Source: a virus. From it: DNA of 46,717 nucleotides. The translations under genes were made by a program, and so were the position numbers. Shown here in pieces: positions 1 through 46,717 of this stretch (its first letter is position 1; each line of letters starts with the position of its first letter). The notes beneath the pieces are model-generated. The model saw only the letters and a list, made by a program, of their open reading frames with translations. It was not told where the DNA came from and did no database searches. The stretch lies in IMG/VR virus record IMGVR_UViG_3300023223_001381, positions 1 through 46,717 of that record; one strand, written 5' to 3'.

Positions 1-131
1 CTAAGCTTGTTGTAGTATTTGGAAGAGTTAAAGTTCGATTGTCTGTATGATTTGATTGTAACGATAAGACTTTCCCTGTTGTAGCTCCAGCTAGTAAAAA
101 ATTGAGCTGTTTAGTAATATCAGTCGTATTT
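1..131. repeat. Terminal direct repeat, left copy (131 bp)
   Basis: Bases 1-131 are identical to 46587-46717 and to 45961-46091. The terminal copies suggest a circular molecule or an assembly overlap. The internal third copy means the closure must be checked with long reads. Confidence 0.9.
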
Positions 132-739
132 TGAATAGAAAATTTAGTATCTCTTACAGTTACATCTCCTTGAAAAAGATTTTCACCTAACCAAGTATTA
201 TCAGATGATAATAATGATGAACCAGAGCCTGAACCAACTAAAAGTATTTTCCACGCTCCACCTGTTACACCTGTTTCAATTTGTGAATGTTTTACAAGTT
301 CATAAAATTCTGTATCTGAAATTGTAATATCGCTAGTTGTTAGTATGTCTCCACCTGTTTTTAATATTAGAGTTCTTCCTTTCTTTGGTGTGATTTTTAT
401 TTTTGCACCATCTTTTGCAAATCCCTGAATAAATTTTAATTCCATATTAACAGTAGGTGTTACATAATCTACTATGATCATAGATGAAATTAGATTAATT
501 TTATCAAATATTCCAGTAGATACACCTAGACTATTTTTATCTGTAATTTGATGAATGATTGGCTGATTTGAACGAACACCTCCCTCATCTCCACTAGCTG
601 AATTTCTTGCACCTAATGTAGAATCAATAGAAATATTCTCATTTCCACCTTTAGTATACAGTTGAGAATCTATAACATCATCTAATTGTTTTACAAGTTC
701 ATTTATCTTTTCGTTATCTGATCCTGTAGTAAATCCCAA
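1..739 (-). CDS. Repetitive tail fibre, N-terminal part (gene continues across the contig ends)
   Basis: Open frame from a TTG at 739 (GGTGA ribosome-binding site just upstream, overlapping the stop of the hub gene) to base 1, 246 codons without a stop. The first 150 residues are non-repetitive. After that comes the fibre repeat: an INxQN-type strand, then TKQLNF, LPNTTT and LAGLGV, which is repeated many times at 45-46.7 kb. If base 1 is joined to 46586, as the 131-base terminal repeat implies, the frame continues without interruption to 46051. No catalytic motif is seen. It follows the hub gene directly, so a distal fibre or adhesin is likely. The TTG start is inferred from the binding site and the upstream in-frame TGA. 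Confidence 0.7.
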   Translation of the reverse strand, partial: MGFTTGSDNEKINELVKQLDDVIDSQLYTKGGNENISIDSTLGARNSASGDEGGVRSNQPIIHQITDKNSLGVSTGIFDKINLISSMIIVDYVTPTVNMELKFIQGFAKDGAKIKITPKKGRTLILKTGGDILTTSDITISDTEFYELVKHSQIETGVTGGAWKILLVGSGSGSSLLSSDNTWLGENLFQGDVTVRDTKFSIQNTTDITKQLNFLLAGATTGKVLSLQSNHTDNRTLTLPNTTTSL

Positions 740-749
740 ATCATATCAC

Positions 750-3629
750 CTATGTAATTATAAATTTCCTCACTAAAAGTAACCTATCATTAAATCCTTT
801 ATTATCAAATATTTCCTCAAGTTGTGCCACTACACTTGTAAGACTTGCACCTGGTATTCTTGAGCCAGTTTCGGTAATTTGTTGTCCATATTTAATATCC
901 AAATCTCCACCACATGAAATATGACGCTCATTAGGATAAAAGTCATTTCTGATAATTCTTGATTCAGCCTTTGCTCTAGCTGTAAGATAATCATTCTCCT
1001 CTTGCATTTGGATAACATCAGTTCTTGGATCATCTACGGAGGTTGTAGGAAATATTGCATATCCTTCTTTAACATGATGATCTTCATCCATTGCAAAAGT
1101 TGTATGGTCAATACTTGCAGCATCTGTAACAAATGCACCTACATCATTTCCATTAGCTACATCATCAATGAATTCTAAAATATCTGGTATTAGTTGTGTT
1201 GCACCTTCTATGTATCTGTCAATAAAATTCTGATAACATCCTGTGTACATTCCAATATCATTGTATGATCCTTTCATGAATGTACCCCATGCATCATTTC
1301 GTCTAAATTCATATTTTACGCCACTAAACTCTTTTTCATTAATAAAAAAGTCAAAGGGTAATGTAAAACCTAAAACTTGTGCAAGTTCATCAATCCTGTT
1401 AAAGTATATGTCAGTTGGTCCAAATGGTGGAAGTTTAATTTGTATTGTTGTGAATTGATTATTTTCAGGTATTGTGTATTCTTTGAAAAAGAATCTTGAA
1501 TTACTATCTTTTCTCCAGTATATCATTGGTATATTTTTCTTACCTTTTGATTTTTCAGATTCATCTGAACTTCTCCAAATTCCTAATCTTGGTTTAATGA
1601 TGTGCTCTGTAATCCTTCCATGATCTTCTGAATCTAATCCTCGATTATATCCTATCTGTCCTTTTCTATTTCGATTCAAGTTGATATGATTGATTCGTGG
1701 ATTTAATGGTGCAGTTGCTCCATCTCCACCATATATCGCTCCAAGATTTGTAGATAATGAATCTTGGATTGGTTTTGGATAAAAGTCATGATACCAAGCA
1801 CCTCTACTTGTTCTGTTATTATCCTCTCCACCTTCTAGTGAATCCTTCCAATCAAATCTATACTCTATTGCTTGTGAAGGTATTCCGCTAGATCCTTTTA
1901 CTAATCTCATAGAACGAACTAGGTGTATTGGTGCTGGTTTTGTATTATCTGAAATATCCCACGCTTTAACCCATGTAACATTAAATCTTAATGCCTCACC
2001 TGTTTGGTGATTAAGTGGTATCATATCATTTGTAACTGGACTATCTGAAAATTCCCAATGAGGTAATATTCCCTGAAAAAAATCTCTCACATATTCTGCT
2101 ATTTGGTTTGCATGTCCTGTAAAATCTCCTGTAGGTGATGTACCAACTAACACTCTAAATCCATCATAGAGTTCTCTTGATGAGCCACTAGGTGGGGTAT
2201 TTTCTATTCTTCTGATACTTTTTCCAGTTATTACTTTGAATCTGTTTGTATAATTTGGAATATCATTTAATATTCTCTCATAGTTCCAATCAACTGCATA
2301 ACCCTGATAGCCTGTAGGTGGTACAACATGATCTGCAAGATTCACTTTTGCATTATTCAAATCATTTGTGTATGGAGTGTATGTTGTAAATATTACAGTT
2401 CTAGTTGATGGCCTTGCAAATTGCGTTGGTGTCCAATTTGTACTAACATTAGGTGTTATAGGTGAAGGACCATTAGCTGTATTTGCAAAGAAATAATTTG
2501 TTGCTCCACCCACGATAAATGTAACAACTTCATTTACTTCATAAAATCCGTTTCCACTAAATGGGGGAATTACTGTAAAGTCCTCAAACCAATTGGTGTT
2601 ATCTTGATCTGGGGTTTGAGTAGATGTAATATCACTTGTGGCAGTAAAAAATCTAATTATATTTGGAATAATTGAAGTATCTACAAGTTTTACTGGATCA
2701 CCAGATAGATAGACTTTGTTTGATACCCAATCAGATCTATTTGATGCGTGAATAAAATTTGATGCAAATCTAGTATGTTCCATAGGTAGTGAACCTGCAG
2801 TATTTCCAAATTTTACAAGTGCAATTTTTTTTCTTTTTTTATTTGATGTTAGTAATGTCTTTTCATTTGGTGATCCAGCCTGATCATTTGCAGGGTTTAT
2901 TGTTACACCTGAATTATTTTTTCCAAATTCTTCAAAGAAAATATTAACTGTATTTGTAGATAAAGGATTTGCAAACGTATCATAGTAAAAATTTTTGAAT
3001 ACTCCACCTAATGGACCAGCTTGTTCTATTCTATCTATCACATCATCTAGTAGTTGTGCAATTGGTTTTGGCGATGTGGGTAAATAATCAAACTGCAATG
3101 ACTGATTATCAGGAATATCAATATCTGATAAATCAAATAATAAAATAACATTTTGTGATCCACCTTGAACGTTGTTATAATTTAAAATATTACTTACTCT
3201 TTGTTTTGGAGTTACTAATTCATCATTTAATGCACATCTAGTTTCTTTTAGTGCATTATACGCTATACTTTCAAGTGTTATTTGCATAATTTCGCCTAAA
3301 TCTGGATCATCTGTAAATGTTGGAGTTGATAATCTGTACCTTTGAAGTTCAGATGATTTACCTAGTTGCTTCATTTCAATATCTATGAGGTATTTGTCGG
3401 GTGCATCTTTGTCTATTAAGATAGGTGCAGCTCGTACGAATTTACCATCTAACTGAACATACAAAGACAGTACTGCAGACGGAACCAATCCATCACCTTT
3501 TTTCTGTGTAAGTCTTGCGTAAAATGGTTTTAAATCACCATCAATTAATCCACCCTCTGTAATTCCCATAGGTGTAGAACTAGTTTTATCAATTAGTCTT
3601 ATTTTGGAATTATCAAAATCATACGTCAT
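750..3629 (-). CDS. Large tail-tip / baseplate hub protein with two carbohydrate-binding-like modules
   Basis: 959 residues, the largest protein of the tail module, encoded right after a tape-measure candidate and a 162-residue tail protein, which is where siphovirus hub genes sit. Residues about 301-347 and 360-402 form two consecutive short modules with the spacing W/F-Y-(GD or NE)-V-...-Y/F-F-A-...-P-...-NW. This resembles CBM5/12 (chitin-binding type 3) modules. The C-terminal 80 residues (ESRIIRNDFYPNERHIS, then DIKYGQQI) resemble the ends of hub proteins of the late-control-D/gp27 type. The function at the tail tip is inferred from size and position; sugar binding is inferred from the module pattern. 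The start overlaps the stop of the preceding gene by 4 nt. Confidence 0.55.
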   Translation of the reverse strand: MTYDFDNSKIRLIDKTSSTPMGITEGGLIDGDLKPFYARLTQKKGDGLVPSAVLSLYVQLDGKFVRAAPILIDKDAPDKYLIDIEMKQLGKSSELQRYRLSTPTFTDDPDLGEIMQITLESIAYNALKETRCALNDELVTPKQRVSNILNYNNVQGGSQNVILLFDLSDIDIPDNQSLQFDYLPTSPKPIAQLLDDVIDRIEQAGPLGGVFKNFYYDTFANPLSTNTVNIFFEEFGKNNSGVTINPANDQAGSPNEKTLLTSNKKRKKIALVKFGNTAGSLPMEHTRFASNFIHASNRSDWVSNKVYLSGDPVKLVDTSIIPNIIRFFTATSDITSTQTPDQDNTNWFEDFTVIPPFSGNGFYEVNEVVTFIVGGATNYFFANTANGPSPITPNVSTNWTPTQFARPSTRTVIFTTYTPYTNDLNNAKVNLADHVVPPTGYQGYAVDWNYERILNDIPNYTNRFKVITGKSIRRIENTPPSGSSRELYDGFRVLVGTSPTGDFTGHANQIAEYVRDFFQGILPHWEFSDSPVTNDMIPLNHQTGEALRFNVTWVKAWDISDNTKPAPIHLVRSMRLVKGSSGIPSQAIEYRFDWKDSLEGGEDNNRTSRGAWYHDFYPKPIQDSLSTNLGAIYGGDGATAPLNPRINHINLNRNRKGQIGYNRGLDSEDHGRITEHIIKPRLGIWRSSDESEKSKGKKNIPMIYWRKDSNSRFFFKEYTIPENNQFTTIQIKLPPFGPTDIYFNRIDELAQVLGFTLPFDFFINEKEFSGVKYEFRRNDAWGTFMKGSYNDIGMYTGCYQNFIDRYIEGATQLIPDILEFIDDVANGNDVGAFVTDAASIDHTTFAMDEDHHVKEGYAIFPTTSVDDPRTDVIQMQEENDYLTARAKAESRIIRNDFYPNERHISCGGDLDIKYGQQITETGSRIPGASLTSVVAQLEEIFDNKGFNDRLLLVRKFIIT

Positions 3630-4114
3630 GCAGTACCACCTAAACTTAATGTAATTGAAAAATCAAATAGTTGTTTAGTTATACCCACATGTGAACCTCT
3701 TGTGGATTGAATCATTAAACCTTTTACAGTATTTGGATCAATGTTTAGATAACTTGGTCCATTAGGATATAACATTCCAAAAACACCATGTGTGTGTGTA
3801 GTGTCTGCCTGTGCCAATTTTCTAAAATTAAAAATCTTTGTTGCTGAATCAGCAGTTACAGTAAGATAATTTCCCGATATTGTCAATATCCATTCTTTAA
3901 ATCCCTCATCTGTTTGAATTATTTTTCTACCAGAAGGTATAGGTGGAACTTTTCTTACGATATTATTTTGCCAAGTTTCATCAATACCAGATGCTAAATC
4001 ATTTGGTGGCGTGAATAGTAATTTTTGTTCAGTAGGTAAATTATTAGGATCTGTAAATAATGGATTGGTTGCAGGAGTTGCAAGCGTTCTGTAATAGATC
4101 ATGGCATTTGTCAT
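3626..4114 (-). CDS. Tail protein, possibly distal tail component
   Basis: 162 residues, mostly predicted beta structure, no membrane segment and no recognised motif. It starts on the stop codon region of the tape-measure candidate (1-nt overlap) and overlaps the hub gene by 4 nt, so the three genes are translationally coupled. In siphovirus order the gene between tape measure and hub usually encodes the distal tail protein; that assignment is by position only. Confidence 0.4.
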   Translation of the reverse strand: MTNAMIYYRTLATPATNPLFTDPNNLPTEQKLLFTPPNDLASGIDETWQNNIVRKVPPIPSGRKIIQTDEGFKEWILTISGNYLTVTADSATKIFNFRKLAQADTTHTHGVFGMLYPNGPSYLNIDPNTVKGLMIQSTRGSHVGITKQLFDFSITLSLGGTA

Positions 4115-4875
4115 TATTTACCAAGCTCCTGTGAGACATATCTAACATGCTCATAACGTAAATTCAAAGTATTTGATGTTTCAGGTGCTCCTTGCACTAT
4201 TCTCAAATCAGATGTGATAAATTTTGTACCACTTCTTACATCAACAACAAAATCAATATCTGCAATATTTTTCTCTCTTTCAGTAATTGGTAATTTGGTT
4301 GAGAATATACCGCCTCTTTCAAATTGTTCAAAATATTGTGGTACAATTGTTGCTACAACTGCAGCCACCACCATACCAATAGGTCCGAATCTTGATGCAA
4401 TCCCACTAAATACACCTAGTGCTCCACCTGAAACAGAACCAGCAGCTAAAAAGGATTTAGCAGTATCTAGTTTAGATACAACTTTATCTTGAAAATCATC
4501 TAGTTTGGCAAGTGCTTTTTTCTGAGCCTTTTCCATTTTTTTAATTTTTTTCTGTAAATCTGTAAAAGCATTAGCTGTTTTTGCACCTGTAATTGCACCT
4601 TTTCGTGTTTGTGCTTTATCGTGTCCTTTTGGTAAAACTGGACCACGAGAAGTAGGATCAGCTCCAAATGGAGAGACACCTTTTGCTAGACTTTGCTCAT
4701 TAAGTCTTTTTATCATTTCTTTCTCCTCTCTTAACTGACTAGGAGATTTTTTCAATACATTATCTAATTTCTTTTTGATTCTTTCGGCTTGTTTGAGTTT
4801 TTTTGCTTCTTCAACTAATTTTCTTGTATCAACTAGATGTAATTCAACTTCTTCCTCAACAATATCCCCTGCCAT
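4114..4875 (-). CDS. Short tape-measure-like protein
   Basis: 253 residues. Residues 1-70 and 95-145 are highly charged and helical with coiled-coil character (KLVEEAKKLKQAERIKKKL). They are followed by a glycine/alanine-rich hydrophobic stretch at about 146-185 (SGIASRFGPIGMVVAAVVA) and a mixed C-terminal domain. The helix plus hydrophobic segment and the place just before the distal-tail and hub genes fit a tape-measure protein. It is very short for one: at the usual 1.5 angstrom per residue it would specify a tail under 40 nm. It could instead be another tail-internal or membrane-active ejection protein. Confidence 0.4.
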   Translation of the reverse strand: MAGDIVEEEVELHLVDTRKLVEEAKKLKQAERIKKKLDNVLKKSPSQLREEKEMIKRLNEQSLAKGVSPFGADPTSRGPVLPKGHDKAQTRKGAITGAKTANAFTDLQKKIKKMEKAQKKALAKLDDFQDKVVSKLDTAKSFLAAGSVSGGALGVFSGIASRFGPIGMVVAAVVATIVPQYFEQFERGGIFSTKLPITEREKNIADIDFVVDVRSGTKFITSDLRIVQGAPETSNTLNLRYEHVRYVSQELGK

Positions 4876-4912
4876 AAATTACTAAGTTATCCATCTATCA
4901 AAAAGAACTATT

Positions 4913-5455
4913 TTAGGAACGTAAAACTTTACTCATCCATTTCTTTGTATCTTTATTTATTTTTTTTTGAACTCTACTAATGTTTTTCTCTATTGTATCT
5001 TTCACATTTTTCTGGGCTGGGAATACGGGAATATTTACTTTTTTTAAAAATTTTTGTTCTCCTTTAATAATTGGTGTAAGATGTGGTTTTGGCCTATCTG
5101 ATGTGGGTTCTGGTGCAGATATTGTATATGCCTCTCTGCCATTTTCAAACATTACTGCTACTGCAAATCCTGTATCTGTATCTATGTATGTTGATTTTAT
5201 TTTAAAAAAAAACTTGTTTCCAATTATTTTTACATTTGGATCTAAAAATGTCTCATGAATTACTTTGGGATGTACATTATTTGCTCTCATTTTATCATGT
5301 ATTTTATCAACTATCTCTTGATTGATTATTGTAACTAGGGAAAATACAATAAAGGATTCATATTGTGCTATTATTTGTGCAAGTTTTGATTCTAATTCTT
5401 GTATGTCTTTTTGGGTTTTAATTATTATTTTCTTTCCCTTTAACTGCAATACCAT
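4913..5455 (-). CDS. Putative tail-completion / HK97 gp10-like protein
   Basis: 180 residues: an N-terminal helix (about 12-60), a beta segment with FAVAVMFENGREAYTI near residue 100, and a lysine-rich helical C-terminus. The helix-then-'V-E-F/N-G' pattern and the place between tube and tape-measure candidates recall the HK97 gp10 / neck family. Similarity is weak and the call is mainly by context. Confidence 0.35.
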   Translation of the reverse strand: MVLQLKGKKIIIKTQKDIQELESKLAQIIAQYESFIVFSLVTIINQEIVDKIHDKMRANNVHPKVIHETFLDPNVKIIGNKFFFKIKSTYIDTDTGFAVAVMFENGREAYTISAPEPTSDRPKPHLTPIIKGEQKFLKKVNIPVFPAQKNVKDTIEKNISRVQKKINKDTKKWMSKVLRS

Positions 5456-5467
5456 AGTATGATATTA

Positions 5468-5959
5468 TCAAGTAGTGCCACGAAGAAATGATATTGTTCC
5501 AGGTAATATTCTTCCAAATGTATCAATCATCACATCCCCTTCATCACTAACTCTTATAGTTCCAAATTTTTCAATTTCATAAGTAAAGTTTAATCTCATA
5601 ACATTTGGACTAGATGCATCCTTTGCTAAAAAGACACATGATACCTCTACTTTAACAGAATTTCTTAATTCCTTTTGAAAGATAAACCACGATATTGTCT
5701 TAATATCAGTTGGTGGAGATACAGTATCTACTTCACTTGTGGTTAATACCATTGTTTGTTTGTATTGATGTTGTGATACTGTAGGAGTTAAAAATAATGA
5801 TCCATCATCAGCTATTCTATCTATATTTGGATATTCAAATTCTGGTTCTGAACTTTGTAATGATTTCAATCTATACCTATTAGAGCCATCTGTTAATTGT
5901 AAAAAACTATCATAAACTTGTGCCCTATTTTCTAATAAAGCAGAATTAAAATCAGTCAT
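5468..5959 (-). CDS. Putative major tail (tube) protein
   Basis: 163 residues, almost wholly alternating beta strands without cysteine-rich or helical parts, as expected for a tail-tube fold. It is placed between a terminator-like gene and the gp10-like/tape-measure pair. Its ATG overlaps the TGA of the 57-residue gene upstream (ATGA). No specific motif proves the call. Confidence 0.35.
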   Translation of the reverse strand: MTDFNSALLENRAQVYDSFLQLTDGSNRYRLKSLQSSEPEFEYPNIDRIADDGSLFLTPTVSQHQYKQTMVLTTSEVDTVSPPTDIKTISWFIFQKELRNSVKVEVSCVFLAKDASSPNVMRLNFTYEIEKFGTIRVSDEGDVMIDTFGRILPGTISFLRGTT

Positions 5960-6129
5960 TCGTTTTTAGCACCTGGCTTTGTAATATTCTTAACTGTTAT
6001 TTTAGAATCTTTAATCTTAGTTATCATGTATTCTTTTTTCTCATAGTAAAAACTCATTCCAATATTTGGCATTTCATCCCATTCTAGTTCACAGAGTTTA
6101 TCCTTATCTAAAAAACATGTAACTTTCAT
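5956..6129 (-). CDS. Small hypothetical tail-module protein (57 aa)
   Basis: Begins MKVTCFLDKDKLCELEWDE and ends PGAKNE; beta-rich, with the segment GMSFYYEKKEYMITKI in the middle. A promoter box lies 25 nt upstream of its ATG and the stop overlaps the next start (ATGA), so it appears to be the leaderless first gene of the tube/tape-measure/hub transcript. Confidence 0.7.
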   Translation of the reverse strand: MKVTCFLDKDKLCELEWDEMPNIGMSFYYEKKEYMITKIKDSKITVKNITKPGAKNE

Positions 6130-6153
6130 AATATTTCCTTGATTGTTTCAAAT

Positions 6154-6167
6154 AATAGAATTAAACC
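6154..6167 (-). promoter_or_regulatory. Leaderless-type promoter box (tail operon)
   Basis: Minus strand GGTTTAATTCTATT ends 25 nt upstream of the ATG at 6129. It is one of the recurrent boxes with core TAATTCY, and nearly identical to the one at 43831. Confidence 0.55.
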
Positions 6168-6994
6168 GTCTCCCGATTGACTTGGAGAAATACTGTTCTA
6201 ATGCCATCAAATCGTTTTGTTATTCTTTGATGTTCTAATTTTGATGTGTATGTTTTATTTCCTGAGGCATATTTGAGGATAAGTGCCAGTGCATTATCTG
6301 CAATTATTAGTGTCTCTAAGGCATCAAAAATTGTTGTGGTGTATTCATATTCAAAAAATCTAACACCCTCAAATGCACCTTTAGACCTCTTTGTAAATCC
6401 CTCATCATTATGTATTGATGTGTTATTTCTTCCATCATCACCTGTATCTGATAGAATAACCAAATCTCCAAATCCTGGAATAGTTATAGTTAATTCTGTG
6501 CCAATTGTGGCAATTAATGTAAATTCTACAATTTGAAATAATTTTCCTTTTGTTTTAGTTTCCCAAATTGATTCATTAATTATTGATCTAGTAAATATAG
6601 GATCATCATTACTGACAGGTTTTTTGAATGTAGGATCAGCTCCAAGTGTTGTTCTTAGATTTGTTAATAGATTGTAAAGTAATTTTTCTGCATTAACTTG
6701 TTTATCTTTTGCATCAGCGACTACTACTATTTTGTATGGTACTGTTATTTGAGATAAATTTGTAGGTACTGATACACCAAAAGGATAAGATGTTTTTTGA
6801 AGAGAATCTCCTGTTGTTACATAACAGTATGGCATATTATTTTCATCTGGGCTATTTTTCTTCATCTCTGCAGGATTTCCATATTGCACAGAACGTAATT
6901 TTCCTACGGTCTTACCTGAATCAAATACATTTGTATCTGCCTTAATTACTGCGATGATACGTTCTATATCCGTATTGTATGGTACTATAACCAA
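6161..6994 (-). CDS. Putative tail terminator / neck protein
   Basis: 277 residues. The N-terminal half (IERIIAVIKADTNVF, then ITVPYKIVVVADAKDKQVNAE, then LLTNLRTTL) has the helix-strand-helix pattern of tail-terminator proteins that start with a short helix and end with a strand that reports on 'v.v.a'. The C-terminal half (from about residue 165) is an additional beta domain. It sits between the repeat protein and tube candidates. Function is inferred. Confidence 0.35.
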   Translation of the reverse strand: MVIVPYNTDIERIIAVIKADTNVFDSGKTVGKLRSVQYGNPAEMKKNSPDENNMPYCYVTTGDSLQKTSYPFGVSVPTNLSQITVPYKIVVVADAKDKQVNAEKLLYNLLTNLRTTLGADPTFKKPVSNDDPIFTRSIINESIWETKTKGKLFQIVEFTLIATIGTELTITIPGFGDLVILSDTGDDGRNNTSIHNDEGFTKRSKGAFEGVRFFEYEYTTTIFDALETLIIADNALALILKYASGNKTYTSKLEHQRITKRFDGIRTVFLQVNRETV

Positions 6995-6995
6995 T

Positions 6996-7322
6996 CTATA
7001 CCACCCAAAAAACTCTTGATTCAGATGTCTGTGCAGTATCTGTACTGACTAGTGTAATTGAGGCAAAGTATTCCCATGAACCTCTTAAGTCTAAAATGGA
7101 TTCTTCAGGTGTAGTATTTTGATATTGTATTATTTTTTCAGTAGGTATTTCAGGATTTGTAATTAGTACTGCATCCTTTTCAAGTGTTGTTCCATCAGGT
7201 TTTAAAAATATAATTTTCTGACTAGTAATGTTTGATGTATCAAAATCATCTCCTGACACACAATCAGTAACTTTAACTGAAAACTTTTTCCCCAAATCAT
7301 TTAGTTTGTAAACTATCGCCAT
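6996..7322 (-). CDS. Beta-sandwich tail/baseplate protein (108 aa)
   Basis: I take the ATG at 7322 (MAIVYKLNDLGKKFSVKVTD), directly after the stop at 7324; the longer frame would overlap the upstream gene by 50 nt. The pattern of an N-terminal strand, 'F.V.VTD..SG..FD.S...SQKIIFLKPDGT', and a terminal strand EYFASITLVST resembles the N-terminal beta-sandwich of phage baseplate upper proteins (BppU-like). No cysteine or membrane feature beyond this. Confidence 0.4.
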   Translation of the reverse strand: MAIVYKLNDLGKKFSVKVTDCVSGDDFDTSNITSQKIIFLKPDGTTLEKDAVLITNPEIPTEKIIQYQNTTPEESILDLRGSWEYFASITLVSTDTAQTSESRVFWVV

Positions 7323-7323
7323 A

Positions 7324-8178
7324 TCACATACACAAGTCCGCTTTATCATCTGTTTGAATACATAAATCTGCACTGGCTGTTCCAGTTGATATTCTATCTC
7401 TTACTGCAGTTACGACATCTGTAATTGAGATATTTTCTAATAAAGTTCTAAATGATGAATATTTCCTAGATACACTATCAATTATTGTAATATTTTCTGC
7501 AAGTGTCCTTGTAGCTGATAACTTTCTTGCGACACTATCAAAGATACTATTGTTTTCTGATAATCCTCTGTTGGCTGATAACTTTCTATTTACATCATCA
7601 TTTATTGTGGTATTTTCTGATAGTGATCTAGATGCTTCAAGTTTTCTAGTTACACTATCTGCGATTGTATTATTTTCATTAAGAGATACACTAGCTGATA
7701 ATGTCCCATCTACTGCGTCATTAATTGTTGTATTTTCTGATAATCCTCTATTTGCAGATAATTTCCTAATCACAGTATCTAGAATTGGTATGGTCTCTGC
7801 AAGTGCTCTAAATGAGGTTAATTTCCTTGCGACACTATCAAGAATGGTTGTAGTTTCAAGTAATGTTCTTTTTTGATCTGTTTGAGTTGCGATACTATCT
7901 GCAATTGTATTAGTTTCTGCAAGTGCTGTAGAAATTCCTTTTTGTCCAACAACTGAATCCTCGATATTAATTGTGTTAAATTGAATATCAAATATTGCAG
8001 GATCAAATATTTCTCCATCAAACATTCCTTCACCTGATTCTAATAGTGATCTACTTTGATTAGTTTGCCTGGTTACACTATCATCTATTGTAATAGTTTC
8101 TGATAATCCTACTGATACGGATAATTTTGTATCAAATATTGCTAAATCAAATATTTCTCTATCAAAGAGATTAACCAT
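7324..8178 (-). CDS. Tandem 20-residue repeat protein (virion-associated, LSEN-TI-DSV type)
   Basis: 284 residues made of about eleven tandem 20-residue units with consensus L-(S/A)-E-N-x-T-I-x-D-S-V-x-R-K-L-S-A-x-R-x; the units are 60 bp long and in exact register. Two short inserts contain a duplicated motif (DREIFDLAIFDTK and DGEIFDPAIFDIQ). The C-terminus is CIQTDDKADLCM with two cysteines. Such regularly spaced beta repeats suggest a solenoid or fibrous structural protein. It lies between fibre-type genes and the tail tube. I recall similar 'S-E-S/N-x-T-I-x-D-S-V' repeats in thaumarchaeal surface proteins, but cannot check this here. Confidence 0.6.
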   Translation of the reverse strand: MVNLFDREIFDLAIFDTKLSVSVGLSETITIDDSVTRQTNQSRSLLESGEGMFDGEIFDPAIFDIQFNTINIEDSVVGQKGISTALAETNTIADSIATQTDQKRTLLETTTILDSVARKLTSFRALAETIPILDTVIRKLSANRGLSENTTINDAVDGTLSASVSLNENNTIADSVTRKLEASRSLSENTTINDDVNRKLSANRGLSENNSIFDSVARKLSATRTLAENITIIDSVSRKYSSFRTLLENISITDVVTAVRDRISTGTASADLCIQTDDKADLCM

Positions 8179-8213
8179 TGAATTATGATGAATTTTTGAA
8201 ATTTAAGGACTTT

Positions 8214-8291
8214 TTAGAGAGAATCTTTGAATTTCTTTAAAATTCTGTCAGGAATACGTCTAGCATCATTGTATGAATATCTTTTAACCAT
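8214..8291 (-). CDS. Possible 25-residue basic peptide
   Basis: ATG frame encoding MVKRYSYNDARRIPDRILK and ending FKDSL. It fills part of the 150-nt gap between two structural genes. There is no clear ribosome-binding site or promoter box, so this may be chance. Confidence 0.25.
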   Translation of the reverse strand: MVKRYSYNDARRIPDRILKKFKDSL

Positions 8292-8330
8292 ATTACAAGG
8301 ATTATATCCAATTATTAAAATTGATTGATT

Positions 8331-8819
8331 TTATTTTCTTTTGATTCTAATTTCACCAGATCGTGATATTATCACTTTATTTCTAGAATCTGTTAATGAG
8401 TCATCACTTCTAACTAAATTTGCAAATCCTACTTCACCTAGCCAAAAAATATCATTTTTTGAGTTTGATTGAATTAACTCTTGCTCTATTTTATATCGTC
8501 CATCAATTTTGTCTTTTAATTGTGCATATTTTTGACTAAATCGAATAGATAAAACTCTATGAACAAATACGATTAATGATTCTGATTTTTTGATTCTAGT
8601 ATCTGCCAACCAATTTACCATAGTTTCAAAATCGGCAGTTTCACAATCAAAACCTCTTTTTGCTGAAATGTTAATTCTTTTACCCATGTTATCAATGAAT
8701 GTTTTTGCTGGTTTTGATCTTAATTCGTTTGATAATCTAACTGCTTCTGCTTCTGGGGTAAGAGAAAGTTTACCGTTATCTTTTCTGATTTTACTTTGAT
8801 CAAATGTTGGAATATTCAA
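8331..8819 (-). CDS. Hypothetical protein in fibre module (162 aa)
   Basis: Charged, mainly helical protein with a C-terminal beta region (KVIISRSGEIRIKRK). No recognised domain. Its start overlaps the lectin-like gene stop by 4 nt, so it is co-translated with host-contact proteins and may be an assembly chaperone or adaptor for them; that is inference. Confidence 0.65.
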   Translation of the reverse strand: MNIPTFDQSKIRKDNGKLSLTPEAEAVRLSNELRSKPAKTFIDNMGKRINISAKRGFDCETADFETMVNWLADTRIKKSESLIVFVHRVLSIRFSQKYAQLKDKIDGRYKIEQELIQSNSKNDIFWLGEVGFANLVRSDDSLTDSRNKVIISRSGEIRIKRK

Positions 8820-9598
8820 GGCGGTACTGTCACTCCATCTCTAAATCGTAAATAGTTATGCACATTTCCGTCTTGTGTTCCTTGAGGATCTGTGACATCA
8901 TCAGCTCCTGCCATTTTGAAATATTGTAAATTAACAACGGTACTAGGTATTACTGTATCTGTTTCTTCTGTTAATGTTACATATTCATCAGAAAAAAATC
9001 CAGTATTCCACGCAGTTGCACTCTCTCTAATTTCTTGCCAGAAAAAATCATCACCTATTGTTGCGACCTTAGAAAACATTGTACCAAAAGTTCCAGCCCC
9101 TATCTGTCCATCAAAATCTGTTCCATCTGCATATACACCCCAATAATTTCTCGCTAGATTATCTTGGTATGCAGTAACACCTAAACCATCACCATTATCA
9201 CTTCCACCTTCTGTTTGGTTTGCATCACTCCAACCGATTGTCATAGGACAATCATTTCCAGTTGGATCAAGAGTTTTAGCTGTAATATTCCATTTAAATC
9301 GAGTGATATGTGCAGTATCAGAAATGGTACTACCGAAATTTCTAACTAGTGATTTCTTATCTGTATTAATTACATAATTGTATTCGATTCTATCATTAGT
9401 AGCGTCTCCATGTTGATAAGTTGCATTAGATGTGGGATAAACAACTGCGAAAGCTGTATCATCAGCGTAAGATGTAAAATCATCATCTATATCCCACGGA
9501 CTTCCAAATGAGATAAACGCATTTCCATGATTTCTATATTTTGGTTCAGGAATTTTTATTAAACTTGGCCTGTATGGTTTGCATAATTCATTATACAT
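8816..9598 (-). CDS. Concanavalin/LamG-like lectin domain tail protein
   Basis: 260 residues. From about residue 35 it has the alternation of beta strands typical of a jelly-roll lectin (DDDFTSY, RIEYNYVI, ITRFKWNITAK, WGVYAD, FFWQEIRES, then NLQYFKMAG and NYLRF). The N-terminal 35 residues are proline-rich and could anchor it in the tail. A glycan-binding role on the host surface layer is inferred from fold and from position among fibre genes. A structure prediction compared with laminin-G-like folds would settle it. Confidence 0.5.
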   Translation of the reverse strand: MYNELCKPYRPSLIKIPEPKYRNHGNAFISFGSPWDIDDDFTSYADDTAFAVVYPTSNATYQHGDATNDRIEYNYVINTDKKSLVRNFGSTISDTAHITRFKWNITAKTLDPTGNDCPMTIGWSDANQTEGGSDNGDGLGVTAYQDNLARNYWGVYADGTDFDGQIGAGTFGTMFSKVATIGDDFFWQEIRESATAWNTGFFSDEYVTLTEETDTVIPSTVVNLQYFKMAGADDVTDPQGTQDGNVHNYLRFRDGVTVPP

Positions 9599-9605
9599 TG
9601 TACAA

Positions 9606-10637
9606 TCACTTTGCCGTTGCGTGAGTGATTAGTTCTATCTTAGCACCTCTACCCAAAGAGTTTGAATCAATTGCAGATATGGATAATTGTAATCGTCTGC
9701 CCTTCTCCCATGTACTAACAGAAATGACTTTGGGAATTGCAGCAGTAGTGCTTGTAAATTCTGAAGCGTCAATAGTTGGTAATGTGGAAAATATCGTAGT
9801 AAAGGCATTACCATTAACTGAATTCTCTTTTAGTACATCTATGGAAAATAATGTAGCACCAGTTCCAGCTATTGTTAATCCAATAATTGCATCCTCAATA
9901 CTCATATCGTATGGTGCTGGTTCTGAAACATATTTCACGCCAGTAGTTGGTAATGTAGTCTCATCAGTTAATGGATAACCCCATGTTTCCCTAGTGCCAT
10001 ATACTGTACCTGTTCCTTTAGGTAATATTCTGATATTGATATTTGCATCAGTAGCACTGATAGGCTCTATTGTTACATCATTTCCAGTTGCAGCATTAGT
10101 GATTTTGAGATGATTAACTGCACTGGCCACACTACCACAAACGATAATAGCATTACCTGAATCATCCTCAACTAGAACACCAGTATTTCCAACTGTACCA
10201 TCAAATACAATTTCTTGAAAATTAGTTCCTTGTCTCTGTAATAGTATCATTCTAGTGCCAATCATTTTCTTATCTGCTTTAGATAGTAATAGAATAGGAC
10301 CAGAGTTTGCAGGGGGTGTAGATGTGTTATGTGCGATTGTAATTTGTTCTGCACCTTGTTGAATCCATACTAAATCTTTGTCTTTAATGTCAGGTGCTGT
10401 GCCAAATTCAATAAAATCTAAAGTATCAGATGCAGCACCCTCTCCTCTAATTACAGATAATGAATCAACAAGAATGACTTTACCTGTTGCAATAATTTTA
10501 TCAGGTGCTGTAAATCCAATCATCCCAGATTCTGTATGAAGTGTTTCTGATTGAAACACATCTTTTGATACTGTTTTAGTAGGATCGTTAATTTGTGGAA
10601 TTGTTATCTCATGTGAACTATACCCATCTCTTACCAT
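9606..10637 (-). CDS. Tail fibre / minor structural protein (343 aa)
   Basis: Beta-rich, Gly/Thr/Ser-rich protein. The segment VTIEPISATDANINIRILPKGTGTVYG near residue 195-220 is of the 'N-I-x-I-x-P-K-G-T-G-x-V' type common in phage fibre shafts. No enzymatic motif. It is followed within 10 nt by the lectin-like gene and preceded by a 186-residue structural gene. Confidence 0.55.
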   Translation of the reverse strand: MVRDGYSSHEITIPQINDPTKTVSKDVFQSETLHTESGMIGFTAPDKIIATGKVILVDSLSVIRGEGAASDTLDFIEFGTAPDIKDKDLVWIQQGAEQITIAHNTSTPPANSGPILLLSKADKKMIGTRMILLQRQGTNFQEIVFDGTVGNTGVLVEDDSGNAIIVCGSVASAVNHLKITNAATGNDVTIEPISATDANINIRILPKGTGTVYGTRETWGYPLTDETTLPTTGVKYVSEPAPYDMSIEDAIIGLTIAGTGATLFSIDVLKENSVNGNAFTTIFSTLPTIDASEFTSTTAAIPKVISVSTWEKGRRLQLSISAIDSNSLGRGAKIELITHATAK

Positions 10638-10649
10638 TGATTTTCACCA

Positions 10650-11210
10650 CTAACCAAGAGTACCTGTCCAAGTTACAGTAAGAGTATCACCGATTTGGAG
10701 AGTTACATCTGCTGAAAATTCTCTTGCGTGGGTAATTTGTCCACCAATTGTATTTTGATTAAATAATGCTGATTTATGAACTGCTGTGTGTATTGCAGTT
10801 GCTGTAAATGTATGTGCTAGTGTTGTAACATTAGTTCCTACAACGTGAGTAATAGTTGAGGCTTGTGTTCTAGTTAATCCACCTGCGACAATTTCTCCTA
10901 CTAGGGTAGTATCTGTATTTACAGGATCTGTTGCCTCTGCTGATACTGCAATTGCATTACCACCTTTAGTTCCTGCAGCTACGTTTGTGTAAAATTGATT
11001 ATGAAGAAAATCACGACCACCTAAAGTTGTAAGATTTAGAACATCTCTTTGAATTAATTTCTCATTCCATTTTCCTTTATTTTTAATTACAGTAACATAT
11101 CCATGTTGACTAGAATTATCTTCAAATAATTCTCTTGCCTGTTTATGTGAGATAGACGAATTATCATCTATCGGTATATCCTCTGAGATTTTTACAATTT
11201 CAGGTTTCAT
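10650..11210 (-). CDS. Phage tail/virion protein with GDTLTVTWT C-terminus (186 aa)
   Basis: The pattern DTTLVGEI-x-G-L-x-R-x-Q-A...H-x-x-GTNVTTLAHTFTAT...ALFN...GDTLTVTWTG is found in a widespread family of small beta-sandwich proteins of tailed viruses that sit with fibre or decoration genes. The exact role is unknown. It overlaps the preceding zinc-ribbon gene by 4 nt. Confidence 0.5.
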   Translation of the reverse strand: MKPEIVKISEDIPIDDNSSISHKQARELFEDNSSQHGYVTVIKNKGKWNEKLIQRDVLNLTTLGGRDFLHNQFYTNVAAGTKGGNAIAVSAEATDPVNTDTTLVGEIVAGGLTRTQASTITHVVGTNVTTLAHTFTATAIHTAVHKSALFNQNTIGGQITHAREFSADVTLQIGDTLTVTWTGTLG

Positions 11211-11458
11211 TGTACCTCTCCTGCCTCTTTTATTTCTGGTACATTAGGCATTTTTGATAAACATTCTTTACATAATTGTCCTTGTGGACTTCTCATAGCT
11301 TCTGGTGATAATTTTTGTTTAGGTTGAATGTGTAGTTTTTTACCGCATTTACCTGCACATGGCGTATGGGTGTCATATTCATGCTCTATTTCTGCACAAT
11401 GCTTATCCCATTCATCAGGTTTTTCAGTTTGAAAATCATGTAAACCACATCTAAACAT
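11207..11458 (-). CDS. Small zinc-binding protein (C2H2-like plus CxxC) heading the fibre operon
   Basis: 83 residues. FRCGLHDF...EWDKHCAEIEHEYDTHTPCAGKCGKK gives a finger-like set of Cys/His, and QLCKECLSKMP supplies a CxxC. The promoter box lies 25 nt upstream of its ATG, so it is probably translated from a leaderless mRNA. A zinc protein heading a structural operon could be a regulator or a virion zinc protein. Confidence 0.7.
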   Translation of the reverse strand: MFRCGLHDFQTEKPDEWDKHCAEIEHEYDTHTPCAGKCGKKLHIQPKQKLSPEAMRSPQGQLCKECLSKMPNVPEIKEAGEVQ

Positions 11459-11482
11459 TATGTATTATTTTGTAATTTAGAA

Positions 11483-11495
11483 TTAAAGAATTATC
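11483..11495 (-). promoter_or_regulatory. Leaderless-type promoter box (11458 operon)
   Basis: Minus strand GATAATTCTTTAA, 25 nt upstream of the ATG at 11458. Confidence 0.6.
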
Positions 11496-11588
11496 TTAAA
11501 ATTTTACCGATCCTCAAATGAAACTATCTGATTCTATGAAACCCTATTCATTGATACATGACAGTCATTATTGTATTCCCAATATCAC

Positions 11589-14500
11589 TTATGGATTTTG
11601 AGAGTAGATAGTTGCGTATAATATTGTAATGGTTGCAGCACCTGCGTTTCTTGTAATTTGTGGTTTGATTTGATCACCTTTAACTGCAAATAATGGGAAT
11701 GTCTTAGATATACTTGCATCTTCACTTTTGATTGCCACCAATGCTTCGACTGGGTCAGGTAAATCTACAAATCCACTACCTCTGTCTATTTGCCATTTAA
11801 ATCTAAATTCGGTTGCTGAGGCATTGTTGGTGATTCCAGTATAATCAGAAGTAATGAATCCATCATGTGGTTCATTACTTATACATTCAAATATTCCATT
11901 TATCGCATCAATTAATTTCCATCGTTCCATGTTTGAACCTCTAATAAGAGCATCACCTGCTGTTCCAAAGACAATATCATTAAATGTATTATTTACTGCA
12001 ATAGGACTGGGTTCACTATTATTATTTACAAAAGCAGATGCAATGGATTTACTGTCAGCACTTCCAGGATTACCAAATGCTAAAACTCTTGGGTCTTTTT
12101 GGTCTAACCCTTTGGTACTCCAAGTTCCAGCTATTGTGGTGTCAAATATAGCAGCGACATCAAATGAGTTTGTCTGAATATTATAAATTAAAAATCCACC
12201 ATCATACATTGTTGATAGAGTTGTGTCAAGTGTGACTCCTGTCCCCAGTGTCAAACCATGTGCTGTTGCTGTAATGGTTACACCATTTACTAGATAACTA
12301 CCAACTGTTTCATTAGTGCCAAAAACAATAACATCAACTTCAAAAGTTGTAGCAGTTCTTGCTGTAACTATCCCAGTTTGATTATATCCAGGATTTGATA
12401 CAAATCCAGATATTGTTACAGTAGAGCCTAAAAGTGGCGATGTTCCTGCATGTGTAAATGATGCAATGCCACCAGAATCAGTAACACCAGTTATTGCAGT
12501 TGCTGCAATAGAATTATTTGCAACAACAGTAAAATTACCTGTTGCCCCTGATGTGTCAAATAAACCAGATGGTGCATCTATTTGAGAATCTTTAAGTAGG
12601 AATTTCTGGTCATTTGGTAGTCCTGCATCTAGTCTGACAAGTGTTTCACCAGACAGTAAATTACCACCAACATCTCCGATGGAAAATTGTTGTCCTGGTC
12701 TATGAGCACTATCTTTGATAACTATTACAGGTTTGTTAGTGCTTACACCTGTTGTACTGAATACTCCAAACTGTTTGATGATAGCAGCAAAAACACCATC
12801 AAGATTTAAAGAATCTGTCCAATTAACAAAAGTAGTTCCATTTTGGATAAGTAAAGTTGGTCCAAGAAGTCCACCTTTTTGTCTTTTAAGAGTACCTAAA
12901 TTAAAACCAACAACAGGAGCACTATCTAAAGTTAATCTGTCTGTAAGTATGCCTAAGAATTGTCCCTGAAAATCCATGAATGTAACAGGTGTAGGAAATA
13001 TAGGATTAACAAATGCTATTCCTTCAGCAACAATATCTCCGCCCACTACTGTAAATAATGGTGATGCAGGATTTGCATACGCAAATATATCCGCATCACC
13101 TTCTTCTGTTATTTTGATACTTCCACTTATGCCAGTTATAGAGAATCTAGTTGCTGTCGCAATTGTTGTTTTGAATTTAAGAGTTCTAGATGTATTTGTT
13201 TGTGTGATTACTCCTGCAGTTGCTAGTGCTTCAAAGTCACCAGCAGAATTAATTATATTAATTCCAGGTGAATCATTATGATCTTGTAATGTTAATGCAG
13301 TTGAGCCAATAGTTGGAGTTGTGGTATTTGTTAATTTGTAAGTTAAAGTAGAGTTGAGTGTTCCTTCCAATATTCTAATGTTTGATCCTGATACCTCATC
13401 ATTCCCATCAAAGTCAAATGCTCTAACCCATGCACCAGAAGCTGTAACGTATATTCCATTATCTGCTGGTACAGTTTGATTTTTTACTAAAATTCTACTT
13501 GTACTTGTTAATATTCCATCTATTGTTTGCTCACCAGTTAAAGTAACATTTGCAATAGTTGCAAGTTGTACTGGCTCCTTCCATTTTTGGAATGGTAGTA
13601 ATCCTGTAACATTCAAATTGAAATCTTTGTCAACGTAAATTTGTCTTACTTTGGATGAATTTCTTATTTGAAATATATCAACTGTCTGTGTACCAAAGGC
13701 ATCAATTACTTGTGCAGTTTTAGATACACCACCTGCTTTTACATGCAAGTTTGCTTGAATTGCTGACTGTGGAGTTGAAGTAACATCAAATCCTACTCCA
13801 ACATTTGAGATTAAATTACCAAGATTGATGTGTGTGTTTAATGCACCATTACCACTTACTCCACCAATGTTTGGTACTGGTATGCCTACTGTATATCTGA
13901 AAATATTTTTACTGACATTATTAAAGTCAGATAATTGTCCGATTCCTAATTGCATATTTCCAGCAGCGTTTAAAATATTACTTATGAAAACGCCATCAGC
14001 AGTCATATTTCCACCAAAAAATCCATTTCCAGTGAGTAGCATTCCTCTCTTTGCCTGAGTGGTTTGTTGAACAATACTAAAGTCTGCTGCAACAGTAGTT
14101 CCACCAATTTGTACTGAACCATCTGATACATCAACATGAAGTATATTATTTGCTACTGTTAAATCCCCAAATGATGTGAGACTTTTTGTTACGGATAATT
14201 GACCACCAACTAGGGCATCATATCCAACATTGAGGGAGGAACCAATAATAGCACCACCGATTATAACATCATTTAGAACAGTTATTGCACCTGTCTCAAT
14301 ATTTCCAATTCGAGCTGTTGGTGTATCTACTCCATGAAGATCAATTATAGAAAATGAGTTGTTTGTAGGTGATGTAACATAAACATGCTTACCAACTGCA
14401 AATACAGAATTAACTCCTGCCAAAACAGTAGGACTAGAGACCACACCTGTAATTCCAGGGGTACTTGGGTTTTGGATGTTGATTTGTGTGACAGTTTCTG

Positions 14501-16274
14501 CAATACCAGAAGAAACGTAAGCGTGATTTTTTGAAACAAATATCTGATTAGCACCTTCTAAAACGTCCTTGCTAAGAAATGTTACATTAAGAGTGCAACC
14601 AGTTCCTGTTCCCCCTGTTGTAGATACTGGGTTTGCAGGGCTTTTAGAATAAGTTCCAGGAGTAACTACCGATACTGCTATAACTACACCACCTGATACA
14701 GTATCAACATTGAATACTGTTACTTCTGAGAATGTACCACCAACAAGTGTGAGTTGGTCGCCAACAGTATAATCTGTACCACCAGAAACAACTGTGCCAG
14801 CAAATGCAACACGAAGTTCAAAACTAGGATTAACTAAACTGCTAGTAAGAGTTGGGTTTGAGGGTGTACTAGTATCAATAATTGCTAAAGAATCAGATAC
14901 GTTTGATACAACATAAGCATGATTTCCTGAAATAAATACACCTTGAGGTGAGTTCATATTTGTATCATCAATTAAACTTCCAGTTACTGTAGGATTATCA
15001 TCATCTAAAATATCCACAATTGCAAGTGAATCAGTTAGCTCACCTGTAATATATGCAAATCTACCTAATACGTAAATGGATGTTGGATTTCCAAAGTTTA
15101 CAGCATCTGTCAATACCCCATCTTGTACTAATGCTGTTGGATTGTGAATATCAATAATTATTAATCTACTTCCAGTTTTATCTATAACATAAGCATGAAC
15201 ACCTGTAACAGCTATAGCATATGCACCATTGACTGTTATTTTTGAAACAAATGTTGGGGCAGATGGAATTGAAATATCAATTACAGTTAGAGAATTTCCC
15301 TCAAAACAAGCAACATATGCGTATTGACCAGCCACAAACACATCACGAGCTCCATTTAGATTTACATTATCAATTAATGTGCCAACTATTGATGGAGCAC
15401 TATCCATTGATACATCAATGATAGTTAATGAATCACCTGTTTGTGATGTGACAAATGCAAAGTCACCAGAAATATGAGTCATTCTAGGTGTGTTTAGATT
15501 AGTAGCATCTTGTTTTGTTCCCTCTATTTTTGGGTCTCCAGGAATCAAATTGATATTACCTTGAGTTACAATAAATTTACCATCCAGTGTTTCATCAAGT
15601 GATATAGTAACTGTCCCAGTACTATCAAATACGGCAAGGTCATTTCTTCCTATATTTACTGCTGCTCCTGTGGTACCAACGTTAATGTCAACACCACGGA
15701 TTCCTGATTCAAAAATTAAGCCGAGGTCTGTTGATGTGGCAGATACTGATTTTATTGTAACATCTCCTTCTCCAAATGAATCAGCTCCTGCATTGATTGA
15801 TAGGAATGTAGAGGCGTTTGCATCTGCTGTTAATCTTAGAGCATCAAAGCCATTTACTGAAAACGCTGTTGATGGCGTTACACTATCATGCCACATGCCG
15901 AAGCCTATGCCATTTGTAAATGAATGAGTTGGGAATGGTCCTGTACCGTTACCAGCTAATATTTTGGTACTTGTTTTAATATCACCTACAACGTGAAACT
16001 TTGCTGTTGGTAGTGTTATTCCAACTCCAACTCTATTATTTGCAGAATCAACAAAAAATGTAGTTGTATCTACTGTGAGATTGCCTAAAATAGAAACTGC
16101 ATCAGTTGGAATAGTTGGTGATAATATACCGGCATTTCTGGTCCAAATGGCAGATTCAATACTGCCCAGAGTTGCACGTTTTTGATTTCTTGAATCAGCT
16201 GTATCTATAATTAGAACTTCGTCTGCTGCAAGTGGAGTTACCTTTAGATCTTTACTATCCCATGTAGCTGACAT
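11589..16274 (-). CDS. Giant tail fibre with seven-bladed beta-propeller (1561 aa)
   Basis: Largest gene here. Residues 1-110 are a fibre base with SANNRVGVGITLPTAKFHV, the common phage-fibre 'NNRVGIGT-P-KLHV' motif. From about 265 to 655 come seven repeats of about 40 residues, 'x-V-x-G-x-x-A-Y-V-x-x...S-L-x-I-I-D', typical of LVIVD/NHL-like beta-propeller blades. An extra beta domain (about 488-565, GGTDYTVGDQLTL and a Gly/Thr strand) is inserted between blades 5 and 6. The rest is repetitive fibre shaft and a C-terminal domain ending in a helix-poor segment. It is the first gene of its unit, with a promoter box 25 nt upstream. Likely the receptor-contacting fibre. Confidence 0.75.
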   Translation of the reverse strand: MSATWDSKDLKVTPLAADEVLIIDTADSRNQKRATLGSIESAIWTRNAGILSPTIPTDAVSILGNLTVDTTTFFVDSANNRVGVGITLPTAKFHVVGDIKTSTKILAGNGTGPFPTHSFTNGIGFGMWHDSVTPSTAFSVNGFDALRLTADANASTFLSINAGADSFGEGDVTIKSVSATSTDLGLIFESGIRGVDINVGTTGAAVNIGRNDLAVFDSTGTVTISLDETLDGKFIVTQGNINLIPGDPKIEGTKQDATNLNTPRMTHISGDFAFVTSQTGDSLTIIDVSMDSAPSIVGTLIDNVNLNGARDVFVAGQYAYVACFEGNSLTVIDISIPSAPTFVSKITVNGAYAIAVTGVHAYVIDKTGSRLIIIDIHNPTALVQDGVLTDAVNFGNPTSIYVLGRFAYITGELTDSLAIVDILDDDNPTVTGSLIDDTNMNSPQGVFISGNHAYVVSNVSDSLAIIDTSTPSNPTLTSSLVNPSFELRVAFAGTVVSGGTDYTVGDQLTLVGGTFSEVTVFNVDTVSGGVVIAVSVVTPGTYSKSPANPVSTTGGTGTGCTLNVTFLSKDVLEGANQIFVSKNHAYVSSGIAETVTQINIQNPSTPGITGVVSSPTVLAGVNSVFAVGKHVYVTSPTNNSFSIIDLHGVDTPTARIGNIETGAITVLNDVIIGGAIIGSSLNVGYDALVGGQLSVTKSLTSFGDLTVANNILHVDVSDGSVQIGGTTVAADFSIVQQTTQAKRGMLLTGNGFFGGNMTADGVFISNILNAAGNMQLGIGQLSDFNNVSKNIFRYTVGIPVPNIGGVSGNGALNTHINLGNLISNVGVGFDVTSTPQSAIQANLHVKAGGVSKTAQVIDAFGTQTVDIFQIRNSSKVRQIYVDKDFNLNVTGLLPFQKWKEPVQLATIANVTLTGEQTIDGILTSTSRILVKNQTVPADNGIYVTASGAWVRAFDFDGNDEVSGSNIRILEGTLNSTLTYKLTNTTTPTIGSTALTLQDHNDSPGINIINSAGDFEALATAGVITQTNTSRTLKFKTTIATATRFSITGISGSIKITEEGDADIFAYANPASPLFTVVGGDIVAEGIAFVNPIFPTPVTFMDFQGQFLGILTDRLTLDSAPVVGFNLGTLKRQKGGLLGPTLLIQNGTTFVNWTDSLNLDGVFAAIIKQFGVFSTTGVSTNKPVIVIKDSAHRPGQQFSIGDVGGNLLSGETLVRLDAGLPNDQKFLLKDSQIDAPSGLFDTSGATGNFTVVANNSIAATAITGVTDSGGIASFTHAGTSPLLGSTVTISGFVSNPGYNQTGIVTARTATTFEVDVIVFGTNETVGSYLVNGVTITATAHGLTLGTGVTLDTTLSTMYDGGFLIYNIQTNSFDVAAIFDTTIAGTWSTKGLDQKDPRVLAFGNPGSADSKSIASAFVNNNSEPSPIAVNNTFNDIVFGTAGDALIRGSNMERWKLIDAINGIFECISNEPHDGFITSDYTGITNNASATEFRFKWQIDRGSGFVDLPDPVEALVAIKSEDASISKTFPLFAVKGDQIKPQITRNAGAATITILYATIYSQNP

Positions 16275-16298
16275 TGAAAAGAAATGTGTTTATTAAAG

Positions 16299-16311
16299 TT
16301 AAAGAATTATT
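16299..16311 (-). promoter_or_regulatory. Leaderless-type promoter box (giant fibre)
   Basis: Minus strand AATAATTCTTTAA, 25 nt upstream of the fibre ATG at 16274. Confidence 0.65.
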
Positions 16312-16324
16312 TTAACAAATAGTA

Positions 16325-16636
16325 TTAGTTGCCTAAATCTTCAGGTTTTGGTGTTTCTGCAGGAGGATTTGTTATTTGTTGAGTACTTGGTGCAGGTGAT
16401 ACTATTTGAGATACAGGTGGAATTGCATAATTGATATTGTTTTTCTTGCACAGTTCCTGGAGACGAATAATCTCTACACCTTGATCATTTGATTTTTTTA
16501 CAAAAACTCCCATTTGTTCTACTAGTGCATCATAGGATGTAATAGCTGCAGTACTAGATTGTGATTGAGTTCTTAAAATATTATCCCTCATATTATTCAC
16601 CACATCTTGTAAGAGTGGAGGTTTTTGTTCCATCAT
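16325..16636 (-). CDS. Hypothetical protein with helical N-terminus and Pro-rich tail (103 aa)
   Basis: Residues 1-65 are amphipathic helix (VVNNMRDNILRTQSQSS, then GVEIIRLQELCKKNN); residues 70-103 are proline-rich and disordered (PPAETPKPEDLGN). No known family. It follows the connector genes in the head module and could be a scaffold-like or virion-associated protein. Confidence 0.6.
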   Translation of the reverse strand: MMEQKPPLLQDVVNNMRDNILRTQSQSSTAAITSYDALVEQMGVFVKKSNDQGVEIIRLQELCKKNNINYAIPPVSQIVSPAPSTQQITNPPAETPKPEDLGN

Positions 16637-16675
16637 GAAATGTAAATTCCATGTGATAAAATTAAGTGTTTCTGT

Positions 16676-16948
16676 TTATTCATTGTTGAATTCCATCTCT
16701 TCACTATTATTATTGAAATGCATTATCTCACCAGTGTTATTAAAAATCATATCAGGTAATGCAGAACCACTAAGATTTTCCATTTGAGGCGCTTGAATTA
16801 ATGGAATGTATGGCCTACCGGTAATTCCTAATGATTGTTCAGGTGTGAATCCTTGTGGAGGTGGTATTACCCACAGATTCATTTGAAGGAATCTTTTAGT
16901 TTTTCTAAATAAATTTTCTTGAATTTCAGTTTGTACTAGAATACTCAT
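16676..16948 (-). CDS. Hypothetical structural-module protein (90 aa)
   Basis: The last third is Asn/Glu/Met-rich with a repeated MxFNNxxE pattern (MIFNNTGEIMHFNNNSEEME). The middle is proline-rich (WVIPPPQGFTPEQ). The start overlaps the stop of the upstream gene (4 nt). Function unknown. Confidence 0.6.
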   Translation of the reverse strand: MSILVQTEIQENLFRKTKRFLQMNLWVIPPPQGFTPEQSLGITGRPYIPLIQAPQMENLSGSALPDMIFNNTGEIMHFNNNSEEMEFNNE

Positions 16949-17283
16949 GGTGTACTTACTACCGCTCTGATAAGATTTCCTGCTTGTACTGCTCGGAAAT
17001 TTAGTTGTACATTATTAGTTACACGAATGAATATACTTTGACCGCCATCTATTGCCGAGCCATTGTTAAATGCAGACCAACTATTACCACTATCTAAAGT
17101 GTATTCAATAACACTACTCGCACTAAATGAAAAATCTACAACAATTGGTGCAATAATAGATGCACTAGATAGTTTAGGGATAATATCTGCTGCAAACCAT
17201 TCCTCATTTGCATTTTTTGCAGTTACTGTAAGAATTGAATCAGCTATTTTTCTAACTCCTTCATTAATTGGAAAATCAACCAT
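16945..17283 (-). CDS. Hypothetical beta-sandwich virion protein (112 aa)
   Basis: Beta-rich sequence with YTLDSGNSWSAFNNGSAIDGGQSIFIRV, reminiscent of an Ig-like decoration or fibre domain. It is first in its unit: a promoter box lies 25 nt upstream of the ATG. Position in the head-neck region suggests a virion protein. Confidence 0.6.
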   Translation of the reverse strand: MVDFPINEGVRKIADSILTVTAKNANEEWFAADIIPKLSSASIIAPIVVDFSFSASSVIEYTLDSGNSWSAFNNGSAIDGGQSIFIRVTNNVQLNFRAVQAGNLIRAVVSTP

Positions 17284-17307
17284 GAATTATTGATACAGTT
17301 GTAATTT

Positions 17308-17320
17308 AATAGAATTATCC
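17308..17320 (-). promoter_or_regulatory. Leaderless-type promoter box (17283 unit)
   Basis: Minus strand GGATAATTCTATT, 25 nt upstream of the ATG at 17283. Confidence 0.55.
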
Positions 17321-17773
17321 GAATCTTTGAGATACAAACAAGTCATTTTGTGATGGTAATGGTACTTTTTGTTCTCTTGGATCAAATCTTCCAACAACAG
17401 TTACTGTATGGTCATTTCTAGTATCAATTAGTTCCTGGATTAATCCTCCTGCATGTGGGTCATTTTCTGTACCTTCTTCACCGTATAATTCAATATTGTA
17501 CTTTTCAAGATAATTCTTTGATTTCTCTATTAGTTCAATGTCTTCTGCATGTAATGAACGTGCAAAGGCCAGTGCTGCATTTTTGCACCTAGACCAATAA
17601 ACTGAACCTTCGCCAATTGGAGTATCAATGTATCGAGATATTGCACTCTGAACCTTTGAGTTACTATCATCTACAAATTGATTAAATGAATCATCATCTT
17701 GTGTATCTGTACTTTTTAGCATCTTTTTGAAAAGATTAACAGTCAAGAACTGATCTATAGGTTGTACACTCAT
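17315..17773 (-). CDS. Putative head-tail adaptor (connector) protein
   Basis: 152 residues, mainly helical: LFKKMLKSTDTQDDDSFNQFVDDSNSKVQSAISRYIDTPIG, then a helix with AALAFARSLHAEDIELIEKS, and a C-terminal strand TVTVVGRFDPREQKVPLP. The N-terminal helices followed by 'W.rC.nAAL.fAr' resemble gp6/gp15-type head-completion proteins. The gene is two downstream of the capsid gene, as expected. The assignment is by pattern and order. Confidence 0.5.
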   Translation of the reverse strand: MSVQPIDQFLTVNLFKKMLKSTDTQDDDSFNQFVDDSNSKVQSAISRYIDTPIGEGSVYWSRCKNAALAFARSLHAEDIELIEKSKNYLEKYNIELYGEEGTENDPHAGGLIQELIDTRNDHTVTVVGRFDPREQKVPLPSQNDLFVSQRFG

Positions 17774-17970
17774 TTCGCTGGTGGAAAGTTAAACCTCTCG
17801 TTATAGTCAGCTTGTGCCTTGTCTAGATTAGCATTTACAAGTGCTGCAGTTTCTTGATAGTCAAATTTCTCATAATTAAGATTAGTATCTCCAATACTTT
17901 CCAGTACTACTCCAGGTAATGCCCCTAGAGATTCACTTCTGTTTCTAAACTTTCCGTAATTAATTCCCAT
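17770..17970 (-). CDS. Small hypothetical head-module protein (66 aa)
   Basis: Begins MGINYGKFRNRSESLGALPG; C-terminal half is helical (AALVNANLDKAQADYNERF). The stop overlaps the adaptor start (ATGA). It is separated from the capsid gene by a promoter box, 26 nt upstream of its ATG. No known family. Confidence 0.65.
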   Translation of the reverse strand: MGINYGKFRNRSESLGALPGVVLESIGDTNLNYEKFDYQETAALVNANLDKAQADYNERFNFPPAK

Positions 17971-17995
17971 TAGTAAAATTATTACAAATAAAGAG

Positions 17996-18007
17996 AAAAG
18001 AATTATT
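17996..18007 (-). promoter_or_regulatory. Leaderless-type promoter box (head connector unit)
   Basis: Minus strand AATAATTCTTTT, 26 nt upstream of the ATG at 17970, just before the capsid gene stop. Confidence 0.6.
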
Positions 18008-18008
18008 C

Positions 18009-19112
18009 CTATACTGCAGCGTTAAATGGAATAGTCATACCAAAGTCTCTAGTAAGTTTGGTTAATTGTGTCTTTACTGCGAGATATTGTACAAAGTCTA
18101 ATTTTTTAACAACTTCACCGTCTCTTTCCTCATCATAGTATCGTCTCATAATGACTGGTCCTTGTCCTAGTCTTAGTGCATTAGCCTTGTTAATTGCAAA
18201 CATTACGTTATCATTTGTAATCATTGCATCAACTACTGCAGTAATACCTGGGAATCCTGGCATTGGTACGACACCACCTGATGGTAATCTCATTGGTGAT
18301 ACTCCGTTTGGTCCACCAGATTCAGTCCAAGTGTTTGAAGTGTAATTAGCATACATTGTAGGACTCATTGCAACATGATCTATTGATACATCCTCTGAAA
18401 TTAGGAATGCTTTGAATAGTTCCAGTAAATCATTACCTGTGTTGTTGGTACTGTGGAAGTTTGAACCAATATCGGCAGGAGAATCAAGTGTAGTTTGTGT
18501 ATTTGCAATTCCTGCAAGTTTGTTAATTCCTTCTTGATTTCGTCTTCTCTTCATACCCCAATCTATCTGTGATTGGTCAATTTGTTGTGGGTTAATGATA
18601 GTTCTAATAATGTCCTCAATTGGATTGTAAGTTTTACCTACTAGTTTCTTTAGATCATATACAATCTCATCATAGTTAGTCTGAGTTGATTTTGATTCCT
18701 CACCTCTATCTAAGAACTCTACATCTTGTGTAGTGTCATAGAATGGTTCTCTGAATTCCAACTGTGGAATGTCTCGTTGTACAAACATGTTATCAATGTG
18801 AAAGTATACATCAGGTACACCTTGTGCAGCCTCAAATAGTCTGATTAGTTGTAAGTGTGTGATGTTTTCAGATTGTGCAATTGTAGTAGCTGCTGATAGT
18901 GAAAGATTCTCAGTAACAATTCTTGCAAATAATGCTGAAACTTTATCTTGTGCAGGAACTAATTTTGCAGCTAATCCTTCCTTTTCTGGTCTACGAATTT
19001 TAGCATAAAGTTTCTGATTTTGTGGAGCACCGGCTTCATGTTGTCCAGTGTATACTCTACCGTCAGGAAATGCAGTAATCGAACCATAGTATCCATCGCC
19101 GTGGCCAGTCAT
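18009..19112 (-). CDS. Major capsid protein (HK97 fold)
   Basis: 367 residues. The overall pattern is typical for an HK97-type capsid protein: a flexible N-terminal arm, a helical E-loop/spine region, then SIDHVAMSPTMYANYTSNTW, a glycine-rich P-loop/A-domain turn (LPSGGVVPMPGFPGITAVVD), and a C-terminal strand RRYYDEERDGEVVKKLDFVQYLAV. It follows a decoration-type gene (4-nt overlap) and the protease-scaffold. Unusually, residues about 69-86 (LSAATTIAQSENITHLQ) closely match residues about 196-213 of the protease-scaffold protein. Confidence 0.8.
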   Translation of the reverse strand: MTGHGDGYYGSITAFPDGRVYTGQHEAGAPQNQKLYAKIRRPEKEGLAAKLVPAQDKVSALFARIVTENLSLSAATTIAQSENITHLQLIRLFEAAQGVPDVYFHIDNMFVQRDIPQLEFREPFYDTTQDVEFLDRGEESKSTQTNYDEIVYDLKKLVGKTYNPIEDIIRTIINPQQIDQSQIDWGMKRRRNQEGINKLAGIANTQTTLDSPADIGSNFHSTNNTGNDLLELFKAFLISEDVSIDHVAMSPTMYANYTSNTWTESGGPNGVSPMRLPSGGVVPMPGFPGITAVVDAMITNDNVMFAINKANALRLGQGPVIMRRYYDEERDGEVVKKLDFVQYLAVKTQLTKLTRDFGMTIPFNAAV

Positions 19113-19564
19113 GCTTGTACCGTCTCCACTACTACTTTATCGCTAATTACTGAGACTTTCTTTTTGGTTGAATCAGTATTTCTAGTGTAAATTTCAAAGA
19201 CTTTACCAATGTATAATGCACTTGTTTTTGCACCAGCAATGACATTTTTGGTATTTGCTACAACAATAACATCATCACCTTTCACTAATCCTGCTGCAGA
19301 TGAGTTAAAGATCATTCTAGTTCTTGGTCCTAATACCTGGACTGCATCCTCATTTGCAACTACTGCTACTGCTTCAGGTGTTGCTTTTGCTTGGAAAATT
19401 CCTTTAGCTAAAGTTGATGTAACAACGACTAGTCTTCCTGCAGAATCTGCAGTATAAACAATACCTTTTGTAATTTGAAGACCATTACTAATTTCCTCAG
19501 TTGTAGTAACAGAGTATTGTGGATATGGTACGTCTCCTTCTACCATAGGATTTAGAACAGGCAT
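19109..19564 (-). CDS. Capsid decoration/stabilisation protein (DUF2190-like)
   Basis: 151 residues, compact beta protein with the segments GLQITKGIVYTADSAGRLVV, GIFQAKATPEAV, and V-x-G-D-D-V-I-V. It has the length and strand pattern of the DUF2190 capsid cement family, which is normally encoded directly upstream of the capsid gene as here. Starts 2 nt after the protease-scaffold stop. Confidence 0.6.
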   Translation of the reverse strand: MPVLNPMVEGDVPYPQYSVTTTEEISNGLQITKGIVYTADSAGRLVVVTSTLAKGIFQAKATPEAVAVVANEDAVQVLGPRTRMIFNSSAAGLVKGDDVIVVANTKNVIAGAKTSALYIGKVFEIYTRNTDSTKKKVSVISDKVVVETVQA

Positions 19565-19565
19565 A

Positions 19566-20993
19566 TTATGGAGTCATCTCCGCAATTTGGTCAAATGTTT
19601 TGCCTTTAAGGCCAGACATATCTCCAGTAGAAATTGCAATATCATTATTTACTTCAGGTGTGATACTTGATGCCTTCATACCTTTAATTTCAAATTTATT
19701 ATCTTCATATTTACTTAAAATTTCGTTGTAAGTTTTACCTTTTAATCCTGCATGATATTCATTTACCTCTTTTGGATTAAGACCGTTCTTTGCTTTGAGT
19801 GCTTTAAGATCAGTAATCATTGTTTCTTTCTTTTCTGTTTCCCATTCAGAAATTCTTGCTTGCATTGCTTTCTTCTCTGGGTCTTCATGCATTCCTTTCT
19901 TTGCTTTCTTCATGTCATCATCAACTTCCATTGCTGCTTTGAGGTCGTCTTTGTCATCTTCATTTGCTTTAAGTGATGCAACCATTTTTTCACGTTCTGC
20001 ATCTTCAACATTTGCAAAGAGTTTTGCATATCTACCTTTTCGGGCTTCATGTGATTTTTCTGTATTTACTTTTTCCTCTTGAGCAGCTAACTTTGCTTTG
20101 AGGTCTTCGTTTTCTTTCTTTAGAGAATCGTCTTCGCCCATCTTAATCTGATTAGACTCACAAGTGCAAGTCTTAAAAGAACTTTTAGCTTTCTTTCCTT
20201 CCTTTAATTCACTGCACTCAGAATATGCAATGGCTAATGCTTGATCGTCAATTTCAATTCCCGCATCTTTTTTCTTTTTAATTATTTCTTGAACACATTT
20301 ACTAGCTGATAATAAAATTAGTTGTCCTTTGTGTTTGTATAGTAATGGAACTTCCTGCAAGTGTGAAATATTTTCTTGATTTGCAATTGTAGTGTCTGCA
20401 GATAGTTTTCCTGATAGTAATTTTACATCACAATTCTTACCATCACACATTGTTTTTACAGTTGCAGTATCATCACCATATGCTGGATTATTCTTTAAAA
20501 ATGCATCATGCACAAATTTCCATGCGTTAGTATCAATGATTGGTAGTCCTGCTCTTCCCTGTCCTAATATTTTCACACCATTGGCAAGAGGCCATATTAG
20601 AGGTGAGACATATTTTATCTCTCTTTTCTGTAATTTTTCCCAAAAATCATCATCAAATACCTCGTGGATTAGATCTGCAGATTCTTTTTCCTCATCTAAT
20701 ATGTAGTCAATAATTTTGGTTCTCTCAAAGGGTTTCTGTTTTGCTACATTTTCCTCAAAGGTATCTGCCTCTACATGGTCCAAATCACATCCCTCAGACC
20801 TACACACCTCATATTCTATTCCAGGATACTCTAGTGCAGTGTGAATGTATTTCTTTATTGATTCCCACGTGGCTCTCCACTCGTTTTTATTTCGTTTAGA
20901 ATTCATTCCAAAGGTTCTTACAAATTTTCCCTCTCTTCCTTTCCAGTTTGTAAATAAATTGGATTTTGGAATTTCCTTAGCTAAAAGATACAA
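19566..20993 (-). CDS. Prohead protease-scaffold fusion
   Basis: 475 residues. The N-terminal 170 residues look like a capsid-maturation serine protease: DLDHVEA near residue 72 (candidate His) and REIKYVSPLIWPLANG near 145-160 (candidate Ser in YVSP, the usual 'E-VS-v-P-a' site). A Cys-containing segment follows (SASKCVQEIIKKK...DQALAIAYSEC), of the 'KCV...DQAvAIAyS.C' type seen in other phage head proteins. From 285 to 420 there is a highly charged coiled coil typical of scaffolds. The start is TTG with a promoter box 28 nt upstream. Position before capsid genes fits. Confidence 0.65.
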   Translation of the reverse strand: MYLLAKEIPKSNLFTNWKGREGKFVRTFGMNSKRNKNEWRATWESIKKYIHTALEYPGIEYEVCRSEGCDLDHVEADTFEENVAKQKPFERTKIIDYILDEEKESADLIHEVFDDDFWEKLQKREIKYVSPLIWPLANGVKILGQGRAGLPIIDTNAWKFVHDAFLKNNPAYGDDTATVKTMCDGKNCDVKLLSGKLSADTTIANQENISHLQEVPLLYKHKGQLILLSASKCVQEIIKKKKDAGIEIDDQALAIAYSECSELKEGKKAKSSFKTCTCESNQIKMGEDDSLKKENEDLKAKLAAQEEKVNTEKSHEARKGRYAKLFANVEDAEREKMVASLKANEDDKDDLKAAMEVDDDMKKAKKGMHEDPEKKAMQARISEWETEKKETMITDLKALKAKNGLNPKEVNEYHAGLKGKTYNEILSKYEDNKFEIKGMKASSITPEVNNDIAISTGDMSGLKGKTFDQIAEMTP

Positions 20994-21020
20994 TCTAAAA
21001 ATTAGAACTATAATAAATCA

Positions 21021-21033
21021 TAAAAGAATAATC
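21021..21033 (-). promoter_or_regulatory. Leaderless-type promoter box (capsid operon)
   Basis: Minus strand GATTATTCTTTTA, 28 nt upstream of the TTG start at 20993 of the protease-scaffold gene. Confidence 0.5.
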
Positions 21034-21036
21034 AGA

Positions 21037-21354
21037 TTATTCTTTTGATGGTTCTGCCGGTTCTTCTTTTGGAATAGTTGGCGCAATTTTATCTGTATTT
21101 TTTACATACTTTGGATGCACTTGATTACCTTTTTGTATAACTCTAGGTTTAGAATTTGGATCGCCTAGTCTTTTCAAATCATTTTCAAGTCTGGCAATAG
21201 TGTTTTCCTGTTTCTCTACTGCTTCTTTAAGGCCTGCATTACCGGAACTATTTTTGAGTGAATTAATTTCTTTTGATTGTGATTCTAATTGTTTTTCAAG
21301 GTCTGTAATTCTTTCTTTATCGCCCATTGTACATTTTTTAATAATTTGTGTCAT
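21037..21354 (-). CDS. Coiled-coil head-module protein (105 aa)
   Basis: Residues 10-70 form a heptad coiled coil (ERITDLEKQLESQSKEINSL); the C-terminal 30 residues are Lys/Pro/Glu-rich. It lies between portal and protease-scaffold, so a small scaffold or portal-associated protein is plausible. The alternative start MGDKERITDLEK would shorten it by nine residues. Confidence 0.6.
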   Translation of the reverse strand: MTQIIKKCTMGDKERITDLEKQLESQSKEINSLKNSSGNAGLKEAVEKQENTIARLENDLKRLGDPNSKPRVIQKGNQVHPKYVKNTDKIAPTIPKEEPAEPSKE

Positions 21355-21364
21355 ATAAGAATAT

Positions 21365-23125
21365 TCACAGATTACTCTTTTTCATGGTAATTTTTTCTGT
21401 ACCACTACCAATACTCATCTTGTTTTTTCCTCCTCCTCCAGGTATAGTTTCTGCATCAGTCTCTACCATTCCAGAATAATTAATCAATCCCATTAACTTT
21501 CCATACGCTTCATCTGATAATTGTTTTCTTGAATCAATTTCATTTACTGCCTCTACTTTGTCAAACCATTCTGCAATGTTTAGATCATCAAACTTCATTA
21601 TTACTCTGAATTTCTTTAGTAATTTCTCATCCTTGTAGTTCATAATTCTAAACCACTTGTCATATGTCTGAGGAGAGATTGAACGACTAATCCATTCCCT
21701 CATTGGATTGATAGTAGTTGCAATTGCTAGCTGTATTTTACCAATCATAGTAGCTCTGTTACTTGCTGACTCATCGTAAAACATTGCGTGAGGCATTCCA
21801 AGTGTTGCAGCACAGTATTTCACGAGGGATTCATTCATGTTGATAAATTGATCTACTGCAGGTTCATAGTTTACTGCATCAAATCTGGTATACTTTGGGT
21901 CCTTTAGGAGAATATTTGTAGTAGCTGGAACAAATCTTTGAGAAATTCCATTGTACTCTGCTTCTTTCTGTGTTGCAGTTGAGCCTTCTGGTTTTATTGA
22001 TAGTATTCCTAGTCCTGAATATGCATTTTCACCCATTGCAGTAAAATTCACACCAATGTTTGTTCTGATAACTCTCAGTGCATCAATCATAGGAGTCATG
22101 TGAGAATCTCCATACCACCAAGCATTGAAGGTGTTAGCTGATACCAATGAGTTCCATAGATACACAGAATCTCCAATATCTACAAATCCACCAGAGTTAT
22201 TCCATTGGAATCTCTCTAATCTTGCAGTAAATGGATTGGTCTGAATCATTCCTATTTCTCGTGCTTGTGCGTTCTGCATTGAGCTTGGAATGTTTCCGTA
22301 ATGTTTGCCATCAATTGTTACTGGCTCGTCATATCTACACAGTAATGCTGAACGATTAAATGTAATTGTGTTTAAAATTTGTGCTGCAATTTTATCTTGA
22401 TATGAAATGTCCAAATATCCGTCTTTGTCATAGGTTAATTGATTTTCTATTTGAATTAAATCTCTAATAATATCTTGGTGTGAGTCAATCTCTTCTTGAT
22501 TCTCTACTGAATCCTCACCTGGATTAATTAGTTCTAGTTCTGGTTTGAATCCTCTACCAACTAAAAATTTCACCATGGAAATTAATAATGATCCACCAAT
22601 GGTACTACGTGAATGTGCTTGGTATGTGATGTAGTCTAATGACTGTGCAGGATTTGAGAATATCCTTGGGAACCATCTTTGTTTTGTGTTTCGTCTGTAT
22701 GTTATTTCTGCAGCAGATAATGGTACACCTGTCTTTTCATCATTAACTACCAAATGCATGTATGGTTGCCAGTGATTAATCACATCCTCATCATAGTCAG
22801 TCATTCCACCAAATAGTAACGGTTCAAATTTACTTCTCTTTCCCCTGATTGGTCCAGCAGCTACTGCAATACGATATTCTTTTTTCTTTGTGTCTGGATT
22901 TTCTGTTTCTTCTTTGATTCCATCAAATCCTTCCCATGATATTACTGATTTACCGGACTCTTGTTTCTTTGAGAATTCTACTGTTGTAGTTAGTTTTCTT
23001 GCTCTCCATACTTTGGTTCTATTTATTCCAAAGTTGTTTGAGATTTGAATATCTGTGAATTGAGGGTATCTTATGATGTATTTAGCTATTTGATCAAGGG
23101 TGTATTCTGTTTGGTTCTTTTTCAA
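21365..23125 (-). CDS. Portal protein with N-terminal helix-turn-helix
   Basis: 586 residues. The centre and C-terminal half have portal features: RVIRTNIGVNFTAMGENAYSGLGIL, the wing/stem pattern around SLVKYCAATLGMPHAMFYDE, and ATTINPMREWISRSI. Residues 1-50 (LDQIAKYIIRYPQFTDIQIS, then NNFGINRTKVWRARK) form a clear helix-turn-helix of a type used for DNA binding, which is not a standard portal part. It is encoded next to the packaging genes. A promoter box lies 32 nt upstream of the start. Confidence 0.65.
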   Translation of the reverse strand: MKKNQTEYTLDQIAKYIIRYPQFTDIQISNNFGINRTKVWRARKLTTTVEFSKKQESGKSVISWEGFDGIKEETENPDTKKKEYRIAVAAGPIRGKRSKFEPLLFGGMTDYDEDVINHWQPYMHLVVNDEKTGVPLSAAEITYRRNTKQRWFPRIFSNPAQSLDYITYQAHSRSTIGGSLLISMVKFLVGRGFKPELELINPGEDSVENQEEIDSHQDIIRDLIQIENQLTYDKDGYLDISYQDKIAAQILNTITFNRSALLCRYDEPVTIDGKHYGNIPSSMQNAQAREIGMIQTNPFTARLERFQWNNSGGFVDIGDSVYLWNSLVSANTFNAWWYGDSHMTPMIDALRVIRTNIGVNFTAMGENAYSGLGILSIKPEGSTATQKEAEYNGISQRFVPATTNILLKDPKYTRFDAVNYEPAVDQFINMNESLVKYCAATLGMPHAMFYDESASNRATMIGKIQLAIATTINPMREWISRSISPQTYDKWFRIMNYKDEKLLKKFRVIMKFDDLNIAEWFDKVEAVNEIDSRKQLSDEAYGKLMGLINYSGMVETDAETIPGGGGKNKMSIGSGTEKITMKKSNL

Positions 23126-23156
23126 TGAACGTTCACGAACTGTTCATGAACAATGA

Positions 23157-23170
23157 TTAAAGGAATTATT
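23157..23170 (-). promoter_or_regulatory. Leaderless-type promoter box (portal)
   Basis: Minus strand AATAATTCCTTTAA, 32 nt upstream of the portal start at 23125. Confidence 0.6.
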
Positions 23171-23297
23171 TTAAAAAAAATTAGGATTTGTTGAAAATTT
23201 GTGCTAATGCAACAACTAGATAATCATGATAATCTAGTGTTTTTGAGTCAGATGAAACACTTTCCACATATTATTAATTTTCTACTATCTATTAAGT

Positions 23298-23447
23298 TTA
23301 GATTTTGAGATATGCTAAAAGTGTTAATCCACTAATTACACATAATCCAATTACTGATCCAATATGAGCTAAATCTAACCAAAGAGGTAAAACGGGTTTT
23401 GATTCTATTGTAATTCCTTTAGGTTGTGGTGGTGATGGAAACTTCAT
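23298..23447 (-). CDS. Small single-span membrane protein (49 aa)
   Basis: Begins MKFPSPPQPKGITIESKP, followed by one membrane helix (LDLAHIGSVIGLCVISGLTL) and a short LAYLKI end. Its ATG lies four bases before the stop codon region of the upstream 68-residue gene (7-nt spacing). Could be a small virion or lysis protein; function unknown. Confidence 0.6.
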   Translation of the reverse strand: MKFPSPPQPKGITIESKPVLPLWLDLAHIGSVIGLCVISGLTLLAYLKI

Positions 23448-23450
23448 ATC

Positions 23451-23657
23451 TTAATCCCACATCTTTTCCATTTGATATTTTATTCTTGCATATTTTTCAT
23501 GCCACACTGGAATGTACTCAAAAAAATCATAGGGCATCCAGTCTTTATCAGATAGTGTAAATCCTAATGTGATTGTTTCTGTACACGATGTACCACATAC
23601 AAGAGTTTGAGTAGAATTTGAATTAATAAAAGTTGGATTGTTATCGTAAAAATTCAT
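23451..23657 (-). CDS. Hypothetical protein (68 aa)
   Basis: Contains LVCGTSCTETITLGF and an aromatic C-terminal half (WMPYDFFEYIPVWHEKYARI). Four bases after the upstream gene stop. No known family. Confidence 0.55.
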   Translation of the reverse strand: MNFYDNNPTFINSNSTQTLVCGTSCTETITLGFTLSDKDWMPYDFFEYIPVWHEKYARIKYQMEKMWD

Positions 23658-23661
23658 TAGT

Positions 23662-23859
23662 CTAGGTTATGGCTTGTGCGATAATTATTACAGTACCCTT
23701 TGTCTTTGTACCTGAATCAAAGACTAGTTCTGTATGAACTAGAGAATAATTTGCAACAGGGAACAATGTAGTTAATGCCGTAATTACTGCTCCGTCTGCA
23801 GATGCACCAGAATCTAGTGTAATTGGGAATCTTGCATAAACAATATCACCGGCTGCCAT
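23662..23859 (-). CDS. Hypothetical beta-rich protein (65 aa)
   Basis: Begins MAAGDIVYARFPITLDSGAS and ends KTKGTVIIIAQAIT; compact beta character like small capsid-stabilising proteins. The promoter box lies exactly 25 nt upstream of the ATG. Confidence 0.65.
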   Translation of the reverse strand: MAAGDIVYARFPITLDSGASADGAVITALTTLFPVANYSLVHTELVFDSGTKTKGTVIIIAQAIT

Positions 23860-23883
23860 GAATTATTGATTTCAGTTATTGTA

Positions 23884-23896
23884 TTAAGGAATTATT
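23884..23896 (-). promoter_or_regulatory. Leaderless-type promoter box (23859 unit)
   Basis: Minus strand AATAATTCCTTAA, 25 nt upstream of the ATG at 23859. Confidence 0.65.
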
Positions 23897-23925
23897 TAAT
23901 AAAAAAAGAAGGGATTAATCCCAAT

Positions 23926-24114
23926 CTATTTTGAGTATTTCATAATTTGCTCACCTTCATCTTGAGTGATTATTTCCTTTTGAATCAAGATGTTAAGAAT
24001 TGCCTCACAGAGTTGTAGCGGGTTAGCTGGTGGAGGTATTCTAATCACAGCTCTTTGAACTTTCCCTTGACAACAGTATTTCCATTCCACTACCACATTT
24101 AGGGTCAACTGCAA
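23926..24114 (-). CDS. Hypothetical small protein overlapping the upstream gene (62 aa or about 43 aa)
   Basis: In another frame, overlapping the upstream gene by 74 nt if started at 24114. The part after the overlap (VIRIPPPANPLQLCEAILNI, then a helical end QDEGEQIMKYSK) looks genuinely coding. A GTG in the context CTGTGATTAG, straddling the upstream stop, would give a 43-residue protein with coupled translation and is a plausible true start. A programmed frameshift joining both frames is a third possibility. Confidence 0.45.
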   Translation of the reverse strand: MQLTLNVVVEWKYCCQGKVQRAVIRIPPPANPLQLCEAILNILIQKEIITQDEGEQIMKYSK

Positions 24115-24400
24115 TTAGCGACCTTTGGTCATCACTTATGCAAATCTCCATTCCATTCTTAAAGATTATTGATGTTACACCTTTGATTGTAGTAGTGTTA
24201 GATGTTGCAAATTTGAGTTTGTTTGAATCATCTTTTTGCTTGTTCATTATCTGCTGTTGTTCTTTTTGTAGAAGTGCATTAACTATTGCAATTTCTTTTA
24301 GATGAACTGCCTGAGTTATTGGAAAACCATCACCATCAATGTATTCTTTACATAATTCTGTAAATTTTCCATCTGTTACTGTTATTTTTATTTGTGTCAT
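24041..24400 (-). CDS. Hypothetical protein (119 aa)
   Basis: Beta-rich N-terminus with MTQIKITVTDGKFTELCKEY, a helix with LLQKEQQQIMNKQKD, and a strand region VTSIIFKNGMEICI. There is a strong ribosome-binding site (AAAGGAGGTGATAAA) 5 nt before the ATG, unlike the leaderless neighbours. Function unknown. Confidence 0.6.
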   Translation of the reverse strand: MTQIKITVTDGKFTELCKEYIDGDGFPITQAVHLKEIAIVNALLQKEQQQIMNKQKDDSNKLKFATSNTTTIKGVTSIIFKNGMEICISDDQRSLIAVDPKCGSGMEILLSRESSKSCD

Positions 24401-24501
24401 TTTATCACCTCCTTTTCAGTTGTAACCAATATGACATTGTACCGACTGGTGTAGCCGATACTGCCTTCATTGATTTATGAATAGAATTATTGTAAATGAG
24501 A

Positions 24502-24514
24502 TAAAGGAATTATC
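24502..24514 (-). promoter_or_regulatory. Promoter box with about 100-nt leader
   Basis: Minus strand GATAATTCCTTTA. Unlike the other copies it is 102 nt upstream of the next start (24400), which has its own strong ribosome-binding site; together they suggest a true 5' leader here. Confidence 0.4.
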
Positions 24515-24519
24515 TGTAA

Positions 24520-25170
24520 TCAAAAATCATTTGTAGATAGTCCACGTTTGTTTAGTGTGAGACGATAATCTGCAATATCTCTTGATGGTTTTCTCTTCAC
24601 TGGACCTAACACAGGTATTCCATCATCTCCTGCCAAAATATTCCTAACTGCAAAACAACAAATCATTAGTGATTTAGTTAGACTGTCCAGTTCATCACCT
24701 GGTGAATAGTAATCAATACCACCAGCTTCTGTCTTTTGTTCTGTGAATAGTTCCACTTGGGATATTGCCTCCTTCATTGTTGTACCTGGATTTGGAGGGA
24801 ATTGTATTCTATGAGCTAATTTCAAAGATAACATTAGTTGAGTCATTTCTATTTTATCCATTACCTCTAATGCCTCTATATCATCAGGTTCATCTAGATT
24901 TTTCTTTGTAGTGATTACCTCAATGGATATGTCATGTCTCTTAATGTCTTTGATAAAATGCTCACCTGCTAGTTGGTCAATGTAGAATTTATCCCATTGT
25001 ATCTTGGAATATGCATCACTAATCTCTGCAGGTATTTGATTAATTTGAGAACGTTTCCATTGTTTTGCCAGTCTAACATGTACTAGTAATTTTTCTCTAT
25101 CAACTTCAATACCTATGAATCCTATCATATTACGATGTTTAGAATGCGTTAATGCTACAATCTTATCCAT
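24520..25170 (-). CDS. Terminase nuclease-domain paralog, probably inactive
   Basis: 216 residues with the same layout as the neighbouring nuclease gene: RLAKQWKRSQIN matches its HAKQFKREPYS, FYIDQLAGE is the second acidic strand, and GDELDSLTKSLMICC the last acidic helix. The first catalytic Asp is missing: the first strand reads ALTHSKHRNMIGF where the neighbour has GDPARANDPFG. It overlaps the upstream gene by 8 nt. It may be a structural partner of the active nuclease. Confidence 0.5.
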   Translation of the reverse strand: MDKIVALTHSKHRNMIGFIGIEVDREKLLVHVRLAKQWKRSQINQIPAEISDAYSKIQWDKFYIDQLAGEHFIKDIKRHDISIEVITTKKNLDEPDDIEALEVMDKIEMTQLMLSLKLAHRIQFPPNPGTTMKEAISQVELFTEQKTEAGGIDYYSPGDELDSLTKSLMICCFAVRNILAGDDGIPVLGPVKRKPSRDIADYRLTLNKRGLSTNDF

Positions 25171-25726
25171 GGTGTAACTCCATTATATCCCACCAGATTC
25201 TAATTGCATTGCATCCTATCAGTTCAGTCATGAATAGATCATCGTGTCTATTCCTTTGTGCCTTGTATGATACATGTCCTGATGGTCCAGTGATACCAAC
25301 AATTTGATTTCGTTGATTTATCAGTTCCTGCATGTCTGCGGATTGAACAGATGGTACTTGGATGGTGTGAGATGTGTATTGTGTCTTTAACCAATTAATC
25401 ATAAATGGCTTATCTACTGAGAATCCCTTGGCTCTAGTCTCCTCTGTGAGATTAGCTGAGGTAGTTACGTATGTTATGGGTAGATGCGCAAATGCAGGAT
25501 ACACTCTCTCATAGTCAAAATTCTTTTCAATAATCATCATATCAAAGTTAATCTGTCTGTGTAGTGCCTCAAAATGTTTTGCAACTATACTGTATGGTTC
25601 GCGTTTGAATTGCTTTGCGTGTCTTACGTAGATTCTCTTTTCAGGCCACGTACCTTGTAATCCGGTAACACCAAAGGGATCATTAGCTCGTGCGGGATCA
25701 CCGATTAGTAGATTAAGAGTTTTCAT
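25163..25726 (-). CDS. Terminase large-subunit nuclease domain encoded as a separate gene
   Basis: 187 residues. Features of the RNase-H-fold headful nuclease: LLIGDPARAND (first Asp near residue 9-10), MMIIEKNFDYE (acid near 65), and RNRHDDLFMTELIG (HDD near 160). It directly follows the ATPase gene with a 4-nt overlap, so the two domains of the usual single terminase polypeptide are split here. Confidence 0.6.
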   Translation of the reverse strand: MKTLNLLIGDPARANDPFGVTGLQGTWPEKRIYVRHAKQFKREPYSIVAKHFEALHRQINFDMMIIEKNFDYERVYPAFAHLPITYVTTSANLTEETRAKGFSVDKPFMINWLKTQYTSHTIQVPSVQSADMQELINQRNQIVGITGPSGHVSYKAQRNRHDDLFMTELIGCNAIRIWWDIMELHHG

Positions 25727-26826
25727 GGCTCTTGTTCCTTTTCATGCCAGTGAATTCCATCCTTGTCTTCCTCTACATTATAATCATCTGATTCCTCTAC
25801 ATCATCGTCAGTTAGCCATTCTTTTTCTCCTTGCATGTCCTCCTTTGATACCTGACCAAAAATTGAATCCTCGCCTATAGAGAATACACAAAGATATTCT
25901 TGATTAGGATCACCAGTTACTGATGCTAACATTTGCAGTATCTGTTCTCTAGTGTAGAGATTACCTTCTGTATGCCAAATGTCATAGACAAACTGTATGT
26001 ATTCATTATCAGTTTTAGTGATCTTGTAAAACATTTTGAGTGGACCTTTGGGTGTAGAGATTAGATATAGGTCACCACCTGATGCGCGTATAATTGGCTC
26101 TACTGAGTTAAACACTGGTGTATCATTAATGGTCCTCCATTTTGCTGCCTCATCCATGAGGATTGCTTTGTATTTTGTATCACCAGTAATTGCTTCTTCA
26201 CTAGCTGCAAATGCCTCTATCCTTGTGTTATTTACCAGCTCAAAGGTTCCTGACTTTATCCACTGCTTCACTACTGGTTTGATGTTGAGGAATAGTCGTG
26301 CAAATCTTCTCAAGTCTTTTCGTGCTAGGTTGCCATTTGTTGCAGCCATGATTCCAATGTTTGAACCGGCATACAGTGAGAAACATAAGAACTGAATTAG
26401 GCGTAACATAATCTCAGTAAATCCCATCTGTCTGCCTTTATTCAGATGATAAAAAAAATACTGCCTCAGTAACCTCTCTAGTAGTTTCTTTGTTACTTTC
26501 TTATCGTGGATAATGTCGTATTTGTTTTTGAGGATTTTGTTCACCAGGTCCAATTGGAATGGAGTTAGGAACATCTCCTCGTTTGTTGCTGGGTGTCTTG
26601 GTAGTCCTACAATATGGGTAACACAACATTCGGCAGTGTGAGTGTAATCAGGATTTCTCTTGTGTAGTGTATCATCATCACAACAGAATGGTAAGTGTGA
26701 TAGTTTGTTGCATAGTTCTATACCTGCAGTTGATTCAGATTCAGATGATTCTCGTGCAATTTTACTTGTAGTTTTTAGTGCTAGTCTCTGATTATTTTGC
26801 ATTACACTAACTAGTTTGTGCTTCAC
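25723..26826 (-). CDS. terL: Terminase large subunit, ATPase domain
   Basis: 367 residues. Deviant Walker A KGRQMGFT at 130-137, Walker B ILMDEAA at 222-228, and motif III ISTPKG at 256-261; these are the DNA-packaging motor motifs. The N-terminal 75 residues contain a Cys/His-rich stretch (CC at 48-49, H63, CC at 67-68, H71), possibly zinc-binding. No nuclease domain is present after about 300; this is supplied by the next two genes. The start is a GTG at 26826 with a GAGAGG site (an ATG 24 nt later is the alternative). It overlaps the small-subunit gene by 20 nt. Confidence 0.8.
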   Translation of the reverse strand: MKHKLVSVMQNNQRLALKTTSKIARESSESESTAGIELCNKLSHLPFCCDDDTLHKRNPDYTHTAECCVTHIVGLPRHPATNEEMFLTPFQLDLVNKILKNKYDIIHDKKVTKKLLERLLRQYFFYHLNKGRQMGFTEIMLRLIQFLCFSLYAGSNIGIMAATNGNLARKDLRRFARLFLNIKPVVKQWIKSGTFELVNNTRIEAFAASEEAITGDTKYKAILMDEAAKWRTINDTPVFNSVEPIIRASGGDLYLISTPKGPLKMFYKITKTDNEYIQFVYDIWHTEGNLYTREQILQMLASVTGDPNQEYLCVFSIGEDSIFGQVSKEDMQGEKEWLTDDDVEESDDYNVEEDKDGIHWHEKEQEP

Positions 26827-27346
26827 TTATCATCCTCTCAATTTCTTTCTTTAGTAAAATTTCTGTTGGTGGCATCATGTCTATAATTGCGTATTCTTGT
26901 TGCATGTCTGCTAGCTGTGTTTCTGTATTCCTTACGTATCTCTCATATCTCTCAACAAGGATTTCATCAGGTTCATTATTGATTACTAGTTTTTTACCCT
27001 CTTTGTCCATGGTGATACTGATTAATCTCTTCTCGAAATATTCTAGTCTGGTTCTAATTTTTATGATTCTCTTAGTTATTCCTTCTTTGTATCTGGCCTT
27101 TGCAAACTTTTCTTTTGTTGCCCATGGTATGTGATCCTCATCTGCTACTAGTTTTTCAGACCATTCTTCAAAGTATACTTTAGCTGTTTCAGGTTTTATT
27201 CCTACTTCTTTTGATGCTGCATATGGTGATATTCCTCCTGTGAAAAATAATGATTCTAGTTTATCTAATTTTGATTCTGATAATGTATGATTTGCTTTGT
27301 TTGATTTGGTAGTAGTTTTGTGCGTAATGGTCTTTTTCTTCCCCAT
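26807..27346 (-). CDS. terS: Terminase small-subunit-like DNA-binding protein
   Basis: 179 residues. After a basic tail (KKKTITHKTTTKSN), residues 30-65 hold a helix-turn-helix (LFFTGGISPYAASKEVGIKP) followed by a long charged helical region (RIIKIRTRLEYFEKRLISIT). Upstream of and overlapping the terminase ATPase gene, the usual place of the small subunit. Promoter box 24 nt upstream of the ATG. Confidence 0.6.
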   Translation of the reverse strand: MGKKKTITHKTTTKSNKANHTLSESKLDKLESLFFTGGISPYAASKEVGIKPETAKVYFEEWSEKLVADEDHIPWATKEKFAKARYKEGITKRIIKIRTRLEYFEKRLISITMDKEGKKLVINNEPDEILVERYERYVRNTETQLADMQQEYAIIDMMPPTEILLKKEIERMISEAQTS

Positions 27347-27369
27347 ATACTACCGATTCAAAATTGTCA

Positions 27370-27382
27370 TTAAGGAAGTATT
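27370..27382 (-). promoter_or_regulatory. Leaderless-type promoter box (packaging operon)
   Basis: Minus strand AATACTTCCTTAA, 24 nt upstream of the start at 27346; one substitution from the consensus. Confidence 0.5.
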
Positions 27383-27446
27383 TTGATTAACTCTTACCTG
27401 TCCTCATATGAGGCTACTTGAGAAATAAAAAAGAGAGGATTAGTCT

Positions 27447-28052
27447 CTAAAGGTCTTTGTTTGTTGCGATTTTGATTATATTTTCAAGTATCTTTTTTTT
27501 ATCATGAAGTTGATTTATTGCTCCATGGAACTTATCTCGTGTGTCTCCTCTGCTTGATTCATACTCAATTCTTTCACAAATTATTTTATGTTGTTGTTTG
27601 ATTTCATCTACTATCTTTTGATTCTCTTCTGCCTTTAGATCATCTTTGTATACATCTACATTCTCTTTGTCTTGGATTAGTTGTTTCTCTTCTGTATCTA
27701 TACGATAACAATCTTTATGATCACAATTAGATCCATCACTATCCCGATAATCTGAGTGTTTGGGATTAGTGCAAGATTGTGATTGGTGTTTCTTCTCATG
27801 TACTTGTTCTCTCCTCTTATGTTCTTCTTGACCTACTAACCAAGTCATTAGTTTTAGAATGTCTGAATTTGAAAAATGGATAACATATTTCACAGGTACT
27901 TTTCCAAATGGTTCATGTGTACCAAAAGTGATAGTATTATTCTTAAATTTCAAATCATAGTAAGATGAAGGTTCTTGTATGTTACAAAACTCTGGTGTTT
28001 CATTTCTACTTAGTATTTGTATGTATTTTTTAATTTTCATTTTTTTCATCAC
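27447..28052 (-). CDS. Hypothetical protein with Cys/His cluster (201 aa)
   Basis: Basic N-terminus; a beta region with VPVKYVIHFSNSDILKLM; a histidine/cysteine segment at about 85-115 (HKRREQVHEKKHQSQS, CTNPKHSD, NCDHKDC) that could bind zinc; and a helical C-terminus. No known family recognised. Confidence 0.6.
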   Translation of the reverse strand: MMKKMKIKKYIQILSRNETPEFCNIQEPSSYYDLKFKNNTITFGTHEPFGKVPVKYVIHFSNSDILKLMTWLVGQEEHKRREQVHEKKHQSQSCTNPKHSDYRDSDGSNCDHKDCYRIDTEEKQLIQDKENVDVYKDDLKAEENQKIVDEIKQQHKIICERIEYESSRGDTRDKFHGAINQLHDKKKILENIIKIATNKDL

Positions 28053-28082
28053 GCTTCCTATCCCTTTTGGTTGGAATGGTTA

Positions 28083-28136
28083 CTATCAGACTTAATGCTC
28101 TCCTGGCATGACTGCGAGGATAACTTGGTGTGATAG
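28083..28136. other. Structured noncoding segment
   Basis: CTATCA (28083) and TGATAG (28131) can pair, and CTCCT (28099) with AGGA (28117) can form an inner stem. It lies in the 230-nt gap between two minus-strand genes. Weak candidate for a small RNA or leader structure. Confidence 0.3.
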
Positions 28137-28165
28137 ATATTGATTCTATTACTTGTTAATAAATT

Positions 28166-28270
28166 TTAGTATGAATGAGTATCTCTCTTGTGTTCTCTCA
28201 AATTATATTCAGAGCTGCAACTAAAAGTACAGTTCTTGTAATCGCATTTTACGTGAGGCATACTGTACAT
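28166..28270 (-). CDS. C2H2 zinc-finger microprotein (34 aa)
   Basis: Residues 8-32 match the classical finger C-x4-C-x12-H-x4-H exactly (VKCDYKNCTFSC, then LREHKRDTH). Two ATG starts are possible (28270 or 28261). Single-finger proteins like this are typical of archaeal viruses and probably act as transcriptional regulators. Confidence 0.7.
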   Translation of the reverse strand: MYSMPHVKCDYKNCTFSCSSEYNLREHKRDTHSY

Positions 28271-28286
28271 TATGATTTGTGAGTTA

Positions 28287-29300
28287 TTAGGAATTTGCTT
28301 GATCTATTAGTGTTTGGGGTAATTCTATGGCATCTTTGCATTCAGGACATTTACCAGATGCTGCAACTTGTTTTAGTCTCTCTTGGTATAATGGTAATTG
28401 ACAGGTGCTGCACTTTGGAATATGTTGTTTTGGTAATATCTCTCCACAGTCATAACATTCCCATTTGTTTGTATGATCTGATTTTGGTCTTACTCTAAAT
28501 GATTGACATTTGCTGCATCTGGTGCCTGTGTATCCTTCGTATATTGCAAAGTCTCTATCTGTTGGGGATAGTAAGAATAATTGAGATTGTTTTCCACCTG
28601 TTTGGAATTTTGTGGCCTGTTTTTGTGTGAGGAATTTTCCTTGCTCCTTCATGCGCATTACTATAATTTGTTGGAATATTTCACCGCACTTGTTTGTGTT
28701 TCCAGTTACAGTTGCGAGACATTCTAGGAGAAATGTTTCTGTGTTTTCAGGAATTTTTGTTTTGTTGTCTATGGAGTTTTTGATGTTATCAATCATTACT
28801 CCTTGTTGGTAGTAGAATTCTTTGAGTTGTTTTTTGTTAAATTTTTCTTCTAGTGGTGGAAAATCTTTGGCTTTATCTTTAATAGTGTGTAATACATCTA
28901 TAATATTATCACAAAGTATTAACATATTCTCATTTTTAGTATATATAGAACTATTATCTGGTGACGTAACCGTCACCTCTGTTGATGAATATTTAGAATC
29001 GGTACAACCTATACCTTGCATTACTTCACGCCACCATCCACTTATAGTTACCGATTTGAGTTCATCTTCTGGGAAGCCTAGTTTTTTTAATTTTTCTTTT
29101 TTCTGTGTAATGATTAGATTTTTACCAATAGATGAGATTTTTTCTTTTGGGATTCCTTCTATTTCCAGTTGATTTGCCAGTGATAACCAAACTTCTTTTA
29201 ATGTGTCATTTCCACGTTCACTTTTGATTTCTTCTAATGCAGCTTTCTCTGCAAGTGAATTTGCCTCTATGGATGGTCTGATTTCAGATGTTTGACTCAA
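28287..29300 (-). CDS. Large hypothetical protein with C-terminal double zinc ribbon (337 aa)
   Basis: The C-terminus (about 258-330) carries four Cys pairs: CSKCQSF, CYDCGE, CSTCQLP, CPECKD; two zinc ribbons. The N-terminal 250 residues are mostly helical with ISGWWREVMQGIG and EIFQQIIVMRMKEQGKFLTQKQA. Not a recognisable TFB/TFIIB. Candidate DNA-binding protein acting in viral transcription or replication; true function unknown. Confidence 0.6.
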   Translation of the reverse strand: MSQTSEIRPSIEANSLAEKAALEEIKSERGNDTLKEVWLSLANQLEIEGIPKEKISSIGKNLIITQKKEKLKKLGFPEDELKSVTISGWWREVMQGIGCTDSKYSSTEVTVTSPDNSSIYTKNENMLILCDNIIDVLHTIKDKAKDFPPLEEKFNKKQLKEFYYQQGVMIDNIKNSIDNKTKIPENTETFLLECLATVTGNTNKCGEIFQQIIVMRMKEQGKFLTQKQATKFQTGGKQSQLFLLSPTDRDFAIYEGYTGTRCSKCQSFRVRPKSDHTNKWECYDCGEILPKQHIPKCSTCQLPLYQERLKQVAASGKCPECKDAIELPQTLIDQANS

Positions 29301-29353
29301 TATTTCCCCAGTTGTAATTACTGTTTTATGTTAATATTCGTTATTGATTTTTT

Positions 29354-29620
29354 TTACACAACTTTAGTCAATAGTGAGTCGCGCAACTTTTCTTTGTATT
29401 TTTTGTTACGTGGTTTTATTCGTAGTTGATGTCCACAACAAGGACAGTGCGATCCATCCCATTGTACAAATACTTCACAGAAATTACATCTCTTTTGTCC
29501 AGTAGCGTATCTTCCTTTGCCTGGTCCGCCAGTAGCTTTGTATCTCACACAGATTCCTTTGCAGCTCAAGTTGTACTCACCGATAATGGTTTCTTCATTC
29601 TCTTTTCTAGTTCTTCCCAT
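29354..29620 (-). CDS. Zinc-ribbon protein (88 aa)
   Basis: CNFCEVFVQWDGSHCPCCGH is a two-CxxC zinc ribbon; the N-terminal CKGICVRYKATGGPGKGRY adds a possible third Cys pair. Overlaps the upstream nuclease gene by 55 nt in another frame; no shorter ATG is available. Confidence 0.6.
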   Translation of the reverse strand: MGRTRKENEETIIGEYNLSCKGICVRYKATGGPGKGRYATGQKRCNFCEVFVQWDGSHCPCCGHQLRIKPRNKKYKEKLRDSLLTKVV

Positions 29621-30045
29621 ACTTCTGGTGCAGTTGCAGACCTGTCCTCGTGAATTCCTAGATTGTGTAGTAGTAGTAGTTCGTTAATTATTATATAATT
29701 GATGCCTGATAGTTCGTAATGCTCATTTCTCATTTTATCTTTTTCAATCACTCTACTTTTGTGATCGTGGATTGGTCCATCAATTTCTATTAACCATTTT
29801 ACTCCATTAATGTAGAGAATTAAATCAGGATTATGTATAATGTGACTAGAAAATTCTTGTTTAGTGATTGAACGCGTAATTTTTACTATTTTGCAATCCT
29901 TTTTAGAAAATAAAATTATTGGTTCCCTGTGTACTGTGATGCCATACCTTGTGCGTAGTAGAGTTGCAATGTGGATTAGTTTTTCTGTGTCAGGCTTGTT
30001 TTGTTTCATTATTCCCTGACGGAATTGGTTATACTTGTTACTCAA
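29566..30045 (-). CDS. Vsr/DUF559-like nuclease (159 aa)
   Basis: PD-(D/E)xK pattern: PDLILY at 72-77, then WLIEIDG with E86-x-D88, then H92/H94 and DKMRNEHYELSGINYIIIN. This is the 'vEiDG..H....D..R...l...G' signature of the Vsr/DUF559 endonuclease family. Starts at a TTG (30045) placed over the stop of the upstream zinc-ribbon gene (TTGAG/TAA). Role may be DNA repair, recombination or attack on host DNA. Confidence 0.65.
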   Translation of the reverse strand: MSNKYNQFRQGIMKQNKPDTEKLIHIATLLRTRYGITVHREPIILFSKKDCKIVKITRSITKQEFSSHIIHNPDLILYINGVKWLIEIDGPIHDHKSRVIEKDKMRNEHYELSGINYIIINELLLLHNLGIHEDRSATAPEVWEELEKRMKKPLSVSTT

Positions 30046-30145
30046 TTTTCTTTCCCTTACATTTTTTACAAATTGGATAACTATTGTAATTAATCACATC
30101 TACTGTATCACCGCATACTCTGCAGGACTGGAATGATTTACTCAA
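30038..30145 (-). CDS. Zinc-ribbon microprotein (35 aa)
   Basis: TTG start with GGAGG site 9 nt upstream, protein (M)SKSFQSCRVCGDTVDV... with a second pair CKKCKGK: a complete CxxC/CxxC ribbon. Starts immediately after the upstream gene (TAG TTG) and its stop overlaps the nuclease start. Confidence 0.65.
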   Translation of the reverse strand: MSKSFQSCRVCGDTVDVINYNSYPICKKCKGKKIE

Positions 30146-30280
30146 CTATGATTCCTCCAATTGTCTAAGGTATTGAAAATTATCTAGTGGTGAACAGAGT
30201 TGTTTTACACAAGGCCTACACACACCATATTCATTATCTGTTCTTCGTCCACAGTTGTTAGTGCAAAAATTAGTAATCAT
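30146..30280 (-). CDS. Zinc-binding microprotein (44 aa)
   Basis: Begins MITNFCTNNCGRRTDNE; CTNNC plus CRPCVKQLC give four to five metal-ligand cysteines. ATGA overlap with the upstream gene and a GGAGGA site. Confidence 0.65.
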   Translation of the reverse strand: MITNFCTNNCGRRTDNEYGVCRPCVKQLCSPLDNFQYLRQLEES

Positions 30281-30366
30281 GCTTCCTCCTGCATTGCTTT
30301 CATCCAAGGTGGACCACATTTCTCACAGTGAGATTGCATCCATAGGAGACGTAGAGGAGTATTCAT
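30277..30366 (-). CDS. Small protein with CxxC (29 aa)
   Basis: Begins MNTPLRLLWMQSHCEKCGPP; single CxxC, HC. Its start and stop both overlap the neighbours by ATGA, which supports translation. Confidence 0.55.
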   Translation of the reverse strand: MNTPLRLLWMQSHCEKCGPPWMKAMQEEA

Positions 30367-30929
30367 TGAATAGTTTCCTTCTTTATTGGAATTATTACAT
30401 TTGATTTTATTTCATTACCCCATGAATTCCATCCTTCAATTTGATTTCGTGCAAAAAGTTCTATTCGGGGTAATTTACCAAATAATTTTTCAATTTTTAC
30501 TCTAACTTCATCAGGTTTCTTTGAATGTTTTTGTATTGGGGCATAAATAATCTGACTGATGGATTTATCAATTCGTTTTAATGGTTTTCCTTTTGTTGCA
30601 AGAATACATATTTCGGCATTTGCTCTTGTATAATATCCTCCACCAAGAAAAAATGTTCCTTTATTTTTATTTTTCTTAACCCATGTAAATGCTACTGTTT
30701 TAAATGTAAATCCCCATGCTTTTATGATTGGTAATGATTCAATTAATCTGGGAAATGTTACCCACATAAACAAAACAGAATCTTTTTCAGCAATTTCATT
30801 AATATTTAATTTTGATATTTCATCGTAGGACATAGTTTTATAGTGTTGTTCAGGATCACGGCTGGATAATCCATTATTAAAATTAGTCCACGACCATGGC
30901 GGATCTGCATAGATAATTTTGTATTTCAT
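30363..30929 (-). CDS. MT-A70 family DNA adenine methyltransferase
   Basis: 188 residues. DPPW at 9-12 preceded by KIIYA is the diagnostic MT-A70 motif. It is followed by NEIAEKDSVLFMWVTF, TVAFTWVKKNK, GGGYYTRANAEICILATKG and a C-terminal RIELFARNQIEGWNSWGNE, all in family order. It would transfer methyl from S-adenosylmethionine to adenine N6, likely in viral DNA and possibly against host restriction. ATGA overlaps on both sides. Confidence 0.85.
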   Translation of the reverse strand: MKYKIIYADPPWSWTNFNNGLSSRDPEQHYKTMSYDEISKLNINEIAEKDSVLFMWVTFPRLIESLPIIKAWGFTFKTVAFTWVKKNKNKGTFFLGGGYYTRANAEICILATKGKPLKRIDKSISQIIYAPIQKHSKKPDEVRVKIEKLFGKLPRIELFARNQIEGWNSWGNEIKSNVIIPIKKETIQ

Positions 30930-31063
30930 TTCTCTCTCCTCATAAATTTATCCAAGATTACAATATCATCATTTTTTAGAAATTCCTCATTATCACAAAG
31001 ACAGCTCATACAAATTACCCTAGCTTCTTTGAGAACATGGCACATACAACCACACTTACTCAT
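30926..31063 (-). CDS. Cysteine-rich microprotein (45 aa)
   Basis: Begins MSKCGCMCHVLKEARVICMSCLCD: CxCxCH followed by CxxCxC, then an acidic tail (NDDIVILDKF). Dense cysteines suggest metal binding. ATGA overlap with the methyltransferase gene. Confidence 0.65.
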   Translation of the reverse strand: MSKCGCMCHVLKEARVICMSCLCDNEEFLKNDDIVILDKFMRREK

Positions 31064-31356
31064 GTCTTTACCCTCAATTCACTAGCTCGAACAAAGTGAG
31101 CTTTCTCTTTACTATCTTTATTGATATTTTTCTGCACACAGATAGGACACAACCATCTTGTCTCCTTTTCTGAAATGGAATATTGTTTTGCATCAGTTCT
31201 GGTACAGTGTGCGCATTTATGGGTACTAGATTTGTGTTGTGTTGGTATCTTTACTTTTTTTGATGTAGCTATTCCTCCATGACTAGCTCGTCTAGGATTA
31301 ACTATATTATTTTTCTTTGAAGACTTTAGATAATCTTCTTGTCTTAGGAGACTCAA
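31060..31356 (-). CDS. Zinc-finger protein with basic N-terminus (98 aa)
   Basis: I choose the TTG at 31356, which overlaps the upstream TGA (TTGA) after a GGAG site; the longer frame to 31386 would overlap 30 nt. Residues 1-45 are basic (KSSKKNN, NPRRASHGG); CAHCTRTDAKQY and CPICVQKN make a zinc ribbon. Confidence 0.65.
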   Translation of the reverse strand: MSLLRQEDYLKSSKKNNIVNPRRASHGGIATSKKVKIPTQHKSSTHKCAHCTRTDAKQYSISEKETRWLCPICVQKNINKDSKEKAHFVRASELRVKT

Positions 31357-31529
31357 GATATTTTCTCCTTCCACAAATACTTGCAATTATTACATAAATA
31401 ATCTTCTTGTCTTGGACTTTTGATTTGTTTAGATTCGATTATTTGGTTTTTAAAATAATATAGTATTTTATTTATCATGTAAACTCTTGTAATCATAGAC
31501 GATTGACATTTTGGACATTCCAATTTCAT
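31353..31529 (-). CDS. Zinc-ribbon microprotein (58 aa)
   Basis: MKLECPKCQSSMITRVYMIN ... YLCNNCKYLWKE: CPKC and CNNC, a ribbon with a basic linker. ATGA with the upstream gene, TTGA with the next. Confidence 0.7.
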   Translation of the reverse strand: MKLECPKCQSSMITRVYMINKILYYFKNQIIESKQIKSPRQEDYLCNNCKYLWKEKIS

Positions 31530-31621
31530 TTCCTATGATACCCCTTACATTTTTTACAGTATGTGTGGTCTAAACAGTATGGATGTTCTCCCTCTACAAC
31601 TATTCTATTGCAGCTAGTCAT
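31526..31621 (-). CDS. Zinc-binding microprotein (31 aa)
   Basis: Begins MTSCNRIVVEGEHPYCLDHT and continues CKKCKGYHRK. C, H, C, H, CxxC, H ligands. ATGA overlap at both ends. Confidence 0.6.
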   Translation of the reverse strand: MTSCNRIVVEGEHPYCLDHTYCKKCKGYHRK

Positions 31622-31833
31622 ATCAGATTCACTCTCTTTGCACATTCTTCATGTCTGATTTTAGAAACAGTAGATCGACCTTGTGAGTTACCATGAGTAT
31701 CACCATTTGTGAAAACTAATCTACCAACTTTGATTTCAAAACCACAGGTATAACAGATATTAGATGCGTTTTTAGATTTCCTGATTCTTAAAATTCTAGG
31801 TGTTAATTTGTAAATTCTTTTTCCGTTAGTCAT
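31618..31833 (-). CDS. Small treble-clef-like zinc protein (71 aa)
   Basis: NICYTCGFEIKVGRLVFTNGD followed by KIRHEECAKRVN: 'CxxCG..I..G' plus 'HxxC' is the usual small treble-clef/HNH-like ligand set. Basic N-terminus. Confidence 0.65.
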   Translation of the reverse strand: MTNGKRIYKLTPRILRIRKSKNASNICYTCGFEIKVGRLVFTNGDTHGNSQGRSTVSKIRHEECAKRVNLI

Positions 31834-32063
31834 TTTCTAATCCCTCTCAACTCTCCCTTCCTCAAAGAATCTAACACAGCTTCTTCTCTCTCATAATCAT
31901 GTTTAGGGAAATTACGAATGATATTTTTTGGTGAAGATATTATATCATCAAATTTTTCTTTTACTTCTCCATCATTAATGACATAATCATCACCAGGAAC
32001 AATCAATACTTTTTCAGTATCATTTTCTTCTGTGATAGTTTCTTCTTCTATTACATCAATCAT
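31830..32063 (-). CDS. Acidic hypothetical protein (77 aa)
   Basis: First 45 residues very acidic (DVIEEETITEENDTEK), last part mixed with a basic end (KGELRGIRK). No recognised family. GGAG ribosome-binding site 12 nt upstream of the ATG. Confidence 0.55.
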   Translation of the reverse strand: MIDVIEEETITEENDTEKVLIVPGDDYVINDGEVKEKFDDIISSPKNIIRNFPKHDYEREEAVLDSLRKGELRGIRK

Positions 32064-32275
32064 TATACTACTACTACTCCTATACTACTAACTAGAAAGA
32101 AGAAGAAGAAGAAGAAGTATAGACGATTGATTAGCTGAGAAATTATTTGTAATATCTCGGACAAAATGAATAGTAGGTTGTAATAATAATTTGTGTAATC
32201 TGTGGTGAATAGTGAGAGGGCTTGAGCTTCTTCTTCTTCTTCTTCTTTTGTAGGCGTAAAATATTGAGAAATCAA
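32063..32275 (-). CDS. Possible small membrane protein with poly-Glu and poly-Phe runs (70 aa)
   Basis: TTG start; EEEEEE near residue 11 and FFFFFFFLVSSIGVVVV at the end come from two trinucleotide runs that are each other's inverted complement. A membrane helix is possible (LLFILSEILQIISQLI) but it may be a by-product of the DNA repeat. The fit between flanking genes (TATAATG at the end) argues for translation. Confidence 0.4.
   Translation of the reverse strand: MISQYFTPTKEEEEEEAQALSLFTTDYTNYYYNLLFILSEILQIISQLINRLYFFFFFFFLVSSIGVVVV
32098..32117 (+). repeat. GAA-repeat arm of a long inverted repeat
   Basis: Twenty bases of pure AGA/GAA repeat, complementary to 32227-32247; arms are separated by 109 nt. 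Confidence 0.75.
32227..32247 (+). repeat. TTC-repeat arm of a long inverted repeat
   Basis: CTT repeated seven times; pairs with the GAA run at 32098-32117. Confidence 0.75.
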
Positions 32276-32276
32276 T

Positions 32277-32387
32277 TTAGTGACTTCCCTTGATTATTTT
32301 TAATGGAGAATTATTATCACAATTTTTGGTACAACAGTAAATCATATTGTTGAAATAATTACTATCACATTTTGGACAGTGTTTCAT
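32277..32387 (-). CDS. Zinc-ribbon microprotein (36 aa)
   Basis: Begins MKHCPKCDSNYFNNMIYCCT followed by KNCDNNSP; CxxC, CC and NC ligands. ATGA with the upstream gene. Confidence 0.65.
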   Translation of the reverse strand: MKHCPKCDSNYFNNMIYCCTKNCDNNSPLKIIKGSH

Positions 32388-32629
32388 TTTACCAAATCCT
32401 TTCTGTTAGTGTAATGTTTTTCTAAATAACCAATAGTAGTTCTATAATCACTGAGGAACTTTTCTAGTTCTTTTTTATGATCTTTATGAAGAATGTATAA
32501 TTCATTATTATAGAATACTTGTATCCAATATTTTTTGTTTAGTTTGCCTTTATGACAAATACAATAACACACACCAAATCCTATTTTACCTAATTCGTGA
32601 TTACAATTAACACAAAAATTCTCAGGCAT
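32384..32629 (-). CDS. Small zinc protein (81 aa)
   Basis: N-terminal FCVNCNHELGKIGFGVCYCICHK gives CxxC then CxCxC/H ligands; the C-terminal half is an ordinary charged helix with LHKDHKKELEKFLSDY. No known family. Confidence 0.65.
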   Translation of the reverse strand: MPENFCVNCNHELGKIGFGVCYCICHKGKLNKKYWIQVFYNNELYILHKDHKKELEKFLSDYRTTIGYLEKHYTNRKDLVK

Positions 32630-32630
32630 T

Positions 32631-33095
32631 TTACCAATTCTCCTTTTTTAAAATCAAGTCTTCAGGAAATACACTAACTATCCAGGTAAGATCAACTGTA
32701 TCAAATCTAGGTTGATAGTTGGTTAGTGTAGTAATCCAATCTCTATATTTTTTAATGTAACGTTTGTCAGAACCAATAACTTTCTTTATTGCATCACCTA
32801 ATCTTAGTGGTTTTACTATGGGGAAACTTCCTAAACTTTGTACTTCAAAGAGAATATTTCCTAATCTTTCAATCATATCAGCTCGTGCAGGATGACCATT
32901 GTACAATAAATTACAAGCTCGTTTGGTACTGAGGAATTTCTTTGATTGAGTTAATCCCATCATGAATACAATTTCAAATTTATCTTGGATTTCTGCAGGA
33001 GTAAATGTATCATAATCCTCTGGGTATTTTTTCTTTAGATACTCTGTGAATTGATCATAAATTGGACTAGTACAAAAATTCTCTAAGATGTTCAT
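32631..33095 (-). CDS. Hypothetical protein (154 aa)
   Basis: Helical, no cysteine cluster. IPxY... FTPAEIQDKFEIVFMMGLTQ, and KRACNLLYNGHPARADMIERLG in the middle. Unlike its neighbours it has no zinc motif; function unknown. Confidence 0.65.
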   Translation of the reverse strand: MNILENFCTSPIYDQFTEYLKKKYPEDYDTFTPAEIQDKFEIVFMMGLTQSKKFLSTKRACNLLYNGHPARADMIERLGNILFEVQSLGSFPIVKPLRLGDAIKKVIGSDKRYIKKYRDWITTLTNYQPRFDTVDLTWIVSVFPEDLILKKENW

Positions 33096-33223
33096 TTTTC
33101 ATTGGCCTCCTTTCTTTTAATGGCTGCAAGTTCCTCTCTACAGGAGAGACATTGTGGCAACCCATTACTATCTAGTTTAGTATCTACATTACTGGATTTA
33201 CAGTCATGGCAAAGTCCGTGCAT
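33092..33223 (-). CDS. Zinc-ribbon microprotein (43 aa)
   Basis: MHGLCHDCKSSNVDTK ... LPQCLSCREELAAIK: two CxxC pairs like a DksA/TraR-type short ribbon. ATGA overlaps with both neighbours. Confidence 0.7.
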   Translation of the reverse strand: MHGLCHDCKSSNVDTKLDSNGLPQCLSCREELAAIKRKEANEK

Positions 33224-33483
33224 TAGGAATTATCTCCTGATTTGTAAACAGATGTATCTAATTCCCAATCATTAGGATTATCATCTAATGTTTGATTTTT
33301 TCCGTTACCATGACTATCTCGGATTAATTTTGCAACAAAAACAGTACACACAACACAATGAAGATTCATCTGATCTTTTTTGTGACCTACTGCTGAGTAA
33401 ACCTCTTGTTCTCTCATACAAGTTGGACAGTATAGAATGTAATCTTGACCTAATGATGCTTTTAATCTTTCTTCATAACTCAT
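33223..33483 (-). CDS. Zinc-ribbon protein (86 aa)
   Basis: LYCPTCMREQEVYSAVGHKK and LHCVVCTVFVAKLIRD: CxxC and CxxC with 20-residue spacing; acidic C-terminus. No family name. Confidence 0.65.
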   Translation of the reverse strand: MSYEERLKASLGQDYILYCPTCMREQEVYSAVGHKKDQMNLHCVVCTVFVAKLIRDSHGNGKNQTLDDNPNDWELDTSVYKSGDNS

Positions 33484-33641
33484 TATTTTCTCTCTCCAAA
33501 ATCAGTTAGATATTCAGAAGGGATATGGATAGTTTTAGGTACTTTGGTGATTTTTCCAGCTAGTTTCTTTAGACTAACCTTTTCATGTTGTCTAAAAATT
33601 ACATTATTTGTAAGATTTTGTAGAATATTATCAACTGTTAT
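33483..33641 (-). CDS. Putative 52-aa protein without a standard start codon
   Basis: A frame closed by TAA inside TAATG of the next gene has strong coding character (NILQNLTNNVIFRQHEKVSL, then KKLAGKITKVPKTIHIPSEY). No ATG, GTG or TTG fits in it: the available initiation sites are ATA (33641) or ATC (33644), 8-11 nt after AGGAGATT. Either initiation is non-canonical, or there is a base error or a frameshift from the overlapping zinc-finger gene. Confidence 0.35.
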   Translation of the reverse strand: MTVDNILQNLTNNVIFRQHEKVSLKKLAGKITKVPKTIHIPSEYLTDFGERK

Positions 33642-33750
33642 GATTTACCAATCTCCTTTTCATTGTATCACTGGGGTGTTTAGATCCGATATGGACTGAT
33701 AGTGGTTGTTTTGTTGCGTAAAACTCTGAACAGTAAGGACAATCAAACAT
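33631..33750 (-). CDS. C2H2 zinc-finger microprotein (39 aa)
   Basis: Begins MFDCPYCSEFYATKQPLSVH and continues IGSKHPSD: C-x2-C-x12-H-x4-H, a textbook classical finger. Starts at TAATG of the gene upstream. Confidence 0.75.
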   Translation of the reverse strand: MFDCPYCSEFYATKQPLSVHIGSKHPSDTMKRRLVNHNS

Positions 33751-33845
33751 TAGGATTGTACCTCAACGTAAAACAATAAAGTCAGAATTTCTTTGAGTAC
33801 TTCTTTCTGTGTTAGAAGGTTTGAAAAAACTCCATGTGTAATCAT
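33750..33845 (-). CDS. Small hypothetical protein (31 aa)
   Basis: Begins MITHGVFSNLLTQKEVLKEI and ends LFYVEVQS. Coupled on both sides (ATGA, TAATG). No motif. Confidence 0.45.
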   Translation of the reverse strand: MITHGVFSNLLTQKEVLKEILTLLFYVEVQS

Positions 33846-34153
33846 GTTACAAGCTCCATGGATATTGGTTTGCGCGATTGTTTTTTTACTAGCCATACTA
33901 TGATTTTTCCATTCATGTCAGTTGCAAAGACTTGTAATTTTTTGTACTCTGCAGGAGAAATGTATGGTTCTTTCTTACTAGAAAATTTTAGTTGAGCTTC
34001 ATTGTGTCTGCCGTCTGGTGAGACCCACCATATGTCCGTAACTCCTTCACTGTGATAGAATCTACCACCCTTGATAGCTTTTTCATCTCTGATTAGTTTA
34101 GCTAAAAATCTAGCTTCAAAGGAAACACCTTTTCTGTAATTGAAATTAGGCAC
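33842..34153 (-). CDS. Archaeal Holliday-junction resolvase (Hjc-like)
   Basis: 103 residues. The catalytic residues align with Sulfolobus Hjc E12, S32, D42, E55, K57 as E13 (GVSFEARF), S35, D40 (SEGVTDIWW), Q54 and K56 (NEAQLKF); only the E-to-Q change is unusual. The fold pattern YRKG...F...A.YKKLQVFA is typical. Would cut four-way junctions in replicating or recombining viral DNA. GTG start; overlaps the methyltransferase gene by 8 nt. Confidence 0.7.
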   Translation of the reverse strand: MPNFNYRKGVSFEARFLAKLIRDEKAIKGGRFYHSEGVTDIWWVSPDGRHNEAQLKFSSKKEPYISPAEYKKLQVFATDMNGKIIVWLVKKQSRKPISMELVT

Positions 34154-35324
34154 TTGAAATCAAACTCCGTGCTGTTTTGTAATGTTCTGTATCTACTTCA
34201 CACCCTATGAATTGTCTCTTTAATTTTTTAGCTGATATTCCAAATGTACCTGATCCTAAAAATGGATCATATACAATTTCATTTTCTATAGTGAGATATT
34301 TGATATAGTAATCTGATTCGATTGTACTCTGAGCCCACTCGTGTAATTCCTTTCCTTGAAATTCTGATTGAATGAAATCTTTAACAAACTCTCCCTCATA
34401 CTTTCCTTTGACAAACCATAACATTATCTTACAGGAGACTAGAATCTTTTTACCAAAGACTGATGCAGAAGGACCTGAATGTTTTACAGTGATAGGCCAA
34501 TGGAATTTTAATCCATATTTCTCCATGATCTTCCCTACTTCGATAATATTTCCCTGACCTACGTAACAAATTAGAGAACCACCTTCTCGTAATACTCTAG
34601 CTGCTTGTATGGCCAAGTCCTCATAGAGGTGTAGGAATTTATCGTGATAAGGTGGATCTGTAAAAATTAATGAAATAGTATCTGATTCAATGTTTAACTT
34701 TTGAAACTCTGTATTGTGTAATGTAATGGTATCAGGGAGATTGACTTGAATCTTTTTGATAGCTTGTATTCTTTCTTTTTTCTTTTGTTCTTTGTTTATC
34801 TTTTTGTACTCTCTTGATATTGAGGTGTTGGGATTTCCATCACGTAACTTTTGTTTTACTGATTCTGGAGCTTCCTCGATAATCTTCTTTGCTCTCTCAA
34901 ATGTACCTCGTGTTACGCCTATCGCATCTGCTGTATGTTGTACTGCTCTGCCTGAGGTAGCCTCATTTGAGGACACCTTATCTTTTAATCTCTGTTTAGC
35001 TAAATCTGCATTAATTTTATGCAACTCCATACCAAGCTCTGATTTTTGATAATCATTGAGCTGTCGTCTCTTTAGGTTGCATTCGATTACAAATTTTTTC
35101 TCTAGTAATTTGTCTGTAAATTCTTTTATGACGCATTTTATTTGTATTTTTAATTCTTGACAAGCTCTAAATCTGTGATGTCCATCTAGGACTATTCCTT
35201 CTTTATTTACTATTATTGAATTCCATAACCCATCTTCTTTAATTGATTTTTTCAGACTTTGATACTCTACATCAGATACTTTGGGTACTAGATTCTGATA
35301 TTCATTAACAAGAGTTAGCTTCAT
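34146..35324 (-). CDS. ParB-like domain fused to N6-adenine/N4-cytosine DNA methyltransferase
   Basis: 392 residues. N-terminal ParB/Srx domain: IVLDGHHRFRACQEL at 44-58. A helical linker with GVTRGTFERAKKII follows. The C-terminal methyltransferase has TDPPY near 222 and DPFLGSGTFGISAKKLKR near 352, motif order beta class. ParB-MTase fusions of this build are common in phages. Second adenine methyltransferase of the genome. Stop overlaps the resolvase start. Confidence 0.85.
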   Translation of the reverse strand: MKLTLVNEYQNLVPKVSDVEYQSLKKSIKEDGLWNSIIVNKEGIVLDGHHRFRACQELKIQIKCVIKEFTDKLLEKKFVIECNLKRRQLNDYQKSELGMELHKINADLAKQRLKDKVSSNEATSGRAVQHTADAIGVTRGTFERAKKIIEEAPESVKQKLRDGNPNTSISREYKKINKEQKKKERIQAIKKIQVNLPDTITLHNTEFQKLNIESDTISLIFTDPPYHDKFLHLYEDLAIQAARVLREGGSLICYVGQGNIIEVGKIMEKYGLKFHWPITVKHSGPSASVFGKKILVSCKIMLWFVKGKYEGEFVKDFIQSEFQGKELHEWAQSTIESDYYIKYLTIENEIVYDPFLGSGTFGISAKKLKRQFIGCEVDTEHYKTARSLISSA

Positions 35325-35584
35325 TGTACATCTCTCCAGGTATATGCCATTCCCTTTGTAACATTACACTGTCTTCTCTCTACTCGTGCAATTTTGTTTA
35401 ATTTTCTCAACTCACCAAATCTTCCTGAAATTGTATTGACTGGTTTTACTAAATCTCGTGCATATTCTGCTGCTGTATGGTTAGGTGATAATACAATAGC
35501 ATCATACACATCTTGTTGTCTTTTTGCAAGTGTTGGTTTTACTACCTCATTGTAAGCATCACGGGAAGTATCTACAAGTGCCAT
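35321..35584 (-). CDS. Winged-helix DNA-binding protein (87 aa)
   Basis: AEYARDLVKPVNTISGRFGELRKLNKIARVERRQC: helix-turn-helix plus wing of a small wHTH regulator. ATGA overlap with the ParB-methyltransferase gene. Confidence 0.6.
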   Translation of the reverse strand: MALVDTSRDAYNEVVKPTLAKRQQDVYDAIVLSPNHTAAEYARDLVKPVNTISGRFGELRKLNKIARVERRQCNVTKGMAYTWRDVQ

Positions 35585-36000
35585 TAGGATTTCTCCTCTA
35601 GTATTTTTTCAAGTGCTGTAATCACATCTATAATTACTTGTTTCTGGATTGTTTGTTGTGCAAGTGATAAAGTGCTGTATATGCCCCTTGATTGGATTCT
35701 ATTTACTGCTTCAAGTCTATTTTTAAAGTCAGTCAGCATGGTTTCAATTTCTGCTTCTAATCTTGGTACTTTGGTATTATCATCTAGGATTTGTTTTAAA
35801 ACAGCTCCAGGTTTAATCTCGCCTAAATAAAACTTAGTCAGTCCATCAGGAGATAATCCAATTACCATTTCTTCTGTTAGTGTGATTATTTTATCAAGTG
35901 AATTTACACATGGAGGACATTGGTTATTGGAAATATTTGCACATCGTCCATCTTCATTTTGTTTTTTACCACAGGTTTTACAAATCCAAATTTCAGACAT
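35584..36000 (-). CDS. Zinc-ribbon plus coiled-coil protein (138 aa)
   Basis: WICKTCGKKQNEDGRCANIS then NNQCPPCVNS: two CxxC pairs at the N-terminus, and helical segments (LEAEIETMLTDFKNRLEAVN) after. Probably regulatory or an RNA-polymerase contact; unproven. Confidence 0.6.
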   Translation of the reverse strand: MSEIWICKTCGKKQNEDGRCANISNNQCPPCVNSLDKIITLTEEMVIGLSPDGLTKFYLGEIKPGAVLKQILDDNTKVPRLEAEIETMLTDFKNRLEAVNRIQSRGIYSTLSLAQQTIQKQVIIDVITALEKILEEKS

Positions 36001-36239
36001 TATTTTTTCCTCTTTAAAATTGGAGTTACTTTTCTATGTTGTATAATATCTTCATCTGTGTACTGTTTCCATTTATGATCACAACTATCACAAACATGTG
36101 AATAATTTTCTACATCTTTGGATTGATGTATTGAACATTTACCCCAAACTTTACAATTAGGGCAAAGATGAGTAACTAGTACACTATTACTGTTTAAATC
36201 AAATTCATCACAATCTCTAATAATACGTTCTTCAGCCAT
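36000..36239 (-). CDS. Zinc-ribbon protein (79 aa)
   Basis: HLCPNCKVWGKCSIHQSKDV and HVCDSCDHKWKQY; an archaeal-type ribbon with extra His/Cys. Starts on the stop codon of the next gene (1-nt overlap). Confidence 0.65.
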   Translation of the reverse strand: MAEERIIRDCDEFDLNSNSVLVTHLCPNCKVWGKCSIHQSKDVENYSHVCDSCDHKWKQYTDEDIIQHRKVTPILKRKK

Positions 36240-36240
36240 T

Positions 36241-36327
36241 CTACATTACACTCCAAAAAATTATCCACGAAACAAGAGCTACTGAACTAGCTAGACCAAT
36301 GAGATAACCTTTGATTAGTTGATTCAA
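36241..36327 (-). CDS. Single-span membrane microprotein (28 aa)
   Basis: TTG start overlapping the upstream TGA (TTGA), protein starts (M)NQLIKGYLIGLASSVALVS and ends WIIFWSVM: one membrane helix with a short charged N-terminus. Too short for the usual caller; overlap and hydrophobicity support it. Confidence 0.55.
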   Translation of the reverse strand: MNQLIKGYLIGLASSVALVSWIIFWSVM

Positions 36328-37061
36328 TTTTCTTTCCTCTTTAATTTTTTACAAGTCTGACAATTCTCCCCACTTATTGAGCTAGGAATAAAATCATCAC
36401 AAACACAATATTTCTCATATTCGTCTGCAGTATCACCATCTTTGGCCTTACTCTTAATATCCTGAATAATATTTGATGCAGTTAGTTTAGATTCAGGTTT
36501 AGGTCCTTTCCATCCTAATGATTTGAGAGTTTCTAGTTGTTGTTCTGTTGGTCCACTCATTGGAGTTGGAGGAGCCATTTCTGATGTACCATTTAGTTTC
36601 TGTACATCATCATCTCCAATACTATTCAACATTGCATTAATCTCTACTTCGGGGATTTGTTTTCTGCAAGCATTTCTTTCTGCCTTGGATAGAGCTTTAG
36701 TTCTGCCAAAAGTATCATATCCATTATAATCTAGATAAGGAGATTCAGATGCACCAATGGTAGATAGTCCAGTCTTTCTATTTCTTACTTTGATTGTTGC
36801 ATACCATATCCAGGTACTTTTGTTTTCAGCTTCATGTTTTACTAGTTCAATGTTAGGCATGTCAATAACTTCAATTGGTTGCTCTTTTTGTGACATTTTG
36901 AGAACAATCCATTTGATTCCCATGTAGGAGAGTTGTTTTTTCCCTTTCACTTCATAAGCTAATGCTTGTTTTACTGCTGTTTCTGCATCTTGGATTTGCT
37001 GAGAGTCAGCTTCATCCATGATTAGAAAGTCTGATTTTACAGGAAGATTATTTTCACTCAT
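36324..37061 (-). CDS. Putative single-strand annealing / ssDNA-binding recombination protein (245 aa)
   Basis: Start chosen at 37061 (MSENNLPVKSDFLIMDE) because it agrees with the upstream stop; the longer frame overlaps 80 nt. The core has TWIWYATIKVRNRKTG and FGRTKALSKAERNACRKQIPE, resembling the 'T.A.sKAeRNA.r..iP' motif of phage/archaeal annealing proteins (Erf/Rad52 group). The C-terminus holds CVCDDFIPSSISGENCQTCK, a zinc site. Adjacent SWIM-finger gene and a resolvase 3 kb away fit recombination. Confidence 0.45.
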   Translation of the reverse strand: MSENNLPVKSDFLIMDEADSQQIQDAETAVKQALAYEVKGKKQLSYMGIKWIVLKMSQKEQPIEVIDMPNIELVKHEAENKSTWIWYATIKVRNRKTGLSTIGASESPYLDYNGYDTFGRTKALSKAERNACRKQIPEVEINAMLNSIGDDDVQKLNGTSEMAPPTPMSGPTEQQLETLKSLGWKGPKPESKLTASNIIQDIKSKAKDGDTADEYEKYCVCDDFIPSSISGENCQTCKKLKRKEN

Positions 37062-37389
37062 CAGGATATTCCTCCGTGCGTAAGTTTTTAGCTGCAATGA
37101 TGTGCTTACATTGAAATACAGAACCATTCTCTGCCACATATCTAGATTCTATTTTTTCTGAATCCTCTGAAATTTTCTCAAATTTCATTCCATAGAAAAA
37201 TGAATCACAAGAACACTCATCTTGAGTTAATTGGATGTTAATTTTTCCAGTATATTTTATTTTTTTATTCTCATCAAGTACATTAAAGTGAGTGAATGTG
37301 TCATCTAGGAATTGCATCTTTACTTTTTTAGCAGCTACTGTTCTTTTCTCCAATTGGAGTGCAGTATCTTTCATTCCACGTGAAGCCAT
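37054..37389 (-). CDS. SWIM zinc-finger protein (111 aa)
   Basis: C59-x-C61 followed after 32 residues by C94-x-H96 (ECSCDSFFY ... FQCKHIIAA) is the SWIM signature CxCx(n)CxH. SWIM proteins act in DNA recombination and DNA-binding complexes (e.g. the Shu/SWS1 group); here it overlaps the annealing-protein gene by 8 nt. Confidence 0.7.
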   Translation of the reverse strand: MASRGMKDTALQLEKRTVAAKKVKMQFLDDTFTHFNVLDENKKIKYTGKINIQLTQDECSCDSFFYGMKFEKISEDSEKIESRYVAENGSVFQCKHIIAAKNLRTEEYPDE

Positions 37390-37718
37390 TATGTATTAGC
37401 TCCTTTCCATCCATGATATTTCTCCCCACACCAACAAGTGCAACTAGTACCAATGGCAAACTCACAATCAAAAGAATGTACTTTACCTTCTCTCATGATT
37501 CTAGTTTTTTCTATTAAAATTAATTCTCCAAATTCATGCTCTAATGTCTCCATGTCTCCATGATGACAACGATAGTAAGCAATTTTGACCCTCTTGATAA
37601 TTTGTCTTTTAGTTACAATTTTTTTCAAAAGACTAGAATAGAATTTTGGATTTTTTGGCATTTGTTCAATATAATAATAAGACACGTTGGTGTTTTCTAC
37701 AGATAGTTGTTCACTCAT
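37389..37718 (-). CDS. Zinc-binding protein (109 aa)
   Basis: Basic middle part (KKIVTKRQIIKRVKIAYYRC, HHGD) and a C-terminal cluster FDCEFAIGTSCTCWCGEKYHG with C, CxCxC, H. Stop and start overlap neighbours. No family. Confidence 0.6.
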   Translation of the reverse strand: MSEQLSVENTNVSYYYIEQMPKNPKFYSSLLKKIVTKRQIIKRVKIAYYRCHHGDMETLEHEFGELILIEKTRIMREGKVHSFDCEFAIGTSCTCWCGEKYHGWKGANT

Positions 37719-37882
37719 TAGGAACTCACCTTTGTTATGATTTCTACAGTCTTGTTACAACCACTGCACCATCCCCAATTTTTCAACAAAACATGTTGTG
37801 TAGTTGAGGATTTCTTTGGTCGTTCTTCACTACGAATAGATGAAAGTTTGGTTTTACAAATAGAGCAAAATACAGATACCAT
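37718..37882 (-). CDS. Zinc-ribbon microprotein (54 aa)
   Basis: VFCSICKTKLSS then WCSGCNKTVEII: CxxC/CxxC ribbon separated by a basic Ser-rich loop. TAATG at both ends. Confidence 0.65.
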   Translation of the reverse strand: MVSVFCSICKTKLSSIRSEERPKKSSTTQHVLLKNWGWCSGCNKTVEIITKVSS

Positions 37883-38046
37883 TAGGAATCTTCCTCAAAA
37901 TCTAACGATTCAACCATTTCTGTAATTACATGATCTAATTTTTGCTTTTTTGCATCACGTATTTCTGCAACTTGTTTATCAGTCAAAGAAATCTCAACAT
38001 ATTCCATATGTTTAGTTGGTGCTGTGAAACAAAGTCTTAATTTCAT
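37882..38046 (-). CDS. Hypothetical protein (54 aa)
   Basis: Begins MKLRLCFTAPTKHMEYVEIS, then a helix with TDKQVAEIRDAKKQKLDHVI and an acidic end. The strand-helix-helix pattern is compatible with a ribbon-helix-helix or small regulator. TAATG overlap both sides. Confidence 0.6.
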   Translation of the reverse strand: MKLRLCFTAPTKHMEYVEISLTDKQVAEIRDAKKQKLDHVITEMVESLDFEEDS

Positions 38047-38180
38047 TAGATTCTCTCCTGAATTTCTAAAGCAGTTTTGTTTGTAGAATTGTTTAAAATT
38101 TCAATATGTGTGATAAATTCAGTATCAAACTCAGGGGTACAGATGTGATTCTCACAGAGAGAATATTTTTGATTACCCAT
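38046..38180 (-). CDS. Hypothetical protein (44 aa; up to 69 aa with an alternative start)
   Basis: ATG at 38180 gives MGNQKYSLCENHICTPEFDT. The frame stays open upstream and coding-like (VISKPCCDNEKIAIITYNAF) to a CTG at 38255, which has GGAGG 9 nt before it. In that case the protein has Cys-Cys and CxxxxC/H ligands. The GGAGG lies in a hairpin that could switch translation (38243-38292). Confidence 0.45.
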   Translation of the reverse strand: MGNQKYSLCENHICTPEFDTEFITHIEILNNSTNKTALEIQERI

Positions 38181-38242
38181 AGTAAACGCATTATAGGTTA
38201 TGATTGCGATTTTTTCATTATCACAGCATGGTTTAGAAATAA

Positions 38243-38292
38243 CTTGGAGGCTCAGTTTGTGTAACCTCCAAGCGTCTGACTGAATACGCTTG
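38243..38292 (-). promoter_or_regulatory. Two mutually exclusive hairpins in the early-operon leader
   Basis: On the minus strand RNA, CAAGCGT (38292-38286) pairs with ACGCTTG (38275-38269), and CTTGGAGG (38272-38265) pairs with CCTCCAAG (38250-38243). The CTTG at 38272-38269 belongs to both stems, so only one can form fully. The second one hides a GGAGG ribosome-binding site and puts a CTG start (38255) in its loop. Confidence 0.55.
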
Positions 38293-38349
38293 AAGTTAAA
38301 TCAATCCTTGCAGGGAAGTAGTGTAGTATTTGGTAATAACTCACTATTT

Positions 38350-38380
38350 GTTTAACTTCTTGCGTACACATTACTAGACA
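38350..38380 (+). repeat. Repeat element near integrase, copy C
   Basis: GTTTAACT then CATTACTAGACA; shares both halves with 38487-38511, with a longer middle. Confidence 0.5.
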
Positions 38381-38486
38381 GTGAGTAATAGAAACTACTT
38401 GTTATTAAGTTTATTTTTTATAATAACTAAACTTTTTAGAAATGGATAAATAACGAGATCAGAAAGAAATGTAGTATGAGTTCAAA

Positions 38487-38511
38487 GTTTAACTGATTGC
38501 ATTACTAGACA
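38487..38511 (+). repeat. Repeat element near integrase, copy A
   Basis: GTTTAACTGATTGCATTACT followed by AGACA; almost the same as 40035-40057 on the other side of the integrase gene. Confidence 0.55.
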
Positions 38512-38562
38512 TTTTGTTTTTGGGAAATTTGGCTCATACATTTTTTCTATCTTTTCAGTCAT

Positions 38563-38584
38563 TGCGATCTAGGTATTGATCGCA
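38563..38584. promoter_or_regulatory. Operator-like inverted repeat
   Basis: TGCGATC, 8-nt centre, GATCGCA: perfect 7-bp dyad in the control region; symmetry suits a dimeric repressor. Confidence 0.5.
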
Positions 38585-38720
38585 CTCATTTAAAAATGAT
38601 CAGTATCTTTCACACTATTATCAATTTGAATTGACATACATTATCCAATGAACTTTAGGGATTACTAAACTTTAATGACTGTCAAACTGTACTATTCATT
38701 GAAGTTTAACCAGTATTGTA

Positions 38721-39848
38721 TCAACTAGATGCAATGTTACGTCTAGCATTTTCTTGCTTCATTGCTTTTATCTCTTGGTTTGATGATTCAATTGCTTGTT
38801 TCATCACATCTATTTCTTGTTGTTGTATTGTAAATTTCTTGTTTGCTTCTTTTAATTTCTTGATCTCGATATTTTTCTTTGTCAAATCAAATACGGATAT
38901 ACTGGATTCAATCTCATCCCATAACTCTATTTTTTCATTTAATGTACGTCTCTGGTATTGTTGTAGATATGCACCATGACCAATAAATGCATGAGCCATA
39001 TCTTTACTATCAGATAAAGCATCTAATACATGAGTGAAAAAGTAAGCTCTAAAACAATACAGGTTAATCTTCATTCTACCTGTAGTTTCAAATTTATCAT
39101 CAAATCCAACTTTTTCACAATAATTTTTAAAGACCTTATCCTCGTTACTACGAGCATATTTGAGATTTGTATTTTTACTAAACACCTGAGAATCCCTAGT
39201 TTGTGTCTTTTCAAGTAAATTGGTAATGTAAGGAGAACATTCCCTTGAAAATTTTATGGTCCTAGCGATTTTCTTTTTTGTTAATTGAGCTGGAATTAAT
39301 GCAGTGTAACAATTGTAATCTCTATTCCAAGTTATATCACGTTTCCTTAATCCAGTAATTTCAATAGGCCTAGCACCTGTGGAGATTAAACATAGATAGT
39401 ATGCTATTTTGTGGTATTTTGAAACTTTGAAAATTAAAAGTATCTCATCAAGTGATAATGCATGTGGTTCTTCATAGAGAGCTTGAGGGTATACTAGGTC
39501 TTTTGTATCAACTGCAATTTTTTTGTATCTTAGATATTTGTTAAGACCACTAATTTTTACACGAATTACACTAACTACATTACTTTGATGGAGATGATGA
39601 ATCCATTCCTGAACTAGATCTGTTATCAGTTCATCTTTTTGATCTTCATCATCAAAGGATTTGATGTAATCTATTATTTCATCTCTACTTTTACCATAGT
39701 TACCTACACAATAATTATCAAATTGTCTGTTAGCAATTTCAATTCCTTCTAGTCTTGCAGAACTAAGACCTTGCCATTTTATCATAAAATTTTCCCAATT
39801 CTTTATTTTACGTAATGGTTTCTTGGTAGTGAAATCTAACTTTTGCAT
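38721..39848 (-). CDS. int: Tyrosine recombinase (integrase)
   Basis: 375 residues. The N-terminal core-binding domain includes EWIHHLHQSNVVSVIRVKIS; the catalytic residues are R in STGARPIEI (about 160), a Lys in LTKKK, an R in NLYCFRAYF (about 266; the usual His is Tyr/Cys), GH in FIGHGAYL, and a nucleophile Tyr in LQQYQRR (about 297). After it comes a 55-residue coiled coil (KKNIEIKKLKEANKKFTIQQ). It lies next to a tRNA gene and repeated elements, suggesting site-specific integration. An inverted repeat sits 30-50 nt upstream of its start. Confidence 0.8.
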   Translation of the reverse strand: MQKLDFTTKKPLRKIKNWENFMIKWQGLSSARLEGIEIANRQFDNYCVGNYGKSRDEIIDYIKSFDDEDQKDELITDLVQEWIHHLHQSNVVSVIRVKISGLNKYLRYKKIAVDTKDLVYPQALYEEPHALSLDEILLIFKVSKYHKIAYYLCLISTGARPIEITGLRKRDITWNRDYNCYTALIPAQLTKKKIARTIKFSRECSPYITNLLEKTQTRDSQVFSKNTNLKYARSNEDKVFKNYCEKVGFDDKFETTGRMKINLYCFRAYFFTHVLDALSDSKDMAHAFIGHGAYLQQYQRRTLNEKIELWDEIESSISVFDLTKKNIEIKKLKEANKKFTIQQQEIDVMKQAIESSNQEIKAMKQENARRNIASS

Positions 39849-39878
39849 TATATGTTATTCGTAAAAAGGACATAAAAA

Positions 39879-39896
39879 GTCACCTTTTTGAGTGAC
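39879..39896. promoter_or_regulatory. Operator-like dyad upstream of integrase
   Basis: GTCAC, 8-nt centre, GTGAC, 31 nt before the integrase ATG; suits autoregulation or a repressor. Confidence 0.45.
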
Positions 39897-40034
39897 TGTA
39901 AACCCTTAACGTGGGTCAAAAATATGACTTTTATCGTGAAATTTTAGGTATAAAATCAGGACTACTGAGAACAAAACCCAAAATTATTTATTAACAATTT
40001 CAACGTAACAAAAATGTCTTGAATTATAACTAAT

Positions 40035-40057
40035 GTTTAACTGATGCATTATTAGTC
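40035..40057 (+). repeat. Repeat element near integrase, copy B
   Basis: GTTTAACTGATGCATTATTA followed by GTC; same as copy A except one missing base and two changes. Confidence 0.55.
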
Positions 40058-40157
40058 GTAATTTTTCAGTTATGATAATTCAAGACAATGAAAATGAAGC
40101 CTTATACCCCGGAAGGCATAAGGTGGATTTTTATTATTTCTAGATTTTTAATTTAGT

Positions 40158-40239
40158 GCTGTGGTACGCAAGTCAGGTATGCGGGAAGCCTTCTAAGCTT
40201 CTGCCTTCCGGTTCGGGGGTTCGAATCCCTCCCACGGCG
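40158..40239 (+). tRNA. Type II (long variable arm) tRNA with UCU anticodon
   Basis: Complete cloverleaf: acceptor GCTGTGG/CCACGGC, D-stem CGCA/TGCG, anticodon stem GAAGC/GCTTC with loop CTTCTAA (anticodon TCT at 40192-40194), a 13-nt variable region with a 3-bp stem (GCC/GGT), T-stem GGGGG/CCCTC with TTCGAAT, discriminator G. No CCA is encoded. UCU reads Arg AGA codons, but the long variable arm and the loop (one base from CTGCTAA of Ser-GCU) look like a serine tRNA. A T-run follows (40241-40245). Confidence 0.85.
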
Positions 40240-40435
40240 CTTTTTAATTAAAAAATGATGATTGCCGGTAATAACTCAATGGGTCATTTCCAAAGAATTA
40301 AGCAATCATCAAAGAATCTTTGGAATTATTCCTTTAAGGTATTTTGGTTTGATGGGGATTAAAGTTGATTTTTACGCACAAAAATTCATGTGATCGCAAA
40401 CGCTATTATATTATTAAGGTTAATAATTATTAAGT

Positions 40436-40753
40436 TTGAAAGATACCGTATCACTAAATATGCTGAAAGGTAATTTACCAATAACAGAGGGTAGTGAAGT
40501 ATTTGATCGTTCAATGGAAATTTTCAGTTATTTTATAGATTACATTAATACAAAAGAAAATATTAATGTGACATTATCTTTTAAAGAGAATGCTATTAGT
40601 TTTGAATTAGATGAAATGGATGCAACTAAAACCCTTCAATTATCTTCAACATTACAACAGGAACTTAACACCATACAAGCTTTTATGACTTCTATGAGTA
40701 ATCTTGTAAATGTAAAGGTAGCTAGAATTATAGGAAATAAAAAAGATGAATGA
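40436..40753 (+). CDS. Hypothetical protein (105 aa)
   Basis: TTG start (LKDTVSLNMLKGNLPITEGS); helical protein with TLQLSSTLQQELNTIQAFMT. AT-rich TATA-like sequence 22-32 nt upstream (TATTATATTATTAAG). First of three overlapping plus-strand genes. No family. Confidence 0.55.
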   Translation: MKDTVSLNMLKGNLPITEGSEVFDRSMEIFSYFIDYINTKENINVTLSFKENAISFELDEMDATKTLQLSSTLQQELNTIQAFMTSMSNLVNVKVARIIGNKKDE

Positions 40754-41060
40754 ACCTGTAATTTTTGATAATATGCAGGATACACCTATACTAAATATTA
40801 GTACTGCAACTAATATCGAATTACCGATATTTTCAACACCCCAATTTATGGTTAAATCTAATTTTTGGTTTCCATCTTTTACTGGAAGTGAAGAAAATAT
40901 TGTCGAATCAAATCCACTTTTATCTGAGGGTAAAAAGTTGATGTTTGACCCTAAAGCTTTTGTAGAATACAAACCATATTCGTTATTTCATGATGGGAAA
41001 ATTGTTGTAATGATTAAAATTAATGGAAAAATAATTACTTACTACATTGAAGCAAATTGA
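40746..41060 (+). CDS. Hypothetical protein (104 aa)
   Basis: Beta-rich; HDGKIVVMIKINGKIITYYI at the end. Overlaps both neighbours by a few bases (ATGA-like and TTGA). Function unknown. Confidence 0.55.
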   Translation: MNEPVIFDNMQDTPILNISTATNIELPIFSTPQFMVKSNFWFPSFTGSEENIVESNPLLSEGKKLMFDPKAFVEYKPYSLFHDGKIVVMIKINGKIITYYIEAN

Positions 41061-41287
41061 CCATAGATTTTTTGGGATTCATTACTGGATTACTTTCTAA
41101 AATAAAAATAAATTTATTTGCATCATACAGTAAAACCATAAAGATAACTCGTTTTGAATATGATACAACAGTATTGAAGCCTCATGAAATGAAACACTAC
41201 ACACGAGGAATCATAAAAAAGAAAACTATCATGGTTGTTCTTAGTTGTGTTACTGGTAAAATTGAGCAAGAAACATTAAATTTTTAG
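41057..41287 (+). CDS. Hypothetical protein (76 aa)
   Basis: TTG start overlapping the upstream TGA (TTGA). N-terminal hydrophobic helix (FLGFITGLLSKIKINLFA), basic middle, C-terminal beta strands (KKTIMVVLSCVTG). Possibly membrane-associated. Confidence 0.55.
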   Translation: MTIDFLGFITGLLSKIKINLFASYSKTIKITRFEYDTTVLKPHEMKHYTRGIIKKKTIMVVLSCVTGKIEQETLNF

Positions 41288-41305
41288 AGATATTATTTAC
41301 GAGAA

Positions 41306-41461
41306 TTAAGCGTATCTAAAAAAAGGTTTTCTATCTGGTGGATATACAGATTTAATATATTTCCAATCATGAGTAAATATTGATAGATTGTAATTTTTTC
41401 CAATTATGTAGATATTACTTTTGATTTTTGGTTTGAGAATTTTTTTTATAAAATTAAACAT
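41306..41461 (-). CDS. Small basic hypothetical protein (51 aa)
   Basis: Begins MFNFIKKILKPKIKSNIYII and ends PPDRKPFFRYA. Convergent with the three plus-strand genes. No motif, but AT composition is like its neighbours. Confidence 0.45.
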   Translation of the reverse strand: MFNFIKKILKPKIKSNIYIIGKNYNLSIFTHDWKYIKSVYPPDRKPFFRYA

Positions 41462-41476
41462 ATTTCTATTCACTCT

Positions 41477-41506
41477 CCACTATCTATTAAATTTTAAAAT
41501 GTAGAT
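41477..41506. repeat. Imperfect direct repeat, copy 1
   Basis: Matches 41645-41674 at 26 of 30 positions (CCACTATCTATTAAATTTTA). The pair flanks a structured segment. Confidence 0.6.
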
Positions 41507-41533
41507 GACTAGTGGAAACATATTTTGCATATG

Positions 41534-41581
41534 GGACTAGTCCTGGAGTTGTGGTATGCCTGACTCGAGTACCGAGCATAC
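41534..41581. other. Structured noncoding segment with palindrome
   Basis: GGACTAGTCC (41534-41543, perfect palindrome), then GTATGC/GCATAC (41554, 41576) closing an inner CTCG/CGAG pair. GC-richer than its surroundings and without a reading frame: candidate small RNA or protein-binding site. Confidence 0.45.
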
Positions 41582-41644
41582 TGCTTCCGCTTTCTGGTGA
41601 GTTAGGTCAGATTTATTTAGACTCACATATGATGTTTTTACAAA

Positions 41645-41674
41645 CCACTTTCTATTAAATTTTGAAAAATAGAT
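41645..41674. repeat. Imperfect direct repeat, copy 2
   Basis: Second copy, 168 bp downstream of copy 1, at the end of the zinc-ribbon microgene. Confidence 0.6.
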
Positions 41675-41778
41675 TATTTGAATACTTGTCCACAAACAGG
41701 ACATTTCTCAACCTTTTTTAGATCATCAGATAAGACTACACAACATTTCGGACAAGGAAAGAATTTTTGACCTACCAA
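41674..41778 (-). CDS. Zinc-ribbon microprotein (34 aa)
   Basis: TTG start; (M)VGQKFFPCPKCCVVLSDD, then EKCPVCGQVFK: two CxxC pairs. No ATG in frame upstream. Confidence 0.6.
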   Translation of the reverse strand: MVGQKFFPCPKCCVVLSDDLKKVEKCPVCGQVFK

Positions 41779-41826
41779 TAATTTAATTAAAAAGTGATCG
41801 TTATTTAAATTTTAAAACATCTATCC

Positions 41827-42099
41827 TCATTTGAGGATACCTGACTCTTTTAATTTAGCTTCTTTTTCTCTAAAGTCTTTTTGAACTGTGTTAAATTCTT
41901 CATCAGAGTATAGGTGCCTCTTACATTGATATTTCAAGTACAATTGCTTAGCTGTTTCATACTCCTTTTCTTCATCTGAAAGTTCAATTAATGGTGCAAT
42001 GGATTCTTCAGGTTCACTTTTAATTAGAGGTATTTCATTTACAGGTGGTTCTTTTTTTGATTTTTTGAAAATTGATTTTAATTTGTCTCTTAATCCCAT
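41827..42099 (-). CDS. Hypothetical charged helical protein (90 aa)
   Basis: Basic N-terminus MGLRDKLKSIFKKSKKEPPV (amphipathic, possibly membrane-binding), a Pro/Glu linker, and a C-terminal helical hairpin (EEKEYETAKQLYLKYQCKRH). The C-terminal part resembles a SHOCT-like hairpin. Function unknown. Confidence 0.6.
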   Translation of the reverse strand: MGLRDKLKSIFKKSKKEPPVNEIPLIKSEPEESIAPLIELSDEEKEYETAKQLYLKYQCKRHLYSDEEFNTVQKDFREKEAKLKESGILK

Positions 42100-42146
42100 G
42101 ATTGTAATTAGTTTGGTTTTTAATAAATTTATAAAAAATTATTGTA

Positions 42147-42204
42147 AAGTGTCCGTTTGCTCGACTTGGAAATTGAATGACAAGTGAGCCGAGGCTATGG
42201 ACTT
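42147..42204. other. Two-stem structured noncoding segment
   Basis: Outer stem AAGTgTCC/GGACTT (42147, 42199) and inner stem GCTCgACTTG/CAAGTGAGC (42159, 42181), each with one bulge. Lies in the 170-nt gap upstream of the 90-aa gene. Confidence 0.5.
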
Positions 42205-42271
42205 AACCTATTGAAATCAATCCATTCCATCAATCTCAACAATTATTTAGAATGTTAATTGTTAATAAATT

Positions 42272-42487
42272 TTAATTTTTTCCATCTTTTTTGACAAATA
42301 GATAGGTCATTGAAGTGCAGAGTACACCTGATAATACAGGTAAAACCATATTTGCATTTTCCATACAATCAAAAGAAGTAACTAAACTCAAAGAGACCAT
42401 AATAATTACTACAGCTGCAGTGATTTTTGCAATAATTCCCCTATGGAATATGTTATCAATTATTTCTTTGATTGTTTTGTCGTCCAT
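42272..42487 (-). CDS. Two-helix membrane protein, holin-like (71 aa)
   Basis: Two membrane helices (AKITAAVVIIMVSLSLVT at about 20-38 and MVLPVLSGVLCTSMTYLF at about 46-63) with a charged N-terminus and a KKDGKN end. Size and topology fit class II holins; in archaea lysis proteins are poorly known, so it could instead be another membrane factor. Confidence 0.5.
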   Translation of the reverse strand: MDDKTIKEIIDNIFHRGIIAKITAAVVIIMVSLSLVTSFDCMENANMVLPVLSGVLCTSMTYLFVKKDGKN

Positions 42488-42501
42488 GATAAAAAAGGAG
42501 A

Positions 42502-42678
42502 TTAGATCCTCTTTTGGATCTTCTCTAATTGAGTGATTATTTGTACAATATTTCTTCTCACACCTTTGTTTTCTCCACGAATGTATGCTCTGGATAATTG
42601 AGATACATCAGCAGAAATACCATCCAATAGATAGACAACCTCTAATTTTTCCTTTCGGGTTTCATCATGAGGTGGCAT
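42502..42678 (-). CDS. Hypothetical helical protein (58 aa)
   Basis: Begins MPPHDETRKEKLEVVYLLDG and ends QITQLEKIQKRI-like basic helix. Lies between two membrane-protein genes; 3 nt from the upstream gene. No family. Confidence 0.55.
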   Translation of the reverse strand: MPPHDETRKEKLEVVYLLDGISADVSQLSRAYIRGENKGVRRNIVQIITQLEKIQKRI

Positions 42679-42681
42679 TAT

Positions 42682-42996
42682 CTATTTTACCAGTTTTATG
42701 TGTGGGTGGTTTTTGAGATATTGATTTTCTGCAGGAGTTAGTGGTTCTACACAGTACAAATCATAGTGTTTTTTCATGTTTGATTCACGTCTGGCCATTG
42801 GCACAAACAAAACACCATTTTTGGATTCGTTATAATAGATACCTTTGGTTCCATCCATCAGGTAGATGTATTGTGTTTTACCTTTTCGTATAATTCTACG
42901 AGATGTTTTTGTAGCAACTAGAATCATGGATTTACCATTTATTGTTTTGATTGCAGATGAGAATGTGTCTCTATCTGCTACTTTGGAGAAATACAT
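42682..42996 (-). CDS. Hypothetical basic beta protein (104 aa)
   Basis: MILVATKTSRRIIRKGKTQY and a WD-free beta region GTKGIYYNESKNGVLFV. 1-nt overlap with the secreted/membrane gene upstream. Function unknown. Confidence 0.55.
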   Translation of the reverse strand: MYFSKVADRDTFSSAIKTINGKSMILVATKTSRRIIRKGKTQYIYLMDGTKGIYYNESKNGVLFVPMARRESNMKKHYDLYCVEPLTPAENQYLKNHPHIKLVK

Positions 42997-43487
42997 TATA
43001 TGCTCTCCTTACCTGGTGGCAAATCTGATTCATCATCTATGGGTTCAAGATTTATGATTTGTGCTTCAGTTGGAACTTTAGGTTTTAGGAATTTCTTTCC
43101 AATGTCTGTAACGGTTTTTGCACCTACGATAGTCAATACTTGTTGGACCAGAAATATCATTAATCCAGTATCAGTCATAGTGATAGATGCGTTTTCAAAA
43201 GCACTACCAACTACAATTATTGCAGCGCCTATTCCGACAATAACAGTGAAGACTAATTGATTCACCTCAAAGTCTTTGCGTGATTTTCCTATCATTCCCT
43301 TGTATGTTTGTAGTAATACACCTACAATTGCAACCCCAGCTATCAGATAAGATGTTTTGATCCCATCAATTAATTCTGGAGTTATAGTAGATTCTTGTGT
43401 TTCTTGTGCATGTGCTGCATCAATACCTACAAACAAAGACAAACTAATTGCAACTAAAACTAGCAGTTTGAAGTTATTTTTCATCAT
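42996..43487 (-). CDS. Secreted/membrane protein with signal peptide and three membrane helices (163 aa)
   Basis: Cleavable signal (MMKNNFKLLVLVAISLSLFV, AHA site, then QETQ), then helices near 45-62 (TSYLIAGVAIVGVLLQ), 80-100 (LVFTVIVGIGAAIIVVG) and 108-125. The topology recalls VirB2/pilin-like or phage-encoded envelope proteins; C-terminal 35 residues acidic. Perhaps lysis or membrane modification. Confidence 0.55.
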   Translation of the reverse strand: MMKNNFKLLVLVAISLSLFVGIDAAHAQETQESTITPELIDGIKTSYLIAGVAIVGVLLQTYKGMIGKSRKDFEVNQLVFTVIVGIGAAIIVVGSAFENASITMTDTGLMIFLVQQVLTIVGAKTVTDIGKKFLKPKVPTEAQIINLEPIDDESDLPPGKESI

Positions 43488-43507
43488 TATATTTGGTAAA
43501 AGTTTTG

Positions 43508-43795
43508 TCAGTTATGAGAAGTATTTTTGATATTGAAATGATCAATCATTAAATCCACCTTTCCTTCAAGTTTTGAAATTCGCTCTCCGTTATCATTAAT
43601 TTTTTCAGTAAATTCTTTATGTGTCTCATCTGACTTTAATTCTTTTTCTGATAAATTATCTATCTTCTCTTTATTTAGAGTAAAACATTGTTCCTTTTTC
43701 CACAAGTATCTAAAAATTATAATACCTATTCCTATCAATGGTCCTACTATTGCTAATATTATTTCTGTTGATACTTCAATCACCAAGTTTTCCAT
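43508..43795 (-). CDS. Single-span membrane protein with coiled coil (95 aa)
   Basis: Start chosen at 43795 (MENLVIEVSTEIILAIVGPL) behind GGGGAAAT, with the promoter box 36 nt upstream; the longer frame starts inside that region. One membrane helix (AIVGPLIGIGIIIFRYLW) followed by a coiled coil (ERISKLEGKVDLMIDHF). Resembles spanin/holin-partner type small proteins. Confidence 0.6.
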   Translation of the reverse strand: MENLVIEVSTEIILAIVGPLIGIGIIIFRYLWKKEQCFTLNKEKIDNLSEKELKSDETHKEFTEKINDNGERISKLEGKVDLMIDHFNIKNTSHN

Positions 43796-43830
43796 TATTT
43801 CCCCTTGAAAGCTTTTCAAAGAATTCAACT

Positions 43831-43844
43831 AAAAGAATTAAACC
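43831..43844 (-). promoter_or_regulatory. Promoter box (membrane-gene operon)
   Basis: Minus strand GGTTTAATTCTTTT, nearly identical to the tail-operon box at 6154; 36 nt upstream of the start at 43795. Confidence 0.5.
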
Positions 43845-43900
43845 GACTTGTATTGAAAAATTGATTTTTGTGATGTAAAGTAAATTTTGTAATGGTACAA

Positions 43901-43970
43901 TGCTGGAGATGCCTGGTGTGATCAGGTGTCTCTGGCACTAGATTAAGGGGATTTAATCTAAATTTTTTTA
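43901..43970 (+). ncRNA. Putative small RNA with two strong hairpins and T-run
   Basis: Hairpin 1: 15-bp stem 43901-43915 with 43923-43937 (core GAGATGCCTG/CAGGTGTCTC, several G-U pairs, 7-nt loop). Hairpin 2: perfect 8-bp stem TAGATTAA/TTAATCTA (43939-43960), followed by a run of T. No reading frame. The order stem, stem, T-run suggests a short plus-strand RNA with its own terminator; on the minus strand it would be an operon leader. Confidence 0.5.
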
Positions 43971-44013
43971 GTTGTTGTGAATAATTAAGAAATTTATCTC
44001 ACACAAAGAACAA

Positions 44014-44292
44014 TTAGATTATTGTCTTACGATAAAAATTAACAAACTCAATTGTATCTCCTTTTACTTCATAGATAATTATCCAACCTGTAACAAATTC
44101 TAATTTTTTAAATTCCTCACCAGGACATGTTGCAGAACCACCAATATTATTTGGGTCAGGATGGTTTGCAATTTTTACAGTGTAATCAAAAATTAAATCT
44201 TTATCAGTTTTTGATCTTAAAAGCAGGTGTTTAAGATCAAATCTATGTGCATATTCTCTATTGAATCTAGTTTTAGGATCAGGATAAAACAT
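44014..44292 (-). CDS. Hypothetical protein, RelE/ParE-like pattern (92 aa)
   Basis: Ends FVTGWIIIYEVKGDTIEFVNF + YRK, similar to the C-terminal strands of RelE/ParE toxins, and has a basic N-terminus with an HRFDLKHLLLRSKTDKDL helix. Its small acidic partner is encoded 7 nt upstream. A toxin-antitoxin role is speculative. Confidence 0.4.
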   Translation of the reverse strand: MFYPDPKTRFNREYAHRFDLKHLLLRSKTDKDLIFDYTVKIANHPDPNNIGGSATCPGEEFKKLEFVTGWIIIYEVKGDTIEFVNFYRKTII

Positions 44293-44299
44293 GGTTTTA

Positions 44300-44434
44300 T
44301 TATTGAGATAATTCCGGTACTGATTCTAGATTTAGTTTTTTGTCAATTTGGTACTGAACTACTAAATCTGTATCTTTGTCTTCCCATGTTGTTTCAACAA
44401 TATCATTTTCAATATTTGATGCCGTATCTGCCAT
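44300..44434 (-). CDS. Small acidic protein (44 aa), possible partner of downstream gene
   Basis: Begins MADTASNIENDIVETTWEDK and ends ESVPELSQ: acidic, disordered-like; precedes the RelE-like gene in the order antitoxin-toxin. The functional link is guesswork. Confidence 0.45.
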   Translation of the reverse strand: MADTASNIENDIVETTWEDKDTDLVVQYQIDKKLNLESVPELSQ

Positions 44435-44576
44435 ACTATAATTAGCGTGAAAGTCGGTTATTAAAACTATGGTCAAATTGATCGAAAAAAAATGTAGTTT
44501 TTTCAGATTAAAAAATCACTGGTGTGAGCAGGAATAGTAGTAGGGTTTATCTAGGATTTAAAAATTTGAATTTGTT

Positions 44577-44807
44577 ATGAATAACAAAAATATCATTTTA
44601 ATTCAGATAATGATTTTAGCATTAATGCCATTAGGATTTTTTATATTAGATAATAATGATGAACTGAATAATATCAATCTTAAAATTGATTTTTTAGAAA
44701 AACAATATAATCAAAAATTCCCAAATAGTGAAACTACGTGTGGTGAGGGAACAGTGGAAATTAATGGAATATGTACTGTACCAAAAAAAATAGAATATAA
44801 ATTTTAA
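44577..44807 (+). CDS. Membrane-anchored or secreted protein with CGxGT motif (76 aa)
   Basis: N-terminal hydrophobic helix (IILIQIMILALMPLGFFI), then a short helical linker and the motif TTCGEGTVEINGICTVP. The C-G-x-G-T...C pair would form a small disulfide loop outside the cell. Convergent with a minus-strand gene ending at the next base. Confidence 0.6.
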   Translation: MNNKNIILIQIMILALMPLGFFILDNNDELNNINLKIDFLEKQYNQKFPNSETTCGEGTVEINGICTVPKKIEYKF

Positions 44808-44906
44808 TTATTCTTCATCTAAAATACAAGAGTTAGTTTTTTCATCATAGTGAGTTCCTGCACCACATTTAGAATCGTTTTTCTTAGATTTAGATTCATC
44901 ACTCAT
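44808..44906 (-). CDS. Microprotein with the same CGxGT motif (32 aa)
   Basis: Begins MSDESKSKKNDSKCGAGTHY and ends DEKTNSCILDEE: CGAGT...C with eleven residues before the last Cys, as in the plus-strand neighbour. No signal peptide. Confidence 0.5.
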   Translation of the reverse strand: MSDESKSKKNDSKCGAGTHYDEKTNSCILDEE

Positions 44907-44937
44907 GTTTAATGTTGAATTAAATTAGTTTAAAAGT

Positions 44938-45054
44938 TTATAATTCAACCAAGTCTTTTCCACACTTGAAACATTTAGTAGGGTATTCTGTTAAATTTTG
45001 TCCTTCGTCTAATTCAACTTTGCAATCTTTACAACCTTTTTTTATAAATGACAT
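44938..45054 (-). CDS. Zinc-ribbon microprotein (38 aa)
   Basis: Begins MSFIKKGCKDCKVELDEGQN; continues TKCFKCGKDLVEL: CxxC/CxxC ribbon. Eight bases from the fibre gene stop. Confidence 0.65.
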   Translation of the reverse strand: MSFIKKGCKDCKVELDEGQNLTEYPTKCFKCGKDLVEL

Positions 45055-45061
45055 ATTATGA

Positions 45062-46090
45062 TCATGGCTCCGTTACTATTATTACACTTCCGCCTGTTTG
45101 AAATGAAGCTCTTAATTCTGTTTTTCCAGCTCCTGTTGGTACAGTAAATAATCTAACTGCATTAGTGACACCACTTGGTTTAAATCCAGTTGCATAACCC
45201 TCAACAATTCCTAAACTACTTTTAACCCAAGCATTAGCGTATGTTCTTGATGATGTTCCAATATCATCTGTATTATCCACATTAGCTGTTATATCGCCTA
45301 TCGTGTCAGCGATAAAAGTTACACTATCTGATGCTGAATTTCCTAAAGTTACATTTCCATTAAAATTGGTAACACCAAAATAATTATTAGTTCCAGTCCA
45401 AGATTGAGATACAACACCTAAACCAGCTAGTGTTGTTGTAGTGTTAGGTAATGAGTATGTTCTAGTTGTTGATGATGAAATTAATGAAGCATCAAAATTT
45501 ATCACTTTAGTATTATCTGAAAAATCTTTTATTCCAAAATTACTATCTATTACAGTTGTAATCCCAGCAAAAATATTAGTTCCAGTCCATGTTTGAGATA
45601 ATACACTTAACCCTGCCATTGTTGTTGATGAATTAGGAATTGTAATTGTTCTAGTTGTTGCAGTAGTAAATCCATCAACTTCAAATTTTAATAATTTAGA
45701 TATATCTGAACTTCCTTTGATTAATGGATCTGAATCTGTAAATGGTGGTGATGAACCACCACCAGAACCTAATGTAACATTAGAATCAGGCATTGTAATT
45801 GTTCTTGTTTGTCCTGATGTTATTCCACTTAAATCCCATATTACCTGTTTTGTAGGATCACTAGGATCTTGCATAATGAAATTATTAGTTGTTCTAATCT
45901 TTGTAATCCCAAAAAATGTGTTAGTACCAGTCCAAGATTGATCTAATACTCCTAAACCAGCTAAGCTTGTTGTAGTATTTGGAAGAGTTAAAGTTCGATT
46001 GTCTGTATGATTTGATTGTAACGATAAGACTTTCCCTGTTGTAGCTCCAGCTAGTAAAAAATTGAGCTGTTTAGTAATATCAGTCGTATT
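45062..46090 (-). CDS. Repetitive tail fibre, C-terminal part (out of frame with upstream part)
   Basis: Open from 46090 to the stop at 45062 with no stop between (an internal ATG at 45874 also exists). About four repeats of about 70 residues with TRTITIPNSSTTMAGLSVLS, Q-T-W-T-G-T-N, I-K-D-F-S-D. The C-terminal 60 residues (GYATGFKPSGVTNAVRLFTV) form a non-repeated cap. A net frameshift at 46091-46093 separates it from the upstream half, exactly at the edge of the 131-bp repeat; without that it would be one protein of about 750 residues with the part beginning at 739. Confidence 0.65.
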   Translation of the reverse strand, partial: NTTDITKQLNFLLAGATTGKVLSLQSNHTDNRTLTLPNTTTSLAGLGVLDQSWTGTNTFFGITKIRTTNNFIMQDPSDPTKQVIWDLSGITSGQTRTITMPDSNVTLGSGGGSSPPFTDSDPLIKGSSDISKLLKFEVDGFTTATTRTITIPNSSTTMAGLSVLSQTWTGTNIFAGITTVIDSNFGIKDFSDNTKVINFDASLISSSTTRTYSLPNTTTTLAGLGVVSQSWTGTNNYFGVTNFNGNVTLGNSASDSVTFIADTIGDITANVDNTDDIGTSSRTYANAWVKSSLGIVEGYATGFKPSGVTNAVRLFTVPTGAGKTELRASFQTGGSVIIVTEP

Positions 46091-46092
46091 TT
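45961..46092. repeat. Internal copy of the terminal repeat
   Basis: 132 bases identical to 1-132 (131 of them also to the right end). Encodes the same fibre repeat unit; its right edge coincides with the frameshift. Confidence 0.9.
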
Positions 46093-46717
46093 ACTAATCC
46101 CGTTAAACGTATTTGTTCCAGTCCAAGATTGTATAGTTCCAAGACCAGCTAGTGTTGTTGTGCTATTAGGTAATGTAATTGTTCTAGCAGAAGTAAATGC
46201 AGTTGCAATAGTACCAACTATTCCACTTGAGTTTGCAGATAATTGAAAATTGAGCTGTTTAGTAATATTACCACCATCTTGAATGAAGAAATTAGTATCA
46301 CGAATTGTTGTATTGCCTACAAATACATTAGTTCCAGTCCACGTTTGAGATAAAACACCAAGACCAGCTATAGTTGTAGTAGTATCGGGTAATGTAAGTA
46401 TTCTATTATCAGAATGATTTGATACAATTGATATTACTTTGCCTGTTGTTGCACCACCTAATACAAAGTTTAGCTGTTTAGTAATGTCAGCAGTATTTTG
46501 AATGAAAAAGTTAGATGTTCTAACACTTGTAATCCCAGCAAAAATATTTTCTCCTGTCCATGTTTGGCTAAGAACTCCTAAACCAGCTAAGCTTGTTGTA
46601 GTATTTGGAAGAGTTAAAGTTCGATTGTCTGTATGATTTGATTGTAACGATAAGACTTTCCCTGTTGTAGCTCCAGCTAGTAAAAAATTGAGCTGTTTAG
46701 TAATATCAGTCGTATTT
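46051..46717 (-). CDS. Repetitive tail fibre, middle part (joins 1-739 across the ends)
   Basis: In frame with the 739-1 frame through the 131-base repeat and open to a TAG at 46051. Encodes three fibre repeats of 71-74 residues (LAGLGVLSQTWTGTN, then V/I strand, then ITKQLNF). The next repeat spacing falls to 187 bp, not a multiple of three, which creates the stop. Confidence 0.65.
   Translation of the reverse strand, partial: NTTDITKQLNFLLAGATTGKVLSLQSNHTDNRTLTLPNTTTSLAGLGVLSQTWTGENIFAGITSVRTSNFFIQNTADITKQLNFVLGGATTGKVISIVSNHSDNRILTLPDTTTTIAGLGVLSQTWTGTNVFVGNTTIRDTNFFIQDGGNITKQLNFQLSANSSGIVGTIATAFTSARTITLPNSTTTLAGLGTIQSWTGTNTFNGISKIRLILLNSSIFY
46587..46717. repeat. Terminal direct repeat, right copy (131 bp)
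   Basis: Identical to 1-131; see left copy. Confidence 0.9.

What the first reader, a model, noticed from the sequence alone, without database searches (positions are those of the whole stretch)
40158..40239. Serine-type tRNA body with an arginine (UCU) anticodon
The cloverleaf is perfect, yet the variable region is 13 nt with its own stem, a class II trait of Ser and Leu tRNAs. The anticodon loop CTTCTAA differs by one base from CTGCTAA, the usual loop of Ser-GCU. With G73 and the long arm a SerRS could charge it, and it would then read Arg AGA codons as serine. Alternatively it is a damaged attachment-site tRNA, or a base error.
Basis: partly seen in the sequence, partly recalled or inferred. 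Interest (0 to 1): 0.7.

Follow-up and report, generated by a model that had tools for sequence, protein, structure and literature searches.

The report
Viral serine-type tRNA with arginine anticodon
A virus of ammonia-oxidising archaea carries a tRNA that looks built to be loaded with serine but has the anticodon loop of the arginine AGA tRNA; two other virus contigs carry similar tRNAs, so it is a maintained gene and not an error, and it may insert serine where the code says arginine.

Summary
The tRNA at 40158-40239 is real: perfect cloverleaf, UCU anticodon, 13-nt variable arm. The window is a tailed virus that probably infects Nitrososphaeria.

Against 43 tRNAs of a Nitrosopumilus genome, the four nearest are exactly the four tRNA-Ser. 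It has G73, G1-C72, G30-C40 and a Ser-like variable arm, and lacks A20, which only the host Arg tRNAs have. Yet its anticodon loop, CTTCTAA, is that of the host tRNA-Arg(UCU), an ordinary class I tRNA.

Two other IMG/VR contigs carry such tRNAs. One (L287) is homologous, with three double compensatory stem changes and no broken pair, so base error and decay are rejected. About 25 phage contigs have long-arm UCU tRNAs that keep A20; those are Arg tRNAs.

In all three loci a hairpin just upstream of the TATA box has a loop complementary to the variable arm (9-10 nt, starting at -49 to -51), covarying between window and L287.

The neighbouring integrase probably uses the promoter of the host tRNA-Arg(UCU) as attB (11-bp core).

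AGA codons of this virus align with Arg in relatives (68%; Ser 1.7%), so AGA is not reassigned. Function is unproven: Ser-at-AGA mistranslation, AGA supply as Arg, or a decoy RNA.

The parts
40158..40239 (+). Class II tRNA with UCU anticodon (serine-type body)
40190..40196 (+). Anticodon loop CTTCTAA (anticodon 40192-40194), identical to host tRNA-Arg(UCU)
40178..40178 (+). Position 20 is T, where arginine tRNAs have A20
40202..40214 (+). Variable arm TGCCTTCCGGTTC
40094..40135 (+). 42-nt block conserved with L287, directly upstream of the tRNA
40100..40123 (+). Hairpin CCTTAT...ATAAGG; loop segment 40109-40118 (CCGGAAGGCA) is complementary to the variable arm
40127..40134 (+). Probable TATA box ATTTTTAT of the tRNA gene (-31 to -24)
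   Evidence: same place as the AT peak of host tRNA promoters
38721..39848 (-). Tyrosine integrase, divergent from the tRNA
39899..39909 (+). Probable attP core TAAACCCTTAA, shared with the host tRNA-Arg(UCU) promoter

Best explanation
A virus-borne tRNA of serine type that carries the anticodon loop of the host tRNA-Arg(UCU). It is maintained in several tailed viruses of Nitrososphaeria and transcribed from its own BRE/TATA promoter. Most likely it is charged with serine by the host SerRS and competes with the host tRNA-Arg(UCU) at AGA codons, so that some AGA codons receive serine during infection or lysogeny. The upstream hairpin, whose loop matches the variable arm (the main SerRS recognition element), most likely controls this tRNA. 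Shown by sequence: body type, loop identity, conservation with covariation, promoter position, complementarity. Inferred: host, transcription, serine charging, AGA reading, regulation.
For: The four host tRNA-Ser are the nearest of 43 host tRNAs to the body of both the window and L287 tRNAs; the L290 tRNA is nearest to Ser-UGA. Archaeal serine determinants (long variable arm, G73, G30-C40, G1-C72) are present and the arginine determinant A20 is absent (rules; tests). The variable arm has the host Ser layout (two unpaired 3' bases) and G73, against A73 in Leu. The loop equals that of host Arg-UCU, including C32. L287 shows three double compensatory changes within the tRNA, two more between hairpin loop and variable arm, and no broken pair. 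The TATA position matches host tRNA genes. Ser insertion by class II tRNAs with non-Ser anticodons is documented for allo-tRNAs (PMC7609411).
Against: AGA is the virus's commonest Arg codon (317 of 475) and aligns with Arg in relatives, so efficient Ser insertion would damage its own proteins. Thaumarchaeal SerRS and ArgRS identity rules were not found measured; yeast ArgRS hardly needs position 20. The variable-arm stem is only 3 bp with one G-U. Only three members are known. No expression data exist.
Confidence: 0.4

Rival explanations
1. It is an arginine tRNA in function: thaumarchaeal ArgRS accepts it through C35/U36 despite the missing A20, and it supplies AGA decoding to the virus, or backs up the host tRNA-Arg(UCU) whose promoter the virus uses as its integration site (a relative of tRNA-dependent lysogeny).
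For: Whole loop identical to host Arg-UCU. AGA is the commonest Arg codon of the virus. The integrase site probably lies in the tRNA-Arg(UCU) promoter. Phages are known that carry a tRNA of the isotype whose gene they disrupt (PMC10865867). Yeast ArgRS relies mainly on the anticodon.
Against: A20 is lost in all three archaeal-virus tRNAs but kept in about 25 phage long-arm UCU tRNAs and in all Arg tRNAs of the host genome. The body is nearest to Ser. The att core covers host BRE/TATA, so the host tRNA probably stays expressed. L287 and L290 have no detected homologue of this integrase, though they are partial. Related viruses without the tRNA use AGA as much.
Confidence: 0.3
2. It is not used in translation: a decoy or regulatory RNA, for example a bait for a host nuclease that cuts the UCU anticodon loop, or one half of an RNA pair with the upstream hairpin.
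For: Copied loop on a foreign body; conserved hairpin complementary to the variable arm in three loci. Phage tRNAs that evade tRNA-cutting defences are known (PMC10264068, PMC11555353, titles and abstracts).
Against: All standard tRNA core features and pairings are kept, with a tRNA-type promoter position. No host nuclease of this kind was looked for or found. The hairpin lies upstream of the TATA box, so it is probably not part of the same transcript.
Confidence: 0.22
3. Sequencing error, pseudogene, or remnant of an attachment-site tRNA.
For: Integrase 310 bp away. Integration of thaumarchaeal elements in tRNA genes is common (39 of 68, PMC6563490).
Against: Homologue in L287 with compensatory changes and the same anticodon; no similarity to host tRNA-Arg(UCU) beyond the loop and part of the T-arm; the probable att core is elsewhere; L287 and L290 carry such tRNAs without a detected integrase homologue.
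Confidence: 0.04

Closest known systems
allo-tRNAs (bacterial 8/4 and 9/3 class II tRNAs; review PMC7609411)
   Same: Serine-type long-arm tRNAs with non-serine anticodons; shown to insert Ser regardless of anticodon
   Different: Here the acceptor/T branch is canonical 7/5, the carriers are archaeal viruses, and the whole Arg-UCU loop is present
tRNA-dependent lysogeny of actinobacteriophages (PMC10865867)
   Same: Tyrosine integrase with a ~10-bp att core at a host tRNA locus; the virus carries a tRNA with the same anticodon as the host tRNA at attB
   Different: The core is in the promoter, not the tRNA body, and probably restores the promoter; the viral tRNA has a serine body; dependence not tested
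Phage class II tRNA-Arg(UCU), found here in about 25 IMG/VR contigs
   Same: Long variable arm, UCU anticodon, virus-borne
   Different: All keep A20 (arginine identity); the three tRNAs described here do not
Metazoan mitochondrial reading of AGA as serine (cited in PMC8629427)
   Same: AGA read as serine is an established code change in mitochondria
   Different: Here AGA remains an arginine codon, so at most ambiguous decoding
CreTA RNA toxin-antitoxin modules (PMC8501985; only title and abstract read)
   Same: Small RNA module of archaea acting on tRNA function, repressed through a guide RNA
   Different: CreT sequesters tRNAs and is not a tRNA; no CRISPR element was looked for here. A loose analogy only

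Membership tests
tRNA-Ser (archaeal) | Long variable arm with Ser-type base (two unpaired 3' nucleotides) | tested here: met
   T-GCC-TTCC-GGT-TC like host Ser-GCU T-GTTC-GCAA-GAAC-TC; Leu has three. Stem only 3 bp including one G-U.
tRNA-Ser (archaeal) | G73, G1-C72, G30-C40 | tested here: met
   rules. G30-C40 is also present in host Arg-UCU, so it does not discriminate.
tRNA-Ser (archaeal) | Serine anticodon (NGA or GCU) | tested here: not met
   UCU
tRNA-Ser (archaeal) | Charged by SerRS | not testable with these tools
   Needs an aminoacylation assay
tRNA-Arg(UCU) | C35 and U36 in the anticodon | tested here: met
tRNA-Arg(UCU) | A20 in the D-loop | tested here: not met
   T20; A20 in 3 of 3 host Arg tRNAs and in none of the other 40
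tRNA-Arg(UCU) | Class I body like the host tRNA-Arg(UCU) | tested here: not met
   Host L254 has a 5-nt variable region and a different body
allo-tRNA | 8/4 or 9/3 acceptor/T-stem branch | tested here: not met
   7/5
tRNA-dependent lysogeny | Tyrosine integrase with short (~10 bp) att core at a host tRNA gene | tested here: inconclusive
   11-bp core TAAACCCTTAA shared with the host tRNA-Arg(UCU) promoter at the provirus junction; in the promoter, not the gene; attB use by this virus not seen directly
tRNA-dependent lysogeny | Integration destroys the host tRNA | tested here: inconclusive
   The core covers host BRE/TATA, so the promoter is probably restored
tRNA-dependent lysogeny | Viral tRNA of the same isotype is required for lysogeny | not testable with these tools
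   Same anticodon but serine-type body; needs a deletion mutant

The most novel reading that the evidence does not exclude
Viruses of ammonia-oxidising archaea carry a natural missense tRNA: a SerRS substrate that reads arginine AGA codons, held in check by a promoter-linked hairpin whose loop pairs with the variable arm that SerRS recognises, so that the virus can switch on serine-for-arginine mistranslation in its host.
Probability: 0.2. Interest if true: 0.88.

Novelty: new variant of a known kind. Interest (0 to 1): 0.68.

Why it matters
tRNA identity normally forbids this combination: SerRS ignores the anticodon, so a serine-type body with an AGA-reading anticodon should mistranslate the commonest arginine codon of the virus. 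Finding it in three virus contigs, one a diverged homologue with compensatory changes, raises a directly testable question: do archaeal viruses use mistranslation, or does thaumarchaeal ArgRS follow unknown rules? The covarying hairpin next to the promoter suggests a dedicated control element for a tRNA gene. The integrase data also point to tRNA promoters, not tRNA bodies, as integration targets in some Nitrososphaeria elements.

Tried and rejected
Base error or decay: rejected.

Host tRNA-Arg(UCU) with the same arm: rejected for the held genomes (the few pattern hits were not tRNAs or were class I tRNAs with introns).

Variable arm as an intron: considered and dropped; 8 extra nt is too short, and the arm covaries with the hairpin.

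Just another phage Arg tRNA: the roughly 25 long-arm phage UCU tRNAs all have A20; this one does not.

Genome-wide reassignment of AGA: rejected. Codon bias caused by the tRNA: relatives without the tRNA use AGA about as much.

The upstream block as a small ORF (MKPYTPEGIRWIF...): not supported; the only two differences in L287 within the block are those that keep complementarity, and there are no synonymous changes.

Rfam family for the upstream element: none above threshold. The block in host genomes or other viruses: none but L287.

Closely related viruses G001-G004 lack both tRNA and integrase.

Integrase homologues by single-protein peptide scan of IMG/VR and GTDB: none; found by searching Nitrososphaeria genomes directly.

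TAAACCCTTAA as a general integrase-promoter motif: rejected, absent directly upstream of the other integrases; a copy in L415 lies far from the tRNA, beyond the integrase start.

Full report
WHAT IS THERE. ARAGORN reports a single tRNA in the window, 40158-40240 on the + strand, anticodon TCT. Rfam agrees with 50.9 bits against a threshold of 29, and folding gives a complete cloverleaf with its own variable-arm stem. Reading 5' to 3': acceptor GCTGTGG/CCACGGC with G73; D-arm CGCA-AGTCAGGTA-TGCG; anticodon arm GAAGC-CTTCTAA-GCTTC; variable arm T-GCC-TTCC-GGT-TC (13 nt); T-arm GGGGG-TTCGAAT-CCCTC.

WHAT CARRIES IT. The window is an IMG/VR virus record with terminase, tail-fibre and tyrosine-integrase genes. 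The 131-bp end repeat is identical to an internal copy in a tail-repeat region, so circularity is not proven. The terminase is most like that of the Nitrososphaera provirus Pro-Nvie1. The best integrase relatives are in Nitrososphaeria genomes (65% identity). G+C is 33%. Host: Nitrososphaeria, probably Nitrosopumilaceae; this is inferred, not shown.

SERINE BODY, ARGININE LOOP. The tRNA set of a Nitrosopumilus genome (G005) was collected. Over standard tRNA positions without the anticodon and variable arm, the four nearest of 43 tRNAs to the window tRNA are the four Ser tRNAs (68-72% identity); no Arg tRNA is in the first ten. A20, the main arginine determinant in bacteria (PMC9976931), occurs in all three Arg tRNAs of that genome and in none of the other 40; the window tRNA has T20. 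G73, G1-C72 and G30-C40, listed in that review as serine determinants in archaea, are present. The base of the variable arm has two unpaired 3' nucleotides as in host Ser, not three as in host Leu. The host tRNA-Arg(UCU) is an ordinary class I tRNA with a 5-nt variable region, but its loop CTTCTAA is identical to the viral loop, while host Ser-GCU has TTGCTAA. So this is a Ser body with a complete Arg-UCU loop.

RELATIVES. A pattern scan for long-arm UCU tRNAs in IMG/VR gave about 25 phage contigs with good cloverleaves; every one has G18G19A20, so those are long-arm arginine tRNAs. L287 (17.7 kb, 33% G+C) is homologous to the window tRNA. L290 (20.3 kb, 34% G+C) has two proteins related to structural proteins of the window and bears the same metagenome number as the related virus G001. 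A third hit without A20, L393, lies in an ordinary phage tRNA cluster and was not pursued. Between window and L287 the tRNA stems show three double compensatory changes and three one-sided changes that keep pairing, with no broken pair. That indicates selection for a folded tRNA and excludes a base error. No class II UCU tRNA was found in 250 and 400 Nitrososphaeria genomes; the pattern hits were not tRNAs or were class I tRNAs with introns. These scans are pattern-limited.

THE UPSTREAM HAIRPIN. Window and L287 share a 42-nt block that ends in the probable TATA box (ATTTTTAT at -31 to -24), which sits where host tRNA promoters have their AT peak. The block contains a hairpin CCTTAT...ATAAGG whose loop region CCGGAAGGCA is the exact reverse complement of TGCCTTCCGG in the variable arm. 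The only two differences of L287 within the block are matched by two complementary differences in its variable arm. L290 has an unrelated hairpin at the same place with a 9-nt complement to its own variable arm. The complement begins at -49, -49 and -51. Shuffle probabilities are 0/20000, 0/20000 and 0.00125, and of 151 class II tRNAs in held loci only these three and one AT-rich case reach 9 nt. Predicted duplex energies are -20.2, -20.3 and -17.3 kcal/mol for cognate pairs against -5.7 to -14.5 for swapped ones. Caveats: quasi-palindrome repair could also homogenise inverted repeats, and whether the pairing acts in RNA or DNA is unknown; the hairpin lies upstream of the TATA box, so it is probably not in the tRNA transcript. 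The block is absent from 400 Nitrososphaeria genomes, and the only other IMG/VR match to its hairpin pattern is L287.

THE INTEGRASE AND ITS SITE. In L405/L436 the nearest integrase relative lies beside the 5' side of the class I tRNA-Arg(UCU), in the same divergent arrangement as in the window. Similarity between that locus and the window runs through the integrase and stops at TAAACCCTTAA (window 39899-39909). That 11-mer also stands in the promoter of tRNA-Arg(UCU) in the Nitrosopumilus genome G005, at its BRE/TATA position. It is not a general feature upstream of such integrases. Two other integrases sit in the same way at the promoter of tRNA-Cys. So the virus probably integrates at the promoter of the host tRNA that has the same anticodon as its own tRNA, and the core would restore that promoter. 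The contig of L436 continues into sequence that does not look archaeal beyond the integrase, so the other provirus end cannot be read.

IS AGA READ AS SERINE? Not as a rule. AGA is the commonest Arg codon of the window (317 of 475), including R267 of the integrase, which by family knowledge is the second catalytic arginine of tyrosine recombinases. In alignments with related viruses, AGA positions of the window hold Arg in 68% and Ser in 1.7% of cases, like CGT and CGA. Relatives without the tRNA use AGA about as much (62-69% of Arg codons, against 68% in the window). So the code is standard, and the tRNA could at most cause ambiguous decoding.

JUDGEMENT. The identity set favours charging by SerRS (0.4 for a Ser-charged, AGA-reading tRNA). 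The copied loop and the integration next to tRNA-Arg(UCU) favour an AGA-decoding role as arginine if thaumarchaeal ArgRS tolerates the missing A20 (0.3; compare tRNA-dependent lysogeny, PMC10865867). A decoy or regulatory RNA remains open (0.22). The closest functional precedent for serine insertion by class II tRNAs with foreign anticodons is the allo-tRNAs (PMC7609411), but their 8/4 or 9/3 branch is not present here, so this is not an allo-tRNA.

LIMITS.

Noticed in passing
L405/L436 (tRNA-Arg UCU), L415 and L431 (tRNA-Cys); window 39899-39909: A family of Nitrososphaeria tyrosine integrases sits at the promoter (BRE/TATA) of host tRNA genes, not in the tRNA body; the short shared core would restore the promoter.
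   Followed up: partly
L155, L157, L162, L163, L170, L176, L177, L196, L197, L206, L212, L216, L219, L229, L233 and others: About 25 phage contigs carry class II (long-arm) tRNA-Arg(UCU) genes that keep A20, i.e. arginine tRNAs with an expanded variable arm.
   Followed up: partly
L393 10408-10492: A long-arm UCU tRNA with G73 and no A20 in a phage tRNA cluster; another possible serine-type UCU tRNA, with no hairpin complement.
   Followed up: no
window 1-131, 45961-46091, 46587-46717: The terminal repeat of the record is identical to a third, internal copy in the tail-fibre repeats, so the apparent circularity may be an assembly effect.
   Followed up: yes
window 40256-40311: Inverted repeat TGATGATTGC/GCAATCATCA just downstream of the tRNA, of unknown role.
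   Followed up: no
L436 9650-14108: The genome contig with the closest integrase continues into ORFs that look eukaryotic (BEACH/WD40-like by eye), probably a chimeric or contaminated assembly.
   Followed up: no
window 34146-35324: ParB-like/DNA methyltransferase fusion, related over its full length (28%) to a protein region of Methanoculleus virus Blf4.
   Followed up: no
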